Below, one piece after another: positions 1-64,000 of a DNA stretch of 64,000 nucleotides. The notes beneath the pieces were generated by a model. The model saw only the letters and a program-made list of their open reading frames with translations. It was not told where the DNA came from and ran no database searches. The position numbers and the translations under genes are program-made. How positions within the stretch are numbered: the stretch's first letter is position 1; every line of letters begins with the position of its first letter. Origin of the DNA: Anaerocolumna cellulosilytica (GTDB lineage: Bacteria; Bacillota; Clostridia; Lachnospirales; Lachnospiraceae); NCBI RefSeq assembly GCF_014218335.1, contig NZ_AP023367.1, positions 3,039,501 to 3,103,500 on the forward strand. Reading direction: 5' to 3'.

Positions 1-667
1 TTACTGCATCCAAACCATGCCCTATAAATAAATAGGTTACATGTAGATCTTTTTGTAAACTTCGTAATAAATTTAAAATTTGCGCCTGAATAGAAACATC
101 TAATGCGCTGACTGGTTCGTCACAGATAATCAGCTTGGGATTTAAGGACAATGCTCTGGCTATTCCTATACGCTGCCGCTGCCCTCCGGAAAATTCATGG
201 GGATAACGTTCCTTACTTTTTCCAGCAAGCCCCACCAACTCCAACAAACGGTTTACCTGTTTTAAAACATCCTGCCTGGTACATATCCCATGATACAGCA
301 TGGGTGCTGCTAATATATCATAAACCTGCTTTCTGGGGTTTAATGAAGAATACGGATCCTGAAAAACCATTTGTATCTGGGTACGGATTTGTCTCATAGC
401 ACTTCCTGATATTTTTGTCAAGTCTTGTCCTTGATACAGTATCGTGCCTTCTGTAGGTTTTTCCAATGCAGTTAATTGACGTCCAATGGTCGATTTGCCA
501 CATCCTGATTCGCCTACCAGGCCTAAGGTCTCTCCTTCTTCTATATAAAAATCCACACCGTCAACGGCATAGATTTTAGCAACGGTGTGGGGAATAATAC
601 CGCCCAGTACGGGATAATATTTTTTTAATCCACTTACTTCTATAAGTGGTACGTGCCTTTGTTCCAC
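1..667 (-). CDS. Peptide-type ABC transporter ATPase, OppF/DppF class (partial)
   Basis: This is the second ATPase of a peptide-class importer; it would hydrolyse ATP on the inner face of the membrane to drive uptake of oligopeptides or a similar solute. The reverse strand encodes Walker A GESGCGKST, the ABC signature SGGQRQR and a Walker B region ending DEPVSALDVS. I start it at GTG 667, eight bases after AGGAGG; a TTG one codon upstream is the alternative. The frame is open to base 1, so the C-terminal tail lies outside. It follows the OppD-type gene by 31 bases and should share its transcript. The substrate cannot be read from the sequence. Confidence 0.9.
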   Translation of the reverse strand, partial: MEQRHVPLIEVSGLKKYYPVLGGIIPHTVAKIYAVDGVDFYIEEGETLGLVGESGCGKSTIGRQLTALEKPTEGTILYQGQDLTKISGSAMRQIRTQIQMVFQDPYSSLNPRKQVYDILAAPMLYHGICTRQDVLKQVNRLLELVGLAGKSKERYPHEFSGGQRQRIGIARALSLNPKLIICDEPVSALDVSIQAQILNLLRSLQKDLHVTYLFIGHGLDAV

Positions 668-698
668 CAATCACTCCTCCTGTTTTTAGTGTCTTTGT

Positions 699-1676
699 TT
701 AATAGGATGTATCTGACAGGTCAGTCCTCCAACAACGTTTATAGTGATCTTCTTTTACCATAAACATATCCTGACTTTTACTGCATAAAGAAAGTGCATA
801 CTTACACCGGTTTGAGAAACGACACCCATCCATTTCATGATATTCCTCAGGTACAGCTCCCTGAATTGGAATCAACTCACGTTCTTCATAATCTTTAATA
901 CTGGGTATAGATTGCAGCAGAGCCTTCGTATAAGGATGTTCTGGTTCTTTAAATATGGTTTCTACCAAGGCTTCTTCCACAATCTGTCCGGCATACATAA
1001 CTAACACCCTATCTGCCATTTCTGCTACCACTCCCATATCATGCGTTATAAGAATAATAGACATGCCAAGTTCCTGATTTAGTCTTTTTAATAAATCCAT
1101 AATCTGTGCTTGGATGGTAACATCTAGCGCAGTTGTGGGTTCATCCGCTATTACAAGCCTTGGATTACAGGATAAGGCCATAGCAATCATAACACGCTGT
1201 CTCATGCCGCCGGACAGGGTATGGGGATATTTTTTTAGTATAGCGTTAGGACTTGGCAGTCCTACTGTTCGTAGCAGCTCCTCTGCTCTCACTCTTGCCT
1301 CTTTTTTATTTAATCCCATATGGGTAACGATGGACTCTGTTAGCTGAGAACCTATCGTAAATACTGGATTTAAACTGGAAAGTGCATCTTGAAATATCAT
1401 AGTAATCTGACTTCCCCTTATTAAGTCCATCTCTTTCTCAGATTTATCCACTAACGATTCTCCATTAAAGTATATACTTCCTCCGGTTATTTTTCCATTT
1501 TTTCCAAGTAACCTCAAGATAGAAAGTGACGTCACACTTTTACCGGAACCGGATTCTCCTACAATACAAAGAATCTCTCCTTCACTTACAGAAAAGCTTA
1601 CTTTATCAATACAGGTAATATCCTTTTTATCGATTGAAAATGCTACCTCTAAATCTTTTACCTCTAGTAAAGGCAT
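699..1676 (-). CDS. Peptide-type ABC transporter ATPase, OppD/DppD class
   Basis: First ATPase of the importer, about 325 residues, the usual length for OppD/DppD. Visible motifs are Walker A GESGSGKS near residue 42, signature LSGGMRQR, Walker B LVIADEPTTALDV, and the C-terminal oligopeptide-transporter region with clustered cysteines (CRFSNRCKYALSLC). The start ATG overlaps the stop codon of the binding-protein gene as TGATG, which implies translational coupling; a start six codons upstream would run into that gene and is less likely. Order binding protein, D-type and F-type ATPase, with no permease between them, is unusual for an opp/dpp operon. The permeases may lie beyond the left edge. 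Confidence 0.92.
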   Translation of the reverse strand: MPLLEVKDLEVAFSIDKKDITCIDKVSFSVSEGEILCIVGESGSGKSVTSLSILRLLGKNGKITGGSIYFNGESLVDKSEKEMDLIRGSQITMIFQDALSSLNPVFTIGSQLTESIVTHMGLNKKEARVRAEELLRTVGLPSPNAILKKYPHTLSGGMRQRVMIAMALSCNPRLVIADEPTTALDVTIQAQIMDLLKRLNQELGMSIILITHDMGVVAEMADRVLVMYAGQIVEEALVETIFKEPEHPYTKALLQSIPSIKDYEERELIPIQGAVPEEYHEMDGCRFSNRCKYALSLCSKSQDMFMVKEDHYKRCWRTDLSDTSY

Positions 1677-3337
1677 CACTCTGTCACATCCCAATTCTGA
1701 ACATTTATAAAGGAACCGTATACATCGGGAGTCGCATTCTTAAGACGGTTGTTTACTGCTCCCATTGCACTGATAACATAGGCAGATATCATAGGTACCT
1801 CTTCTTGTGCTATAGTATTAATGGTAAGATATTGTTCTTTGATTTCTGCAATATCACTGGTGGTCTGGGTAGCTGCCAAAGCCTCTGCTACTCTGCCATT
1901 GGCAAATCCTGTCCAGCCGTCGGCAGATAAAAGCCAGTTTATATCCGGATAGGGATCTACAGGTGCATAGGTATACTGAACTGCCATAATATCAAAGCTT
2001 TTACTTCCGGCAGTCGACATAAGTGTTGCCAAATCAACTGTGGTAACCTGGATTTTAATTCCAATTTCTCCAAGTTGTGCCGCAATATAATCTGCTGCCT
2101 GCGTAAAAGTAGTATCACCACTATTTACATAAAAATTGAGAACTCTCGAAGAATCCCAGCCATCTGCCTCTGCCTCTTTTATTAATTCTTTCGCTTTTTC
2201 CGGATTGTAAGCCGTTGGGGCAAGACTGGCATCATAAAAAGGCCCGGCACTGGATAAGAAGCCGTCAACAATCTCACCCTTACCATTTAACAAACCATTC
2301 AGGATATTTTCACGGTCTATCCCATATAGTATAGCCTGGCGAATTCTTGTATCTGTTACACTTGTTGTATTAAAGAATATAGACTGGTTGGTTACTGGTG
2401 CACCATAATAAACTGTTATATTAGACAGTGCTTCCACATTCCCATAGTCTTCCTGAAGAATGTTACCTGTGGTCTGTTGAACAAAATCAATTTCTCCTGA
2501 CTGAAGACTGGTTAATATCTGTGGGGCTGGTAATATCTTAATATTTAGCTTTTCAATTTTAGGTACACCCTTCCAATAATTTTTATTAGCTGTATAGGTT
2601 ACAAAATGCTGTAAATCAACATCCGTAACCTGATAAGGACCATTTACAACTGTAGGTGCGTTAAACCAGTCATAGGCTGCCAAATCTTCATCGGCAACTT
2701 CCTGTAAAATATGCTTTGGAACAGTAAGAATATAACGTCCATAGGTATTTTCAAAGGTAGTAAGCGCCATCTTATATTTTGCAGTGAATTCTACCGTTTT
2801 TTCATCAATAGCCTTTACTCCGGAGATTTCTGTGGCACCCTCTTCTACAAAGCCATCATCGCCAATACCTTCAAAAGCATAAAGTGCCATACTGGCATTA
2901 GCGAGTTTGGGACTTGCCAGCTTTAATACCGTAAAAACAACATCCTCTGCCGTTACCGGTACACCATCAGACCAAACTGCCTTATCGTCTATTTTTACGG
3001 TAAAATGTATATTATCCTCGGTAGTTATAGAGGATGCGAGCATTCCTTCAAATTCCAGCTTGCTGTTTAGCTCTACTAACGGTAAGAATTCAAATGCAGC
3101 TGCGTACTTTAATATTTCTGTTGCATCCATAAGCAACGGATTTATACTGGTGAGTGTATCTGTCATACCAATGTTAACAATTTTCTCTCCCGATGTTTCT
3201 TCCTGCTTTTCCCCTGTACTTCCCTTGGTGGTATCAGAACTTGTATTTAAGGTATTCTGACATGCGGCCAGGGAAAAAGCCAAAAGCAGGCTCATTAAAA
3301 GTACAGCGATTCTTTTTTGTTTTGTTACTTGTTTCAT
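1676..3337 (-). CDS. ABC transporter substrate-binding lipoprotein (family 5, peptide/nickel type)
   Basis: A 553-residue extracellular solute-binding protein of the OppA/DppA/NikA superfamily. It starts with a lysine-rich, hydrophobic signal peptide ending in the lipobox LAAC, so it should be anchored to the outer face of the membrane. The mature part shows the family layout, including WSDGVPVTAEDVVFT near residue 125 and a later region where bound ligand is usually enclosed. The ATG at 3337 follows GGGAGGA at good distance, and a promoter lies just upstream. It is the first gene of the unit with the two ATPases. Peptide, nickel-chelate or sugar ligands are all possible for this family. Confidence 0.92.
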   Translation of the reverse strand: MKQVTKQKRIAVLLMSLLLAFSLAACQNTLNTSSDTTKGSTGEKQEETSGEKIVNIGMTDTLTSINPLLMDATEILKYAAAFEFLPLVELNSKLEFEGMLASSITTEDNIHFTVKIDDKAVWSDGVPVTAEDVVFTVLKLASPKLANASMALYAFEGIGDDGFVEEGATEISGVKAIDEKTVEFTAKYKMALTTFENTYGRYILTVPKHILQEVADEDLAAYDWFNAPTVVNGPYQVTDVDLQHFVTYTANKNYWKGVPKIEKLNIKILPAPQILTSLQSGEIDFVQQTTGNILQEDYGNVEALSNITVYYGAPVTNQSIFFNTTSVTDTRIRQAILYGIDRENILNGLLNGKGEIVDGFLSSAGPFYDASLAPTAYNPEKAKELIKEAEADGWDSSRVLNFYVNSGDTTFTQAADYIAAQLGEIGIKIQVTTVDLATLMSTAGSKSFDIMAVQYTYAPVDPYPDINWLLSADGWTGFANGRVAEALAATQTTSDIAEIKEQYLTINTIAQEEVPMISAYVISAMGAVNNRLKNATPDVYGSFINVQNWDVTE

Positions 3338-3368
3338 AATTATGTCCTCCCTTTACGTTTACTTCTTA

Positions 3369-3397
3369 ATTATAAGTATTAATCTATATAATGTAAA
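3369..3397 (-). promoter_or_regulatory. SigA-type promoter for the ABC transporter unit
   Basis: On the minus strand TTTACA (3392-3397) and TATAAT (3369-3374) are separated by 17 bases. It lies 32 bases upstream of the binding-protein start. The rest of the 3338-3665 gap holds only this promoter and the hairpin at 3569-3610. Confidence 0.75.
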
Positions 3398-3568
3398 CTC
3401 TGCTTTTAAACTTTGTAAGAAAGTTTTTAGATTCAGCAGAAAAGATGTCCTTATATACCTATCGTTTTAGTATGTATTTTAATCAATTGAAACAATTTTA
3501 CTACCGTAACTTTCTTTTGTCAACTACAAAGTCTTGAAAACCAGACCCTTATTAGTTGTTGAATAATA

Positions 3569-3610
3569 AAAACAGGAGTATGCCTAAAATATAAGGTATA
3601 CTCCTGTTTT
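3569..3610 (-). terminator. Terminator after the SurA-N-like gene
   Basis: Sixteen-base arms at 3569-3584 and 3595-3610 (AACAGGAGTAT against ATACTCCTGTT) form a strong hairpin with flanking A and T runs on both strands. It sits 56 bases past the stop of the gene ending at 3666. Confidence 0.8.
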
Positions 3611-3665
3611 CCGGGTTCCTGTATTCTTCTTTATTCAGTTTGATGAAAATAAACGTTACGCTTAA

Positions 3666-4799
3666 TTACTGTACCAGACTTTGCGACTTTGTATACTTAA
3701 TTACTTGCTCAGCAAAGTTTTCTAAAGCCTTCTCATTAAGATTTTTGGAGCTTATTATATAAATTCCGTTAATATCTTTATCAAAAATATAGTAAGCACT
3801 TTCCTCTTCTGAATAAAAACCATAAAACCCAGTTGGTAATCTGTTAGCGGATTGCTCCATATCCATCAGTCCATATTGGTTACCGGAATCTAATACAAAT
3901 TCAACCGTGATTTCATTTCCACTCTTATGGTTCTTATACTGAAGCATCAAATAATTAAAATAACTGGTGCTTTGTGTTATGCCATAGACTTTGTAAAGGG
4001 AATACTGACCATTATATATACCTGTACCAAAATTAACAAGACAGCTATACATATCCTTGGCTATTTCCTTATCTACTTCTTTTAAAGTGTACCCCTGTTT
4101 TATCTTGTTTCGACCATCAAAAGCAGAGACAAAAAGTTTCACCGGTATGAAACTTTTATACTTTATTACCGCTTCCTTTGTTAAATCATAATTGTATTTA
4201 TAAAATGCAGCTGCCTTCATATACTTTAAATAATTATCAGTATATGCAGCGCTTATATTCGAAATATTTTCATTATTGGAATCGTATTTATTTTTTTTAA
4301 TATAGGCCAGCGTATCCTCCATAATCCTGTCCTCTTCCCAATAAAACTCGGTAAATTCTTTAACAACTTCTTCCTTTGTTTTCTCATACTGCATCCTGTA
4401 TTTTAAAGCCTTCTTATAATTTTCCTCTGATTCATATTGCTTGATGGCAATTTCATATAAATTGTGGTTTTCAAGCTTTAATAGTTCAAGTCTTTCAATA
4501 ACCTCAGCTTCTGTTACCTGAATATTTCTTTTTTCTGCCTCCTCAAGAATCAGGGCCTCAAGTATCATTCCTTCTATCAACTCTTTATCTGACATAGCAG
4601 GATACTGTTCTTTCATTTTGTTTAATTCAGAGACGTACAACTCTTCCTTATTTACTGTCAGCAGTATATCTGACTCCTCCAATGCAACTGCCGTAGACAA
4701 GGTTTTTTCCTTAAAACAAAGATGAAATACCAGTATAGCGGCTGCTATTCCCCCCAGAACAATCAAAATTCTCTTTTTTAACAGATTTTTATCTGACAT
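3666..4799 (-). CDS. Membrane-anchored protein with SurA-like N-terminal domain
   Basis: About 377 residues. An N-terminal membrane segment (ILIVLGGIAAAILVFHL) anchors it, with the rest outside the cell. Residues 40-130 (VNKEELYVSELNKMKEQYP, then a helical stretch rich in Glu and Lys) resemble the chaperone part of SurA/PrsA foldases, but I see no parvulin-type isomerase domain. A role as chaperone for exported proteins is inference. I start at ATG 4799, ten bases after GAGAGG; a GTG three codons upstream would overlap that site. Terminators lie on both sides, so it is probably monocistronic. Its neighbour upstream is a secreted protease, which may or may not be a client. Confidence 0.6.
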   Translation of the reverse strand: MSDKNLLKKRILIVLGGIAAAILVFHLCFKEKTLSTAVALEESDILLTVNKEELYVSELNKMKEQYPAMSDKELIEGMILEALILEEAEKRNIQVTEAEVIERLELLKLENHNLYEIAIKQYESEENYKKALKYRMQYEKTKEEVVKEFTEFYWEEDRIMEDTLAYIKKNKYDSNNENISNISAAYTDNYLKYMKAAAFYKYNYDLTKEAVIKYKSFIPVKLFVSAFDGRNKIKQGYTLKEVDKEIAKDMYSCLVNFGTGIYNGQYSLYKVYGITQSTSYFNYLMLQYKNHKSGNEITVEFVLDSGNQYGLMDMEQSANRLPTGFYGFYSEEESAYYIFDKDINGIYIISSKNLNEKALENFAEQVIKYTKSQSLVQ

Positions 4800-4826
4800 A
4801 AACTGCACCCTCTCTTAATTATATAC

Positions 4827-4872
4827 TTTCCGGGGCTGTCAATCATAGTAATACTGTTAACAGCCCCGGAAA
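4827..4872 (-). terminator. Terminator after the metalloprotease gene
   Basis: A GC-rich stem, TTCCGGGGCTGT against ACAGCCCCGGAA, with a 20-base loop lies 55 bases past the stop of the metalloprotease gene. The minus-strand tail is only modestly T-rich. Confidence 0.75.
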
Positions 4873-4927
4873 TCTTTCGTTTATCTGTAGAAGTTATTAA
4901 TATAAATCTTACACTTTAAATAATAAA

Positions 4928-5617
4928 CTAGTATTTATTTTTTGCATTATTCCACTGGTTATAATGTGTTGTACAAAGATTATCAATCAAAGTTGTATCC
5001 GAACCCTGCTTCATTACACACTTACCGGTAGTGGTATGATGGCCAAGACCATATACATGTCCAAACTCATGCTGACAGGATTTCGCATCCTGGTCATAGT
5101 TGCTATGGAACATAATTGCGTAGGGTGTACCTGTGTAGGTTGCACCATAAGTACCTCCAACATTAACATCCGAAAATGCCATCATAATATCAGCTGTTTT
5201 GTTGCCGTTATAAGTCAGTCCATGTTCTGCTTTTGCCTCATCCAACAAACCTTGAACCGTGGTGGAAGAAGAACTCCACAAAGGCTGCGCAACGCTTACA
5301 AAGTCAATGCCAAATTCTGCTGAAAGATAGTCATCCGTCCGCTCTACAACCCGATTGGCTTCATATGCATAATTACTATAAGTGCTCCTGTATTCTTCGT
5401 CACAGGGTGATGTGATATTAACGCTGATACTGGCTATTTTGTTATTAACCTGTAAATGCTCATAAATAGGTTGTCCTACCGGTAATACTACTGATTGCTT
5501 TAACGTAGTATCCGCACAAGCAATAAACTCCCCTGAATGTTCCTCTGCCATAACTGAAGTACTTGCAGTAGTTAATATTAATGCAGCAAGTGAAATTGAA
5601 ATAATTTTTTTAATCAT
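4928..5617 (-). CDS. Secreted zinc metalloprotease, metzincin type
   Basis: A 229-residue exported protein with a signal peptide in residues 1-24 (cleavage probably after VMA). The zinc site HEFGHVYGLGH fits HExxHxxGxxH, with ligands at His183, His187 and His193 and the catalytic Glu184; a methionine at 202 (CVMKQGS) may form the Met-turn. This is the metzincin pattern; I cannot place it in a named family. Cysteines near residues 72, 182, 200 and 215 could make disulfides. I choose ATG 5617 (MIKKI...). A TTG two codons upstream sits five bases after GGGAG and is also possible. The leader is long, structured and ends in a type II element. Confidence 0.8.
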   Translation of the reverse strand: MIKKIISISLAALILTTASTSVMAEEHSGEFIACADTTLKQSVVLPVGQPIYEHLQVNNKIASISVNITSPCDEEYRSTYSNYAYEANRVVERTDDYLSAEFGIDFVSVAQPLWSSSSTTVQGLLDEAKAEHGLTYNGNKTADIMMAFSDVNVGGTYGATYTGTPYAIMFHSNYDQDAKSCQHEFGHVYGLGHHTTTGKCVMKQGSDTTLIDNLCTTHYNQWNNAKNKY

Positions 5618-5690
5618 AACCAATTTAGCTCCCATCTGCGATCTTTAATCGCGTACAAATCAAGGGGTTGAATATTTTATTCAACCTTTC
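5618..5690 (-). promoter_or_regulatory. Type II leader element of the metalloprotease gene
   Basis: Reading the minus strand: hairpin GGTTGAATA / TATTCAACC (5666-5686), a CTTGATT spacer, hairpin GCGAT-taaag-ATCGC (5638-5652), then ATGGGAG, whose GGGAG (5629-5633) serves as ribosome site. The same order recurs upstream of thiI, hemW and eutQ. Confidence 0.6.
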
Positions 5691-5812
5691 AAACATGCCG
5701 CTGTGCGGCACAAACAATCCAATGCAGAAGCCTGTGCTTTTTGGACTTCTTCCGGTGTGAAACTAAAGAATTCTTAGTCCGTGTTCTTTGCAGGCTTAGA
5801 ATTTCTTTTCAC
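5681..5812 (-). pseudogene. Possible small reading frame interrupted by TAA
   Basis: A GTG at 5812 sits four bases after AAGGAG and opens a 12-codon frame (MKRNSKPAKNTD) that ends at TAA 5774-5776. The same frame then continues for 31 more codons (including FTPEEVQKAQ and a cysteine-containing end, LDCLCRTAACLKG) to TGA at 5681. It overlaps the structured leader of the metalloprotease gene. It could be a decayed small gene, a leader peptide, or chance. I do not recognise the peptide. Confidence 0.25.
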
Positions 5813-5814
5813 AC
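5728..5814 (-). promoter_or_regulatory. Nested inverted repeats in the metalloprotease leader
   Basis: AAGCCTG (5728-5734) pairs with CAGGCTT (5791-5797), and GGAC (5743-5746) with GTCC (5777-5780) inside it. GTGTGAAA (5755-5762) can instead pair with TTTCACAC (5807-5814), which would break the outer stem. This could be a two-state leader. I see no clear promoter in the rest of the gap up to 6087. Confidence 0.4.
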
Positions 5815-6087
5815 TTCTCCTTCTCAATTTGCCTTAGATTTTTATCCTCCCTAATTGCATATACTCTTTCCGCTAAGTTGTATTTCCTTTTCCCTTGGCA
5901 TACCACCATAACGTTTTATAATTATGAACCAAGGCAACTCCCCCCTTTCCATTAACTATATAGCAGACTTAGCATAACATACATTTATGCTTTATGCGTC
6001 TTTGTGTAGAATTTCCTATAGATTGATGGAGTAAATTAATAGTGGTATTAAGAAATATAAGAATGAGGGTAATAAGGGGGGCTATTT

Positions 6088-6804
6088 TTAGGATTCCCTG
6101 TGATAAACCAATTGCAACTCTCTGATTTGTTTTCTTCTTGGTTGGCTGATGGGTAGATGAGTAGAATTGAATAGTATGACTTCATCATACTTAAATGTCA
6201 TGACATGAGCATAGTTAACCACAAAAGATTTGTGAATACCCATAAAACGATGTTTTTTTACCTGATTATATACATCCTCTAATTTACCATAGAACACATC
6301 TTCCCCATCAACTGTTACAATTCTTATCTGACGGTTCATGCTCTCAAAATAGAGGATGTTTTTAATCGGTTTCTTAATGACTTCATTACGACGCCGATAG
6401 CTGAAGGTCTCACCCATCTTATCGGTTAACTTCATACCGGTTTTAATATCTTTAATAATCTTATCTGCATAAATAGGGAGGGATAAAAAATGCATTGGTC
6501 TGATTTCTATTAATTCCCGATAATCTTTATCATTCGTTGACATATAAACAATTTGCATAGTCTGGTTATCAAATTCCTCCCTTATTATCCTTCCAAAGTC
6601 AACACCATTAAGTTCTCCAAGGTCCATTCCCAGAAAAATCTGGTCATAGTCTTCACCTCTAGAAATAAATCGTAACAATTCCTCCCCTGAATTGTACAAA
6701 TCGATTTCCAACTCAACCCTGGCATTTTTTTTAAAATCCAGTGCAACATTTTCAATCTGCAAGCAGATTCCTGCCTTTTTGTGGCATACAGCAATTCGAA
6801 ACAT
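6088..6804 (-). CDS. LytTR-family response regulator
   Basis: A 238-residue two-component regulator. The N-terminal receiver domain (about residues 1-120) has the acidic region near the start of FLGMDLGELNG, where the phosphorylated Asp is expected. Residues 140-235 form a LytTR DNA-binding domain (ILYFESMNRQIRIVT, then FMGIHKSFVVNYAHV and LPISQPRRKQI). LytTR proteins usually bind paired direct repeats and control peptides, bacteriocins or cell-wall functions. No histidine kinase lies next to it, so its partner is elsewhere. The start ATG 6804 follows a GGGGAGTAGGTG ribosome site, and its own promoter is upstream. The target genes cannot be told. Confidence 0.88.
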   Translation of the reverse strand: MFRIAVCHKKAGICLQIENVALDFKKNARVELEIDLYNSGEELLRFISRGEDYDQIFLGMDLGELNGVDFGRIIREEFDNQTMQIVYMSTNDKDYRELIEIRPMHFLSLPIYADKIIKDIKTGMKLTDKMGETFSYRRRNEVIKKPIKNILYFESMNRQIRIVTVDGEDVFYGKLEDVYNQVKKHRFMGIHKSFVVNYAHVMTFKYDEVILFNSTHLPISQPRRKQIRELQLVYHRES

Positions 6805-6844
6805 ATAAAATACACCTACTCCCCAAGTGATTTTTTGTCTCTAT

Positions 6845-6874
6845 ATTATACCATATTTTGTAAATAAATGTTTA
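6845..6874 (-). promoter_or_regulatory. Promoter for the LytTR regulator
   Basis: On the minus strand TATAAT (6845-6850) is preceded by TGG, an extended -10. A weak -35, TAAACA (6869-6874), is 18 bases upstream. Confidence 0.55.
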
Positions 6875-6907
6875 AAAATTATTTACATTTTTCTTACGAT
6901 TATATTT

Positions 6908-6934
6908 AGCAGTAATAAAATATAACTTACTGCT
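6908..6934 (-). terminator. Hairpin at the end of the sigma-factor unit
   Basis: AGCAGTAA and TTACTGCT form an eight-base stem that includes the stop codon of the lipoprotein gene. There is no clear T run, so it may protect the 3' end rather than terminate. Confidence 0.4.
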
Positions 6935-7385
6935 TCTCTAACAATTTATACTCCTCATTAATCTTTACAATTATAGTATTTTCTTCACCCTGATAAATCG
7001 GTTCTCCCTTTATATTTCTATTAGCCTGGTTGTTTTTATTTGGTTTTTTGTCATCTGAAACCACACTTTTGACCTTGCCAATTTTTATTAAATGATTGGT
7101 ATCAATATCCACGTCTAAAGCAGAAACTTGATAGATGTCGCCTTTATATTTAATCATAAGTTGCTTTTCTTCAACCGTCGAAACAACTTCTGAAACAGCC
7201 GGCACCTTCTTATCTTCCTCTTTGGCTAGGATTGTTTCTTCGGATTGAACTGGTATATGAGCCGTTAAGTCATCTTGCTTTTGTAATAATTCTGTATTCT
7301 CAGAATGAATTTTAGCCTGATTGCTACATCCCCACAATAATAATGTTATACTTAATATAATTAAAAGTCCAACTTGCTTTTTCAC
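6927..7385 (-). CDS. Small lipoprotein of the sigma-factor unit
   Basis: A 152-residue protein of unknown function. The signal peptide ends in a lipobox (LLWGC), so it is predicted to be a lipoprotein on the outer face of the membrane. The mature part is charged and lysine-rich, with a basic, Asn-rich stretch (SDDKKPNKNNQANRN) in the C-terminal third. It lies 47 bases downstream of the anti-sigma-like gene and is probably in the same transcript. Its job may be tied to the stress sensed by that pair, but no domain I know can be named. Confidence 0.65.
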   Translation of the reverse strand: MKKQVGLLIILSITLLLWGCSNQAKIHSENTELLQKQDDLTAHIPVQSEETILAKEEDKKVPAVSEVVSTVEEKQLMIKYKGDIYQVSALDVDIDTNHLIKIGKVKSVVSDDKKPNKNNQANRNIKGEPIYQGEENTIIVKINEEYKLLEKQ

Positions 7386-7432
7386 TTTTATTAACTCCTT
7401 TTTCTTTTTTAAATATCTCCAGCATTTCCCAA

Positions 7433-8284
7433 TTACTTAAATATCTCAGAAGATTTAATCACTGAAAAAATATCTTCATTGCTCAAATCATCGCTCTTAA
7501 TATAATAGTCAATAATATAGCCCTGTTCCTCAACTGCAAACCGATAAACAATATTGGACTGCCTGGCTTCTCCTTTTTCCACACGTAGTTCTTTTCTCAT
7601 TGCAAGTACCTCAGGTGTAAGCTCATTCCACTGGAAAATAGGATGACGCATCGATAGATAAAGGGGTTCGGGTATGGTATCTGCGTAAGGAACGGAATAA
7701 TCCGATATGTTATATCTTTCCGTTTCTTCAGCTTTTACCACTCTTTCTACATAATCAGCTGTACCATCACTCCTGCTGATACTTATTCTAATTTCTTTAA
7801 AATCCTCCGTATATAAGATTAAAAACTTCTCTTCTACTGTGTTCTCATTATAGATAACAGCCTCTTCAAATTGATATGCCTCCGGTACAGCTTTTGGAAG
7901 GAACTTTCCATATACCTCATGTACATAACTGTCCGCCTCTGATAAGAATACCGGGTCTACTTCATTTTCTGCTTTTTGGTCAGTATTTATTGGTACTTTA
8001 TCACCTGTCATTGTCTGCTTATCCTCTGTGGCTATTGCAGACATATCATTCTTGTAGGCACTTTGCTTTGATGCTATATAAACTCTAACTTCCTGAAACT
8101 TGCTTACACTGGTAGCTAAAATTGTTAAAATAGCTGCCGTGGCCAGTATCTTACGATACTTGAAATCTTTAGAAGATTTGAAAAGCTTTCTTTGCTCTTT
8201 GTACATCATTTCTTTTGTTTTCTCAACTAATGCCTTATTTGGCTCTATTTTCTCTAGATAGGAACGGTAACTATCTTCAAACAT
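7433..8284 (-). CDS. Membrane-bound anti-sigma-like protein
   Basis: A 283-residue protein with a cytoplasmic N-terminus of about 45 residues, one membrane segment (ILATAAILTILATSV) and a larger outer domain from about residue 70. It overlaps the ECF sigma gene by eight bases, the standard arrangement for an anti-sigma factor that holds its sigma at the membrane. The N-terminal part lacks an obvious zinc (HxxxCxxC) motif. The outer region resembles the DUF4367-type sensor domains found in such proteins, from memory. A strong AGGAGGAAG site precedes ATG 8284 within the sigma gene. The signal it senses is unknown. Confidence 0.65.
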   Translation of the reverse strand: MFEDSYRSYLEKIEPNKALVEKTKEMMYKEQRKLFKSSKDFKYRKILATAAILTILATSVSKFQEVRVYIASKQSAYKNDMSAIATEDKQTMTGDKVPINTDQKAENEVDPVFLSEADSYVHEVYGKFLPKAVPEAYQFEEAVIYNENTVEEKFLILYTEDFKEIRISISRSDGTADYVERVVKAEETERYNISDYSVPYADTIPEPLYLSMRHPIFQWNELTPEVLAMRKELRVEKGEARQSNIVYRFAVEEQGYIIDYYIKSDDLSNEDIFSVIKSSEIFK

Positions 8285-8783
8285 AATTTTCTTCCTCCTT
8301 CATATACTCTCGTAACAGCCTTCTGGCTCTGGTAAGCTGCATGCGTATTGTAGATTCCTTTCGATTCAATAGTTCACTGATTTGTGCAGTGGACATATCT
8401 TCATAGTAAAATAAGTGGATTGCAATTCGATATACCGGTGGAAGCTTCGCCAGATATTCTTCCAGGGTATACCCTCTAATAATCTGGTCTTCTGTTTTAT
8501 TTATGGGAAAATCCATATCTAGAGGTACCGTATGGGTTCGAAATGAGTTTTTCCAAAAACTATTAAAACAATTAATGGTTACTCGGATAAACCAGGCCTT
8601 TTCGTGTTCTTCTTTTTCAAACTTCGGCTGCTTTCGGATATATCTTAAAAATACTTCTTGAAATATGTCATCCGCATCTTCTCTATTCCTGGTTCTTGCA
8701 TACGCTAATTTATATACCATGGAAGAATACTTTTCAATTATGTTATCAATTGTAATGTCATTACCAGTTGATGAAACAGTCAT
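8277..8783 (-). CDS. ECF-family RNA polymerase sigma factor
   Basis: About 168 residues, typical for group IV sigma factors. Region 2 (MVYKLAYARTRNREDADDIFQEVFLRYIRK) and region 4 (LPPVYRIAIHLFYYEDMSTAQISELLNRKESTIRMQLTRARRLL, an HTH) are both clear. I start at ATG 8783, which follows AAAGGAGG; an in-frame ATG six codons upstream lies inside that ribosome site. It heads a three-gene unit with an anti-sigma-like protein and a lipoprotein. ECF sigmas commonly direct their own promoter, but no repeated promoter can be tested with one copy. Confidence 0.9.
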   Translation of the reverse strand: MTVSSTGNDITIDNIIEKYSSMVYKLAYARTRNREDADDIFQEVFLRYIRKQPKFEKEEHEKAWFIRVTINCFNSFWKNSFRTHTVPLDMDFPINKTEDQIIRGYTLEEYLAKLPPVYRIAIHLFYYEDMSTAQISELLNRKESTIRMQLTRARRLLREYMKEEENYV

Positions 8784-9080
8784 TAAAAAACCTCCTTTCA
8801 CTAATAAAACCCTTTACTTGAATAAAATGCCACCTGAAAAAAATTTTTTATCACTCTAAAATCCTTCCATGGCTTCCACCATATGGTGTCCTCATCCTAA
8901 ATCAAATAATTTACAGCTACTCCTAATCCAATTATAATATTTTCTGTTAATAATATCCATTAAAATAATATATCCGTTAATCCTATACATATAGCAAGCC
9001 TCTTGCGAATTCCTTAAATTGAATCGAGAATTAGCAACTCGTTTTTAAATTTAATTATAAACTCTGTTCCTGAAATCAAA
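8784..9080. other. Gap upstream of the ECF sigma gene, with a 12-base palindrome
   Basis: About 300 bases of AT-rich sequence. The only clear features are the perfect palindrome CACCATATGGTG (8877-8888), about 94 bases upstream of the sigma start, and the ribosome site. The palindrome could be an operator. No convincing SigA promoter or gene is visible. Confidence 0.4.
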
Positions 9081-9122
9081 AAAAAGTGCAAGAGCAGCCT
9101 TACCCAGACCACTCTCGCACTC
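9081..9122 (-). terminator. Terminator after the arabinofuranosidase gene
   Basis: AGTGCAAGAG (9086-9095) pairs with CTCTCGCACT (9113-9122) with one mismatch. On the minus strand the stem is followed by seven T residues. Confidence 0.85.
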
Positions 9123-9130
9123 TTATACCT

Positions 9131-11488
9131 TTAATGCAAACGGAATACCGTCATAGAATTACTTTTAAATACATATGAAAAACCAGAATTTTCTATCCGT
9201 AGTTCTTTCTGTACCGGCTTTATCCAATCCGGACGCTCAAAGGAATTTTCTCCTTCTAACGGATAATTTTCTAAGGTAAACACCTTCCCTTCCATAACCT
9301 CTGCGTGCAGAATTTTAATTTCTGCTTCACAATCTACCTTTTGAATATTAACCGCTTTTATAATGACTTCTCCCGTACTTTCATCAATACTTGAAGAATA
9401 ATATAAAGGTTTCACCATAACCGGCTTACTTTCAATTGCATGATACTCGTTCCCATCTATAAAGGTTTTTATAAAACGCTCTCTAACCTTTAATTCGAGC
9501 TGATACACTCTATCTCTCTCTACCGTAAACATACACTGGCTCAGACAGGAACCTCTTCCATTGTTCCGTTCACATAGCACAACATCCTGATTCTGCCAAC
9601 CGCCGATTTCCCATTGGAACTCATTACCGGATAAAGAATTAGCAAAAGGTTTATCACCTTTCGGTTGGTGTCCAAAATATAGATTGAAACCTTTAACTCC
9701 TTCCGTCTCCTTTGCTTTAAGCTTTACGGTATAATTTTTCCATAATACCCTGGTAATATATGCTAGCTCACCTTTTTTAACTCTTCGGTCATCAAAATAT
9801 TTTACTTCTCCTGTATCATCATTCACTACAGATATTTCTGAATATTCTGCTTCGGAATCATTTGTTGCCAGTATTATGTCACCGAAGATACTGTCGGGAG
9901 TTTCTGTCACCAGTACTGCTTCTGGTTCCTTTTCAGCCTTTATCGCTAGCAATCTGTCACCCTGATGGTTCATAAAGAGCTTTTGTACATAATAATTAGC
10001 GGTACCAAAGACCTGATGATTGTTATACCATATCATATCCGGTCTCCAGTTCACGTAGTCTGCGTTACAAAGCATTGGTGCATAGCAGGCAAGTGCAACT
10101 GCATGCGCGTTACGTTCAAGGCCTATCATGTAAGTAGCTTCTGCAAGAGCATTGTAATAGGTATTTCCCCAGGAAGCATATTCTCCAAGAAATACATTTG
10201 GATCCTCTTTTAAAAAGGCATCATAACGATGATGATTAGCGATAAACCACTCCGGAGAACAATAATAATGCTCATCTACTAAATCGGAACCGTTCTCTTT
10301 CGCGGATTTCCAACCTCTTTCGTACTCCCCTCCGGCGGGAAAAGGACTGCCAGAATTAATAATCTTTATATTGGGGTACTTCTGCCTGATTGCCTTATGG
10401 AAATATACATAGCGGATAAAAAATTCTTCTCCCACCTCTTCATTGCCGATTGCAATGTATTCTAGCCCAAAGGGAGCCTCATGCCCCAGTTCGGCACGCT
10501 TTTTTCCCCATACGGTGTTACTATCACCATTGGCGAATTCAATTAAATCAAGAGCGTCATCTATCCAGGGCTGCAAGCGGTCAAGCTCCACAGCTCGTCT
10601 ATGATGTGGGTCCCAACCCCCGGGCAGAACCGGTATAGGTTTTGCACCAATATCTTCGCAAAATTGAAAATATTCATAATAACCAAGACCAAGCGTCTGG
10701 TTATACCCCCAGTTACTTCTTCTTGCTGGTCTCTCCTCCAAAGGTCCTATGGTATTTTTCCAACGATACATAGCATCTCTGGCAGCCGGGTCAAGAGAAC
10801 CGTCATGTACCAGGCAGCCACCAGGAAAACGCATGAATTTCGGTTTTAGTTCCTCAAGTTTTGTGGCAATATCCTTTCTTAGCCCATTTCTCCTGCCTTT
10901 ATAAGTATCCTTTGGAAACAACGATACAAAATCAAGATATACCTTTCCTCGGCCGGAAATAGTTAAAGCAAGCCTTCCACTGTTATCAGTAACTGGCGAA
11001 GTAATCTCAACTTCATACTTTTTCCAATCTTCATCCAGATAAATTTCCTGGCTGGTATAAATAATTCCTTCTTTATTTCGTAAAGAAATTGTAAGAGGCT
11101 CTTTAAAACATTGTTCTCGTTTGGCATAGCAAGTAAAATAATAGATTGCCCCTTCCTCAAATACCATCCCTGTATTGTATCCTAAGTTCTGGACACCCAC
11201 ATCTGCTCCCGGAACCAATACATCCATTGCCAAATAATGAGGATTTTTATGACTTACCGGATTTCCTGTTTCAATCAATAACCTTGCCTCTCCATTTGTT
11301 TGAATCTTTTCCCATGCAGTCAGGGGATGATATGCCGCATTGTCAATGGGAGCAAATTCAAAGGAACGGTTTCTAACCATTTCAGCATATAACCCCCCAT
11401 CAGCAGCATGGTTTAGATCTTCAAAAAATATCCCGAATAAATCCCCCAAAGCATCCTTTTTGATTTTTGTATCAACTATTAATTTCAT
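9131..11488 (-). CDS. Intracellular GH51 alpha-L-arabinofuranosidase
   Basis: A 785-residue glycoside hydrolase that would release L-arabinose from arabinan or arabinoxylan oligosaccharides. It has no signal peptide, so it acts in the cytosol on imported oligosaccharides. A carbohydrate-binding-like beta region covers about residues 70-190. The GH51 barrel follows, with GNEE near residue 348 (acid/base Glu) and LGEYA near residue 432 (nucleophile Glu). The C-terminal 270 residues are beta-rich. It is longer than the roughly 500-residue single-domain members and fits the larger class. It is divergent from an AraC regulator that probably controls it. The start ATG 11488 follows GGGAG. Confidence 0.92.
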   Translation of the reverse strand: MKLIVDTKIKKDALGDLFGIFFEDLNHAADGGLYAEMVRNRSFEFAPIDNAAYHPLTAWEKIQTNGEARLLIETGNPVSHKNPHYLAMDVLVPGADVGVQNLGYNTGMVFEEGAIYYFTCYAKREQCFKEPLTISLRNKEGIIYTSQEIYLDEDWKKYEVEITSPVTDNSGRLALTISGRGKVYLDFVSLFPKDTYKGRRNGLRKDIATKLEELKPKFMRFPGGCLVHDGSLDPAARDAMYRWKNTIGPLEERPARRSNWGYNQTLGLGYYEYFQFCEDIGAKPIPVLPGGWDPHHRRAVELDRLQPWIDDALDLIEFANGDSNTVWGKKRAELGHEAPFGLEYIAIGNEEVGEEFFIRYVYFHKAIRQKYPNIKIINSGSPFPAGGEYERGWKSAKENGSDLVDEHYYCSPEWFIANHHRYDAFLKEDPNVFLGEYASWGNTYYNALAEATYMIGLERNAHAVALACYAPMLCNADYVNWRPDMIWYNNHQVFGTANYYVQKLFMNHQGDRLLAIKAEKEPEAVLVTETPDSIFGDIILATNDSEAEYSEISVVNDDTGEVKYFDDRRVKKGELAYITRVLWKNYTVKLKAKETEGVKGFNLYFGHQPKGDKPFANSLSGNEFQWEIGGWQNQDVVLCERNNGRGSCLSQCMFTVERDRVYQLELKVRERFIKTFIDGNEYHAIESKPVMVKPLYYSSSIDESTGEVIIKAVNIQKVDCEAEIKILHAEVMEGKVFTLENYPLEGENSFERPDWIKPVQKELRIENSGFSYVFKSNSMTVFRLH

Positions 11489-11715
11489 TATAACTCCCTT
11501 CTGTGTGCCTTAGCATAAAGAATTAGTAAAAGCCAATTGTACCTAAAATTTTGCTTGATATATTTTGCTAATGTAATATAATTTTATATAGGACAGAACA
11601 CAATTACAATGATATTTATTACGGAGTATTTGATTTATTCTGTAATATCTTCCAGTTAGTTCAAAAAAATATATAGTCTTAAAATAACTAAAAGTAAGGA
11701 GCTAACCAAATTAAA
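11489..11715. promoter_or_regulatory. Divergent control region of arabinofuranosidase and araC-type genes
   Basis: This 227-base AT-rich gap should hold both promoters and the regulator's binding sites. On the minus strand the last part (TGC-taag-GCA, then AGAAGGGAG before ATG) loosely resembles a type II leader element. I see no catabolite-response element and no promoter I would name with confidence. Confidence 0.4.
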
Positions 11716-12507
11716 ATGATTGTTGTAAAAGCAGCCTCCTACGAGTGCTATCACGAAAACGGCATAAATATATACCGCCCCAAAGGCACAAAGGATTATT
11801 TGTTTCTATACTTTCGATCTGATGCTGAAATTATACTTCATAAGACTTATGAAATAATTAAAGCGAATACCTTTTTTCTATATCCTAAAGGTGCACCGCA
11901 GTGCTACCGTAAAACAAATGGTTCTTTTAACAATGACTGGATTCACTTTACCATAGATTCAGGTAAAAGTTTTTTTCAGGAACTAAAAATTCCGTTCTGC
12001 ACCCCTTTAATATTACCTGACTCCTCCATAATAAATATGTCTATGTACGATATACGTAACGAATTTTTTCAATCAGGAACACATCAGACACAAATCCTTG
12101 ATGCAAAGATGCGGACTTTATTCTACAAATTCAGTGATTGTTATTATGACAAACCCAGCGAAACGAATTCCTTAAATGCAAATTATCAAAAGCTTTTATT
12201 ATTACGCTCTCAAATAAGCACCTATAAGTATTTACAATCCAGTATTCCGGAAATTGCAGCCAAACTTAATATGAGTAGTTCCCATCTAGCTCATTTATAT
12301 AAAAAATTTTTTCTTATAACTTTAGAACAAGATATCATTAACAGCAGAATTCACTATGCCAAAACCTTACTCCTTAATCCCATTTACACAATTACAGATA
12401 TATGCTATCAATGCGGTTATGGAAACATCGAGCATTTCTCAAGACAATTTAAGAAACTAACCGGACATTCCCCCAGCCATTACCGGAAAGAGTTTTTTAA
12501 TGCATAA
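11716..12507 (+). CDS. AraC-family transcriptional regulator
   Basis: A 263-residue regulator. The N-terminal half is a cupin-like ligand-binding region (FYPKGAPQCYRK-like stretch near residue 57). The C-terminal 100 residues hold two HTH motifs of the AraC type: IPEIAAKLNMSSSHLAHLYKKFF and ITDICYQCGYGNIEHFSRQFKKLTGHSPSHYRK. It is transcribed away from the GH51 gene, which makes it the likely local activator in response to arabinose or arabino-oligosaccharides (inference from context). The start ATG lies 14 bases after AAGGAG, a rather long gap. A strong terminator follows. Confidence 0.9.
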   Translation: MIVVKAASYECYHENGINIYRPKGTKDYLFLYFRSDAEIILHKTYEIIKANTFFLYPKGAPQCYRKTNGSFNNDWIHFTIDSGKSFFQELKIPFCTPLILPDSSIINMSMYDIRNEFFQSGTHQTQILDAKMRTLFYKFSDCYYDKPSETNSLNANYQKLLLLRSQISTYKYLQSSIPEIAAKLNMSSSHLAHLYKKFFLITLEQDIINSRIHYAKTLLLNPIYTITDICYQCGYGNIEHFSRQFKKLTGHSPSHYRKEFFNA

Positions 12508-12547
12508 AAAAGACACGTACCCGAATTAATTCGAGTACATGTCTTTT
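12507..12547 (+). terminator. Bidirectional terminator between araC-type gene and nspC
   Basis: AAAGACACGTAC and GTACATGTCTTT flank an inner CGAATTAATTCG palindrome, with A and T runs outside. It can serve both converging genes. Confidence 0.85.
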
Positions 12548-12590
12548 CCTTTTTACTCCCTATAAATCTTAAAGGCATTTTTAATCACCT

Positions 12591-13739
12591 TTATGATAAA
12601 CGCATCTTGAAATCATCATAGCCAAACTGCTTTATTACCTTGGTACCTTTTTCTTGACTATGAATAGCTATTGCCGGTAGGCCTACACCGTTAAACGTAT
12701 TATTCTTAACCATGGTATAATGTCCCATGTCACAGAACACAAGATAATCTCCTGGTTCTAAAGGTTCTTTAAAGGAATAATCTCCAATAACATCCCCTGC
12801 AAGACAGGTAGGACCTCCAAGGCGATACGTATAAGGTAATTCTCCCGGCATACCAGCTCCAAGTATCTGAGGCCTGTAAGGCATCTCTAAAACGTCCGGC
12901 ATATGGCATGCTGCTGAGGTATCTAATATAGCAAGCTCTAAACCATTATTTAGAGTATCAAGTACTCTGGCTACTAAAAACCCTGTGTTTAAGGCAACTG
13001 CCTCTCCCGGCTCTAAATACACATCAATCTGATATTTTTCTTTTATAAAAAGGATACAACGTATTAAGGTTTCAATGTCATAATCCGGTCTTGTAATATG
13101 ATGTCCACCACCAAAGTTAATCCATTTCATACTTTTTAGATAAGTTCCGAATTTCTCATCCACTACCTTTAATGTACGTTCCAAAACATCGGCGTTCTGT
13201 TCACACATCGTATGAAAATGAAGTCCGTCAATCCCTGAAAGTTCTTCCGGTTCAAACTGAGATAAGGTAACTCCCATTCTGGAACCAGTAAAACATGGAT
13301 TATACATATCCGTTTCAATTTCTGAGTATTCAGGGTTTATACGTATTCCACATTCAATCTTTTTACTATTTGCCTTTACTATTGCTTTGTACTTTTTCCA
13401 TTGAGAAAAGGAATTGAAGACAATATGATCACAGTAGGAAACGATTTCCTTCATTTCATCTTCTCTGTAAGCAGGTGAAAATATATGAACTTCTCCTTTC
13501 ATCTCCTCTTTACCCAATCTTGCTTCATACAGGGAACTTGCCGTTGTCCCCTGTAAATATTTTTCCAGTAAAGGATATACGGAAAACATAGAAAAAGCTT
13601 TTTGAGCTAACAGGATTTTACACCCAGTTCTCTCTGATACATATTTTAATGTCTCCAAATTCTTTATAAGAAGTGTTTCTTCAATAATATAAGCCGGTGT
13701 AGGAAGGCTTTTAACGTCAAATTTGATACTATCTTCCAT
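12591..13739 (-). CDS. nspC: Carboxynorspermidine/carboxyspermidine decarboxylase
   Basis: A PLP enzyme of about 382 residues, fold III (alanine-racemase-like barrel), that decarboxylates carboxyspermidine to spermidine in the alternative polyamine route. Family features visible are the N-terminal TPAYIIEE, the Lys-containing CKILLAQKAFSMF where PLP is expected, HFHTMCEQ, the glycine-rich NFGGGHH, and LGGPTCLAGDV with the conserved Cys. I start at ATG 13739, which follows GGAGG by four bases and gives the family's usual N-terminus. Eight bases separate it from the carboxynorspermidine synthase gene, its functional partner. It is the last gene of the polyamine operon. Confidence 0.92.
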   Translation of the reverse strand: MEDSIKFDVKSLPTPAYIIEETLLIKNLETLKYVSERTGCKILLAQKAFSMFSVYPLLEKYLQGTTASSLYEARLGKEEMKGEVHIFSPAYREDEMKEIVSYCDHIVFNSFSQWKKYKAIVKANSKKIECGIRINPEYSEIETDMYNPCFTGSRMGVTLSQFEPEELSGIDGLHFHTMCEQNADVLERTLKVVDEKFGTYLKSMKWINFGGGHHITRPDYDIETLIRCILFIKEKYQIDVYLEPGEAVALNTGFLVARVLDTLNNGLELAILDTSAACHMPDVLEMPYRPQILGAGMPGELPYTYRLGGPTCLAGDVIGDYSFKEPLEPGDYLVFCDMGHYTMVKNNTFNGVGLPAIAIHSQEKGTKVIKQFGYDDFKMRLS

Positions 13740-13747
13740 GTCTCCTC

Positions 13748-14947
13748 CTAATCTACCAAAGTCGGAGCGAACTCTTCTTTCCAAGGAAGTCCCCATTTAT
13801 TTAATGCTTCCATAAATGGATCGGGATCGAATTCTTCTACATTAAATACACCTGGTTTTTTCCATTTCTTCTGCAATACCATCATGGCACCAATCATAGC
13901 CGGAACACCTGTAGTGTAAGAAATGGCCTGTGAGCCAACTTCCTTATAGCATTCCTCATGATCACATACATTATATACGTAATAAGTTTTATCTTCTCCA
14001 TTCTTTGTACCCTGATAAATGCATCCAATGTTAGTTTTACCTTTCGTTCTTGGTCCTAAAGATGCAGGGTCTGGAAGTACTGCCTTTAAAAACTGTAACG
14101 GTACAATCTTTTGTCCTTCAAAATCAATAGGTTCAATAGAAGTCATACCTACATTTTCAAGAACTCTAAGGTGTGTTATATATTTTTCAGAAAAAGTCAT
14201 CCAGAATCGGATTTTTTCAATTCCTTTTATATTTAATGCAAGAGATTCCATTTCTTCATGATGAAGTAAATAAATATCCTTGTTACCGATTTCCGGGAAA
14301 TTATAAACTCTTTTGATTTCTAATGGTTCGGTTTCAATAAATTGCCCCTTTTCAAAATAACTTCCGTTAGCAGTTATCTCACGGATATTAATTTCAGGAT
14401 TAAAATTTGTTGCAAAAGGATAGCCGTGATCCCCTGCATTAGCATCTAAAATATCTATTTGTTTGATTTCATCAAAATAATGTTTCATGGCAAAAGCCGA
14501 GAAAACGCCTGTTACTCCCGGGTCAAATCCACATCCAAGAACCGCTGTGATACCAGCTTTCTCGAACTTTTCTTTATAAGCCCATTGCCATTTATATTCG
14601 AATTTAGCCGTATCTAGCGGCTCATAGTTGGCTGTATCCAGATAGTCCACCTTAGTTGCCAGACAAGCATCCATAATAGTTAAGTCTTGGTAAGGCAGGG
14701 CAACATTAATTACAATATCCGGTTTGAACTGATTAATTAAAGCAATAACCTCTTCTGTATTATCCGCATCAAGTGAAGCTGTAGAGATTTTTGTTTTACC
14801 TTCCTTTAATTTTTCCTTAAGAGCATCACATTTTGATACAGTTCTGCTTGCGATGCAGATTTCTTCAAAAACCTCCGGGTTCTGGCAACATTTATGAACA
14901 ACTACGCTGGCTACTCCTCCAGCACCGATTATTAACGCTTTTCCCAT
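13748..14947 (-). CDS. Carboxynorspermidine synthase (saccharopine dehydrogenase family)
   Basis: A 399-residue NADPH-dependent dehydrogenase that would reductively join putrescine with aspartate semialdehyde to carboxyspermidine (or diaminopropane to carboxynorspermidine). The Rossmann motif GAGGVASVV is at the extreme N-terminus (residues 8-16), and GCGFDPGVTGVF near residue 138 is typical of the saccharopine-dehydrogenase family. Adjacent nspC supports this over lysine metabolism. The start follows AGGAGG by seven bases. The enzyme name is given on family and neighbour; which diamine it prefers is not visible. Confidence 0.9.
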   Translation of the reverse strand: MGKALIIGAGGVASVVVHKCCQNPEVFEEICIASRTVSKCDALKEKLKEGKTKISTASLDADNTEEVIALINQFKPDIVINVALPYQDLTIMDACLATKVDYLDTANYEPLDTAKFEYKWQWAYKEKFEKAGITAVLGCGFDPGVTGVFSAFAMKHYFDEIKQIDILDANAGDHGYPFATNFNPEINIREITANGSYFEKGQFIETEPLEIKRVYNFPEIGNKDIYLLHHEEMESLALNIKGIEKIRFWMTFSEKYITHLRVLENVGMTSIEPIDFEGQKIVPLQFLKAVLPDPASLGPRTKGKTNIGCIYQGTKNGEDKTYYVYNVCDHEECYKEVGSQAISYTTGVPAMIGAMMVLQKKWKKPGVFNVEEFDPDPFMEALNKWGLPWKEEFAPTLVD

Positions 14948-14979
14948 GATAGTACCTCCTGAATCTTTTACTTAATTTA

Positions 14980-15828
14980 TTAACGTTCTTCTAGCTGCTC
15001 TTTCACATAGTTTGGAATTGCGAAAGCCCCAACATGTAAATCTGTATTATAGTATTTTGTCTTTAAACCCAACTTATTCCATTTGTCACTGTCTAAATCC
15101 TGAATCGGATCATATTTTTTGGAAGCAAAACCAAAAAGCCAATGACCAGACGGATACGTTGGTATATGTGCCTGATAAATCTTCGCAACCGGAAAGCTGT
15201 CCTGTATTCTTTGATGCGCACGTTTCATGGATTCCGCATAGGAAGTATAATACATACTTTCATGCTGGTTAACTAAAATACCATCCTCCTTTAAGGCACG
15301 GTAGCAATTGCCATAAAACTCCTTCGTAAAAAGCCCTTCTCCCGGCCCGAAAGGATCCGTGGAATCTACAATAATTAAATCATATTCTGAAACTTTTCCC
15401 CTAACAAATTTCAAACCGTCTTCAAAGTACAGATGAACCTTATTGTCCGTTAAGCCGCATGCTGTAAGCGGAAGATATTCTTTACAAACCGTTACGACAT
15501 CCTTATCAATTTCTACCATATCAATATGGGTGATTGTCTTATAACGTAACAGTTCTCTGACCGTACCTCCATCACCTGCTCCAATTACCAGCACTTTACT
15601 GATATTCGGATTGACTGCCATAGGAACATGGGTTATCATGTCGTGATAGATGAATTCGTCTTTTTCAGTCACCATGAGAAAACCATCCAGAGTCAATATC
15701 TTACCAAATTCCTTGGATTCAAAAACATCAATTCTCTGAAATTCGCTCTGCTTACTGAAAAGATGCTTGTCAACTTTTATAGAAAATCTTGCTTCATCTG
15801 TGTGATTTTCCGTAAACCATAACTCCAT
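14980..15828 (-). CDS. speE: Spermidine synthase (aminopropyltransferase)
   Basis: About 282 residues. It transfers the aminopropyl group of decarboxylated S-adenosylmethionine to putrescine. Family motifs are ELWFTE at the N-terminus, LDGFLMVTEKDEFIYHDMITHVP, the nucleotide-binding VLVIGAGDGGTVRELLRY, and DSTDPFGPGEGLF with the catalytic Asp. I start at ATG 15828, not at the ATG five codons upstream: in all four type I elements the true start lies at this distance from the conserved stem and GGGT. It lies between the decarboxylase gene and carboxynorspermidine synthase. Its presence beside the alternative route is notable. Confidence 0.93.
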   Translation of the reverse strand: MELWFTENHTDEARFSIKVDKHLFSKQSEFQRIDVFESKEFGKILTLDGFLMVTEKDEFIYHDMITHVPMAVNPNISKVLVIGAGDGGTVRELLRYKTITHIDMVEIDKDVVTVCKEYLPLTACGLTDNKVHLYFEDGLKFVRGKVSEYDLIIVDSTDPFGPGEGLFTKEFYGNCYRALKEDGILVNQHESMYYTSYAESMKRAHQRIQDSFPVAKIYQAHIPTYPSGHWLFGFASKKYDPIQDLDSDKWNKLGLKTKYYNTDLHVGAFAIPNYVKEQLEER

Positions 15829-15932
15829 TATTTTACCCAGCATACCGCAGTTTTTCCTGTGGTATTGCCACTCTTAAAAAGGTTGAAAGAATAGCTATGT
15901 GGCAACCTTTCTATTAAAATTTTCTTTCATCC
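15829..15932 (-). promoter_or_regulatory. Type I leader element upstream of speE
   Basis: It fills exactly the gap between the decarboxylase stop and the speE start. On the minus strand: GGATGAAAGAA pairs with TTCTTTCAACC (one mismatch); GCCAC in the loop pairs with GTGGC beyond it; then GCAATACCACAG pairs with CTGCGGTATGC; then GGGT and the ATG. Compare the copies at 29942, 61746 and 62801. Confidence 0.65.
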
Positions 15933-17386
15933 TATAAATTAACAACATTAATGTTGTTGACTGCCATATCTTCTGTTCCTGTAAGGAGACAGCCTTTATC
16001 CTTCGCATATAAGATATAATTAACAATTTCATCTGTAATCCGCTCTCCCGGTGCCAGTATGGGAATTCCCGGAGGATAGCACATAACAAATTCTCCGCAG
16101 ATTTCTCCTACAGTCTTTTTAATAGGTAAAGCCTTTTTGTCACTATAGAAAGCTATTTGAGGTGGTAAAACTACATCTGGATCGATATACTCATGATCGA
16201 ACATACCGGTTACATCCTCTTTGCCGTACAGTCTTTTAATTTCTGATAAGGAAGCTATAAGCCGTTCAATTTCCAATGCTCTGTCACCTGCTGATATAAT
16301 TGCCAGAAAATTACTGATATCACCGAACTCAATCTGTATACCATATTCATCCCTTAGTAAATCATAAACCTCAATACCGGCCAGACCCATCTTTCTGGTA
16401 TGAACTGATAGTTTTGTAGGGTCAAAATCAAAAACTGCGTCGTAGTCAACCAGTTCAGAACCAAAAGCATAAAAATCACCCAGCTTATTAATTTCATCCC
16501 TTGCATATTCTGCATATTCTACCGTCTTTTTAAATAATTCCCTTCCATGCAGGCTTAAATTTTTTCTCGCCAAATCCAGAGAAACCAATAACAGATATGA
16601 CCCGCTGGTTGTCTGCGTTAAGTTAACTACCTGCCGTACATGGTGAGGATTTACTCCCTCACCGCAAAGTAAAAAGGAACTTTGTGTAAGAGAACCTCCT
16701 GTCTTATGCATACTTACAGCAGCCATATCCGCTCCTGCTTCCATTGCGGATACCGGCATATTGTCACCAAAGTAAAAATGGGTGCCATGCGCTTCGTCTA
16801 CCAATACCTTCACGTTATGTTCATGAGCGAAGTCTACAATCCCTCTTAAATCAGAGCATATTCCGTAGTAGGTTGGATTATTCACAAGAATTGCCTTTGC
16901 CTCAGGATGCTCTGTTATAGCTTGTTTTACATCCTCTAAAGACATTCCTAAAGGTATTCCAAGGTCACGGTTTACTCCTGGATTTACATATATGGGTATA
17001 GCACCACATACTACTAATGCATTGATTGCACTTCTATGCACATTTCTGGGCATAATAATTTTATCTCCCGCTTTGCAGACAGACATTATCATCCCTTGCA
17101 CAGAAGCAGTTGTTCCGTTCACAATAAACAAGGCGGCTTCAGCACCAAAAGCATCGGCTGCAATCTGTTCTGCTTCGCGAATCACAGACGTCGGATGACA
17201 CAGGTTGTCCAGAGGTTTCATGGAATTGACATCCACCTTTAAGCAATTTTCGCCTAAAAAGTCTGTTAGTTCCTTGTTACCTCTGCCGCCTTTATGACCC
17301 GGTACATCAAATGGTACGACTCTGTTTGATTTATGTTTTACCAGCGCTTCATAAATAGGCGCTTTTTGTTGTAAAAGTATATTCAT
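15932..17386 (-). CDS. Arg/Orn/Lys decarboxylase (SpeA-type, fold I)
   Basis: A PLP-dependent decarboxylase of about 484 residues, the length of the short Gram-positive SpeA class. It supplies agmatine, putrescine or cadaverine to the downstream enzymes. Motifs are FDVPGHKGG near residue 25, NPTYYGICSDL, VDEAHGTHFYFG and the PLP lysine in SMHKTGGSLTQSS. Arginine is the usual substrate of this class, but no agmatinase or agmatine deiminase gene is seen here, so the substrate is open. The start is taken as ATG 17386; ATG 17398 lies only two bases after GGAAAGG. A type III leader precedes it. Confidence 0.88.
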   Translation of the reverse strand: MNILLQQKAPIYEALVKHKSNRVVPFDVPGHKGGRGNKELTDFLGENCLKVDVNSMKPLDNLCHPTSVIREAEQIAADAFGAEAALFIVNGTTASVQGMIMSVCKAGDKIIMPRNVHRSAINALVVCGAIPIYVNPGVNRDLGIPLGMSLEDVKQAITEHPEAKAILVNNPTYYGICSDLRGIVDFAHEHNVKVLVDEAHGTHFYFGDNMPVSAMEAGADMAAVSMHKTGGSLTQSSFLLCGEGVNPHHVRQVVNLTQTTSGSYLLLVSLDLARKNLSLHGRELFKKTVEYAEYARDEINKLGDFYAFGSELVDYDAVFDFDPTKLSVHTRKMGLAGIEVYDLLRDEYGIQIEFGDISNFLAIISAGDRALEIERLIASLSEIKRLYGKEDVTGMFDHEYIDPDVVLPPQIAFYSDKKALPIKKTVGEICGEFVMCYPPGIPILAPGERITDEIVNYILYAKDKGCLLTGTEDMAVNNINVVNL

Positions 17387-17462
17387 ACTAATGCCCATGT
17401 CCTTTCCAATATCTGCAAACTTTGAGCTACAGGCACAAAGTTGCGTTTGAAAATTTATAAAT
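17387..17462 (-). promoter_or_regulatory. Type III leader element upstream of the decarboxylase gene
   Basis: On the minus strand, TTTTCAAAC is followed by a hairpin, GCAACTTTG (17436-17444) against CAAAGTTTGC (17415-17424), then TATTGGAAAGG, CATGG and ATTAGTATG. The same series lies upstream of spoIIP, with a different but still complementary hairpin. Confidence 0.55.
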
Positions 17463-17475
17463 TATACCCACACAA

Positions 17476-18288
17476 CTAATATATATTCATGCCACTGAAA
17501 ATCTCTATCATTTCTTTGCGCAGGTTACTGGTTATCTCCAAACGTTGCTTGGGAGGCAGCTCATATACGTCCAGATTAAAGAGATAATTCTGCAGCGCTA
17601 TTTCTTTTATCAGCATCTTGGTGTGAAATATATTAGATTGATACACATTCACATCAATTGCATCATATTTTGTCAATGTAACATCATCAATATAGTCCTG
17701 AATAGACGTTATATCGTGATCTATATAATATTTTTTGCCCTCAACATCTCTGGTAAAACCTCTGACCCTGTAATCTATTGTTATAATATCAGAGTCAAAA
17801 CTACCGATTAGATAATCCAGCGCATTCAGTGGTGATATTTCGCCACAAGTAGATACATCAATATCTACACGAAAAGTGGAAATAGAGTTATCAGGATGAT
17901 ACTCTGGAAAAGTATGCACAGTAACGTGACTTTTGTCTAAATGAGCATGTACTGTATCCCTCTGTTGCTCCATATATTTCCCTTGATTGCAGGATTCATC
18001 AATATGTTCTGAGGATAAATCTCCTTCCGCAATCAAAATGTTGACGGAGGCTCCCTGCGGATCGTAATCCTGCTTGGAAATATTCAGTACATGAGCTCCA
18101 ATCATTTGCGTCACATCGCATAAAATATTAGTTAACCTTTCGGAATTATACTGCTCATCAATATAGGCAATATAATCCTTTTGTTCTCTCTCACTTTTTG
18201 CATAGCAAACATCATAGATGTTGAAGCTAAGTGTTTTTGTGAGGTTGTTAAAGCCATACAAAGTCAGCTTTTTCTCCAACCCTAACAT
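17476..18288 (-). CDS. speD: S-adenosylmethionine decarboxylase proenzyme, class 1A
   Basis: About 270 residues, the length of the Escherichia coli type. It makes decarboxylated SAM, the aminopropyl donor for SpeE. The precursor cleaves itself ahead of a serine that becomes the pyruvoyl group; here this is Ser120 in [33 protein letters not shown] in the C-terminal part is also characteristic. The ATG at 18288 follows GAAAGG by five bases; a GTG directly before it is too close. It heads the polyamine operon, behind a good promoter. Confidence 0.93.
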
Positions 18289-18318
18289 CACAACCTTTCT
18301 TGTTCATAATCGGCTTAC

Positions 18319-18347
18319 ATTGTAGCACGTTTATTCTTAAAAATCAA
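18319..18347 (-). promoter_or_regulatory. Promoter of the polyamine operon
   Basis: On the minus strand TTGATT (18342-18347) and TACAAT (18319-18324) are 17 bases apart, with TGC before the -10. It lies about 31 bases upstream of speD. The remaining gap to 18666 holds the terminator at 18573 and nothing else I can name. Confidence 0.8.
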
Positions 18348-18572
18348 TGTAATTTCTTTATGATTTTTTAAAGAAGACCTTTACGCATTATAGCAGAATC
18401 TGGCTGTTTTTTTCTCCCAAATCTAATCCGAGATACTATGTGCCCTAAGTAAGTATCAGTATTCCCTATGATTTAAAATTATTACCTAGTTATTATGTTT
18501 TAAGGATAGTCTCTCCAATTCTATTATACCCATTAAACTTTTCTACTTCATCAGATAAAACGAATACAATAT

Positions 18573-18650
18573 AAAAAAAGCTGTTGCAACTGCATTTTAT
18601 CTGGTACAAATCGTACTTTTCAGATAAATTTTAGCTGCAACAGCCTTTAT
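18573..18650 (-). terminator. Long terminator after the U32 gene
   Basis: GCTGTTGCAACT and AGCTGCAACAGC (one mismatch) enclose a second stem, TTTATCTG / CAGATAAA. On the minus strand seven T residues follow. Confidence 0.85.
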
Positions 18651-18666
18651 TTTATTCATATGCCTT

Positions 18667-19902
18667 TTAGTCTTCTTTTCTCCGAAGGATATCGTAAAGT
18701 TCTAATTCCTCTCCCAAGTCAATAAAAATTCTTTGTTTAGGATGCGGACAATTGTCCATTTCATTGCCTTCTTCATCGGTTATTCTTTTCACTATTACTT
18801 TCATATTTCTGCCGTCAGTTTTCATCACTTCAAGTTCTTCCCCAACAGAGAATTTATTACGCTGCTCCAGTTCAAAAAGCCCTGCTTCTGATATTCCTTG
18901 TATAATCCCTAAATAAGTGTATTCCTTAATATAGGTATTATTATCATAGATTTGTGCATCTTCATTTGGCTTACCAAAAAAGAATCCTGTGGTAAACTGC
19001 CTATAAGTACATTTTGATATTTCCTCTTTATAATAGGGAATATTCTTTTCATACGTAACCGGTGATTCAAAAAAATCATCAATGGCCTTGCGGTAGGTTC
19101 TTGCAACAGAAGCCACATATAAAGCCGTTTTCATTCTGCCTTCTACCTTAAGACTGTCAATACCTGCATTTATAATCTCCGGAATATATTCAATCATACA
19201 GAGGTCTTTAGAATTAAAAATATAAGTACCCCTTTCATTTTCTTCTACAGGCAGATATTCCCCCGGACGTGTTTCTTCTACCAGATGATACTTCCAACGG
19301 CAGGGATGGGTACAAGCGCCTCTATTAGCATCCCTTCCCGTAAAGTAATTACTTAACAGGCATCTGCCAGAATGAGCCATGCACATAGCACCATGCACGA
19401 AGGTTTCAATCTCTAAATCATCCGGTATATTTTGACGAATTCCTTTTATTTCTTCTAATGATAATTCCCTTGCGGATACTACCCTGGAGGCTCCCATTCT
19501 GTGCCAGAAACGGTAGGTGCCGTAATTTACATTATTAGCCTGGGTACTTATATGGATTTCTATGTCTGGAATTACTTCCTTTGCTATCTCAAACACTCCA
19601 GGATCTGATACAATAATCGCATCCGGCTTAATCTCCTTTAACTCTTTAAAGTAACCAGAAACCCCAGATAAATCTTCATTATGTGCTGTTATATTCGCTG
19701 TTACATAGACCTTTTTGCCATAAGAATGGGCAAATTCTATTCCGTCTTTCATATCCTGCAAACTGAAATTTTTTGCCTTCGCTCTTAAACCATACATTTC
19801 GCCGCCAATATACACCGCATCTGCACCATATAATACAGCTACCTTTAAAACTTCTAAATTACTTGCCGGAATTAACAGCTCCGGTTTTTTATATTCTCTC
19901 AT
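18667..19902 (-). CDS. U32-family protein, probable tRNA uridine-34 hydroxylation (TrhP/YrrO type)
   Basis: About 411 residues. Annotated as peptidases, U32 proteins of this type are known to hydroxylate uridine 34 of tRNAs (5-hydroxyuridine) with prephenate as cofactor source. The N-terminal barrel (PELLIPASNLEVLKVAVLYGADAVYIGG) and the signature FVHGAMCMAHSGRCLLSNYFTGRDANRGACTHPCRW, with conserved cysteines, are clear. The next gene upstream is the methyltransferase TrmR, which acts on the product, so the pair makes 5-methoxyuridine. I start at ATG 19902 (MREYKKPELLIPA); a TTG nine codons upstream has a weaker fit. Confidence 0.85.
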   Translation of the reverse strand: MREYKKPELLIPASNLEVLKVAVLYGADAVYIGGEMYGLRAKAKNFSLQDMKDGIEFAHSYGKKVYVTANITAHNEDLSGVSGYFKELKEIKPDAIIVSDPGVFEIAKEVIPDIEIHISTQANNVNYGTYRFWHRMGASRVVSARELSLEEIKGIRQNIPDDLEIETFVHGAMCMAHSGRCLLSNYFTGRDANRGACTHPCRWKYHLVEETRPGEYLPVEENERGTYIFNSKDLCMIEYIPEIINAGIDSLKVEGRMKTALYVASVARTYRKAIDDFFESPVTYEKNIPYYKEEISKCTYRQFTTGFFFGKPNEDAQIYDNNTYIKEYTYLGIIQGISEAGLFELEQRNKFSVGEELEVMKTDGRNMKVIVKRITDEEGNEMDNCPHPKQRIFIDLGEELELYDILRRKED

Positions 19903-19971
19903 GTATTTCCATGCCTTTCTATTGGTCAAAATGACCTTACATCAATTCCGATATCATCTTGTACGTAATGA

Positions 19972-20628
19972 TTAAGCCTTTTTAGTACTGACGGTTACAC
20001 CGTCACCTACAGGAACAACCGCTGTTTCTAACTCTTCCATATGCGTCAAGGTATAAAGATACTCTCTCATACGTGTGTGAATCGTTCTATCTCTTCTGGT
20101 TACACCAAATCTGGACTGGGCTACCGTACCATCCTGTAATACATTATCGGTTATCAGAAGTCCGCCAGGGCATAATAGCCTCATAATCTCTGGAAGAAAA
20201 TTCATATATTGTGCTTTGGCAGCATCCATAAATATAAAATCATATGCCTTTTCTTCCTTACCTGCTAACTCCTTTAAAAGTACTAACGCATCTCCCTCAA
20301 GCAATGTAATCTTAGCACTCTTTGACGCTTCTTTTATATTTTTTCTGGCTTTTTGAAGACGCATCTCAACTTTTTCTATAGTAGTAATAGTACAGTCAGA
20401 AGGCATATATTCACTCATAAATATAGCCGAAAATCCGACTGCCGCTCCTACCTCCAGAATTCTCTTGGGTTTATGACAAGTCAAAAGAAACCTCAAAAAA
20501 GTCTGGGTTTCCTTTCGTATAATTGGAACTCCTTCAAACAAGGCTGCTTTTTCCAAAACCTCTAAATACTTTGGCATTTCCCGCTCCAAGGAATTGATAT
20601 ATGCAGTTATTCTCTCATCTACTATCAT
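19972..20628 (-). CDS. trmR: tRNA 5-hydroxyuridine methyltransferase (SAM O-methyltransferase)
   Basis: A 218-residue class I methyltransferase like Bacillus subtilis YrrM/TrmR. It methylates 5-hydroxyuridine at tRNA position 34. The SAM motif ILEVGAAVGFSAIFM lies near residue 55, and the metal-dependent O-methyltransferase motifs FIFMDAAKAQYMNF and LLITDNVLQDGTV follow. It lies directly upstream of the U32 hydroxylase gene (69-base gap), the same pairing as in other Firmicutes. A catechol-type small-molecule O-methyltransferase would look similar, but the neighbour decides. Confidence 0.85.
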   Translation of the reverse strand: MIVDERITAYINSLEREMPKYLEVLEKAALFEGVPIIRKETQTFLRFLLTCHKPKRILEVGAAVGFSAIFMSEYMPSDCTITTIEKVEMRLQKARKNIKEASKSAKITLLEGDALVLLKELAGKEEKAYDFIFMDAAKAQYMNFLPEIMRLLCPGGLLITDNVLQDGTVAQSRFGVTRRDRTIHTRMREYLYTLTHMEELETAVVPVGDGVTVSTKKA

Positions 20629-20670
20629 GTCTATCCTTTACAATATACTTAATGTTTGTCTTATGCGGAT

Positions 20671-20712
20671 AAAGGGCGAACCAAAGCTATCATGCCCAGG
20701 TTCGCCTTTATT
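20671..20712 (-). terminator. Hairpin after the MltG-like gene
   Basis: GGCGAACC (20675-20682) and GGTTCGCC (20699-20706) form a GC-rich stem in the gap between the MltG-like gene and trmR. The T-rich side is on the plus strand; on the minus strand only CCCTTT follows, so it may be a partial terminator or processing site. Confidence 0.5.
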
Positions 20713-20729
20713 ATATTTTATATTGATTC

Positions 20730-21173
20730 TTATGTCAACTTGATATACCTGTCAGTTATTTCTTTCGACTCTTCTGTACTTTCTTCATCATCAGACGGAA
20801 CTGTAATAATTTCAAATATTTCATCATAAGTCATAGAAGTATTTAAGATGTAATTTCCCGGCATTAAATTATGACTCTTCAGCTTTGCTTTTAAGTAAAA
20901 GGAATATTTGTTTACAATAACCTTGTTTAATTCCAGCTTGCTGGCAATATTCATAGTAGATTCTCCTTTTTTAATTTGAATCTCTACGTCCCTGCCCGGC
21001 TCTTCTGACGCTGCCACTTGTCCAAATACCTGATAACTGAAATCATACGTTATTTTACAGGCTCTAATGGTGACAATAACGATTACTGCATAAAATAATA
21101 CATTTAACAACGTCCGTAATATGAAACTGGAAATCTTAAAAACCAATTGCGTAGTAGTAGGCTTGGAAGTCAT
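20730..21173 (-). CDS. MltG-like N-terminal stub (LysM-like domain only)
   Basis: A 147-residue membrane protein: cytoplasmic N-terminus, one membrane segment (LLNVLFYAVIVIVTIRAC), then an outer domain with VEIQIKKGESTMNIASKLELNKVI and YSFYLKAKLKSHNLMPGNYILNTSMTYDEI. That stretch matches the LysM-like N-terminal part of the endolytic transglycosylase MltG (YceG). The catalytic domain of about 200 residues is absent, and no frame downstream continues it, so it is not a simple frameshift. It may bind peptidoglycan or its enzyme without cutting. It lies 21 bases downstream of RNase J. Confidence 0.65.
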   Translation of the reverse strand: MTSKPTTTQLVFKISSFILRTLLNVLFYAVIVIVTIRACKITYDFSYQVFGQVAASEEPGRDVEIQIKKGESTMNIASKLELNKVIVNKYSFYLKAKLKSHNLMPGNYILNTSMTYDEIFEIITVPSDDEESTEESKEITDRYIKLT

Positions 21174-21194
21174 ACTTACTATCTCCTTTTACAT

Positions 21195-22868
21195 TTAATT
21201 TACTTCCATGATAATCGGGAGTATCATAGGATTTCTCTTCGTCTTCTTCCATAGGTAGTCACTTAGAGAATCCTTAATTTCATTTTTCATCTTACCCCAG
21301 TCAGTTGTATTCCTGCTGAGACATTTTTCCAGTGCATCACTTACAACCACCTTTGCTTCATCCATAAGATTTTCTGACTCTCTTACATATACAAAGCCAC
21401 GGGATACAATATCTGGACCGGACAATATCTGATTGGTGTACTTTTCCAGCGTAACGACTACGATTAAAAGACCATTTTCAGATAAGTGCTGCCTGTCTCT
21501 AAGAACAATATTTCCTACATCACCAACACCTAAGCCATCTACAAGGATACCTTGTGCCTGTACTTTTCCGACAACTCCTGCTTTTTCAGAGGAAAGTTCC
21601 AGTACATCACCAGAAGAAACTACAAATACATTTTCTTTAGGTACACCCATAGACTGTGCCAATTCTGCATGTTTCTTCAAGTGTCTATATTCACCATGAA
21701 CCGGAATAGAATATTTAGGTTTGGTCAATGCATATATGAGTTTAATTTCTTCCTGGCAGGCATGACCGGATACATGCGTATCCTGGAATATGACCTTCGC
21801 ACCTTTCATGGAAAGCTCATTAATGACTTTAAATATAGGTTTTTCATTACCCGGAATTGGTGTTGAGCTAAAGATTACCGTGTCACCAGGCTTAATGGAC
21901 ACCTTCTTATGAATGGATGCTGCCATCCTAGGAAGAGCTGCCATTGCTTCTCCCTGACTGCCGGTGGTTATTAACACAAGCTTATCATCCGGATAATTTT
22001 TCATCTGCTCAACATCAATCATAATGTTACTAGGGATGGTTAAGTAACCCAACTCTGAAGCAGTAGCAATAATATTAACCATGCTTCTTCCCTCTACTAC
22101 TACTTTTCTATCGTATTTCTCAGCAGAATTAATTATCTGCTGAACTCTGTCAACATTAGAAGCAAAGGTTGCAACGATAATCCTGCTGCGGGTATTTTCT
22201 GCAAATATATTATCAAAGGTCTTTCCAACGGTCCTCTCTGACATAGTGTATCCAGGTCTTTCCACATTAGTACTATCACACATAAGTGCTAAAACACCTT
22301 TTTTGCCCAATTCACCAAAGCGTTGCAAATCAATGGTATTGCCAAATACGGGCGTATAATCCACTTTAAAATCTCCTGTATGAACAATGAGTCCGGCCGG
22401 AGTGAAAATAGCAAGTGCTGCCGCATCAGCAATGCTGTGATTGCTGCGGATGAATTCAATTCGAAAACAGCCAAGATTTATAGATTGTCCATATTTAATA
22501 ACTTTGCGCTTTGTAGATTTTAACAAATTATGCTCTTTTAATTTATTCTCGATTATTCCTATCGTCAGCTTAGTCGCATAAATAGGTACATTAATATCCC
22601 TTAAAATATAAGGTAATGCCCCAATATGGTCTTCGTGGCCGTGTGTAATAACAAAGCCTTTTACTTTATTTATGTTTTCTTTTAAATATGTTACATCAGG
22701 AATAACCAAATCAATTCCTAGCATCTCATCTTCCGGAAAGGATAAACCGCAGTCAACAACTATAATGCTGTCCTCATACTCAAATGCTGTTATATTCATC
22801 CCTATTTGTTCTAATCCACCTAAGGGAATAACTTTTACTCCCTTTAAATCTGTAATATTTTCTTTCAA
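21195..22868 (-). CDS. rnj: Ribonuclease J
   Basis: About 557 residues, the usual RNase J length; a 5'-3' exonuclease and endonuclease of mRNA turnover. Metallo-beta-lactamase motif THGHEDHIGALPY places zinc ligands at His76, His78, Asp80 and His81. The beta-CASP region contains FASNVDRVQQIINSAEKYDRK and TTGSQGEAMAALPRMA, and the C-terminal domain begins near residue 450. I start at TTG 22868, six bases after GGAGGTG; a TTG five codons upstream overlaps that site. It follows fur by 77 bases. Confidence 0.93.
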   Translation of the reverse strand: MKENITDLKGVKVIPLGGLEQIGMNITAFEYEDSIIVVDCGLSFPEDEMLGIDLVIPDVTYLKENINKVKGFVITHGHEDHIGALPYILRDINVPIYATKLTIGIIENKLKEHNLLKSTKRKVIKYGQSINLGCFRIEFIRSNHSIADAAALAIFTPAGLIVHTGDFKVDYTPVFGNTIDLQRFGELGKKGVLALMCDSTNVERPGYTMSERTVGKTFDNIFAENTRSRIIVATFASNVDRVQQIINSAEKYDRKVVVEGRSMVNIIATASELGYLTIPSNIMIDVEQMKNYPDDKLVLITTGSQGEAMAALPRMAASIHKKVSIKPGDTVIFSSTPIPGNEKPIFKVINELSMKGAKVIFQDTHVSGHACQEEIKLIYALTKPKYSIPVHGEYRHLKKHAELAQSMGVPKENVFVVSSGDVLELSSEKAGVVGKVQAQGILVDGLGVGDVGNIVLRDRQHLSENGLLIVVVTLEKYTNQILSGPDIVSRGFVYVRESENLMDEAKVVVSDALEKCLSRNTTDWGKMKNEIKDSLSDYLWKKTKRNPMILPIIMEVN

Positions 22869-22945
22869 ACAATGCACCTCCAATGGTTAGTTTATGTAGT
22901 TTTGTCCATTATATTTAAAGTGCAATTGATTAAATTAAGTTGATT

Positions 22946-23419
22946 TCAATTTGATTTTTTAGCTTTTACTGCTTCTTTCCTGCATGTTTTACAATAACCG
23001 AACATCTTTACTTCATGGTCAACGACTTCAAAACCCATTGTTTCCTGAATATGATGTTCCAGGGTATCTAATAAATCTCCCTGAAAAGTTAGTACATTCC
23101 CGCAATTCAGACATATCAAATGATGGTGATGGTGTGCTTTATCATCACTGCCTTGTCTGCCGATCTCATATCGTACAAAACCATCTCCCAAATTCAGCTT
23201 ATCTATAAGGTTTAACTCTGTTAATAATTGAATCGTTCTGTAAACAGTGGCTAATCCGATGTCCGGATTTTTCTCTTTTACACATTCATATATTTCTTCA
23301 GCAGTTAAATGCTTATCCGGTCGATTCTCAAGAGCTTCTAGTATTTCTATTCTCTGAGTGGTAACCTTAAGCCCATTTTCTTTTAATAATGTTTTGAATC
23401 GCTCCTGCTTATCAAGCAT
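22946..23419 (-). CDS. fur: Fur-family metalloregulator
   Basis: A 157-residue regulator. The winged helix (LKENGLKVTTQRIEILEALE, then GLATVYRTIQLLTELNLI) is followed by the metal-binding domain with a five-His run (KAHHHHHLICLNCG) and two CxxC pairs, the second in FGYCKTCRK. The CxxC pairs bind structural zinc. This is closest to Fur proper, but PerR and Zur share the fold and I cannot exclude them. GGGAAGGTGA precedes ATG 23419. A perfect inverted repeat lies directly upstream of the ribosome site. Confidence 0.88.
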   Translation of the reverse strand: MLDKQERFKTLLKENGLKVTTQRIEILEALENRPDKHLTAEEIYECVKEKNPDIGLATVYRTIQLLTELNLIDKLNLGDGFVRYEIGRQGSDDKAHHHHHLICLNCGNVLTFQGDLLDTLEHHIQETMGFEVVDHEVKMFGYCKTCRKEAVKAKKSN

Positions 23420-23435
23420 AGCCTATCACCTTCCC

Positions 23436-23460
23436 GATTTTACAACAAGGTTGTAAAATC
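23436..23460 (-). promoter_or_regulatory. Perfect inverted repeat before fur
   Basis: GATTTTACAAC and GTTGTAAAATC, with a three-base centre, end six bases before the GGAAGGTGA ribosome site. It could be an autoregulatory operator or a hairpin that limits translation. It does not match the classical Fur box. Confidence 0.5.
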
Positions 23461-24128
23461 CTTGAAATCTTTTAACCTAACTAACTAATTTGCACTTATA
23501 TATCTTTCCTTAAAGCTTTCGCTAATAATAGTCATTTCATGAAAACTAAATCGTAAACGCTATTCGCCTCTATTCCCTAATAATTTTCGCTTCCTGCCTA
23601 TGTATATTATAAACAGCACTGTCTTTTAAAAATGTTAGTTGTATATAATAACAAATGTATATTATACAACTGCTATTATATATAATTAATTCTTTTATTG
23701 ACTTGCTGCTATATTTCGTTTTTTTTAACCGCACAATCTTTTGAAGAAAACAATCAACCTGTTTATCTTTACTAAACCTGTAATATAAAAACAATTTATT
23801 TCTTATACTCTCAAGCTCTACTCTGATAACTTTAGATTCTTCTGTTTCATCAAAATAATTATTATTACAATTTTGTAATTTATATAATAAACTTAAATCG
23901 TTATCGATATATTTATCTGTTCTATATTGTACGAATTTAAAATTTTTTGATTATTTTTCATAGATACCCTATGTTAAAATACTTATTCTCGTATACTTAT
24001 TGTACTATATTAGTCGATATCTGTTTAAATAGCAATACCGTAAAAGCTTATTGATTTTTATTCTCAATTATATGCTTCCTGCTAAAGGTATATATCTAAA
24101 ATTATATTTTGTAAAAGATTCATTTAAT
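23461..24128. other. Very AT-rich gap without a convincing gene
   Basis: About 670 bases between fur and the DUF1292 gene. On the minus strand one frame is open from roughly 23,945 to 23,570, but it has no ATG and only a weak TTG at 23794. It contains ELESIRNKLFLYYRFSKDK and could be a decayed small gene. A 22-codon frame starting with ATGAAAAAT overlaps its upstream end in another frame. Nothing else is recognisable. Confidence 0.4.
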
Positions 24129-24404
24129 TTAAATCTCTATATCTATATCTTCCAACAATTCTTCAAATATTTTAGCAATTGAATTGAGTTCTTGTTCATC
24201 TTCTACCATTTCATAAAGAGCAGCCTCATCTTCTTCAGCGGACATATCTTTTAAAATATATGCATCTCCCTCTTCTTCATCCTCATCTGTATCAGAAACC
24301 AATAGATACGTAACTCCATTCAGCTTTGTCTGTTCTAAAACATAAAACTTTTCTTCTGTTTTATCATCTGTTAAAAAAGTAATTTTATTTTTTTTGTCAT
24401 CCAT
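24129..24404 (-). CDS. DUF1292 protein (YrzB-like)
   Basis: A 91-residue acidic protein of unknown function. The DUF1292 features are the early ITFLTDDKTEEKFYVLEQ and YLLVSDTDEDEEEGDAYILK. The last third is rich in Glu and Asp. Its ATG overlaps the ruvX stop codon by one base (TAATG), so translation is coupled. Order ireB, ruvX, DUF1292 is the conserved Firmicutes order (yrzL-yrrK-yrzB in Bacillus subtilis). It is probably regulatory or structural rather than enzymatic. Confidence 0.85.
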   Translation of the reverse strand: MDDKKNKITFLTDDKTEEKFYVLEQTKLNGVTYLLVSDTDEDEEEGDAYILKDMSAEEDEAALYEMVEDEQELNSIAKIFEELLEDIDIEI

Positions 24405-24850
24405 TATATTTCTCCTATTTTATCCCTTTGATGTCTTAAGAAATCCAGATAACCTTGTAATATTAATACCGCCGCAATTTTATCTATTACTTCTTTACGG
24501 TCTTTGCGGTTTACATTTCCTAATTCCAATGTTTGGTGCGCAGCAATGGTTGTCAGTCTTTCATCCCAAAGCACTACCTCTAAACCTGTTCTTCTTCTTA
24601 ATGTATCTGCGAATTCCTCGGATTTTACTGCGCGTTCGCCTACTGTATTGTTCATATTCTTGGGATAACCAAGTACTATCTTCTCCACTCCATATTCCTG
24701 TATAAGAGTTTCTATTCTTGCCAATGTCTGTCTTAATTTCGTTTCATATTTTCTACGTATTGTCTCTATTCCCTGCGCTGTAATTAATAATTCATCGCTG
24801 ATAGCTACTCCTACCGTAACAGAACCGAAATCGAGTCCCATAATTCTCAT
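24404..24850 (-). CDS. ruvX: Holliday-junction resolvase-like nuclease RuvX (YqgF)
   Basis: A 148-residue RNase-H-fold protein. YqgF/RuvX proteins are linked to processing of the 16S rRNA 5' end and resemble Holliday-junction resolvases. Motifs are [16 protein letters not shown] at the N-terminus with the first acidic residue, [18 protein letters not shown] in the middle, and [11 protein letters not shown] near residue 100. No ribosome site stronger than GGAGGAAG is needed for ATG 24850. It belongs to the ireB-ruvX-DUF1292 unit. Confidence 0.92.
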
Positions 24851-24906
24851 GCTTCCTCCTTGCTAGCAGCGTAATTATACTCCTAGCTACTGTTCATACT
24901 ACTGTC

Positions 24907-25167
24907 TTACACAAGATTATGGTTAATATAATCTTTTAGTAATTCCTCTAATATCTCGTCTCTTTCTACCTTCATAATCAGGCTTCTCGCACCTTTATGA
25001 TTCGTTATGTAGGTAGGGTCTCCGGACATGACGTATCCAACAATCTGATTTACCGGATTATAGCCTTTTTCAGTCATAGCGGTAAAAACAGCAGAAATAA
25101 TTTCCTTCACGGATATCTCATTTTCTTTTTGTACTCTAAAATACTGGGTATTGTTAAATTCCTGCAT
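24907..25167 (-). CDS. ireB: IreB-family regulatory phosphoprotein (UPF0297)
   Basis: An 86-residue protein of the IreB/YrzL family (UPF0297/DUF965). In Enterococcus IreB is a substrate of the kinase IreK and modulates cephalosporin resistance. The family core NPVNQIVGYVMSGDPTYITNHKGARSLIMKVERDEILEELL is intact. The N-terminal threonine region that is phosphorylated in Enterococcus is represented by NNTQYF. It heads the ireB-ruvX-DUF1292 unit, 122 bases after mtaB ends upstream. Confidence 0.93.
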   Translation of the reverse strand: MQEFNNTQYFRVQKENEISVKEIISAVFTAMTEKGYNPVNQIVGYVMSGDPTYITNHKGARSLIMKVERDEILEELLKDYINHNLV

Positions 25168-25212
25168 AACCTCACGTCCTTCTTTTATCTTTCTATATCA
25201 TTTCAGGTAAAA

Positions 25213-25230
25213 ATATTCCATATGGGAATG
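25213..25230 (-). terminator. Weak terminator after mtaB
   Basis: ATTCC and GGGAAT form a short stem around ATAT. On the minus strand five T residues follow. Confidence 0.4.
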
Positions 25231-25289
25231 TTTTGTATCTGCTTACGCACAGTGTATTATATATATATTAATATAAATCACAGCAAATT

Positions 25290-26765
25290 TCAATCCATTA
25301 TTTCACAAAACATGATTTCTTTGCTAAGATAGCCGCAAACTTTAGCTGAAACCAGTTGATTTGTCAAATCTTCTTCTGACTTAACAGCCAGCTTAAGATA
25401 TCTTTCATTATGTCCAACTTGATAGGTTATGCCATCAATAACCATAGCTTCTTCAATTAATATAGTTTCAGTTTTTCCTTCAAAATAGGACTGATATTCT
25501 TTTGTCATCGTTTCCGCCAACTGTATTAACGCATTACTTCTTTGTGCTTTTACTTCTTCTTTTACCTGGTCAGGCATTATCTCAGCCTTTGTTCCTTTTC
25601 TAACAGAATATTTAAAGACATGCATTTGGGCAAAGGAAATCTTTCTTAGATATCTTTGAGTTTCCAGAAAATCTTCCTCTGTCTCTCCTGGAAATCCTAC
25701 TATTATGTCAGTTGTAATAGCTGGAGCTGTAAAATATTTACGCAACAAAAGACATTTTTCATAATACTCCTGAGCTGTATACTTGCGATTCATACGTTTT
25801 AAGGTTGCATCACAACCGCTTTGAAGGGACAAATGAAAATGAGGACACATTTTAGATAACCTTGACAAGGTACCGGCAAAGTTTTCTGTTATAATTCTCG
25901 GCTCCAAAGAACCGAGACGAATTCTTTGCAAACCTTCTATCTCATGTAAACTTACAATGAGCTTTAGCAGGAGACTCTCTTCTTCATAGGCTTCATTTTC
26001 TGTAAAATCAATTCCATAAGAGGATAAGTGAATTCCGGTTAATACAATTTCTTTATAGCCTTTTTCAACAAGCCTTTTTACTTCTTCAATAACAGCTGAC
26101 TGGGAACGGCTTCGAACCCTTCCTCTGGCATAGGGAATAATACAATAGGAACAAAACTGGTTACATCCGTCCTGTATTTTAATATATGCTCTTGTCTTTT
26201 CGGATACTTCCCGTATATTCAATTCCTCATATTCAGTTTCATGACTAATATCAATTACGCGGTCTTCCTTATGAAAGATTTTAGTATCTTCATCTTCCTT
26301 CAGAATATTCTTATCTTTAGTAGAATTCTCTTCCTCCCTTTGTAAGGTGTCTTGCTCTACAGTACAAGTATTACCGCCAAAATGCTCTTTTAAAATACCA
26401 ATGATATCCTTCTTTTTATTATTTCCAATTACAACATCAATTGCTGCATCCAGCTCTAAAGTATCTTTAGCCGCCTGCACATAACAGCCAACCGCCACTA
26501 CCAATGCATTCTCGTTCATTTTTCTTGCCTTATGAAGCATTTGACGTGATTTACGGTCTGCAATATTGGTTACCGTACAAGTATTGATTACATAGATATC
26601 TGCTTTTTGAGAAAATTCAACTATTCTTAATCCTTCATCTTCAAAAAGCTTCTGCATTGCTTCGGTTTCATATGAATTCACTTTACATCCCAAAGTTAAA
26701 AAAGCAACTGTACTGGCACTGAATTCTTTATCTATATTTCTTTTTATCAGAATATTACTTTCCAT
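25290..26765 (-). CDS. mtaB: tRNA t6A37 C2-methylthiotransferase
   Basis: A 491-residue radical SAM enzyme that adds a methylthio group to t6A37 of tRNAs. The N-terminal MTTase domain has TLGCKVNSYETEAMQ, NTCTVT and VAVGCYVQ, with three cysteines for the auxiliary cluster. The radical SAM motif is DGCNQFCSYCIIPYARGRVRSR. A TRAM domain ends the protein. A charged stretch of about 45 residues (after GGNTCTVEQD, up to TEYEELN) lies between the first two domains and makes it longer than the usual 430-450 residues. AGAAAGG lies 17 bases before the ATG, so the ribosome site is poor. Confidence 0.9.
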   Translation of the reverse strand: MESNILIKRNIDKEFSASTVAFLTLGCKVNSYETEAMQKLFEDEGLRIVEFSQKADIYVINTCTVTNIADRKSRQMLHKARKMNENALVVAVGCYVQAAKDTLELDAAIDVVIGNNKKKDIIGILKEHFGGNTCTVEQDTLQREEENSTKDKNILKEDEDTKIFHKEDRVIDISHETEYEELNIREVSEKTRAYIKIQDGCNQFCSYCIIPYARGRVRSRSQSAVIEEVKRLVEKGYKEIVLTGIHLSSYGIDFTENEAYEEESLLLKLIVSLHEIEGLQRIRLGSLEPRIITENFAGTLSRLSKMCPHFHLSLQSGCDATLKRMNRKYTAQEYYEKCLLLRKYFTAPAITTDIIVGFPGETEEDFLETQRYLRKISFAQMHVFKYSVRKGTKAEIMPDQVKEEVKAQRSNALIQLAETMTKEYQSYFEGKTETILIEEAMVIDGITYQVGHNERYLKLAVKSEEDLTNQLVSAKVCGYLSKEIMFCEIMD

Positions 26766-27007
26766 TTTTTATATTGTGGTATCCTTTCTAAATAACATAT
26801 AATTTCTATATCTGTATTATATTATTATATATGAAAACTTCACTAAAATCAGCAAAATTGGGATTTTCGAAACAAAAAAATAAATTTTCATTATTTTGCT
26901 TAAATACGTTCCACTTATGTTTCAGTTATTTTATTGGTTTCTACCAAGGAAAATTTAATTTCGTGCAATGTGCCTTTCGAAACAAGTTTTTTTATTTACT
27001 TTGTATA

Positions 27008-27036
27008 TTGACTTTTAAGGGTCTAAAATGTAGTAT
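27008..27036 (+). promoter_or_regulatory. Promoter of the HPr-like gene
   Basis: TTGACT and TAGTAT are 17 bases apart, about 60 bases before the start. The rest of the gap from 26766 is AT-rich and holds nothing I can name apart from the mtaB leader. Confidence 0.7.
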
Positions 27037-27097
27037 ATACTTGTAATAAAGATAGGAAAACTATCCTATAAAATCCAATGTAAAAGGAGGAATTACA

Positions 27098-27331
27098 ATG
27101 AAAACAATAAAAATCTCTCTTAATTCAATCGACAAGGTTAAATCCTTTGTAAATGATGTTACTAAATTCGATTCAGATTTTGATTTAGTTTCCGGCAGAT
27201 ACGTAATTGATGCAAAATCCATTATGGGTATCTTTAGCTTGGATTTATCAAAACCTATTGACCTGAATATTCATAATGATGATAGTGTTGAAAAAATTCT
27301 TAATGTTTTAAAACCTTATATTGTTGAATAA
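27098..27331 (+). CDS. HPr-like protein lacking the phosphorylatable histidine
   Basis: A 77-residue protein with the HPr fold pattern. The regulatory-serine region is present (DAKSIMGIFSL, Ser41). The catalytic segment that reads GIHARPA in HPr is replaced by SIDKVKS, so there is no His15 equivalent and it cannot carry phosphate in the sugar phosphotransferase system. It resembles Bacillus Crh in keeping only the serine site, so a role in carbon control is possible but inferred. The ribosome site AAAGGAGG is excellent. It is monocistronic, with its own promoter and terminator, on the opposite strand to its neighbours. Confidence 0.78.
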   Translation: MKTIKISLNSIDKVKSFVNDVTKFDSDFDLVSGRYVIDAKSIMGIFSLDLSKPIDLNIHNDDSVEKILNVLKPYIVE

Positions 27332-27354
27332 GAAATAGGTTTACAGTTACTTAA

Positions 27355-27382
27355 TGGGGATACGTAGGTATCCTCTTTTTAT
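27355..27382 (+). terminator. Terminator of the HPr-like gene
   Basis: GGATAC and GTATCC form a short stem around GTAG, followed by CTTTTTATTT. Confidence 0.75.
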
Positions 27383-27387
27383 TTATA

Positions 27388-27437
27388 AAGGAGCCCATTG
27401 CATTTTCTAAGCAATTACAAGTGCTAAAGAGCTCCTT
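27388..27437 (-). terminator. Hairpin in the thiI / HPr-like convergent gap
   Basis: AAGGAGC and GCTCCTT enclose a shorter inner stem (TTGC / GCAA). It may add to termination from either side. Confidence 0.4.
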
Positions 27438-27468
27438 AATTCCCTTTTACTCTTCATCTTGCAAGAAA

Positions 27469-27510
27469 AGGGGGTGCAGCGTATAACTTCTTTTGCCGCA
27501 ACTCCCCTGC
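27469..27510 (-). terminator. Terminator after thiI
   Basis: On the minus strand GGGGAGTTGCGGC pairs imperfectly with GCTGCACCCCC, followed by CTTTTCTT, 21 bases past the thiI stop. Confidence 0.55.
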
Positions 27511-27530
27511 GTTTGTTTCTCTTACTCTTA

Positions 27531-28706
27531 TTACTGAACCAATATGGTTTCTTTCGTATCTAAGGCTGTCTTAACCAGTTCCTCAATTTTTTCCTCTAAC
27601 GCTTTTTCTGAATAACGTATTACCTTAAGACTAGGCTTTGTTACCGGATGTTTTGCTACAAATATAGTACAGCAATCTTCATATGGCAGTATAGAGGTTT
27701 CGTACGTGTTAATCTTTTCTGCAATGTCTACAATGTCTTGCTTATCAAAAGCTATTAATGGACGGTAAACAGGCAAGGAGCATACTTCGTTGGTTGCAGC
27801 AAGGCTGTGAAGTGTCTGACTTGCCACCTGACCAATACTCTCTCCTGTAATCAGTCCCAGACAACCGGAATCTACTGCCAAAGTCTCTGCTATCTTCATC
27901 ATATAACGTCTCATAATAATAGTAAGCTCATCATGAGGGCATTTTTCATAAATATATAACTGAATATCTGTAAAATTAATAACGTGAAGTTTGATTGGAC
28001 CAGTATACTTAGAAACCAAGCGAGCTAAATCAACTACTTTTTCTTTGGCTCTATCACTTGTATATGGAGGTGCATGAAAATATACCGCATCTATGGTTAC
28101 ACCTCTTTTTGCCACCATATACCCGGCAACCGGACTATCAATACCACCAGACAGCAGTAACATGGCTTTTCCGTTTGAACCAACCGGCATTCCACCTAAC
28201 CCCGGAATGATTTCTGAATATACATAGGATCGTGTCCTAACCTCGACCATAATACGAACGGAAGGATTGTGCACATCCACCTTCATCTCAGGAAAACGAC
28301 GCAATAAATAAGCCCCCATCTCAACGCAAATTTCCGGTGAGGTAAGTGGATATTTCTTATCACTGCGCTTTGCTTCCATCTTAAAAGTAAAGTTCTTATC
28401 TGGATACCGTTCTTCAACATAATTACCTACTGCCTCAGTTAAGGGATCCCAATCAATGGTATCTATAATCGAAACCGGACATATCTGTGCAATACCAAAT
28501 ACTCGCTGAAGCGCTTCTACTGTCTCGTCATAATCATAGTCATCCGGACATTCAATATATATTCTTCCCTGCTCTTTTGAAACTAGATAATCACCCAGGT
28601 CTTTTAGACTGTTTTTTATTTGATCTCTTAAGGCATTTTCAAACAGATATCTGTTTTTGCCCTTAATTCCTATTTCAGCGTACTTAATTAAAAATGCCTT
28701 GTACAT
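27531..28706 (-). CDS. thiI: tRNA 4-thiouridine synthase / thiamine sulfur carrier enzyme ThiI
   Basis: A 391-residue enzyme that makes s4U8 in tRNA and can feed sulfur to thiamine synthesis. The N-terminal ferredoxin-like and THUMP domains (about residues 60-165) are followed by the PP-loop ATP pyrophosphatase motif SGGIDSPVAGYMVAKRG near residue 183. The C-terminal rhodanese domain of the Escherichia coli enzyme is absent, as usual in Firmicutes, and the partner desulfurase is the adjacent gene. ATG 28706 follows GGGAG of a type II leader element by seven bases. Confidence 0.93.
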   Translation of the reverse strand: MYKAFLIKYAEIGIKGKNRYLFENALRDQIKNSLKDLGDYLVSKEQGRIYIECPDDYDYDETVEALQRVFGIAQICPVSIIDTIDWDPLTEAVGNYVEERYPDKNFTFKMEAKRSDKKYPLTSPEICVEMGAYLLRRFPEMKVDVHNPSVRIMVEVRTRSYVYSEIIPGLGGMPVGSNGKAMLLLSGGIDSPVAGYMVAKRGVTIDAVYFHAPPYTSDRAKEKVVDLARLVSKYTGPIKLHVINFTDIQLYIYEKCPHDELTIIMRRYMMKIAETLAVDSGCLGLITGESIGQVASQTLHSLAATNEVCSLPVYRPLIAFDKQDIVDIAEKINTYETSILPYEDCCTIFVAKHPVTKPSLKVIRYSEKALEEKIEELVKTALDTKETILVQ

Positions 28707-28740
28707 AAAAATTCTCCCATCTGCGTATTCTTAACGCCTG
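28707..28740 (-). promoter_or_regulatory. Type II leader element of thiI
   Basis: On the minus strand GCGT-taagaat-ACGC (28723-28737) is followed by AGATGGGAG and, seven bases later, the ATG. The hairpin sequence differs from the other copies while pairing is kept. Confidence 0.55.
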
Positions 28741-28780
28741 TTCTCTTAAACAATTAATATTTCTAAAAGATATTATTAAC

Positions 28781-29941
28781 TTAATGTCTGTTATACCTTT
28801 TTAGAAGAGGTACAAGCTCTCTTAACACACTAAGAGTATACTCAATCTCTTCTTCCTTTGTAAATACGGAAAAGCTGAACCGCAGGGTAGAATCTAATAA
28901 ATTCTTTGGTAATCCAATTGCCTTTAGTGTACCACTAAGCTGCGGGTGATTAGACGCACAGGCAGAACCGGAAGATACATATATACCTTTATCCTCCAAG
29001 GCATGCAGTAAGACTTCACTACGGATGCCTTCAAAGCTAACACTGGTTATATGTGGTGCTGAATCTTTTAACTCATCACCAACACAATTTACAGTGACAC
29101 CTTCCAGTTGTTTCACCCCATCTATAAAAACTTTTTTTAAAGTATATAATTTATCTATTCTTTCCTGATGTCCTAGATATATTTCTTTCACAGCCTGTCC
29201 AAGTCCTGCAATGGCAGGAACATTTTCCGTGCCGGAACGCATACCTTTTTGCTGTCCCCCTCCAAATACGATTGGGTTGACTTTGACCTTATCCCTAATA
29301 AACAGTACCCCACTACCCTTTGGTCCGTGAATCTTATGCCCGCTGGCAGACAATAAATCAATTCCTTCCCTTTTTGGATAGATTGTATATTTACCAAAAG
29401 CCTGAATTGCATCGACGTGTATTATTATATCAGATTTTTTCCCTTTTATCTTACCAGAGAGATTACGGATGTTCTGTACCGCACCAACCTCATTATTGAC
29501 ATACATTAAAGACACCAAAATAGTGTCTTTATCAATCGCAGCTAATAAATCATCCTCTATAATCTTTCCGTTCCCATCGACTGGAACATAAGTAACGCGA
29601 AACCCCTGCTCTTCCAAAAATATCAGCGGATTATGTACAGAAGGGTGTTCTATCCGAGTGGTTATAATGTGATTTCCCGCCCTCTTGTTACCATAGGCCG
29701 CACCAATTAACGCAAGATTATTAGACTCCGTTCCTCCAGAGGTAAAATATATCTCTTTTGTATCAACTTTAAGACTCTTGGCCAGAATTTCTTTTGCTTC
29801 TTTTATGAGCTTTTCTGCCGCTAATCCCTTTCTATGAAGAGAAGACGGATTCCCATAATCAAGTTCAAGGGCCTGAAGCATCAATTTATTCACGGAATCA
29901 AATGCTCTGGTTGTAGCCGCATTGTCTAAATATATTTCCAT
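28781..29941 (-). CDS. Cysteine desulfurase (NifS/IscS class)
   Basis: A 386-residue PLP enzyme that takes sulfur from cysteine as a protein persulfide and, by its position, hands it to ThiI. Family motifs are YLDNAATTR at the N-terminus, the PLP lysine in SASGHKIHGPKG, and the active-site cysteine in SSGSACASNHPQ near residue 325. The desulfurase-thiI pair is common in Firmicutes (nifZ-thiI in Bacillus). The start follows a type I leader element that sits between rsmE and this gene. Confidence 0.93.
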   Translation of the reverse strand: MEIYLDNAATTRAFDSVNKLMLQALELDYGNPSSLHRKGLAAEKLIKEAKEILAKSLKVDTKEIYFTSGGTESNNLALIGAAYGNKRAGNHIITTRIEHPSVHNPLIFLEEQGFRVTYVPVDGNGKIIEDDLLAAIDKDTILVSLMYVNNEVGAVQNIRNLSGKIKGKKSDIIIHVDAIQAFGKYTIYPKREGIDLLSASGHKIHGPKGSGVLFIRDKVKVNPIVFGGGQQKGMRSGTENVPAIAGLGQAVKEIYLGHQERIDKLYTLKKVFIDGVKQLEGVTVNCVGDELKDSAPHITSVSFEGIRSEVLLHALEDKGIYVSSGSACASNHPQLSGTLKAIGLPKNLLDSTLRFSFSVFTKEEEIEYTLSVLRELVPLLKRYNRH

Positions 29942-30048
29942 TCTTTTACCGCTTGCTTACCGCAGATTTGCCTGTGATACTGCCACAAATAGACAGTTTT
30001 ATAGAATCCTCTGTGGCAACCTTTCTATCTTCTATATTTTCTACCAAC
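29942..30048 (-). promoter_or_regulatory. Type I leader element upstream of the desulfurase gene
   Basis: Same layout as the other three copies, but the first helix has changed to GGTAGAA against TTCTATA (elsewhere GAAAGAA against TTCTTTC), so pairing is kept by paired changes. GCCACA and TGTGGC are unchanged. The final stem is GCAGTATCACAG against CTGCGGTAAGC. Confidence 0.65.
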
Positions 30049-30118
30049 TTTATTTTCATCACATATCACAAAACAGACCGGGGCATTTTTATATTTCTTC
30101 AATCCCGTTTACAGTACA

Positions 30119-30859
30119 TTAAGTTTCCATTTGAAGCATTATCATAGAAAGTATTGCAAGCCCTGCTGTCTCTGTACGCAGAATTCTTTTTCCCAACGTA
30201 ATCGGCTGATATCCTGCTTCCTTTGCAAGAGTAATCTCCTTCTCTTCAAAACCACCTTCTGGCCCAATAAAAATGCCTACTTTGTGTTTACTTTGTATAT
30301 TTGCAATTACTTCTTTTGTATACTCAATCCCCTCTGCATTTTCATAAGGAATAAAACGACAGTCCAGTTCACTGCCATAGTCCAAAGCCTGTTTAAGGGT
30401 CTTGGTTCCAGCTATACGTGGTATAATCCCTCTGCCGGACTGTTTGGCAGCACTGGTAGCAATTGCTTGCCAACGCTCTAGCTTTTTTAACTCTTTTTTC
30501 TTATCTTCTAACTTAACGACTGTACGCTTCGTCATTACCGGTATTATCTCATATACACCAAGCTCAACAGCCTTTTGTATAATTAATTCCATTTTATCCT
30601 TTTTAGGCAGACCTTGAAACAGGTAAATCCTGCCTTCTAATTCTGCATAGCTATTTTGAACCTGTTTAATAGCTAACTCCACTATTTTATCAGACAAATC
30701 AGTAATACTGCATATATAATCTTTTCCTTGTCCGTCACAGGCAATTAATGTATCTCCCCGGTTCATCCGAAGTACATTTTTTATATGGTTAACATCTGAA
30801 TCAAGGATACAGATGCTGTTTTCCTTAATCTGATTTTGCTCTACATAGAAACGGTACAT
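30119..30859 (-). CDS. rsmE: 16S rRNA (uracil-1498-N3)-methyltransferase
   Basis: A 246-residue SPOUT-class methyltransferase. The N-terminal PUA-like part (HIKNVLRMNRGD) is followed by the knotted SAM-binding region with QKAVELGVYEIIPVMTKRTV, FIGPEGGFEEKEI and LGKRILRTETAGLAILS, all characteristic of RsmE. It lies 17 bases after prmA and continues the transcript that starts at hrcA. The start ATG follows AAGAAAGG at 12 bases, a rather wide gap. Confidence 0.93.
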   Translation of the reverse strand: MYRFYVEQNQIKENSICILDSDVNHIKNVLRMNRGDTLIACDGQGKDYICSITDLSDKIVELAIKQVQNSYAELEGRIYLFQGLPKKDKMELIIQKAVELGVYEIIPVMTKRTVVKLEDKKKELKKLERWQAIATSAAKQSGRGIIPRIAGTKTLKQALDYGSELDCRFIPYENAEGIEYTKEVIANIQSKHKVGIFIGPEGGFEEKEITLAKEAGYQPITLGKRILRTETAGLAILSMIMLQMET

Positions 30860-30876
30860 TGTGACACCAACCTTTC

Positions 30877-31842
30877 TTAATCTCTTACTGGTTTTTGTGC
30901 CACAATGGATACCCAGTCTCCCATTTCATTTATTTCAAGGATTTGAAATCCATTTTCTAATACTGCGGCTTTAACCTGCTCCTTTTTGGTATTAATGATA
31001 CCTGAGCTGATAAAGAATCCCCCTGGTTTTATATGCTGTCCAATTTCAGCAGACAATGGAATAATGACATCTGCCAGTATATTTGCTACTGCCATGTCAT
31101 AGCATTCCATCCCTGCTTTCTGCTGTAATGTATTATCGGATATAATATCTCCGCTGACTATATTTAAAATATTTGTTGATATCTTATTTACTTCTGCATT
31201 TTCATATGCTGAATTCACAGCATTCGAATCTATGTCTGTAGCAAATATCCTGTCTGCTCCTAATTTTGCCCCCACAATTGAAAGTATTCCACTTCCACAG
31301 CCTACATCCAGTAAATGCATACCAGGTTTTAAATGTTTTTTTATACCTAGTATACACAGTTTTGTAGTTTCATGTGAGCCAGTACCAAAAGATGTACCGG
31401 GGTCAATTTCTATTACAATGTCTTTCTCACCCACACTGGCAAGTTCTTCCCAAGTCGGTTTGATTACAATCGTATCATCAATACGAAAAGGCTTAAAATA
31501 TGCTTTCCAATTATTAATCCAGTCTGTATCTTCTGTTTCAGAAACCTCTATAACGCCACTGCCAACATCTACATAACCAGATAATTCTCTTAATCCTTCT
31601 TGAATTTGATAGGTTATAGTCTGTAAACTATCTTCTTCCCCCAGATAAAAACTTATTTCGGCAGTTTTATCATCTAAATCCAGTTCGGGTAGGATGTCAA
31701 TGAACATTGCTTTCTTTTCCTGTTCTGTAATTGGGACATTATCAACAATCTCTATCCCTTCAATACCTAATTCGCTTAACATATTACTTACCAGGTCTAC
31801 CGCCTCTGCCATAGTTGATAAAGTCAGTTTTGTCCATTTCAT
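30877..31842 (-). CDS. prmA: Ribosomal protein L11 methyltransferase
   Basis: About 321 residues. PrmA trimethylates ribosomal protein L11. The N-terminal substrate domain (KWTKLTLSTMAEAVDLVSNML) precedes the SAM domain with MHLLDVGCGSGILSIVGAKLGA and the DMAVANILADVI motif. I start at ATG 31842, which follows AAGGATGG by three to four bases; an upstream in-frame ATG pair lies before that site. The order dnaJ-prmA-rsmE is the common Firmicutes order. Confidence 0.93.
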   Translation of the reverse strand: MKWTKLTLSTMAEAVDLVSNMLSELGIEGIEIVDNVPITEQEKKAMFIDILPELDLDDKTAEISFYLGEEDSLQTITYQIQEGLRELSGYVDVGSGVIEVSETEDTDWINNWKAYFKPFRIDDTIVIKPTWEELASVGEKDIVIEIDPGTSFGTGSHETTKLCILGIKKHLKPGMHLLDVGCGSGILSIVGAKLGADRIFATDIDSNAVNSAYENAEVNKISTNILNIVSGDIISDNTLQQKAGMECYDMAVANILADVIIPLSAEIGQHIKPGGFFISSGIINTKKEQVKAAVLENGFQILEINEMGDWVSIVAQKPVRD

Positions 31843-31956
31843 AATCCATCCTTCATAACACATCATTTCACAAAGTGCCTGCTTTACGATGTGTTACTGC
31901 CTCCTATTCGTTTCTGTTTTTAAGACCTTGTTATATAACTATTACCGTTTTTTACT

Positions 31957-33099
31957 TCATTTACCAAAGAATTTCTTCTTCTTCTCTTTTTCCGGCTCCG
32001 CCGATTCACTATCGCTTCGGTTATTCATAGAATCATCAAACTTTTGCAGCAGCTCTTTTTGCTCGCTAGATAATTTAGTAGGTACCTGAACAACTAAAGT
32101 TACATAATGGTCTCCGCGTACTTGTTTGTTACGTAAGGTTGGAATGCCTTTTCCACGAAGACGTACTTTCGTATCCGTTTGAGTGCCTGGCTTAACCGTA
32201 TAAAGAACATCTCCATCCACTGTACTGATTTTCACGTCTCCGCCCAAAGCTGCCTCCGCAAAGGATATTGGTGCTGTAGAATAGACATCATATTCCTGTC
32301 TCTGGAAGATAGGGTGTCTGCTTACAGAGACTTCAACCAACAAATCGCCTCTTTCACCACCATTGACACCTGGTTCACCCTTGTCCCTAATACGTATGCT
32401 CTGTCCATTATCTATACCAGCAGGAATTGATACCTGAATCTTCTTTTTACGGTTTACATAACCAGTTCCATAACAGTCCGAACATTTATCTTTAATCACC
32501 TTTCCGGTACCGTTACAATCCGGACAGGTCTGCACATTTCTTACCATACCAAATAATGATTGCTGAGTATATACTACCTGCCCTTTACCACCACATTTTC
32601 TACAAGTTTCCGTGCTGGTTCCAGGTTTTGCACCTGTTCCGTGACAAGTACCACAATCTTCTTTTAGATTTAACTCCAGTTCTTTTTCTACGCCGCTTAC
32701 AGCTTCCTGGAATGTAATTCTAACTCCGGTACGGACATTAGGTCCCTTCATTGGCCCATTACTTGACCTTCTGGTTCTTCCGCCTCCGAATAAATCTCCA
32801 AAGATATCTCCAAAGATATCTCCCATATCCATGTTATTAAAATCAAAACCACCGGCACCGCCTGCTCCCCCTTCAAAAGCGGAGTGACCGAATTGGTCAT
32901 ATTGTCTTCGTTTGTCTGCATCACTTAATACAGCATACGCTTCTGAAGCTTCTTTGAACTTAGCTTCTGCCTCAGTATCTCCCGGGTTTGCATCCGGGTG
33001 GTATTTCTTTGCTAATTTTCTGTAGGCTTTTTTTATGTCATCATCCGTTGCTGACCTGGACAGGCCCAGGACTTCGTAATAATCTCTTTTATCTGCCAT
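31957..33099 (-). CDS. dnaJ: Chaperone DnaJ (Hsp40)
   Basis: A 380-residue co-chaperone that stimulates DnaK ATPase and presents substrates. The J domain has [10 protein letters not shown]; a Gly/Phe-rich linker follows ([11 protein letters not shown], then DLFGGGR). Four zinc-finger repeats are complete ([32 protein letters not shown]), and the C-terminal substrate domain reaches a lysine-rich end. The start follows AAGGAGG. The 337-base gap to dnaK is unusually structured. Confidence 0.97.
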
Positions 33100-33120
33100 G
33101 CTCTAATCCATCCTCCTTAT

Positions 33121-33145
33121 GGTTGCAAAAGCGAATCTTGCACCC
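33121..33145 (-). promoter_or_regulatory. Hairpin just upstream of dnaJ
   Basis: GGTTGCAA and TTGCACCC pair with one mismatch around a nine-base loop, ten bases upstream of the AAGGAGG site of dnaJ. Confidence 0.4.
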
Positions 33146-33179
33146 TTTTTATACACAAAAGCAATTTATTTATATCGAC

Positions 33180-33327
33180 AAATAGGCAGTCCTTAGACCG
33201 CCTATTGTTTTTTCGTTATGGGACGACCCATAACTCTTATGCCATCGTAACTATTTAATAAGAGCTCAACTGAATAGTTACACTTCATTACAATATGATT
33301 CGACAAGTCAAATCATATTGTAATGAA
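33180..33327 (-). promoter_or_regulatory. Run of four hairpins between dnaK and dnaJ
   Basis: AATAGGC / GCCTATT (33181-33206), GTTATGGG-acga-CCCATAAC (33215-33234), GTAACTATT / AATAGTTAC (33247-33281), and a perfect 17-base repeat pair (33284-33300 and 33311-33327) with a 10-base loop. They follow one another with almost no spacing. They probably mark mRNA processing or partial termination, which would set the DnaK:DnaJ ratio. Confidence 0.6.
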
Positions 33328-33436
33328 AAATTCTAAAATCGTCAAGATAAACTTATGAAGCATTAAGCCAGTTTGTGCCGTCCTGTTAACTTTTTATTAT
33401 TTTTCTATTTAATAATCCGCTGTGGCTGATTCGTTA

Positions 33437-35308
<1,872 letters not shown>

Positions 35309-35437
35309 CTATCATTATTATCAAAGTTTATTTTTATTGATTAAAAGTGAAACTTCATAAACATTTGCTATAGCTTATCAGGCTCCTGTTATGTGAAAGA
35401 CCCACTTAGAATTATTTAGCGATTGACTAAACAGTTA

Positions 35438-36082
35438 TTAATTTACTACCTTTACCATGCTGTGGCGAACTACTGTGTCTCTGTAGATATAACCCTTTTG
35501 GAATTCTTCCGCAACCAGGTTCTCGCCCTGTTCTGCATCCTCCATATGCATCACTGCATTATGGAAATTAGGATCAAATTCCTTTCCAACTGCTTCAATA
35601 GGCTTTAATCCGGCTTCTGTTAAAGTTGTTAAAAGCTGTTTATAAATTTTTTCAATACCCTGCGCAAATGCACCTTCTTTTTCTTCCTCTGTTATGGCTC
35701 CTAAACCTCTCTCAAAATTATCAATAACCGGAAGTACTCTTTCAATTATGTCTCTTGCTCCAATTTCAAACATTTGGGTTTTTTCTTTTTCTGAGCGTTT
35801 ACGGAAATTATCAAATTCCGCCATTGTTCGCATTAAGCGATCATTTAACTCATCAATCTTTTCATCCTTTTTATCTTTCTTATCTTTTTTGTCCTTTTTA
35901 AAGAAAGATTTACCTGATTTTGTCTCCTCAACACTCTCCTGGTTTTCTGTCTGGGTTTTAGCTTCTTCAACATTTGAGGCAGTACCCTGACTCTCTGTTT
36001 TTAAAGTTTCATCCTTTTCTAATTCCATATCCGGATTTATATCTTCAAGCTTTTCATCCACAGAATTTTTCTTATCTTCCAC
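35438..36082 (-). CDS. grpE: Nucleotide exchange factor GrpE
   Basis: About 214 residues. It releases ADP from DnaK. The first 90 residues are an acidic, Lys/Glu-rich extension (including a KKDKKDKKDKKDEK run), followed by the coiled coil (DRLMRTMAEFDNFRKRSEKEK) and the beta domain (KPIEAVGKEFDPNFHNAVMHMED, then GYIYRDTVVRHSMVKVVN). I start at GTG 36082, eight bases after AAAGGTGG; a GTG four codons upstream lies inside that site. It lies 23 bases after hrcA. Confidence 0.93.
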   Translation of the reverse strand: MEDKKNSVDEKLEDINPDMELEKDETLKTESQGTASNVEEAKTQTENQESVEETKSGKSFFKKDKKDKKDKKDEKIDELNDRLMRTMAEFDNFRKRSEKEKTQMFEIGARDIIERVLPVIDNFERGLGAITEEEKEGAFAQGIEKIYKQLLTTLTEAGLKPIEAVGKEFDPNFHNAVMHMEDAEQGENLVAEEFQKGYIYRDTVVRHSMVKVVN

Positions 36083-36105
36083 TCTTGTAACCACCTTTCC
36101 TTATG

Positions 36106-37137
36106 TTAGGTTTTCTTCTTAAATATGTCATCCAGCTGAACCATAAGAGTATGCAGCGTGCTGACTACTTTTTCATAATCCATTCGTTTTGGACCTATAA
36201 TTCCTATTTTGCCATAGACACCTTCTTCAAGTTCATAGGTTGCCGTAACGACTGAACAATCCTTCATGGCTTCTACGGGTGTTTCACTTCCGATATATAC
36301 CTGTATTCCACCATTGCCACTATCCTCAAGTTTACTGTTGACAAGTTCGGAAAGCTGTTGTTTTTCTTCAAAGGTGCTGATTAATTCCGTAACTTTTCCC
36401 ATATCACTTAGTTCAGGATACTTCAGAATGTTAGTTGCACCGCTGGTGTATATTTCAACTTCTTCTTCCTCGCTGATAGCCTCCGCAATGGCATCTAAAA
36501 TATTACTTACCAGACCTGCATAATTCCCGGCCTGCTCTTTTATCTTCTGAATTATGGACATGTTAATTTCAGCCAAATCAAGTCCCTGCAAAAAGGTGTT
36601 AAAAACAATATTCAGCTTTAGTATAATTTCTTTGTCCAGGCTATCCTGTATATCGATAATTTTATTTTTTACAATATTACCTTCTATTACAATTACTGCC
36701 AGCAATTGGGTACAATCAACTTCGGTTAACTGAATGAACTTAACTTTTTTACTGCGATACTGAGGTTTTGTAACCAAAGTCGCATAGTTGGTATTTACTG
36801 CTAGAAGCTTTGCCACCTGCTTTAATAGGAGGTCAATCTTATCAGCTTTTTGCAGAATAAGCTCTTTCATGTTCTCAACTTCCTGTACTTTATCTTCCAA
36901 CATGGTATCTACATACAAGCGGTAACCTTTATCAGATGGAATACGGCCTGCCGAGGTATGTGGCTGTATTATAAAGCCAAGTTCCTCTAAGTCAGCCATT
37001 TCATTTCTTATCGTGGCGGAGCTAAGATTTAAATCAGTATATTTTGAAATTGTCCGGGAACCCACCGGTTCTCCAGTTTCCAGATAATTACGTATAATTG
37101 CTTGTAATATCTTCAATTTACGTTCATCCAACTGCAT
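36106..37137 (-). CDS. hrcA: Heat-inducible repressor HrcA
   Basis: A 343-residue repressor of class I heat-shock genes; it binds CIRCE elements and is kept active by GroEL. The N-terminal winged helix contains KILQAIIRNYLETGEPVGSRTISKY and LSSATIRNEMADLEELGFI. The C-terminal half carries SSATIRN-type family blocks such as GPKRMDYEKVVSTLHTLM. It is the first gene of the operon and lies directly behind a CIRCE element, so it represses itself. AGGAGGGG precedes the ATG. Confidence 0.96.
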   Translation of the reverse strand: MQLDERKLKILQAIIRNYLETGEPVGSRTISKYTDLNLSSATIRNEMADLEELGFIIQPHTSAGRIPSDKGYRLYVDTMLEDKVQEVENMKELILQKADKIDLLLKQVAKLLAVNTNYATLVTKPQYRSKKVKFIQLTEVDCTQLLAVIVIEGNIVKNKIIDIQDSLDKEIILKLNIVFNTFLQGLDLAEINMSIIQKIKEQAGNYAGLVSNILDAIAEAISEEEEVEIYTSGATNILKYPELSDMGKVTELISTFEEKQQLSELVNSKLEDSGNGGIQVYIGSETPVEAMKDCSVVTATYELEEGVYGKIGIIGPKRMDYEKVVSTLHTLMVQLDDIFKKKT

Positions 37138-37163
37138 CTAACCCCTCCTGCCATTTTTGATTG

Positions 37164-37190
37164 TTAGCACTCACTGAGATAGAGTGCTAA
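37164..37190 (-). promoter_or_regulatory. CIRCE operator
   Basis: A perfect TTAGCACTC, nine bases, GAGTGCTAA. It lies between the promoter and hrcA and is the HrcA binding site. Confidence 0.98.
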
Positions 37191-37203
37191 TATCTTTATA
37201 CAT

Positions 37204-37232
37204 AAAATAGCACTATCAATTTATTTTGTCAA
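37204..37232 (-). promoter_or_regulatory. SigA promoter of the heat-shock operon
   Basis: TTGACA (37227-37232) and TATTTT (37204-37209) are 17 bases apart on the minus strand, directly upstream of the CIRCE element. Confidence 0.85.
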
Positions 37233-37377
37233 GTGCTATTTTGGATTTTTTGTGCAATTAAGAATATATTCCTAAAAAACTTTACCATATTTACTAGTAT
37301 ACTATCCGATTGGAATTAGTCCAAGCGGTCGCCGCACAATACACTAAAAGCACTCCCGGATTCACTGCTGTCATCAG

Positions 37378-38532
37378 CTAATCAAAGAGGAATCTTGACA
37401 TAACCAAGTTACTTAAATCGGTTCCCTTTTCAGTTAAGTATATTCTTTCACGCTTTGATACAATTAATCCCTCCTCTTCTGATTTTTTCAAAATATCACC
37501 GTAGATTTCATCAACAGTCTTTCCAAAATCCCTAAAGAAATCAGCTTTATCAATACCATTACACAATCTAAGTCCTAAAAACATAAATTCTTCCATCTGC
37601 TTTTTAACAGTCAGCTGTTCTTTTTCTTTTTTTAACCTTTCAATAGGTAAACTCCCGTTTTTAAAAATCTCAATATAGTCAGTCAGAACAGTCTCCTTTG
37701 TGAAACGTTCCTCCTTAATTAAAGAGGCAGACCCCAGCCCAAGTCCAAGATACTCTCCTCTTGTCCAATAAACCAGGTTATGTTTCGCTTCATATCCAGG
37801 CTTTGCATAGTTGGATACCTCATAGCGAATATACCCTTGTTCCTCCAAAAAACTTTTGGTTTCTTTGTATATCACTCTGTCCAGCTCCTCATCCTGATCC
37901 TCCTCCCGGTATCTTCTATAAAAAGGAGTTCCTTCCTCTAATATCAGACTATATGCAGAAATATGCTCAGGCTTTAGTGCTGCTGCCCTTTCTAATGTGT
38001 TCTTCCAGCTCTTTAAACTTTGTCCTGGAAGGGCTGATATCAAGTCAAGATTTATATTTTGAAAGCCTGCCTCTCTTGCCGCTTTATAATTTTCCAAAAA
38101 CTCTTCATACGTGTGGATGCGTCCCAGCAGTTTCAGTTCTTCATTATCTGTAGACTGTAAACCTATACTAAGACGATTTATGCCTGATTTCTTATATTGT
38201 ACAAACTTATCATAATTAACTGTCCCCGGATTCACTTCCAGAGTAATCTCTATATTTTCCGGCGAAGCTTTCAAGGAAAAGTTTTTATATACTGCATCTA
38301 GTATATTATTGATATGCTCGGCTACCAAAAAAGACGGAGTACCCCCTCCGATAAATATTGTATTTATCAGGTACTCCTCAGCAAATTGCTTATAGCTTTT
38401 TATTTCGTTCACTAAAGCATCAACGTATTTGGATTGAATTGCTTTATCTGCAGGACCAGAAAGAAAATCACAATAATCACATTTTTTTTCACAAAATGGT
38501 ACATGGATATATAGACTTAAATCTCTTTTCAT
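37378..38532 (-). CDS. hemW: Heme chaperone HemW (radical SAM, formerly HemN-like)
   Basis: A 384-residue radical SAM protein. HemW binds heme and delivers it to apoproteins; it lacks coproporphyrinogen oxidase activity in studied bacteria. The cluster motif is CEKKCDYCDF (CxxxCxxC), followed by FIGGGTPSFL and a C-terminal HemN-like domain (MEEFMFLGLRLCNGIDKADFF). The extra N-terminal residues of true HemN are missing, which supports HemW. It lies downstream of lepA, as in many Firmicutes, behind a terminator and tandem type II elements. The ATG follows GGGAG by four bases. Confidence 0.92.
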   Translation of the reverse strand: MKRDLSLYIHVPFCEKKCDYCDFLSGPADKAIQSKYVDALVNEIKSYKQFAEEYLINTIFIGGGTPSFLVAEHINNILDAVYKNFSLKASPENIEITLEVNPGTVNYDKFVQYKKSGINRLSIGLQSTDNEELKLLGRIHTYEEFLENYKAAREAGFQNINLDLISALPGQSLKSWKNTLERAAALKPEHISAYSLILEEGTPFYRRYREEDQDEELDRVIYKETKSFLEEQGYIRYEVSNYAKPGYEAKHNLVYWTRGEYLGLGLGSASLIKEERFTKETVLTDYIEIFKNGSLPIERLKKEKEQLTVKKQMEEFMFLGLRLCNGIDKADFFRDFGKTVDEIYGDILKKSEEEGLIVSKRERIYLTEKGTDLSNLVMSRFLFD

Positions 38533-38690
38533 GTAAACTCCCGTATGTGTGCAAAGTGCACCTTATAATAAAGATGTTGAATAACCTTTTTTCAACTTAA
38601 CTCCCGTATGTGTGCAAAGTACACCTTATAATAAAGATGTTGAAAACCTTTTTTCAACTTAACTCCTGTTAGTGTATTTGACACACGTAG
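38533..38690 (-). repeat. Three tandem type II leader units upstream of hemW
   Basis: Units begin at 38536, 38599 and 38661 (periods 63 and 62 bases); the third is partial and diverged. Reading the minus strand each has TTGAAAAAAGG/TTCAAC, a CTTTATTATAAGG spacer, hairpin GTGCA-ctt-TGCAC and GGGAGTT. The last GGGAG is the hemW ribosome site; the inner ones precede TTG codons that open very short frames. Confidence 0.75.
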
Positions 38691-38752
38691 GGACTGTTAT
38701 AACAACATCATAATCCTACTCTCTCCGTAGATAATGATGTCAATAACAGTCC
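38691..38752 (-). terminator. Long terminator-like hairpin after lepA
   Basis: GGACTGTTAT and ATAACAGTCC enclose a second stem (ACATCAT / ATGATGT) and a third near the tip. The downstream T run is weak, so some reading into hemW is possible. Confidence 0.7.
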
Positions 38753-38776
38753 TTTACTATTATAATTACCTGTTAT

Positions 38777-40585
38777 TTAGTTTTCATCCAATTTCAATAC
38801 ACTCATAAAGGCTTTTTGCGGTATTTCTACATTACCAATCTGACGCATACGTTTCTTACCTTCTTTTTGTTTCTCAAGGAGCTTTCTCTTACGGCTGATA
38901 TCACCACCATAACATTTTGCAAGAACGTCTTTACGCATTGCCTTAACAGTCTCTCTGGCAATAATTTTACTGCCGATAGCTGCTTGAATAGGTACTTCAA
39001 AAAGCTGTCTTGGTATTTCTTCTTTCAGCTTTTCACACATCTTTCTGCCACGTTCATAAGCAGATTCACCATGCACAATAAACGATAAGGCATCTACTTC
39101 TTCTTTATTAATCAATATATCCAGTTTTACAAGCTCTGAGCTGACATAACCTTTCATTTCATAGTCAAAAGACGCATAACCTCTGGATCTTGATTTTAAG
39201 GCATCAAAAAAATCATATATAATTTCATTTAGAGGCAAATCATACTTAAGCAGTGCTCTGGTAGCTTCCATATACTCCATACCAAGATAGATTCCTCTTC
39301 TTTCCTGACACAGACTCATAATTGCACCTACAAATTCTGTCGTAACCATAATCTCTGCACTTACCATAGGTTCTTCCATAAAATCAATTTCTGTCGGTTC
39401 AGGCAGATTAGATGGATTGGTTATCTCAAGAACCTGTCCGTCGGTTTTGTGTACTTTATACACAACACCTGGTGCTGTCGTAACAATATCAAGATTATAT
39501 TCTCTTTCCAATCTCTCCTGGATAATTTCTAAATGCAGCAAACCTAAGAAACCACAGCGAAAACCAAAACCTAATGCAATGGAAGTCTCCGGTTCAAACT
39601 GTAATGCTGCATCATTTAATTGGAGCTTTTCAAGCGCATCTCTTAAATCGGGATACTTTGCCCCGTCTGCTGGATACATACCGCAGTAGACCATTGAATT
39701 AACCTTTTTATACCCGGGCAGTGCCTGCTTGCAGGGATTTTTTGCATTGGTTACAGTATCACCAACTCTCGTATCCCTTACATTCTTTAAGCTGGCCGTA
39801 ATATAACCAACCATTCCGGCTGTCAGTTCTTCGCAAGGAATAAACTGTCCCGCCCCAAAGGTTCCAAGTTCCACTACCTCAGCCGTAGCGCCGGTAGCCA
39901 TCATTTTTATTTCCGTTCCCTTTGCAACCCGACCTTCCATAATTCTGCAAAAGATAATAACTCCCTTGTATGAGTCATATTTTGAGTCAAATATCAATGC
40001 TTGTAAAGGTGCATCTACGTCACCCTTTGGAGGCATTATCTTTGCTACAATCTGTTCCAGTACATCCTCAATGTTTAATCCCATTTTAGCAGATATTAAG
40101 GGAGCATCCTGAGCTTCCAAACCTATAACATCTTCTATTTCATTAATTACTCTCTCTGGGTCTGCACTTGGAAGGTCTATCTTGTTGATAACAGGTAAGA
40201 TATCTAAGTTATGGTCTAAAGCCAGATATACATTTGCAAGAGTCTGAGCTTCAATACCCTGGGCAGCATCAACCACCAGAATAGCACCTTCACAGGCAGC
40301 CAGACTTCTAGAAACTTCATAATTAAAGTCCACATGTCCGGGAGTATCAATCAGGTTAAAGATATATTCTTCGCCGTCTTTCGTCTTATACACCGTACGC
40401 ACGGTCTGCGCCTTTATGGTAATACCTCTTTCTCTTTCCAGTTCCATATTATCAAGAACCTGTGCCTGCATTTCCCTGCTGGTAAGCAATCCAGTTTTTT
40501 CAATAATGCGGTCGGCCAAGGTTGATTTTCCGTGATCTATATGGGCAATTATGCAAAAATTGCGGATTTTACTTTGTTCAATCAT
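38777..40585 (-). CDS. lepA: Elongation factor 4 (LepA)
   Basis: A 602-residue ribosome-bound GTPase thought to help stalled or back-translocated ribosomes. G motifs are [18 protein letters not shown] and [13 protein letters not shown]. The C-terminal domain unique to LepA ([41 protein letters not shown] region) is complete. It has its own promoter and an AGGAGG site. The spacing places spoIIP in front of it in the same direction. Confidence 0.97.
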
Positions 40586-40622
40586 TTATAATTCCTCCTG
40601 AGTAGGTGAGTTATTCTGTTGT

Positions 40623-40651
40623 ATTATAGCATAGACCTTGCTTACTTACAA
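40623..40651 (-). promoter_or_regulatory. Promoter of lepA
   Basis: TTGTAA (40646-40651) and TATAAT (40623-40628) are 17 bases apart on the minus strand, with TGC before the -10. Confidence 0.8.
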
Positions 40652-40737
40652 GAAAAACGTCTGGCTTATAATGACAAACCTTCCAGTATTCTTCTGCATT
40701 AAAGCCATTAGCCTTCAAATTACTTCTTGCCAGAAGT

Positions 40738-42117
40738 TTACTCTGCTGCTTCTTCTCCGCTAAGTACATCATGAAGAATTACTGCAAGGTAATCCATCGC
40801 ATTGTAAGCTTCTTCCACTGTATTTTTATCTGTTCCTACTTCTGCGAGAATGGATTTTTTGCGTAAATGTAAGTTATAACGATAAGCATGAAGATAATTC
40901 CGGTACATTAAACCGGGATATAATTCTCTGCCCTTTAACTGTAATTGGAGGCTAAATGCCAAATTATCCTGAAGATTAGGATTGTTAAGGTAGGCAATTT
41001 CTCCTTTAGCATTACGGCTTAATCCATTAAAAAGCATGATTTGAGCAGTATTGCTTCCATTGATATTTGCCACTCTTTTATTAGCCCCGTCTCTATGGAT
41101 ATCAATTACAACCTCTATCTCAGGATTTTTTTCCAGAATTTTTTTAACTCCTTCTCCTGCATAATTATAGGCAAGATTTCTATCCAGAGTACCTCCCATA
41201 ATATCATATTGAGTTTTATCATGGATTACATTATAGCCGTAATTTTCTTTCAGCAATTTAGTTAAATAGGTACCCAGCCCCACCACTGTATCAGCTTCTT
41301 TCCCTTTCCTGCTGTCACTAAATCCTTCCTGAGAGTGGGTATGATAAATCAATATCTGTGGTTTGTCCGGAACCGCCTTTAAAGTCATATCTTTTCCTAA
41401 TAATTTCTTAGCGTCAAACAACTCATCATTCACAGTTGTTGCTGAATCAACGATATAAAAGTTATTGTATAAAAACTGGCGCTTTACTAACTGCTCCACC
41501 GTAAAATGCTCTCCATTAATAGAACCCAGTGTCTCTGCTGCATTGTGGGGAACTGTAGCATCTTCTACTTCCAAGTACACTTCTCCGCTGATAATATCTA
41601 TCGGTATAAAATCATTGGTATTCCCGGCAGCTGAGGTCCCAGTACTAAGAGCTGCAGCCACATCCGTTTCGTCAGTATTTGCCAGAACATTGGATTTCTC
41701 CCTCTCAATTCCTTCTAGTATCATTTCCACATACCTGTCATTATTAAACAAGAACCCCTTTGCCAGCGTATTTGTATTAGTTATTTTATTTTCTATGTAA
41801 TTACTGTAACTGCCGTCATTGGCCTTCGCTATGTACTCATTAATAGGAAATGCACGAATCATTGTATTTAATATAAAATTGTTGCTTTTACTCTCCTCAT
41901 CAGAGGTTATATAGTCCATAATCGGTATATTAGAAGTCACCATATAATCTGAAATGGACGAAATCATTCTTGCACCTAACGATTTTGCGGATTTTGCCGC
42001 TGAATCTCCTCCTAGTATGCGAATTCCTTTTGTAAGTACATTAAGACTTAGGATTAATATAACACTCCATAAAATTATATGAAATAGCCTTGCCGCCCTA
42101 TATCTATATCTTCTCAT
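40738..42117 (-). CDS. spoIIP: Stage II sporulation protein P
   Basis: About 459 residues. SpoIIP is a membrane-anchored amidase and endopeptidase that, with SpoIID and SpoIIM, thins septal peptidoglycan for engulfment. A membrane segment (LFHIILWSVILILSLNVL) lies at the N-terminus. The catalytic domain shows ILIYHTHSQEGF, VVIDIHRDGANK and ILAEVGTDKNTVEEA with the zinc and active-site residues. ATG 42117 is chosen; other in-frame starts (42129, GTG 42168) lie within the type III leader. It follows gpr, as in other clostridia. SigE control is expected, but I see no clear SigE promoter. Confidence 0.9.
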   Translation of the reverse strand: MRRYRYRAARLFHIILWSVILILSLNVLTKGIRILGGDSAAKSAKSLGARMISSISDYMVTSNIPIMDYITSDEESKSNNFILNTMIRAFPINEYIAKANDGSYSNYIENKITNTNTLAKGFLFNNDRYVEMILEGIEREKSNVLANTDETDVAAALSTGTSAAGNTNDFIPIDIISGEVYLEVEDATVPHNAAETLGSINGEHFTVEQLVKRQFLYNNFYIVDSATTVNDELFDAKKLLGKDMTLKAVPDKPQILIYHTHSQEGFSDSRKGKEADTVVGLGTYLTKLLKENYGYNVIHDKTQYDIMGGTLDRNLAYNYAGEGVKKILEKNPEIEVVIDIHRDGANKRVANINGSNTAQIMLFNGLSRNAKGEIAYLNNPNLQDNLAFSLQLQLKGRELYPGLMYRNYLHAYRYNLHLRKKSILAEVGTDKNTVEEAYNAMDYLAVILHDVLSGEEAAE

Positions 42118-42190
42118 ATTAATAGCCATGCCCTTTCCAATACCTGCATTACTTTGGATTGCAGGCACATATTTAGGTTTGAAAAATGCA
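42118..42190 (-). promoter_or_regulatory. Type III leader element of spoIIP
   Basis: On the minus strand: TTTTTCAAAC, then hairpin CCTGCA (42160-42165) / TGCAGG (42143-42148), then TATTGGAAAGG, CATGG and ATTAATATG. Outside the hairpin it matches the element upstream of the decarboxylase gene closely. Confidence 0.55.
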
Positions 42191-42410
42191 AAGTATCTTT
42201 AAACTAACTCCCTCTGTATACTCTATACATACTTGGGCTGCACTTGTACCCCCTGAAAGTCAGGATTACGCCCTACTTACACTCAAATTCCCATGGTGTG
42301 TTTTACATATGAACAAGCTTTCTTTACATAAACACCACATTCTATCATATGCAAATATTTGATTTCTGATAACACTTCAAAAGTAATTTAAGAAAAATTT
42401 AAGACATGCT

Positions 42411-42456
42411 CTGGCAGCTTATACTTTATTTCATAAGAATTAATGCTAACTGCCAG
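42411..42456 (-). terminator. Hairpin after gpr
   Basis: CTGGCAG and CTGCCAG enclose a smaller stem (CTTAT / ATAAG). A T-rich stretch follows some 15 bases later. The rest of the gap up to 42505 and down to the spoIIP leader shows no gene. Confidence 0.5.
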
Positions 42457-42505
42457 AACTAGTTTTCAAACGATTAATTTCAAAAGAATTTCAGGTTATG
42501 ATTTG

Positions 42506-43468
42506 TTATGCAAAACATTTATTAAGTGCTTCTGAGATAGTGAAGCTGATTCGTTTAATGGATTCATCTATATTTTTGGGAGTAACAAACATATTATTCA
42601 TACTTTGCCCCGCCAACTCACTTGTAAACTGGCCGATTTCCTTATCAGAAAAACCCTGCCCTAACATAAACTGTTCCATAGTATCATTTACAATGGTTGC
42701 TGCATCCACCACAGTAGGAACTCCTAATGCAATTACATCTACGCCAAGACTCTCTTTGTTTAAGGCTTTGCGGTTATTACCAACCCCTGAACCCGGACTG
42801 ATACCTGTATCTGTAATCTGCACTGTTTTATTTAAGCGGGTAATACTTCTGGCAGCCAGAGCATCAATTACTATCACGAGTTTTGGCATGGTTTCCCGTA
42901 CGACACCTCTTAATATTTCACTGGTTTCCATACCTGTCTGTGCCATAACACCCGGTGAAATTGCACTGACATTCCCCATATGATGGTCATCTAAGAATTC
43001 TTGTCCAAATTCCTGTTTAAAATGTCTGGTTACAAATAAATTATTCACCACCTGGGGACCAAGAGCGTCGGGAGTAACCTCTCTGTTACCTAAACCTGCT
43101 ACAAGAACCTCTTTTCTATCGATGTCTCCTGCCAGCATTTTAATATATTTTGCAATTTCTTTAGTTATTGGTTCATGGAAACTTTCGTCTTCCTGTCCCA
43201 GTCTTGATGCTTCTATAGTAATATAGGTACCAATCGGCTTTCCCATTGCCTCTGCACCTTTCTGATCCTTTATTTCTACGGTTGTAACCTTAATATTCTT
43301 TTTTTTGTCATAGTCTTCTTTTAATATAACTCCTTTTATTTCAACATCATCATCTTTAAAAGTTTCCCTAACTTCCAATGCAAGGTCTGTCCTGACTTTA
43401 TTCAGAGCTGTAATACTACCTTTTGTTGCTTTGGTTTGTTTTATTTCAGTATCCTTACTGTTATCCAT
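42506..43468 (-). CDS. gpr: Germination protease (spore protease)
   Basis: A 320-residue aspartate-type protease that degrades small acid-soluble spore proteins during germination. It is made as a zymogen; the N-terminal propeptide (first 15-20 residues) is Lys/Thr-rich here (KDTEIKQTKATKGS). Typical blocks are VAGLGNREVTPDALGPQVV, VSAISPGVMAQTGMETSEI and VIVIDALAARS, then ISPGSGVGNNRKALN. SigG control in the forespore is expected from the family. GAGG precedes the ATG at a normal distance. Confidence 0.95.
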   Translation of the reverse strand: MDNSKDTEIKQTKATKGSITALNKVRTDLALEVRETFKDDDVEIKGVILKEDYDKKKNIKVTTVEIKDQKGAEAMGKPIGTYITIEASRLGQEDESFHEPITKEIAKYIKMLAGDIDRKEVLVAGLGNREVTPDALGPQVVNNLFVTRHFKQEFGQEFLDDHHMGNVSAISPGVMAQTGMETSEILRGVVRETMPKLVIVIDALAARSITRLNKTVQITDTGISPGSGVGNNRKALNKESLGVDVIALGVPTVVDAATIVNDTMEQFMLGQGFSDKEIGQFTSELAGQSMNNMFVTPKNIDESIKRISFTISEALNKCFA

Positions 43469-43561
43469 TCTGGGTACCTCACTTTCTCTGCTTCCTGAGT
43501 CTCAGAAAGTCTGTTTTTATTTTCTTTATTATATTTTCTTCATTTTTTTTCAAAATATGTA

Positions 43562-43590
43562 TTGACAGATTCAAGCCTATATAATAGTAT
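43562..43590 (+). promoter_or_regulatory. Promoter of rpsT
   Basis: TTGACA and TAGTAT are 17 bases apart, about 85 bases upstream of the TTG start. The same -10 is used at 27031. Confidence 0.75.
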
Positions 43591-43676
43591 ATAGTGGTAT
43601 GTTTACATTAGAACGTCCGTGTCCGGATTTAATGAAACAATAATCAAATAATATAAGAGTTGTGGAGGTGTACGAT

Positions 43677-43940
43677 TTGGCTAACATTAAATCTGCAAAG
43701 AAAAGAATCACAGTAAATGAAACAAAGGCTTTAAGAAATAAAGCTATTAAATCTAAAGTTAAGACTGTTATAAAGAAAGTTGATGCTGCCGTGGCTGCCG
43801 GTGACAAAGAACTTGCTAAAACAAGCTTACTTGTTGCCATTTCTGAAATTGATAGAGCTACTACTAAAGGTGTTTATCACAAGAATACAGCATCCAGAAA
43901 AGTGTCTCGTTTAAGCAAAGCTGTTAACGCTATCGCTTAA
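43677..43940 (+). CDS. rpsT: 30S ribosomal protein S20
   Basis: An 87-residue basic protein that binds the 16S rRNA and is mostly alpha-helical. The sequence begins ANIKSAKKRI after the start codon, as in all S20, which fixes the start at TTG 43677, seven bases after GGAGG. A GTG five codons upstream overlaps the ribosome site and is not the start. Lys content and the KNTASRKVSRLSKAVN block near the end are typical. It is the only + strand gene between lexA and the HPr-like gene, with its own promoter and terminator. In many bacteria a TTG start helps autogenous control of S20. Confidence 0.97.
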   Translation: MANIKSAKKRITVNETKALRNKAIKSKVKTVIKKVDAAVAAGDKELAKTSLLVAISEIDRATTKGVYHKNTASRKVSRLSKAVNAIA

Positions 43941-43984
43941 TAAATTATAGAACAGACTGAACTTAACCCATTCAGAGCTGTAGT

Positions 43985-44013
43985 AAAAAGGCGTCAATTA
44001 CGACGCCTTTTTT
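43985..44013 (+). terminator. Terminator of rpsT
   Basis: AAAAAGGCGTC and GACGCCTTTTTT, with a six-base loop and flanking A and T runs. It can also stop transcripts arriving from the convergent polymerase gene. Confidence 0.95.
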
Positions 44014-44124
44014 GCTGCATAAAAATATAAGCTTTCATGCCCTTCTATTACTTTGCAACACGTTTTTCAGGAGAAATACCACCACTCATATGATAAATTG
44101 GGCTTTCGAGAAAAGAAGCACGCT

Positions 44125-45066
44125 TTACGGCATCCGACCCTGATGGGAACAGTGTCTGAATTCAAAATCCACAATACTAATTGCTACTACCGCAGCTGAT
44201 ACTCCATCCTTTCTAAGTCTTGTGCAAACTGTTTCTGCCAAGACTAAAAAAACCATTCTGGCAGCATTTCTATTATCTATATCAAAAGGTATAGTTGTAG
44301 AATTTCCATAACCTTTGTTCTTAGGTCTTTCATCAATTACATAAGAAGTATCACGACCATTGGCAAAATCATAAATCAATTCACCATATTTTTTAAGGTG
44401 TGACCGTAGTATCCCAATATCTGTTCTTGCCAGTTCTCCAATGGTATGGATACCAAGTGTATGCAGTTTTTTCGTAGTGGCCCGTCCTACATAAAATAAG
44501 TCAGACACCGGGAGTCTCCACATCTTTTCTTTTATTTCCTTCGGATAAAGAGTATGAACCATGTTAGGCTTTTTTAAGTCAGAAGCCATCTTAGCTAGTA
44601 GTTTATTGCAGGAAATTCCGACATTAAAAGTAAAACCTAACTCCTTATATATCCGGTCTTTTATTTCACAAGTTATTTCATAAGGAGACTCATATATATA
44701 CTTTGTACCAGTCATATCACAATACGCCTCATCAATGCTATATTGTTCCACATTGGGCGAATACTGCTTTAATATAGAAAGAAAAGCTTCAGAGCATCTT
44801 TCATACAATTCGTACTGAGGGGGAACAAGAACCAGTTCGGGACATTTTTTACATGCTTCACTTACACTCTCCCCGGTTTGAATGTTATACCGCTTGGCAG
44901 GCAAAGATTTCGCCAGAATAATGCCATGCCTTTTCTTTACATCTCCTCCAACTGCCGAAGGAATTGTTCGTAAATCTAACCGTTCTCTTTTTACTTGTAT
45001 CCGATATACTGCTTCCCAGCTTAAAAATGCTGAATTTACATCTACGTGAAAAATAACTGACTCCAT
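44125..45066 (-). CDS. Y-family DNA polymerase, shortened at the C-terminus
   Basis: A translesion polymerase of the DinB/UmuC family. The palm motif FHVDVNSAFLSWEAV and the catalytic SIDEAYCDM are intact, as are the thumb (FYVGRATTKKLHTLGIHTIGELAR) and the start of the little finger. It stops after HCSHQGRMP at 313 residues, while relatives I know are about 400; roughly 90 residues of the little-finger domain appear missing. The -1 frame stays open to 44048 but does not obviously restore the domain. The promoter overlaps a LexA-like site, so SOS control is likely. It may be an inactive remnant or a working short form. Confidence 0.75.
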   Translation of the reverse strand: MESVIFHVDVNSAFLSWEAVYRIQVKRERLDLRTIPSAVGGDVKKRHGIILAKSLPAKRYNIQTGESVSEACKKCPELVLVPPQYELYERCSEAFLSILKQYSPNVEQYSIDEAYCDMTGTKYIYESPYEITCEIKDRIYKELGFTFNVGISCNKLLAKMASDLKKPNMVHTLYPKEIKEKMWRLPVSDLFYVGRATTKKLHTLGIHTIGELARTDIGILRSHLKKYGELIYDFANGRDTSYVIDERPKNKGYGNSTTIPFDIDNRNAARMVFLVLAETVCTRLRKDGVSAAVVAISIVDFEFRHCSHQGRMP

Positions 45067-45088
45067 ACATACATTCTCCTTTTGCGCT

Positions 45089-45118
45089 ATTATACCAGAA
45101 TGTATGTTCTGTTTACAA
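45089..45118 (-). promoter_or_regulatory. Promoter with LexA-like site for the Y-family polymerase
   Basis: TTGTAA (45113-45118) and TATAAT (45089-45094) are 18 bases apart, with TGG before the -10. AGAACATACATTCT (45097-45110) lies between them; it has a good GAAC half and a poorer second half. Confidence 0.55.
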
Positions 45119-45227
45119 TGGAAATACCTTCATTTCATTTTTCCCAACTACTAAGTCTTTCTTTTGTATTGTTTTCCTCTGATAATTAGTCTAAATATTG
45201 TGAAATGTGGAAATTTTTCTAAAATAA

Positions 45228-45268
45228 CGAACATTAGTTTTGCATTATCAAAAATTCTATGTTATAAT
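45228..45268 (+). promoter_or_regulatory. lexA promoter with LexA box
   Basis: TTGCAT (45240-45245) and TATAAT (45263-45268) are 17 bases apart. CGAACATTAGTTTTG (45228-45242) overlaps the -35 and contains GAAC-N4-GTTT, the clostridial LexA motif known from Clostridioides difficile. This fits autorepression. Confidence 0.75.
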
Positions 45269-45280
45269 AAAAAAAACAAT

Positions 45281-45370
45281 GAATGCTCTCGAAAACAAAT
45301 CAATTTTGGGATTTAGACTATATTTTTCATGTAAGTAACAGTTTGGGAATGATGGTTTCCGAGAACATTC
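45281..45370 (+). promoter_or_regulatory. Long-range inverted repeat in the lexA leader
   Basis: GAATGCTCTCGAAAAC (45281-45296) pairs with GTTTCCGAGAACATTC (45355-45370), 14 of 16 positions. The loop is 58 bases. It would form in the 5' untranslated mRNA, ending ten bases before the AGGAGG site; the second arm also contains GAACATTC. Confidence 0.5.
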
Positions 45371-45394
45371 AGACTATTTCAGGAGGTTAACATT

Positions 45395-46012
45395 ATGAGC
45401 TACGGCAAAATCAGTGCAAAACAAAGAGAAATCTTAGAATATTTAAAATCACAAATAATAAACAGGGGATATCCTCCTGCAGTAAGGGAAATTTGCGAAG
45501 CTGTTAAATTAAAATCAACCTCTTCCGTTCATTCTCATTTAGAAACTTTAGAAAAAAACGGTTATATCCGAAGAGACCCTTCCAAACCCAGAGCAATTGA
45601 AATAATGGACGACGGTTTTAATTTAACCAGAAGAGAACTGGTTAATGTACCTATTGTAGGAACGATAACAGCAGGCCAACCCATATTAGCTGTAGAAAAT
45701 GTAGAAGGCTATTTTCCGGTTCCTACCGAATATATGCCCAATGAAGAAACTTTTATGCTTAAAGTAAAAGGTGAGAGTATGATAAATTCTGGTATCTTTG
45801 ATGGAGACAAAATTCTTGTACAAAGGCAGAATACTGCCTCTAACGGTGATATCGTTGTTGCGTTATTAGATGATTCTGTTACTGTTAAAACCTTTTATAA
45901 AGAAGATGGATACTATCGTCTACAGCCTGAAAATGATACAATGGATCCAATCATTGTTTCAGAATTAGAAATTTTAGGAAAAGTAATAGGATTGTTCCGT
46001 CTTTTTCAATAA
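45395..46012 (+). CDS. lexA: SOS repressor LexA
   Basis: A 205-residue repressor-protease. The N-terminal winged HTH covers KISAKQREILEYLKS through KSTSSVHSHLETLEKNGYIRR. The self-cleavage site is Ala93-Gly94 in GTITAGQPI. The catalytic dyad is Ser128 (KGESMI) and Lys165 (VTVKTFY). A strong AGGAGG site precedes the ATG. It would repress itself through the box at its -35, and perhaps the polymerase gene transcribed divergently. Confidence 0.97.
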   Translation: MSYGKISAKQREILEYLKSQIINRGYPPAVREICEAVKLKSTSSVHSHLETLEKNGYIRRDPSKPRAIEIMDDGFNLTRRELVNVPIVGTITAGQPILAVENVEGYFPVPTEYMPNEETFMLKVKGESMINSGIFDGDKILVQRQNTASNGDIVVALLDDSVTVKTFYKEDGYYRLQPENDTMDPIIVSELEILGKVIGLFRLFQ

Positions 46013-46045
46013 TTCTACCGTTACCACATCTATTAAAATACATAT

Positions 46046-46097
46046 AAAAGGCTTCCCTAGCTTTGATTACCTAAAGGAGCAGCCTGGAAGCCTTTTT
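46046..46097 (+). terminator. Bidirectional terminator between lexA and the phosphatase gene
   Basis: AAAAGGCTTCC and GGAAGCCTTTTT flank a 29-base loop. The T runs on both strands serve both converging genes. Confidence 0.9.
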
Positions 46098-46098
46098 A

Positions 46099-46821
46099 CT
46101 AGTCCAGTATATAACCAGTTGATTTATTAATGTATTCTCCTGTTATAACACGTTCTGAATTTACTTCTAATCGTGTTATAATGTCTAACCCTGCTTTTCG
46201 TTTTATCTCTTTCAGTGCTTTTGTGAAGCATGGCGGTCTTGTGGTCATGTTATGACAATCACTACCTAGCAGATCAATATAACCTGCTTGCAGGTATTTA
46301 ATTACTAAACGAGATGTTCTCTTCTCTATTACGGAAGAAGTATTTGTCTGTATCAAACATCCCATATCTCTAAGTCTTTTCAATATTCCAGTATTTTTTA
46401 AAATGGGCTTATACCTCTCTATATGCGCAATAATAGGAATTATACCATAGTAGTTTATCAATTGTCGGACATAGAATTCATTTTTGGTATCCCATGTTTT
46501 ATTAATGGGAAATTCGATAAGTAAGTATCTGGTATCTCCAATGCATAGAGGGCTAATATCCTTATAATGAAACAGATATTCATGCAAGAAAATTTCACTG
46601 CCAGGAATTAATTTTACTCCACTATTTTGTATTGATTGCACTGCCCCCTCCCTTGCTTTTAAAAAATCTTCCATAGACACTTCTGCCGGATTAAAGTGAG
46701 GTGTACATACTGCAGTAATGATTCCTTGTTCAGCCAAACTTTTTGTCATAAGTAAGGCCTCCTCTATATTAGACGCTCCATCATCAATTCCTGGTAATAA
46801 ATGAGTGTGTACATCAATCAT
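46099..46821 (-). CDS. PHP-type protein-tyrosine phosphatase, CpsB/YwqE class
   Basis: About 240 residues. Metal-dependent phosphatase that removes phosphate from the tyrosine kinases controlling exopolysaccharide assembly. Metal-binding motifs are MIDVHTHLLPGIDDGA at the N-terminus, AVCTPHFNP, and the SDCHNMTTRPP block near the end. I start at ATG 46821, preceded by AGGAAAC; this overlaps the kinase gene by eight bases, which couples their translation. An ATG 23 codons upstream lies deep in the kinase gene and is rejected. Its substrate is most likely the C-terminal Tyr cluster of that kinase. Confidence 0.9.
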   Translation of the reverse strand: MIDVHTHLLPGIDDGASNIEEALLMTKSLAEQGIITAVCTPHFNPAEVSMEDFLKAREGAVQSIQNSGVKLIPGSEIFLHEYLFHYKDISPLCIGDTRYLLIEFPINKTWDTKNEFYVRQLINYYGIIPIIAHIERYKPILKNTGILKRLRDMGCLIQTNTSSVIEKRTSRLVIKYLQAGYIDLLGSDCHNMTTRPPCFTKALKEIKRKAGLDIITRLEVNSERVITGEYINKSTGYILD

Positions 46822-48226
46822 CGTTGTTTCCTGCGTTATAATAGTAATAGCGGGATTTATAGCTTTTTCCGGAATTATGAGCCACCCCATTTAAAACAAA
46901 GCCTAACAAATTTGTCTCCGCAAACTTATATTTTGTAAGTGCACCCTCTATATTTGGATGAGATGTCATTCCTTCTCTTACTACCAATACTACTCCGTCC
47001 ACCAGTTTAACAAGACTTAATGAATCTGATACCACATTAACCGGAGGAGTATCCATTATTATATAGTCGTATTCCTTTTCCAGTTTCTGAATTAAGTCTT
47101 CCATCTGCTTACTTGCCATAAGTTCCGTGGGATTTGGCGGAATAGATCCCATTGGCATAACATATAAGTTGTCATGTGAAGTACTGTAAATAGTCTCTTC
47201 TACATCAATCATGCCGGAAAGGCAATCACTGATACCAGGAGAACTCTTTATTCCAAAAAAGTTATGCAGCCGCCCTTTTCTTAAATCACAATCTAATACT
47301 AATACTCTACTATTAGTTTGAGCTATGGTTATTGCTATATTTGTACTCGTAGTACTTTTTCCATCCTCGGGAACCGGACTGCTGACAATTATTTTTTTAC
47401 AACCTTCTTTTCGCAGTGAAAAACGAAGGTTCGTACGAAATGCTTTATATGCCTCCGTAACTAAAAACTTTGTATTTTCATCTATAGGTCTATCTGTTTT
47501 TTGTTGTTCCGATTTCTGTAATTTGGCCATAATTCTTTTTACTGCAGTTCTCTCTCTGCTAATTTCGTCAAAGCTAGGAATATTTCCAAGTACCGGCATA
47601 CTGTATTTCTTTGTTAGATCTTCCTGATTTTTCACATTAACATCAATGATTTCCCATATAAAAGAAGCCGCCACCGATATAATAAAACCCAGAAATCCAC
47701 CTATTAATGCATTCAATAAAATATTGGGTTCTGAGGGGGATGTGGGCAGTACAACCGGATCTACAACGCTTATTTCCGCAGTGTCTTTTATGCTCTTAAT
47801 CAGTCTAGGTGCTACCTCCTGCATCACACGTACCAATTGATACGAATCATCCGGACTATGAGAAGTAACGCTAACTTGAAATATTTCGGTGTTATTAACA
47901 GCGTATATATTGGTCATATTTCGAATTTCTTCCGGTGTATATTCTAACCTACTTCTATCTGCAACCTGTTTATAGAATACTTTTGTCTTCAAAAAATTAA
48001 TATATGTTGTAACCACCTTTTGCGCATAATCTAATTCAGATAAGGTGGCAGTTGTAGCTTCTTTATCATTCGGATTTACATATAATTGCACACTTGCCGT
48101 ATAGGAAGGCTGAACGATAAAGCTGCTAACCAGAAGAAATAAAAATAACCCCGAAAAAGTGCATACAGATATTAACAAAAATCTCTTTACCATCAATGCA
48201 GCAATTTCTTTAAAAGAAAATTCCAT
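46814..48226 (-). CDS. Fused polysaccharide co-polymerase and BY-kinase (Wzz-CapB type)
   Basis: A 470-residue fusion. Residues 1-200 are a Wzz-like chain-length domain with two membrane segments. Residues about 240-470 are a bacterial tyrosine kinase with Walker A PVPEDGKSTTSTN, Walker A' VLVLDCDLRKG and Walker B IIMDTPP. The C-terminus carries the Tyr cluster YKSRYYYY that is autophosphorylated. In Gram-positives these parts are usually two proteins (CapA and CapB). No glycosyltransferases or flippase are seen nearby, so the kinase may act on a locus elsewhere or on other proteins. The start follows a GGAGG site. Confidence 0.9.
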   Translation of the reverse strand: MEFSFKEIAALMVKRFLLISVCTFSGLFLFLLVSSFIVQPSYTASVQLYVNPNDKEATTATLSELDYAQKVVTTYINFLKTKVFYKQVADRSRLEYTPEEIRNMTNIYAVNNTEIFQVSVTSHSPDDSYQLVRVMQEVAPRLIKSIKDTAEISVVDPVVLPTSPSEPNILLNALIGGFLGFIISVAASFIWEIIDVNVKNQEDLTKKYSMPVLGNIPSFDEISRERTAVKRIMAKLQKSEQQKTDRPIDENTKFLVTEAYKAFRTNLRFSLRKEGCKKIIVSSPVPEDGKSTTSTNIAITIAQTNSRVLVLDCDLRKGRLHNFFGIKSSPGISDCLSGMIDVEETIYSTSHDNLYVMPMGSIPPNPTELMASKQMEDLIQKLEKEYDYIIMDTPPVNVVSDSLSLVKLVDGVVLVVREGMTSHPNIEGALTKYKFAETNLLGFVLNGVAHNSGKSYKSRYYYYNAGNNDD

Positions 48227-48358
48227 TTATTTAATCCTCCGCTTATATATTGTAATCTTACACTTGACGTCTGCTATAATTTATTCTACGTTTATAGTTA
48301 TATAGCTATAATATGACATTTACTAAGTTCTGTGTTTAAGTTCAGTGAAAAAAGAAAA

Positions 48359-48423
48359 GCTGTAGTAAAATATTAAACATACACCGGAATTTATCCGCTT
48401 GTAAATTTAACACTTACTACAGC
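48359..48423 (-). terminator. Terminator after rsfS
   Basis: GCTGTAGT (48359-48366) and ACTACAGC (48416-48423) are the arms, with a T-rich stretch following on the minus strand. The gap to the kinase start (228 bases) holds no convincing promoter. Confidence 0.65.
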
Positions 48424-48454
48424 CTAGAATCAATTAAGTCTAAAAGAAGATTGC

Positions 48455-48811
48455 CTAATCTTCTAATTGTTCTTTACTTACTAACTTCCCATCTCTCCAG
48501 ATTCTTTCCAAATCATAAAATAATCTGTCTTCCTGCGAGAAAATGTGAACTACAACATCACCATAATCCAATAATACCCAACTAGCAGAACGTACTCCTT
48601 CTATTCTTTTTGGTTCATAGCCGTGTTTTGAAAGCTCCTGCTGAACATTATCCACTAAAGCCTGTACCTGTGAAGAGTTCGTACCGTTTGCAATAATAAA
48701 ATAATCAGCTATTACGGATATATCTCCAATTTCAATAACTTTTATATCCTCCGCCTTTTTATCATCAAGTGCTTTATAGGTAAGCTTTGCCATGTCTTTT
48801 GAAATATTCAT
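48455..48811 (-). CDS. rsfS: Ribosome silencing factor
   Basis: A 118-residue protein that binds L14 and blocks joining of the ribosomal subunits in slow growth. The DUF143 core is intact: DISVIADYFIIANGTNSSQVQALVDNV, KRIEGVRSASWVLLDYGDVVVHIFSQEDR and FYDLERIW. The start follows GAGAGGAG. It is the last gene of an obg-yhbY-nadD-yqeK-rsfS series, the order of many Firmicutes. Confidence 0.95.
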   Translation of the reverse strand: MNISKDMAKLTYKALDDKKAEDIKVIEIGDISVIADYFIIANGTNSSQVQALVDNVQQELSKHGYEPKRIEGVRSASWVLLDYGDVVVHIFSQEDRLFYDLERIWRDGKLVSKEQLED

Positions 48812-48888
48812 TTTGTTTCTCCTCTCAAATATTACAACAATTCTGTAATATAATTTTTAGTAATCTAGCAGGCTTCTAATACCATATA

Positions 48889-49467
48889 TCAAAACCTGTT
48901 TTTATAAAATTCATAAGCTCTTTTTGTCATTTCATCTATCTCTTGGCCTTTTTCCTCAAGATAAGATAAAGTGTTTGAGAGAATTAAAAGAACTGCTTTA
49001 TCTAAATCTGAAAATGCGGTCTCACGAATAGTATTCAGCTCCGGAATACGGTCTGCACCACGACCGGGCTCTATATAATCTGCAACAAATAAAATCTTTT
49101 CCAACAAAGCCATATCCGGTTTTCCTGTGGTATGATAAACAATCGCTGAAAGGACTTCCTTATCAGTTATATTGTATTTTTGACTAGCATAGTAAGCTCC
49201 CAGCTTTCCGTGCAGCAGGTAAACATTACGCCTTTCAACCTCAGATATACCTAAATCATATTTTTCACACTCCGACAGCAAAACTTCATTCTTTAAGTTT
49301 TTAGCGCAGTCATGAAGTAATCCTGCTAGTATCGCCTTATCACAATCCCCTCCATAGCGAGCAGCCAGCGAAAGGCTCATAGCTTGGACACCAAGAGAAT
49401 GGTAAAATCTTTTTTCTGTCAGTATTTTAGATAACTTATGCTGTAAAATATATATGTCATAATTCAT
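48889..49467 (-). CDS. yqeK: HD-domain hydrolase YqeK (Ap4A hydrolase, symmetrical)
   Basis: A 192-residue HD phosphohydrolase. Members hydrolyse diadenosine tetraphosphate to two ADP. The HD signature LAGLLHDCAKNL and a YHTTGKPDMALLEKILFVADYIEPGR block are clear, with the metal ligands His and Asp in place. It lies 20 bases from nadD, which is the standard pairing. The start follows GGGAGG. Confidence 0.92.
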   Translation of the reverse strand: MNYDIYILQHKLSKILTEKRFYHSLGVQAMSLSLAARYGGDCDKAILAGLLHDCAKNLKNEVLLSECEKYDLGISEVERRNVYLLHGKLGAYYASQKYNITDKEVLSAIVYHTTGKPDMALLEKILFVADYIEPGRGADRIPELNTIRETAFSDLDKAVLLILSNTLSYLEEKGQEIDEMTKRAYEFYKNRF

Positions 49468-49487
49468 CGGCAGCCTCCCTTATCGGG

Positions 49488-50096
49488 TCAATCACCCTGA
49501 TATAAATGGTTATCTACTATATAATTATAAACTGTCTCCGGTACATAGTATCGTATAGACTTTCCCTGCTTTCTCTTCTCTCTTAAATCTCTTGAAGATA
49601 TATCTAGATTCGGTGTAGCTAATAGTTGAATATCCGTATTATATTTTTTACTCAGATATGCTATCTGATCTTTATAACCTTCTATCGTTTCATATCCCCT
49701 GACAGCTACCGCAACACGACTTAAGGAAAGTATTTTATTCGGCTTCCACCAAGTTTCCAACTGAAATAAAGAATCTCCACCCATAATAAAATAATATGCA
49801 TCTTTAGGATTTTGGGAACTTAGTTCCTCCAGCGTATCCGCAGTATAAGTAACCCCTTCCCTGTTCAGTTCTGCATAAGACAACACAAAATGCGGGTTAT
49901 CTTGAATAGCCAGTTGAACCATTTGAATCCGATGTTCATCACTTACTATAGATTCATGCATTTTATGGGGAGGCTTTTTGGAAGGCATAAATAAAATTTT
50001 GTCTAAGCCTAACTGTTCATATGCAGTTTCTGCTAATATTAAATGTGCAGTATGGACAGGGTTAAATGTTCCGCCCATAATACCGATTTTACTCAT
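49488..50096 (-). CDS. nadD: Nicotinate-nucleotide adenylyltransferase
   Basis: A 202-residue nucleotidyltransferase that makes deamido-NAD from nicotinate mononucleotide. Family motifs are GIMGGTFNPVHTAHLILAE with the (H/T)xGH-like site, MPSKKPPHK, MGGDSLFQLETW and the C-terminal SSRDLREKRKQGKSIRYYVP containing the ISSTxxR-like motif. It lies between yhbY and yqeK. The start follows GGAAAGGG at ten bases. Confidence 0.94.
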   Translation of the reverse strand: MSKIGIMGGTFNPVHTAHLILAETAYEQLGLDKILFMPSKKPPHKMHESIVSDEHRIQMVQLAIQDNPHFVLSYAELNREGVTYTADTLEELSSQNPKDAYYFIMGGDSLFQLETWWKPNKILSLSRVAVAVRGYETIEGYKDQIAYLSKKYNTDIQLLATPNLDISSRDLREKRKQGKSIRYYVPETVYNYIVDNHLYQGD

Positions 50097-50151
50097 GTCA
50101 GATTTGCCCTTTCCTATTTTGCCTCAGTCTATTATAAAACGCGGTTAAAAG

Positions 50152-50463
50152 TTATGCTTTTTTTATTTTTTTATCTACCGGCAGTTCAATCTTTTTCTTA
50201 TTTTTAGATTCCTTATAAAGCACAAATTTTTTACCGATAACCTGAACCACTTCCGAACGTGTTCTTTCAGCAACAACCTGCGCTATTTCTTTCGGATCAT
50301 CCAAGCAATTCTTTAAAACGGTAACTTTTATCAATTCTCTGGCTTCTAAAGCCTCTTTAAGCCCTTCTGTAATCTCTGGTGTTAAGCTGGATTTACCCAC
50401 CTGATAAATAGGCTCAATATTCATAGCCAGACCCTTTAAATAAGCTCTTTGCTTACTTGTCAT
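50152..50463 (-). CDS. yhbY: YhbY-type CRM-domain RNA-binding protein
   Basis: A 103-residue protein with a complete CRM domain, used in assembly of the large ribosomal subunit. The signature is TSKQRAYLKGLAMNIEPIYQVGKSSLTPE, followed by LIKVTVLKNCLDDP and VQVIGKKFVLY. The C-terminus is rich in lysine, as usual. It lies 42 bases downstream of obg. Confidence 0.93.
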   Translation of the reverse strand: MTSKQRAYLKGLAMNIEPIYQVGKSSLTPEITEGLKEALEARELIKVTVLKNCLDDPKEIAQVVAERTRSEVVQVIGKKFVLYKESKNKKKIELPVDKKIKKA

Positions 50464-50505
50464 AACTTCTTATCTCCTTTTATTACATTAACATTCTAAA
50501 GCTTC

Positions 50506-51846
<1,341 letters not shown>

Positions 51847-51865
51847 CTATGGTTTCAATGTTCTT

Positions 51866-51894
51866 ATTATAATAGGACATAACAAAAATTACAA
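51866..51894 (-). promoter_or_regulatory. Promoter of the obg series
   Basis: TTGTAA (51889-51894) and TATAAT (51866-51871) are 17 bases apart on the minus strand. A GAAACC / GGTTTC hairpin (51842-51856) lies in the leader. Confidence 0.75.
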
Positions 51895-52023
51895 GAAAAA
51901 TCCTACCATACCGTTATTCTGTTCCTCTATAAGTTAGTATCTCCAAGGATTCACATTAAAACTCAAAATCCAAAATCCATTTACTGTAAATACCATTTAT
52001 GATATAACCTAAATACTGCTTCT

Positions 52024-52098
52024 CCTTAATATATAAGGATTCCCATATATCAATTTTTTACATTTATTTAATATATAAGAAGTTCTTATATATTAAGG
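52024..52098. repeat. Three-armed AT-rich inverted repeat
   Basis: CCTTAATATATAAG (52024-52037), TTAATATATAAG (52068-52079) and CTTATATATTAAGG (52085-52098). The third arm can pair with either of the others, giving two exclusive hairpins. Together with the obg promoter and rpmA terminator this is all I can name in the 486-base gap. Confidence 0.5.
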
Positions 52099-52220
52099 CT
52101 TTTTATGACCTCAACCCTTTATTTAGGATAGGTATATCTATATATGAAGCGATTCATAATTTACATAATAATCTTATTGCTATGTTCCTTTTCAATAAGA
52201 TTTAATACTTGCAAAAGGAT

Positions 52221-52265
52221 AAAAGAAACCCCATATTCATGATTTAATCAAGAATTTGGGGTTCA
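52221..52265 (-). terminator. Terminator after rpmA
   Basis: AACCCCA and TGGGGTT arms continue into ATTC / GAAT pairs, giving a long stem with few mismatches. It lies 14 bases past the rpmA stop, followed by TCTTTT on the minus strand. Confidence 0.8.
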
Positions 52266-52278
52266 TAATCATCTCATA

Positions 52279-52566
52279 TTATTTTGATTCTACAGGGTAT
52301 ACAGAAGCTTGTTTCTTATCTCTGCCTTTTCTTTCGAATCTAACAACACCATCTACCAATGCGAATAAAGTATCATCTCCGCCACGTCCAACGTTATTGC
52401 CTGGATGAATTTTAGTTCCGCGTTGTCTGTAAAGGATGTTACCAGCTAATACAAATTGTCCATCAGCTCTTTTCGCACCTAATCTTTTGGATTCGGAATC
52501 TCTACCATTCTTAGTAGAACCAACACCCTTTTTATGAGCGAAAAATTGAAGGTTCATCTTTAACAT
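52279..52566 (-). CDS. rpmA: 50S ribosomal protein L27 with cleavable leader
   Basis: A 95-residue L27. The N-terminus is MLKMNLQFF before [15 protein letters not shown], the short leader found in Firmicutes and cut after the second Phe by the protease Prp. Mature L27 then begins with AHKKG, which reaches towards the peptidyl-transferase site. The presence of prp directly upstream matches. The rplU-prp-rpmA order is typical. Confidence 0.97.
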
Positions 52567-52613
52567 AACCTACACCTCCTTGAATAATTGCCGCAGAATA
52601 ACTACATATCCTG

Positions 52614-52931
52614 CTAAACCAAATTGATATATTTCTGTCCGTAATCCTCCGCAATTCCCTGTAAACCAAGAAATAAGGAGTTCAACAATAAATTAGACTC
52701 ATTACTAAGTTCTGAAACTATCCTAAAATCAATCTGACCTTTTTTTTGATTTTGTTTCAAATCAAAAGTATCAGTTGTAAAATGCTCTATAGAATTCACG
52801 GTATTAATTATCAGTGCTGAAACTGCTGCACAAACAATATCCTGTCCGCTATCAGCGTAACCGGCATGTCCCAAGCTATTGAACCCGATAATTTTACCTT
52901 CTGCATTCTTATATACGGATATTTTAATCAT
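52614..52931 (-). CDS. prp: Ribosomal-processing cysteine protease Prp
   Basis: A 105-residue cysteine protease (YsxB) that removes the N-terminal leader of L27. The catalytic pair is His22 and Cys34 in GHAGYADSGQDIVCAAVSAL. It is encoded between rplU and rpmA, 17 bases after the former and 47 before the latter. The match between enzyme motif and leader in the adjacent gene makes the assignment firm. Confidence 0.95.
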   Translation of the reverse strand: MIKISVYKNAEGKIIGFNSLGHAGYADSGQDIVCAAVSALIINTVNSIEHFTTDTFDLKQNQKKGQIDFRIVSELSNESNLLLNSLFLGLQGIAEDYGQKYINLV

Positions 52932-52948
52932 TTCACTTACCTTAGGTA

Positions 52949-53257
52949 TTAAGCGTTGATTTTTTCGATCTTAACCTTAGTATATGGCTGTCTGTGACCG
53001 TTTTTCTTGTGGTATCCGGATTTTCTCTTGTAACGATAAACAATAACTTTTTTGTTCTTGCCTTCTTCTACTACTGTTGCTGTAACAGTTGCATTCGCTA
53101 CAGTAGGATTACCTACTACTAATTCACCGTTGTTAACTACAAGTACCTGGTCAAAGGACACAGTTGCACCAGCTTCTACACCAAGCTTTTCTACTTTAAT
53201 GATATCGCCTTCGGCTACTTTGTACTGTTTACCACCTGTTGCTATAATTGCGTACAT
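52949..53257 (-). CDS. rplU: 50S ribosomal protein L21
   Basis: A 102-residue L21 that binds the 23S rRNA. The start ATG 53257 ([14 protein letters not shown]) follows AGGAGGTG by four bases; an upstream in-frame start ten codons before would lie ahead of the ribosome site. The C-terminal [25 protein letters not shown] is typical. Its leader is about 80 bases and may form the autoregulatory L21 leader structure known in Firmicutes. Confidence 0.97.
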
Positions 53258-53340
53258 ATGGCACCTCCTATTATCATTACTCGCCAACTACGGTATCTGC
53301 CCAAAAGACAGCGTTTTAAAACCTCGTTGTGCGGCACACT
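53258..53340 (-). promoter_or_regulatory. Probable L21 leader
   Basis: The transcribed leader of rplU, from just after the promoter to AGGAGGTG. Short complementary segments are present, but I have not folded it. Autogenous leaders are known for this gene in Firmicutes, so the call is inference from position. Confidence 0.35.
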
Positions 53341-53345
53341 AAAGT

Positions 53346-53374
53346 ATGATAACATATACGGTAGTATTTGTCAA
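53346..53374 (-). promoter_or_regulatory. Promoter of rplU-prp-rpmA
   Basis: TTGACA (53369-53374) and TATCAT (53346-53351) are 17 bases apart on the minus strand, about 88 bases before rplU. Confidence 0.85.
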
Positions 53375-53395
53375 TGAAAAAAACGACTGACATAT

Positions 53396-53445
53396 AAAAA
53401 ATTAACCGCTGACATGTTATTTATTGTCACCGGTTAATTAAAAAT
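53396..53445 (-). terminator. Terminator of the eut operon
   Basis: AATTAACCG and CGGTTAATT arms continue with TGAC / GTCA. On the minus strand TTTTTTATAT follows. It lies directly past eutQ and just before the rplU promoter. Confidence 0.88.
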
Positions 53446-53449
53446 ACTT

Positions 53450-53890
53450 TTATTGAGACTGCCAGTTTGCAGGATATACAAAATAAGCATATCTTGCAGT
53501 AGAAGGTGTTTTGAAATAAATATGGCTTCCCTTTGGTATGTAGATAATGTCATTAGGATATGCTGTCACTGTTCTGCCATCTATCTCTATCTCCAGGATT
53601 CCATCAATTACCATATCATATTCATCATAAGTGAGCGTCCATTCAAAGCTGGTGTGATCCAGTTCCATAATTCCTGCTCCCATACGTGGCGCTTCTTCCA
53701 ACGTCACAATATCTTTTAAAGCAACGCCCTCAGCACCTCCAAAAGGTTCACATTTAACCTTTGCAGTGGGTATTTTTATAATGCCGCTTGGGTCTTTTTC
53801 CTTTTCTACCTCTGCCTCATTGTTTCCTGCAAGAGATTCTTTTATTACGCTTTCAACGATTTTTTTAATTAATTCTTCGCTTATATTCAA
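53450..53890 (-). CDS. eutQ: Ethanolamine utilization protein EutQ
   Basis: About 146 residues. EutQ has a cupin fold and acetate kinase activity in Salmonella, linking acetyl-phosphate to ATP. The cupin core is visible: GAGIMELDHTSFEWTLTYDEYDMVIDGILEIEIDGRTVTAYPNDIIYIPKGSHIYFKTP. I start at TTG 53890, five bases after GGGAG of the type II leader; the ATG four codons upstream contains that GGGAG itself. It is the last eut gene and follows eutH after two tandem leader units. Confidence 0.88.
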   Translation of the reverse strand: MNISEELIKKIVESVIKESLAGNNEAEVEKEKDPSGIIKIPTAKVKCEPFGGAEGVALKDIVTLEEAPRMGAGIMELDHTSFEWTLTYDEYDMVIDGILEIEIDGRTVTAYPNDIIYIPKGSHIYFKTPSTARYAYFVYPANWQSQ

Positions 53891-53891
53891 T

Positions 53892-54030
53892 CTGACTCCC
53901 ATCCGTGCGCTTTAGTGCACATTTTAATCAAGACGTTGAAAAACTTCTTTAGTTTTTCAACCTGACTCCCATCCGTGCGCTTTAGTGCACATTTTAATCA
54001 AGACGTTGAAAAACACTTGCGTTTTTAACA
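53892..54030 (-). repeat. Two tandem type II leader units upstream of eutQ
   Basis: Units begin at 53892 and 53962 (period 70); about 53 bases are identical. On the minus strand each has GTTGAA/TTCAAC (or GTTAAA), CTTGATTAAAAT, hairpin GTGCACTAAAGCGCAC and GGATGGGAGTCAG. The inner GGGAG is followed by a TTG that opens a short frame; the outer one serves eutQ. Confidence 0.75.
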
Positions 54031-54036
54031 ATGCTT

Positions 54037-55263
54037 TTATTTTTTTTCATTTGATGTCTGAATTTTTGAAAGAAGCATTGGAGCAAGCGCATTGGCAACA
54101 ATCAGAGCCGTTATACCTGCTGCCAACTTTCCTATAACTACAGGGAATATCATCTCTGCATTTACACCTGCGGTAAAACCTAAATGATCACCAAACACAA
54201 AAGCTGCCGACACAGCAAATGCTACATTGAGTATTTTACTCTTTGGATTCATATCTCCCATAATATTAAACATGGCAATATTATTTGCTAGACTTGCAAC
54301 CATACCTGCTGAGCCGTTTTCATCCATACCTAATACGGCACCGATTTTCTTTAAGCCCTTGCCAAATGTATTGGTAATCCATTTTACCATAGGAAAGGCT
54401 CCTATTAACACGATGGCGATCTGACCACAAACTAACAAACCGGATTCTAGTGGTATTATTCCTTCTGCATCCGGCTCTACCATAATATTCATAAGAGGAA
54501 ATTTAATTCCCGTTTGATACTGGAATACGGCAATTGCTGTAAATGCAGTAATAACTATCGTAACACCATTACCAAATTTGTTGAAGCCGTTAATCATTTT
54601 CTGCGGTGCAAACCAAAGACCAATGACAATTAATCCCGCTATGATAATAACCGGAATCAGGTTCACCAAGATAGCCCCCAAGCTTATCTTATACTGTGTC
54701 ATATTCATAACCAGACCACCTACAATACAACCAATAGGTATAGTAATCATGCCTGCTAGAATACCTGTTCCAAGGAATGGCCTATCTTCTTTTTTGATAA
54801 TAGTTAATGCAACCGGAATAGTAAATACAATCGTAGGTCCCATCATAGTACCTAAAATAAGACCGGCAAAATTTCCGATGGACTGATTATCCGCCAGTTG
54901 CATTGCTAAAGGATATCCTCCCATATCACATGCCAATAAAGTTGTTGCAAACATTGAAGAATCAGCTCCTACCAGATTATATAGAGGAACGATGATTGGC
55001 TTTAATAATATTGCCAGAACAGGTGCGGCTGCAACAACACCGGCCATAGCAATTGCCAAAGGTCCCATAGCATTAAATCCTTCGTCAAACTGTTCCCCGT
55101 ACCCCTTCTTATTTCCACGGATTTTGTCAACGGCACCAACTATCATAAAAATCATCATAATAAAAATAATGACGGAATTTACAGAAAGATTAGAAATCCA
55201 CTCACCAAAACTCTCTGTAAACACCTTGGTATTCGAAATATTATCAATCAACTCCTGAAACAT
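54037..55263 (-). CDS. eutH: Ethanolamine transporter EutH
   Basis: A 408-residue membrane protein with about 11 predicted membrane segments that brings ethanolamine into the cell. Typical features include GFNAMGPLAIAMAGVVAAAPVLAILLKPI and MGGYPLAMQLA in the first third. GDHLGFTAGVNAEMIFPVVIGKLAAG near the C-terminus is also characteristic. The start follows AAGGAGG. It lies 15 bases after eutN. Confidence 0.93.
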   Translation of the reverse strand: MFQELIDNISNTKVFTESFGEWISNLSVNSVIIFIMMIFMIVGAVDKIRGNKKGYGEQFDEGFNAMGPLAIAMAGVVAAAPVLAILLKPIIVPLYNLVGADSSMFATTLLACDMGGYPLAMQLADNQSIGNFAGLILGTMMGPTIVFTIPVALTIIKKEDRPFLGTGILAGMITIPIGCIVGGLVMNMTQYKISLGAILVNLIPVIIIAGLIVIGLWFAPQKMINGFNKFGNGVTIVITAFTAIAVFQYQTGIKFPLMNIMVEPDAEGIIPLESGLLVCGQIAIVLIGAFPMVKWITNTFGKGLKKIGAVLGMDENGSAGMVASLANNIAMFNIMGDMNPKSKILNVAFAVSAAFVFGDHLGFTAGVNAEMIFPVVIGKLAAGITALIVANALAPMLLSKIQTSNEKK

Positions 55264-55278
55264 ATGTTATCCTCCTTA

Positions 55279-55566
55279 TTATACTTCCAGCAGACTGCTG
55301 TCAATGTCATTACCGTCAACAATACCTACAACGGTTGAGTCTACTGGTACTTCTGGGCCTCCTGCGGCTCTTCTGGCTGAACTGCCGTCTACAAGGATAA
55401 CCGTTTCTCCGCAGCCGGCACCGATTATATCAGCTGCAATAATCGGTACACCTTCCATTGTTCCGTCTGCGATATTAATGGGTTGAACAATCAACAGTTT
55501 TATTCCTGCCAATTTTTCTTCTTTCTTGGTAGCCCATACATTACCTATCACTTTTCCTATCCTCAT
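55279..55566 (-). CDS. eutN: Microcompartment vertex protein EutN (pentamer, EutN/CcmL family)
   Basis: A 95-residue shell protein that forms pentamers closing the vertices of the microcompartment. MRIGKVIGNVWATKKEEKLAGIKLLIVQPI and GVPIIAADIIGAGCGETVILVDGSSAR match the family. No clear ribosome site precedes the ATG, so it may be made by translational coupling from the gene upstream, 17 bases away. Confidence 0.92.
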   Translation of the reverse strand: MRIGKVIGNVWATKKEEKLAGIKLLIVQPINIADGTMEGVPIIAADIIGAGCGETVILVDGSSARRAAGGPEVPVDSTVVGIVDGNDIDSSLLEV

Positions 55567-55583
55567 AAATAATTATCGGCTTT

Positions 55584-56366
55584 TTATAGCCCGCTCCTCT
55601 TTAACAGAATATTTCTATTCTTCGCAAACTCTTTTGCAAGATCGCTAATAATAGCCTTATCACTGGTGTAAACAGTTACCGCCCCTTCTTCCCAGGCTCT
55701 TTTTATATCACTTTCTGTTACTACCTTTTTATCAATAATGACGTCTTGTTTAGTACATTTTAAATCCTGCAATACATGTACCTGCTGATTATTTTTACTT
55801 TCTGCCTGCTTCTTAAAGCTAACTTGTGCAGGACTATAGCCCATTTCCTCTTCCTGTTTTAAGGTGTTCAAAGCACTCCCTAAGTCTTTCAGCTCACAAA
55901 AGGTCAAGCCACAGGATTTTAAGAACTCAATTTTCTCAAGCATCATGGAATAAAAAGCCTTTGGGGCAAAAGCCTGATAAGAAAAAAGTTCAACTGCCTC
56001 ATTCGGTACATATACTTTTTTTCCTGTTAATATTGCCTGTAAAGCCAGATTCAGATAAAGAGTATCTCCTATGCCTGCTGTTAATTTTCCCAAATTTATG
56101 TTACTAACTGAAAATAAAACAACTGCTTCATAGTCCTCTATCCTGCAATTGTATTCCATTGTCATAGCACATTCAAACTGATAAATCTGTGTAAAATCCG
56201 TGTGCTCTAACACTTCATGACAACAAGTTTTATGTTCTTCCGACAGAATCAATACCTTGGGTTTTTCAGCTTCGCTCAGCCCGGCTTCTTTTGGTTCAGC
56301 TTGACTGCTTTTCAGCTTTTCCATTACCTGCTTTAGAATAATCTCTACAAGCTGCTTATCCTCCAT
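55584..56366 (-). CDS. Eut-associated protein of unknown function
   Basis: A 260-residue protein that recurs between eutJ and eutN in clostridial eut loci (I recall the family as TIGR02536, from memory). It has an N-terminal helix of about 20 residues (EDKQLVEIILKQVMEKLKSS) resembling an encapsulation peptide that could target cargo to the compartment, then a flavoprotein- or Rossmann-like region with YEAVVLFSVSNINLGKLTAGI. No enzyme motif is visible. The start follows GGGGGGTGG. Function unknown. Confidence 0.75.
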   Translation of the reverse strand: MEDKQLVEIILKQVMEKLKSSQAEPKEAGLSEAEKPKVLILSEEHKTCCHEVLEHTDFTQIYQFECAMTMEYNCRIEDYEAVVLFSVSNINLGKLTAGIGDTLYLNLALQAILTGKKVYVPNEAVELFSYQAFAPKAFYSMMLEKIEFLKSCGLTFCELKDLGSALNTLKQEEEMGYSPAQVSFKKQAESKNNQQVHVLQDLKCTKQDVIIDKKVVTESDIKRAWEEGAVTVYTSDKAIISDLAKEFAKNRNILLKRSGL

Positions 56367-56385
56367 GTAACCACCCCCCTCTCAA

Positions 56386-57201
56386 TTATATCTTACAGTT
56401 CTTTGCTATCCCTGTCGGTGTAACAAGAAAAGGGTTTTTGGCTTTCAGAGTCTTTATGCCAACTCGCTTTTCTATAATTTCTTCAATCCCTGTAAGGCAA
56501 CAGGTACCACCACAAAGATAGATAGCATCCACCTGTTCCTTGTCCACATATTTTCCGATAATCGTGGCCATCTTTTCGATTACAGCTTTTACAATAGGAA
56601 GTATTTCCTTGTGTCTTTTATAATCCTGTTTTATTTTTTCCGCTTCCTCGAAACTAATATGATAATTGCCGGATAAAACCAGGGAAACATGAGTACCTCC
56701 TGTTGCTTCATCCTCTGTACTTATTACATTCCCGTCCTTAAAGATGGCAAGACCCGTGGTGCCACCGCCAATATCCACCACTACACCATCTTGTATCTGG
56801 TATATGGAATTGGCTGCCGTAGGTTCATCCAGCACATTGGTAACTATAAAGCCTGCACCTTCCGCAACATATTCATGAGTGCGCACACTGCTCTCTGTCC
56901 CTGCTGGCATGGCAATTGCACAAGAAGTAAGCTCTACCCCCAGTCGGCTTTCTAGCTTTGCTTTTAAATTTTTAACAATCGTTAGAGCGCCCAGATAGTC
57001 TACTACTACGCCATCCTTTAGCACACTCGCCGCCTGTTTCTCACAAGCTATGGGGTTATCTTCCTCATCCAATACAACTATTACTATATAGGCCGTACCT
57101 AAGTCCAATCCCACCTTTAATTTACTGCTTACGGGTTTAAAAATCACTTGCTCTGATTCTTCCACTCTTGCCATATAGGCATCCACTTGTTCAAAGTCCA
57201 T
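56386..57201 (-). CDS. eutJ: Ethanolamine utilization protein EutJ
   Basis: A 271-residue protein of the actin/Hsp70 ATPase fold. EutJ is thought to act as a chaperone for microcompartment enzymes. ATP-binding features are VGLDLGTAYIVIVVLD near residue 30, VVDIGGGTTGLAIFKDG and YLCGGTCCLTGIEEIIEKRVG. It lies between pduL and the unknown protein with 15- and 19-base gaps. AGGAGAGGGCAGG lies before the ATG. Confidence 0.92.
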   Translation of the reverse strand: MDFEQVDAYMARVEESEQVIFKPVSSKLKVGLDLGTAYIVIVVLDEEDNPIACEKQAASVLKDGVVVDYLGALTIVKNLKAKLESRLGVELTSCAIAMPAGTESSVRTHEYVAEGAGFIVTNVLDEPTAANSIYQIQDGVVVDIGGGTTGLAIFKDGNVISTEDEATGGTHVSLVLSGNYHISFEEAEKIKQDYKRHKEILPIVKAVIEKMATIIGKYVDKEQVDAIYLCGGTCCLTGIEEIIEKRVGIKTLKAKNPFLVTPTGIAKNCKI

Positions 57202-57216
57202 TCCTGCCCTCTCCTA

Positions 57217-57846
57217 TCAATTGCTTAACTGTTTCTGTAACACAATTTGCCCCAGAGTAAAACCGCTCACAGCTGCAGCATTAGCCTCGTCAAAATCAAT
57301 GTGCATACGAAAACGTGCTGTATCACTGATACGTATAATAACATCGTTAAAGATAACCGGACGGTCACTGTAAATCTGAACATTTCGTCTGTCTTTGTCT
57401 TTCAGACCCAGTTTTTTGGCAACATCCTTTGGGACATGTATATGCCGATGTGCTACGATAACACCCTGCTTAATATCAAGTATACCGCAGGGGCCTTCAA
57501 TGGAAATTACACCTGAACCTTCTACATCTCCCGATTCTCTAACCGGTGCTTTCACTCCTAAGTCAACACAGTCGCTTTTGGATAGTTCAACCTGCGTATC
57601 CTTTCTTACAGGCCCCAATATGGCTATACGATTTTTTCTTCCCTTGGGTCCAATGAGGTTTACTCTTTCCTCTGCCAAGAATTGTCCTATCTGGGACAAT
57701 TCCCTTTTCGGTGTCAGACTTGCACCCTTACCGAACAGAAATTCCAAATCCTCTTCTGATAAATGGATGTGTCTTGCAGAGACCTCCACTTCCACAAGCC
57801 CGGCTCCCTTAATTGCTTCCATTACAGCTTTAATAATGCCTTCCAC
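57217..57846 (-). CDS. pduL: Phosphotransacetylase PduL-type
   Basis: About 209 residues. It converts acetyl-CoA to acetyl phosphate inside the compartment, recycling CoA. Two conserved histidine motifs, SARHIHLSEEDLEFLFG and VAHRHIHVPKDVAKKLGL, bind zinc. The N-terminal helix EGIIKAVMEAIKGAG is a likely encapsulation peptide. It replaces EutD, which I do not see. I start at GTG 57846, seven bases after GAGAGG; a start 12 codons upstream lies inside eutT. Confidence 0.92.
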   Translation of the reverse strand: MEGIIKAVMEAIKGAGLVEVEVSARHIHLSEEDLEFLFGKGASLTPKRELSQIGQFLAEERVNLIGPKGRKNRIAILGPVRKDTQVELSKSDCVDLGVKAPVRESGDVEGSGVISIEGPCGILDIKQGVIVAHRHIHVPKDVAKKLGLKDKDRRNVQIYSDRPVIFNDVIIRISDTARFRMHIDFDEANAAAVSGFTLGQIVLQKQLSN

Positions 57847-57862
57847 TTTTTTGCCTCTCTTT

Positions 57863-58639
57863 CTAGCGATATAACCCTGCAAGATACATACACATCATTA
57901 TGTGCAAAGCACTGGATAAACGGTTAAATTCCTCTATAATGTCACTTCTGGTACATTTTGCTCCCATTAAAAATGCATCTGCTGCAGAGACTTCCGTTTC
58001 CCTTATCGCCGTACGCAGACGATTTAATAAGGCATAGGTTTTACCCATAGTGTAGTCCGGCATTGTCATTTGTTTTATATTAAAAAATTTCTGGGGATCA
58101 TGAGAACGCTCCCTTAACTCTTTGTGAGTTAGTCCAATAATGGTATGTTCCGATAAGGTTTCTTCTAAAATATCACAGCGCATGATATCCATGAGAATAT
58201 TCTTTATATCATTAAGATCCTCTATAATTTTTTTATTTCCTTCTGCTTCTGCCAAAGTTGCCTGCGTTAAAATAACCATTGCTTGCAAGGTGTCTAATTT
58301 ACCACGAAAATGAATACGCAAATGATTTTTAGGCACCAGCGTATTACCAGTTAACTGGGTCATATGCTCCGGCTTTTCCATATAAAAAGCCCCAGATTCA
58401 TAATCGGTATATTTAGGAACCTGCACCGTAACTTCCTTAGTAGGAGCCTCTCGTAAAGCTGCTTTTTCAGAAGCCTGAGGAAAGGATTGAGCTTCTTCTT
58501 TTGTTCCTATCTTTATTCTGCGTTGCTGCAGATATTCTCTGGCCGCCGGCGAAAGCAATTCCCCTTCTTCCACATAGTAATACTCAGGTTCTTTTCCTTT
58601 CAGCTCTTCTCTGACTATTGCTTCCGTAATTACTTTCAT
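57863..58639 (-). CDS. eutT: Ethanolamine cobalamin adenosyltransferase EutT
   Basis: About 258 residues. EutT makes adenosylcobalamin, the cofactor of ethanolamine ammonia-lyase. Typical parts are the N-terminal LSPAAREYLQQRRIKI and the C-terminal half with PKNHLRIHFRGKLDTLQAMVILTQATLAE, MRCDILEETL and MGAKCTRSDIIEEFNRLSSALHIMM. Its metal ligand cysteines (HCC-like region) are not clearly present, so metal use may differ. I start at ATG 58639 after AGGAGG; an upstream ATG lies before the ribosome site. Confidence 0.85.
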   Translation of the reverse strand: MKVITEAIVREELKGKEPEYYYVEEGELLSPAAREYLQQRRIKIGTKEEAQSFPQASEKAALREAPTKEVTVQVPKYTDYESGAFYMEKPEHMTQLTGNTLVPKNHLRIHFRGKLDTLQAMVILTQATLAEAEGNKKIIEDLNDIKNILMDIMRCDILEETLSEHTIIGLTHKELRERSHDPQKFFNIKQMTMPDYTMGKTYALLNRLRTAIRETEVSAADAFLMGAKCTRSDIIEEFNRLSSALHIMMCMYLAGLYR

Positions 58640-58677
58640 ATGCGCCACCTCCTGTTTCAGCTGTAAATGGCAGTAGT

Positions 58678-58725
58678 GATTACAGAAAGAACCCAAAAAA
58701 TTTACCGGGTTTACCTTCTGTAATC
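58678..58725 (-). promoter_or_regulatory. Long hairpin between eutM and eutT
   Basis: GATTACAGAA and TTCTGTAATC close a stem that continues with AACCC / GGGTT. There is no T run, so it looks like an mRNA stabiliser that keeps abundant shell protein message separate from eutT onwards. Confidence 0.5.
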
Positions 58726-58760
58726 CTATCCTTTAACTTCGTTACAGCCTTTGGAATCTC

Positions 58761-59045
58761 CTATTCCCCGATTTTTGGCAGAATAGTCTGTACTTCCTCG
58801 TGAGGTCTTGGAATAACATGAAGTGAAACTACTTCTCCTACACGCTCTGCTGCTGCCGCACCTGCATCAACGGATGCCTTTACTGCACCTACATCACCGC
58901 GTACCATAACGGTAACAAGTCCACCACCAACATGAACCTTACCAATTAAAGTTACATTTGCTGCCTTCACCATTGCATCTGCTGCTTCAATAGAAGCTAC
59001 TAACCCTTTAGTTTCAATCATTCCTAACGCTTGTTGCATTGCCAT
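58761..59045 (-). CDS. eutM: Microcompartment shell protein EutM (hexamer)
   Basis: A 94-residue single-domain BMC protein that forms the hexagonal facets of the shell. The core [70 protein letters not shown] is canonical. The central pore is lined by the KVHVGGG loop. It lies between eutE (upstream) and the hairpin preceding eutT. The ribosome site is TAAGGAGG. Confidence 0.96.
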
Positions 59046-59063
59046 AATAAAATCCTCCTTAAA

Positions 59064-60539
59064 TTATGCGGACTGTAACCGCTCTATTATTTTTTTAACA
59101 ATCTCATCTACTGGTATATCTTTTAAATCAATTATTCCGGAAGTACACTCCGTCTTTACCGGTACATCACCACGGATTTGTTCCATTTCCCTAAGTCCGT
59201 ATGCTACATATTTTAAGTTTAGCAGGTGCATCGGTCCTACGTTTTCCGAAGTTGCACTTCCGCCGATCGCACCGCAGCCAAGGGTGAGTGAGGGCATAAG
59301 TCCGGTAGAACCGCCAATCCCGCCCAATGCACTAGGAGTATTTATCAAAATACGTGACGCGGGAATTCGCTTTGCAAAGTATTCTACAATACTCTCATCC
59401 TGTGTATGCATACTAAAGGTGTGCCCCGCTCCTTCATAATGCAGAATCTTTTGTACTAATTCACATACTTTTTCATAATTATCTTCTGTATAAAAAGCTA
59501 GAATTGGCGCAAGCTTTTCATTGGAATAGGGATGTCCCATACCGATACCGTCTTCTTTTGCCACAATAACTTTTCTGTCTTTTGGGATGCTTAAACCGGA
59601 AAGTTCAGCAATGGTCTGTACACTCTTACCTACGATAACCGGATTCATGGTTCCATTAGCACGGAGAATGAATCGACCAAGCTGTATTTTTTCTTCCGGT
59701 GACAAGAAGTATGCTCCCTGTCTTTCCATTTCCTTTTGTACTTCCTCTGCCATAGCGTTATCACATACTACTGATTGCTCAGAGGCACAAATAGTACCGT
59801 TATCAAAGGTTTTGGAATCCATAATACGTTTTACCGCCAGCTTTAAGTCTGCGGTTTTTTCTATATAGGAAGGTCCATTTCCGGGACCTACACCAATAGC
59901 CGGGGTACCGGAAGAGTAAGCAGCCCGCACCATGGCAGAACCTCCGGTAGCTAGGATTAATGATATATCCGGATGTTTCATTAGATTATCCGTTGCCTGC
60001 ATAGTGGGGATTGTAATACAACCAACGAGATTTTCATTTCCTCCCACTTCAGCAATGGCCTGACGTATAACCTTTACTGTCTCAAGGATACATTTAAGTG
60101 CACTAGGATGTGGTGAGAATATAATTGCATTACCGGCTTTTATCGCAATCTCTGCTTTATATAAAACCGTAGAGGTCGGATTGGTGGAAGGAACTATCCC
60201 GGCAATTACTCCTACCGGAACTGCAATGGAACGGATTTTCTTTTCTTCATCCTTGTCCACCTCGCCAATAGTTTTCATATCTTTTATATGCTCATAGACT
60301 CCTTTGCTTGCAAATACGTTTTTAACTATTTTATCTTCTACAATACCAAAGCCCGTTTCCTTATTAGCAAGTTCTGCAAGACGTCTTGCGTTGCGAATTC
60401 CTGCATCAGCGATTGACTTAACAATTCTGTCAACCCCCTCCTGGCTTAACTGACTCAGTTCCTCCTGGGCAAGCTTTGCTTTCTCTACTAAGTCCCGGAC
60501 CTCCTGTACTGACAGCAGATCTTTATCATATAATTGCAT
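59064..60539 (-). CDS. eutE: Acetaldehyde dehydrogenase (CoA-acylating) EutE
   Basis: A 491-residue enzyme that turns acetaldehyde, CoA and NAD into acetyl-CoA in the compartment. The first 18 residues (QLYDKDLLSVQEVRDLVEKAK) form a likely encapsulation helix. NAD and aldehyde motifs are VGVIAGIVPSTNPTSTVLYKAEIAI, GVGPGNGPSYIEKTAD and the catalytic Cys in FDNGTICASEQSVV. Only three bases separate it from the K-like shell gene. I see no alcohol dehydrogenase (EutG) in the window, so ethanol formation would need an enzyme elsewhere. Confidence 0.95.
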   Translation of the reverse strand: MQLYDKDLLSVQEVRDLVEKAKLAQEELSQLSQEGVDRIVKSIADAGIRNARRLAELANKETGFGIVEDKIVKNVFASKGVYEHIKDMKTIGEVDKDEEKKIRSIAVPVGVIAGIVPSTNPTSTVLYKAEIAIKAGNAIIFSPHPSALKCILETVKVIRQAIAEVGGNENLVGCITIPTMQATDNLMKHPDISLILATGGSAMVRAAYSSGTPAIGVGPGNGPSYIEKTADLKLAVKRIMDSKTFDNGTICASEQSVVCDNAMAEEVQKEMERQGAYFLSPEEKIQLGRFILRANGTMNPVIVGKSVQTIAELSGLSIPKDRKVIVAKEDGIGMGHPYSNEKLAPILAFYTEDNYEKVCELVQKILHYEGAGHTFSMHTQDESIVEYFAKRIPASRILINTPSALGGIGGSTGLMPSLTLGCGAIGGSATSENVGPMHLLNLKYVAYGLREMEQIRGDVPVKTECTSGIIDLKDIPVDEIVKKIIERLQSA

Positions 60540-60542
60540 AAA

Positions 60543-61061
60543 TTATCTCTCCTGTTCTAAGAAACTGCGAATGGACTCAATCAATTGCTTTTTATTTGCA
60601 TACTTGATTTCCTTTCGTGTCAGATTGGTAATGCCAAGTTTACGTGCAAGATTTCTTAAGCTTTCTACGGTCATACCCTCTAAAACCTCTTTAGCGTATT
60701 CCGTTTGTAACCGGCTATTTTCCGTCTCTGAATTTCTTTTTTGGTCATTTTTTACTTCTAATGTCCCTAGCTCTTCCTTTTCTTTGCCGCCTTTTACCTG
60801 CCGTAGCATTTCTTCAACAGAGTCCTCCGGTCTTGGTATGACATGAACAGAAAGTACCGTTCCAAGGTTTTTTGCATAGGAAGAGGAAGCGTCGATTGCA
60901 GCCTTAACAGCACCTACATCACCAGTTATAAGAACCGTCACATAACCGCCTTTTACCAGTGTCAAATCTAATAAATGCACATCCGCTGCTTTTAGAGCGC
61001 TGTCTAACGCTGCTACCGCTGTTAAGTATCCATAAACCTCAATCATACCTAAAGCTTTCAT
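60543..61061 (-). CDS. Shell protein with BMC domain and a nucleic-acid-binding-like C-terminus (EutK-like)
   Basis: A 172-residue protein. Residues 1-90 are a complete BMC domain ([59 protein letters not shown]). Residues 95-130 are a charged linker. Residues 131-170 (VESLRNLARKLGITNLTRKEIKYANKKQLIESIRSFL) resemble the SAP / Rho-N type helix-extended-helix domains that bind nucleic acids. EutK of enterics also has a C-terminal helix-turn-helix domain, but of another type. The function of the tail is inference. It lies between eutE and eutL. Confidence 0.82.
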   Translation of the reverse strand: MKALGMIEVYGYLTAVAALDSALKAADVHLLDLTLVKGGYVTVLITGDVGAVKAAIDASSSYAKNLGTVLSVHVIPRPEDSVEEMLRQVKGGKEKEELGTLEVKNDQKRNSETENSRLQTEYAKEVLEGMTVESLRNLARKLGITNLTRKEIKYANKKQLIESIRSFLEQER

Positions 61062-61094
61062 CTAGTTGTAACATCCTTTCTTGCTAATTTTGAA

Positions 61095-61745
61095 CTACAC
61101 TCTGGGGTTTTCTGCAACAAATTCCACAGCTGCGGCAAAGGCTTCACACGCTGCCTTGCAGGCTGACTGACTTCCGGTAAGTAGAGCGCCACCAAAGTTA
61201 GTTTCTGATGGTGGTGCATATAACACACAAAGAGTTACATCGGCTGCCTTTAGTGCCGCATCAATTCCATACATAGCTTCAAGAGGTGGTGCAATTAAGT
61301 AGGCCAATGCCTCACCCTCTCGGATGCCTGCACTTTCTGAAAGATATGTTCCGGTTCTTGATATACAGTGCGCATAATAGGCAATGCTATCATCCTCATT
61401 GGCAGAGACAAAATAGGCTTCTCTTTCAATGGTATCAACCGCAGCTTCCAAACCACTTTTTACTTCTGCCGGATTGGGTCCGGCAAGTATACCAATTACT
61501 TCTCCGGCAAGCTTTGTATTGGCATTCGCTGCACCACCATAAAAACTTTTAGCATATACCACCGAAACAACCGCTTTCTTTGTTGCTTCATCCAAAGCTG
61601 TATAGGTTACATCATCACAGTCAGCAGTAATTAAAGCTAAGGATTTTTGATCTGGTGCCAACTTCAATTCTCTTGCCAACTCAGGACTAACATTGGGAAT
61701 AATTTTTGTCGCAAGGACACTTGCTCTTACTGGATCTCTTTTCAT
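61095..61745 (-). CDS. eutL: Microcompartment shell protein EutL (trimer, tandem BMC)
   Basis: About 216 residues. EutL forms pseudohexameric trimers with a gated central pore that may bind ethanolamine. Both BMC halves are visible: VRASVLATKIIPNVSPELARELKL near the start and YGIDAALKAADVTLCVLYAPPSETNFGGALLTGSQSACKAACEAFAAAVEFVAENP at the end. I start at ATG 61745 rather than 61757: the distance from GGGT in the type I leader then equals that in the other three copies. It lies between eutC and the K-like gene. Confidence 0.94.
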   Translation of the reverse strand: MKRDPVRASVLATKIIPNVSPELARELKLAPDQKSLALITADCDDVTYTALDEATKKAVVSVVYAKSFYGGAANANTKLAGEVIGILAGPNPAEVKSGLEAAVDTIEREAYFVSANEDDSIAYYAHCISRTGTYLSESAGIREGEALAYLIAPPLEAMYGIDAALKAADVTLCVLYAPPSETNFGGALLTGSQSACKAACEAFAAAVEFVAENPRV

Positions 61746-61850
61746 CTCTATACCCATTGCATATCGCAGGTAAACTTACGATACTGCCACATAAAACATG
61801 TCGAAAGAATGTGTTGTGGCGTCCTTTCTTTTTTATTATTTTCTTCCAAC
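61746..61850 (-). promoter_or_regulatory. Type I leader element upstream of eutL
   Basis: Helix 1 is GTTGGAAGAA against TTCTTTCGAC, kept by two G-U pairs compared with the eutC copy. GCCACA / TGTGGC is unchanged. The third stem is weaker on its left arm (GCAGTATCG) against CGATATGC. GGGT and the ATG follow. Confidence 0.65.
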
Positions 61851-61912
61851 TAAGCTTCCTAATATAACAGGACTAATGATTACAAAACTTAATATATCTT
61901 TGCTTCGAATAA

Positions 61913-62800
61913 CTATAGCTTTAATTCCGTACCGCTTACTTTTTTATCCAGCATGATTTTAATTACTTCTGCGATATGTGCACCTGCCTCTGCAGGAATG
62001 GTTCCTGCTCTGTGAATATTAGATATAACCGTTCTTCTAGCTTCCGGCATACCCACAGTGGCTTTGTATGCTATATATGCGGACATGGACTCTGCCGTAA
62101 TAAGACCTGGCCTTTCTCCAATTAAAACACAAGTAACTTCGGCTCCTGTTATTTCTGAAACCTGATCCATAACACCTACCCTTCCGTATTTTACAAAAAA
62201 GGGAGTTCCTGTTTCTATTCCATAACTCTTTAGCCCCTGCAAAATACCTGGGAGAATATCGCCTACATTTGCTGCAACTGCCGCAGAACTTAAACCATCC
62301 GACACATAAATTTGTACGGTAGGGTTCTTTTTGCATTTTTCAGCTACAACTTTAGCACCATCCTCTGTCAATTTTCTGCCAAGGTCCGGTCTGGTTAAAT
62401 ATACATCCTTACTGTCACACTGACTCTGTACAGTGAATAGCCCCATATTATCAATAAAATCCTGGTCAACGTCAGAAAACACTGCATCCTGTGCTGCGGA
62501 GTGGGCAGCACGGAACTGAAGCAGCGGATCTGTTTTATATCTAGCTCCTGCTCGTCCAATTCCTAAGCGGCATGGTGCATTTTGCTTTAACTCATAATAC
62601 GCTTCTCCATTCACAGGTGCCTCTACTAGATATTGCTTTCTTATATCCACCTCAGTAATATCTGGTATGAAGCCCTCCTCTACTACCGTTTGTGCTACTG
62701 TCTTTTTCACTTCTTCAATAACTGCTCCCGGCTCTTTGCCCTGGCCATTCATTTCTTCCAGAACCTGCTCAATGATTTTTCTTAAGTCATTCTCATTCAT
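61913..62800 (-). CDS. eutC: Ethanolamine ammonia-lyase small subunit
   Basis: A 295-residue subunit of the adenosylcobalamin enzyme that splits ethanolamine to acetaldehyde and ammonia. Family blocks are [14 protein letters not shown]-like ([31 protein letters not shown]), [26 protein letters not shown] and [24 protein letters not shown]. The first 15 residues ([18 protein letters not shown]) look like an encapsulation helix. It follows eutB across a type I leader that contains its start signals. Confidence 0.96.
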
Positions 62801-62908
62801 CTTTACACCCGTTGCATATTGCAGGTTAGCTGCAATACTGCCACAAATAGAACAGGTTGAAAGAATGGCTGTGTGGCATCCTTTCTACTTTTATATTTTC
62901 TTTCAACC
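62801..62908 (-). promoter_or_regulatory. Type I leader element upstream of eutC (clearest copy)
   Basis: On the minus strand: GGTTGAAAGAA (62898-62908) pairs with TTCTTTCAACC (62855-62865). GCCACA (62872-62877) in that loop pairs with TGTGGC (62840-62845) beyond it, so the helices cross. Then GCAGTATTGCAG (62830-62841) pairs with CTGCAATATGC (62814-62824), followed by CGGGTG and the ATG. Confidence 0.7.
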
Positions 62909-62922
62909 TTACAACCTCCTTC

Positions 62923-64000
62923 CTATTTGCTCATGAACACGGATGCGTCTCCGGCAAGTTTTGTTAATTTACCATTTTCCATAAATCCCATTTTTTCCAT
63001 CCATTGTTCAAACTCTTTGATAGGTCGAAGTCCAAGGATTTCACGAATCGCAGCTGTTTCGTGGTATCCAGTACACTGATACATAAGCATACAGTCATCA
63101 CCCTGCGGTACACCCATAATATAGTTACATCCTGCACTTGCTAACAGCATTGCCAAATTCTCGATATCATTCTGATCTGCTTTCATATGGTTGGTATAGC
63201 ATGCATCACACCCCATAGGCAATCCAGTTAATTTACCCATAAAATGATCTTCTAAGCCTGCGCGGATTACCTGTTTTGAATCATACAGATATTCCGGCCC
63301 TATGAATCCCACTACGGTATTAACCAGAAATGGCTGATAACGTTTAGCAAAACCATAGCATCTGGCTTCCATAGTAACCTGGTCCCATCCATGATGAGCT
63401 TCTGAAGAAAGCTCAGAGCCTTGTCCTGTTTCAAAATACATTACATTCGGTCCGGTACTGGTACCCTTACTTAACATCATCTTCTGTCCTTCTTCTAACA
63501 TTTTAGCAGTTAGTCCGAAAGCTTCATTACCTTTTTGTGAGCCGGCAATTGATTGAAACATTAAATCAATAGGTGCATTGAATTTATCTGCAGCTTCTGT
63601 CTGTGTTGTAACATGTGCAAGAACACAAACCTGTGTCGGTATTTCCCATTTATTCTTAAATTCATCAAAGCTCTTTAAGATTCTAGCTACGCTTTCTACG
63701 GAATCGTCAACCGGATTTAGACCCAGTACAGCATCACCTACCCCTAAGCTAAAGCCTTCCATAGTAGAAGCAATAATTCCCTTTGGATTATCTGTCGTGT
63801 GGTTTGGCTGTAATCTAGCGGAAAAGGTTCCCGGAAGACCAATAGTTGTATTACAATGAGCTGTTACCCTTATCTTACTTGCTCCGTAGATTAAGTCCAT
63901 ATTGCTCATTACTTTGCAGACTGCTGCAACCATTTCACTGGTAATTCCTCTGGATATACGGCGTATCATTACGCCGTCTGTCTTTGAATCTAATATCCAT
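62923..64000 (-). CDS. eutB: Ethanolamine ammonia-lyase large subunit (5' end outside)
   Basis: About 358 C-terminal residues of the roughly 455-residue catalytic subunit are visible; the frame stays open through base 64000. It binds adenosylcobalamin and starts the radical deamination of ethanolamine. Conserved parts include RISRGITSEMVAAVCKVMSNMDLIYGA, NTTIGLPGTFSARLQPNHTTDNPKGI, MYFETGQGSELSSEAHHGWDQVTMEARCYGFAK and GLPMGCDACYTNHMKADQNDIEN. Upstream regulatory genes such as eutV/eutW or eutA would lie beyond the edge. Confidence 0.97.
   Translation of the reverse strand, partial: WILDSKTDGVMIRRISRGITSEMVAAVCKVMSNMDLIYGASKIRVTAHCNTTIGLPGTFSARLQPNHTTDNPKGIIASTMEGFSLGVGDAVLGLNPVDDSVESVARILKSFDEFKNKWEIPTQVCVLAHVTTQTEAADKFNAPIDLMFQSIAGSQKGNEAFGLTAKMLEEGQKMMLSKGTSTGPNVMYFETGQGSELSSEAHHGWDQVTMEARCYGFAKRYQPFLVNTVVGFIGPEYLYDSKQVIRAGLEDHFMGKLTGLPMGCDACYTNHMKADQNDIENLAMLLASAGCNYIMGVPQGDDCMLMYQCTGYHETAAIREILGLRPIKEFEQWMEKMGFMENGKLTKLAGDASVFMSK

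Follow-up and report, generated by a model that had tools for sequence, protein, structure and literature searches.

We hypothesise that a non-coding element of about 105 nucleotides (nt) from the Lachnospiraceae, here called type I, is a small mobile element which enters the gap between a Shine-Dalgarno (SD) sequence and its start codon, replaces the ribosome-binding site of the gene and has its fold kept thereafter, and we consider this the probable explanation. The proposal is based on one clean presence/absence site, near-exclusive placement before start codons, a weaker old SD in diverged copies and two-sided changes in three helices. As we envisage it, the element would enter in the sense direction, a few nt before the start, and its SD-like 3′ end (GGGTG or GGAGG) together with an A-rich spacer would let the gene keep an initiation region, while the old SD, displaced to about 110 nt upstream, would turn dispensable and then decay. 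The transcript is predicted to fold into helix 1, a helix 2 that crosses it (an H-type pseudoknot) and a helix 3 that immediately precedes the new SD, and selection after insertion would maintain this fold, most simply as an insulator presenting the new SD to the ribosome, which is the role we suggest for it. Insertion itself appears to be targeted, and not merely selected.

Structure and distribution of the element

The window, the whole stretch of 64,000 nt that was analysed, contains four type I copies, which direct sequence check placed where a preliminary description had reported them, all on the minus strand (Table 1). Helices 1, 2 and 3 can be drawn in all four, and helix 2 does cross helix 1, its first arm lying within the helix 1 loop and its second past helix 1. 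An alignment of the four copies gives ten counted pairs in helix 1 and seven each in helices 2 and 3, with standard pairs in 92.7% of the 96 pair cells, versus 34–47% when the partner is slid by 1–3 columns. The preliminary description had read helix 1 as changed on both arms in the copy before the nifS-type gene; one two-sided change (A-U to U-A) is indeed present there, but two of the ten counted pairs are broken. Its other observations on pairing hold, in that two helix 1 pairs of the eutL copy are preserved through G-U and two pairs of helix 3 carry two-sided changes among the four copies; helix 2 shows none in the window. The layout of GGGT followed by the start codon stands insofar as an in-frame ATG follows GGGT, but the mechanical open reading frame (ORF) starts of eutL and speE fall within the element; the ATG is the likelier true start of both genes. 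The operons concerned had been described as having no common function, and by Pfam the genes downstream of three of the copies are unrelated, namely EutC, a class-V aminotransferase and spermidine synthase.

Table 1. Type I and type II elements in the window, with the parts of the eutC copy (positions of the window)
Feature	Position	Strand	Basis
Whole type I element before eutC	62801..62909	-	sequence, alignment, model search
Helix 1, 5′ arm, eutC copy	62898..62907	-	alignment, pair count
Helix 1, 3′ arm, eutC copy	62856..62865	-	alignment, pair count
Helix 2 (pseudoknot), 5′ arm, in helix 1 loop, eutC copy	62872..62878	-	alignment, pair counts
Helix 2 (pseudoknot), 3′ arm, eutC copy	62839..62845	-	alignment, pair counts
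Helix 3, 5′ arm, eutC copy	62831..62837	-	alignment, pair count
Helix 3, 3′ arm, eutC copy	62817..62823	-	alignment, pair count
Element's own SD-like GGGTG, ahead of the eutC ATG (62798-62800)	62806..62810	-	sequence; many-copy SD energies
Older SD AAGGAGG, upstream of the eutC element	62915..62921	-	sequence; many-copy SD energies
Type I element before eutL	61746..61852	-	sequence, alignment
Type I element before class-V aminotransferase (nifS-type) gene	29942..30050	-	sequence, alignment
Type I element before speE	15829..15933	-	sequence, alignment
Type II element	5625..5686	-	model search, sequence
Two tandem type II elements	38534..38659	-	sequence, model search
Two tandem type II elements	53892..54030	-	sequence, model search

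Further copies had been predicted, and a covariance model built from the four (R1) found them in the 5.43-Mb genome of Anaerocolumna cellulosilytica: at least 145 matches at E ≤ 10 and at least 113 below 0.01, the four included, among the best 150 of 4,417 candidates scored, so that their recurrence exceeds chance. Since the discovery pattern fixes GCCAC and ATTCTTTCA, the alignment A5 is biased to these letters of helix 2 and helix 1, and pair counts were therefore redone on own-genome copies found by a second covariance model, R2, itself built from A5. In 107 such copies two-sided changes occur at 22 of the 23 pairs, with 232 two-sided cells against 58 ± 10 after shuffling and a covariation score of 0.315 against 0.046–0.071 when slid. 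Pairs are kept through two-sided changes beyond these controls, which is the property by which we recognise a structured cis-acting RNA. Nor did the comparison with Rfam yield a match that would name the elements: Rfam 15 at the gathering cut-off has none over the whole window, a permissive scan of 61700-62950 gave one match (E 0.82) off the elements, and a permissive scan of seven loci gave six, none of them on a type I element. The earlier reading, in which a structured element without an Rfam name recurs with helices that cross and covary, is thus supported; to it we add that copies are inserted between the start codon and an older SD, that they carry an SD-like sequence of their own, and that a second family shares the layout. 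A promoter scan returned nothing at the eutC and eutL copies, and no G+C-rich hairpin with a T run after it, as in an intrinsic terminator or attenuator, was detected in 61600-63100 by a scan confined to loops of 3–8, outside which helix 1 with its long loop falls.

Two-sided base-pair changes support all three helices, the crossing one included. Only helices 1 and 3 guided the own-genome alignment; helix 2 is absent from the pairing of the models and has few two-sided cells in this genome (9 in 6 pairs). In distant genera, helix 2 is rebuilt with other letters, as CTGCCATAT/ATATGGCAG and ACTGCCC/GGGCAGT, and it reaches p < 0.05 against shuffles in 7 of 11 distant elements, the exceptions being L185 (where the script picked the wrong helix 1), L191, L194 and L195. 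These 11 come from the 25 loci L181-L205, with the 80-nt forms, L188, L192, L204, L186, L197 and the Anaerocolumna locus L198 omitted.

Constraint on the fold is also seen as copies diverge. Broken pairs stay at 6.5–9% across divergence quartiles, versus 23–27% expected under independent change at the same rate (n = 106); as copies with helices 1 and 3 intact are favoured by the models, this low rate partly reflects the choice of matches. In all 20 ortholog rows compared, the elements are more similar to each other, gaps not counted, than are the 80 nt that precede them. The rows, each presumed to go back to a shared insertion, are not all independent (six come from two loci), and gene conversion between copies could also cause this likeness. 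One such pair (L154/L208) has helix 3 changed on both sides, from ACCGC/GCGGT to ATCGC/GCGAT. Two copies in one relative (G014) have lost much of the fold, one through a 31-nt internal deletion and the other through reduction to some 25 nt at the 3′ end, and in both the gene is still present, which argues against a constant need for the fold.

Type I matches at E ≤ 0.1 were found with R1 in 14 of 14 other Anaerocolumna genomes examined, ranging from 3 to at least 93 per genome (93 being the number of candidates scored), and in none of 26 genomes from outside the genus in the same sample. R2 reached further, into at least 19 of 397 genomes of the family (Lachnospiraceae; E ≤ 0.001), which belong to 17 of 334 genera, Anaerocolumna among them, and at least 9 of 392 genomes of the order at E ≤ 0.0001, five of these in one genus of another family by model score alone; both counts are lower bounds, with at most nine candidates scored per genome. 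As scoring in the search models depends on helices 1 and 3, decayed copies are under-counted. Among the matches listed by a pattern scan of named genomes were Anaerocolumna species and metagenome-assembled genomes (MAGs), Robinsoniella peoriensis, Clostridium sp. KNHs205, L. phytofermentans KNHs2131, one Herbinix MAG and Clostridiales MAGs; isolated matches in Pelagibacteraceae and Ruminococcus records are probably chance hits. Outside Anaerocolumna the distribution within the family is patchy, and some genera have a shorter form, of about 80 nt, that lacks the helix 2 loop. One copy lies on a 17.8 kb IMG/VR contig (L179 280-391, minus strand), and the element may therefore also travel on a prophage.

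The second element, type II, is about 65 nt long, has the layout of type I and ends in its own SD-like GATGGGAG or GATAGGAG. It has 129 own-genome matches at E ≤ 0.01 and occurs in 13 of 15 Anaerocolumna genomes, and types I and II are each found behind the SD of the other. A run of about eight type II elements lies at G000:C1:3296977-3297537. In Anaerocolumna sp. AGMB13025 the 5′ half of type I alone is tandemly repeated (about 53 nt, helix 1 and one helix 2 arm; L113 4442-4760, L105 3681-3832, L161 1942-2047), and at L007, L060 and L120 a third short kind of hairpin (GCCGC...GCGGCAT...), perhaps another family, stands immediately ahead of type I copies.

Evidence for insertion between SD and start codon

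Type I elements are insertions. At the one fully clean empty site, G011 reads AAGGAGGAATAAAAATG, and G012 and G014, with the same genes on both sides and flanks 87–91% identical, are filled, the element lying between AAGGAGGAA(TAA) and ATG; most other aligned pairs are too diverged to show such a site. Because these three genomes are not rooted, precise excision in G011 is also possible. Relatives also differ at the HPr and ptsI genes, where the element is present in some and the SD-start gap is plain in the others. Moreover, G010 carries eight near-identical copies with different flanks and a common right end, GGGTGTAA, each preceded by an SD-like purine run that differs between copies by manual reading. 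By reading, the ends AGGTTGAAAG... and ...GGGTGTAA are not complementary, so that terminal inverted repeats of the MITE type are absent. A target-site duplication of 3–4 nt (TAA/ATAA) is possible at the clean site, but in G010 the left flanks of the identical copies differ and GGGTGTAA is retained. A different insert of 128 nt with inverted arms lies upstream of an SD in G011 (L208 6506-6635) and is absent from G012.

Placement was assessed in 118 distinct own-genome copies, taken from R2 at E ≤ 0.05 for 100 loci and from R1 for the remainder. In 104 of them the element runs directly into a start codon (ATG 101, GTG 2, TTG 1) whose ORF spans 40 codons or more or stays open up to where the locus ends; by manual reading, seven of the other 14 run into another element or hairpin and seven are low-scoring with indistinct ends. 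Across many genomes, the element end falls exactly at ATG in 178 of 201 distinct copies. The young copies, that is the 60 of 310 from several genomes with a copy at least 90% identical elsewhere, follow the same rule: a script placed 54 at a start and two before another element, and the last four are explained by reading, two in a tandem array (L321) and two with an ATG about 11 nt further on (L065, L174). These four are the youngest of 22 among the 310 for which the script found no position or recognised neighbour. With those 22 unplaced by script, no copy was seen interrupting a coding sequence. Targeting by a DNA motif alone was considered and rejected: a crude gene call puts 42 of the 77 intergenic SD-like motifs in the window ahead of a start, a share too small for chance to yield near-exclusive placement; the other 35, in the same crude count, are not before a start, yet are hardly used by the element.

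The 3′ end of the element is its own SD-like GGGTG, which presumably serves as an SD. If the divergence of a copy may be taken to stand for its age, the older SD would be lost with time. Energies were computed with the anti-SD sequence, a strong SD being one at or below -5 kcal/mol. From the class with nearest-copy identity of 90–100% through 80–90, 70–80 and 60–70 to below 60% (n = 60, 87, 87, 61 and 15), the old SD is strong in 70, 52, 24, 16 and 33% of copies and the element's own SD in 73, 57, 59, 44 and 53%, with a background of strong SD of 14–25% by quartile. The lowest class (n = 15, 33%) departs from the trend of decay; over all 310 copies the quartile version of the comparison gives a Spearman correlation of -0.50.

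Candidate movers and rival explanations

Neither a mobilising gene nor an autonomous copy was found, the latter in the fetched loci (partly overlapping), as judged by the spacing of the 5′ and 3′ halves: 225 of 264 matches to the 5′ half have the 3′ half within 60 nt, and nine of the other 39 have a later one, eight at 73–218 nt and one, weak, at 3,404 nt. Reverse transcriptase as the mover was rejected, RVT_1 (PF00078) having no match at E ≤ 1e-5 in four element-bearing genomes (G006, G009, G071, G136) among 28 chosen genomes scanned.

Several features would suit REP-like elements mobilised by an IS200/IS605-type Y1 transposase (RAYT): the ends are not inverted repeats, a hairpin lies near each of them, placement is in the sense direction and tandems run head to tail. 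However, Y1_Tnp (PF01797) has no match at E ≤ 1e-5 in five of the same 28 genomes (G006, G008, G009, G010, G012), all Anaerocolumna with 28–93 listed copies and including G010 with its near-identical ones, so we rejected it as a companion. Furthermore, helix 1 begins at the very 5′ end, whereas the ends of IS200/605 have a subterminal hairpin, and we regard this origin as very unlikely. Spread without any transposase can also be imagined, in which replication template switching between SD-like microhomologies would copy the cassette (SD, hairpins, SD) into the SD of another gene, with polymerase stalling at the hairpins helping. SD-like sequence on both flanks, the existence of tandem arrays and the failure of either tested enzyme family (Y1_Tnp, RVT_1) to track copy number are consistent with this, but the shared sequence is only a few nt, the SD-like motifs away from starts are common and hardly used, and selection on the pseudoknot is left unexplained. 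We therefore hold it to be unlikely.

Two further explanations concern what the element does. A cis-regulatory RNA, riboswitch-like or a protein-bound leader steering a regulon, whose copies spread and are kept for control, would account for the constraint on structure, conservation in place and the position adjoining the SD. Against it, 20 own-genome downstream proteins scanned with Pfam belong to unrelated families with no evident common function, and a shared riboswitch ligand is unlikely for that reason; moreover, match numbers differ between Anaerocolumna genomes as given above, copies occur in tandem and nested with type II, and some are gutted with the gene still present. This makes control of a regulon decidedly unlikely. 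In many young copies the element parts a good SD from its ATG, which could instead mean that it is excised or passed over during expression (a tiny intron, translational bypass or a ribosome shunt) and that the old SD still works. Splicing or shunting is disfavoured because diverged copies have an old SD close to background and yet retain the element's own SD, and because no copy was seen inside a coding sequence, where an intron would be tolerable (22 of 310 unplaced by script); such skipping seems hardly credible.

Returning to a mobile element that enters the SD-start gap, we tentatively suggest a wider version, which may be right but which we do not favour over a narrower one: a separate mobile class with the translation initiation region as its niche. 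This class would comprise at least two families (type I of about 105 nt with the related form of about 80 nt, and type II of about 65 nt) sharing one layout of 5′ hairpin, linker, 3′ hairpin, SD and A-rich spacer, would recognise the SD-start gap without inverted ends, would rewrite ribosome-binding sites genome-wide and would depend on a novel mobilising activity.

Relation to known repeats and significance

REP elements are 20–40 bp long, often have a GTAG-type head and are associated with REP-flanked RAYT genes (PMC2817692, PMC3733652). Type I resembles REP and BIME in being small, high-copy, palindromic, mostly extragenic, non-coding and expanded in particular genomes (PMC2817692, PMC3733652), but differs in its length of about 105 nt, its pseudoknot, its place before starts, its own SD-like end and the lack of a Y1 gene in five high-copy genomes. 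BOX and RUP of Streptococcus pneumoniae have terminal inverted repeats and target duplications and, with SPRITE, are enriched between convergent genes (PMC3049150). These too are small structured Firmicute repeats, BOX and RUP with more than 100 copies and BOX modular (PMC3049150), whereas type I lacks inverted ends and sits in the sense direction before starts. The TAACTGA heptamer repeats of Beggiatoaceae are also abundant, within several nt of start codons and ahead of genes without a pattern, with little SD character (PMC4679880); unlike them, type I is a folded element that supplies an SD-like end, with an older SD remaining upstream of it. The accessible parts of PMC4679880, PMC2817692 and PMC3049150 contain no description that we could find of elements that insert between SD and start and bring an SD, and a keyword search of the open PMC literature, with subscription papers and preprints outside its scope, likewise found none.

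If our hypothesis is correct, the ribosome-binding sites of about 100 genes in one bacterium have been replaced by a mobile folded element. This would be an unusual route of persistence for mobile DNA, because the insertion restores what it disrupts. Because the copies would differ in age, they would also offer a natural set of initiation regions in which to follow the decay of an unused SD and the effects of upstream structure on initiation, and they would point to an undescribed insertion mechanism.
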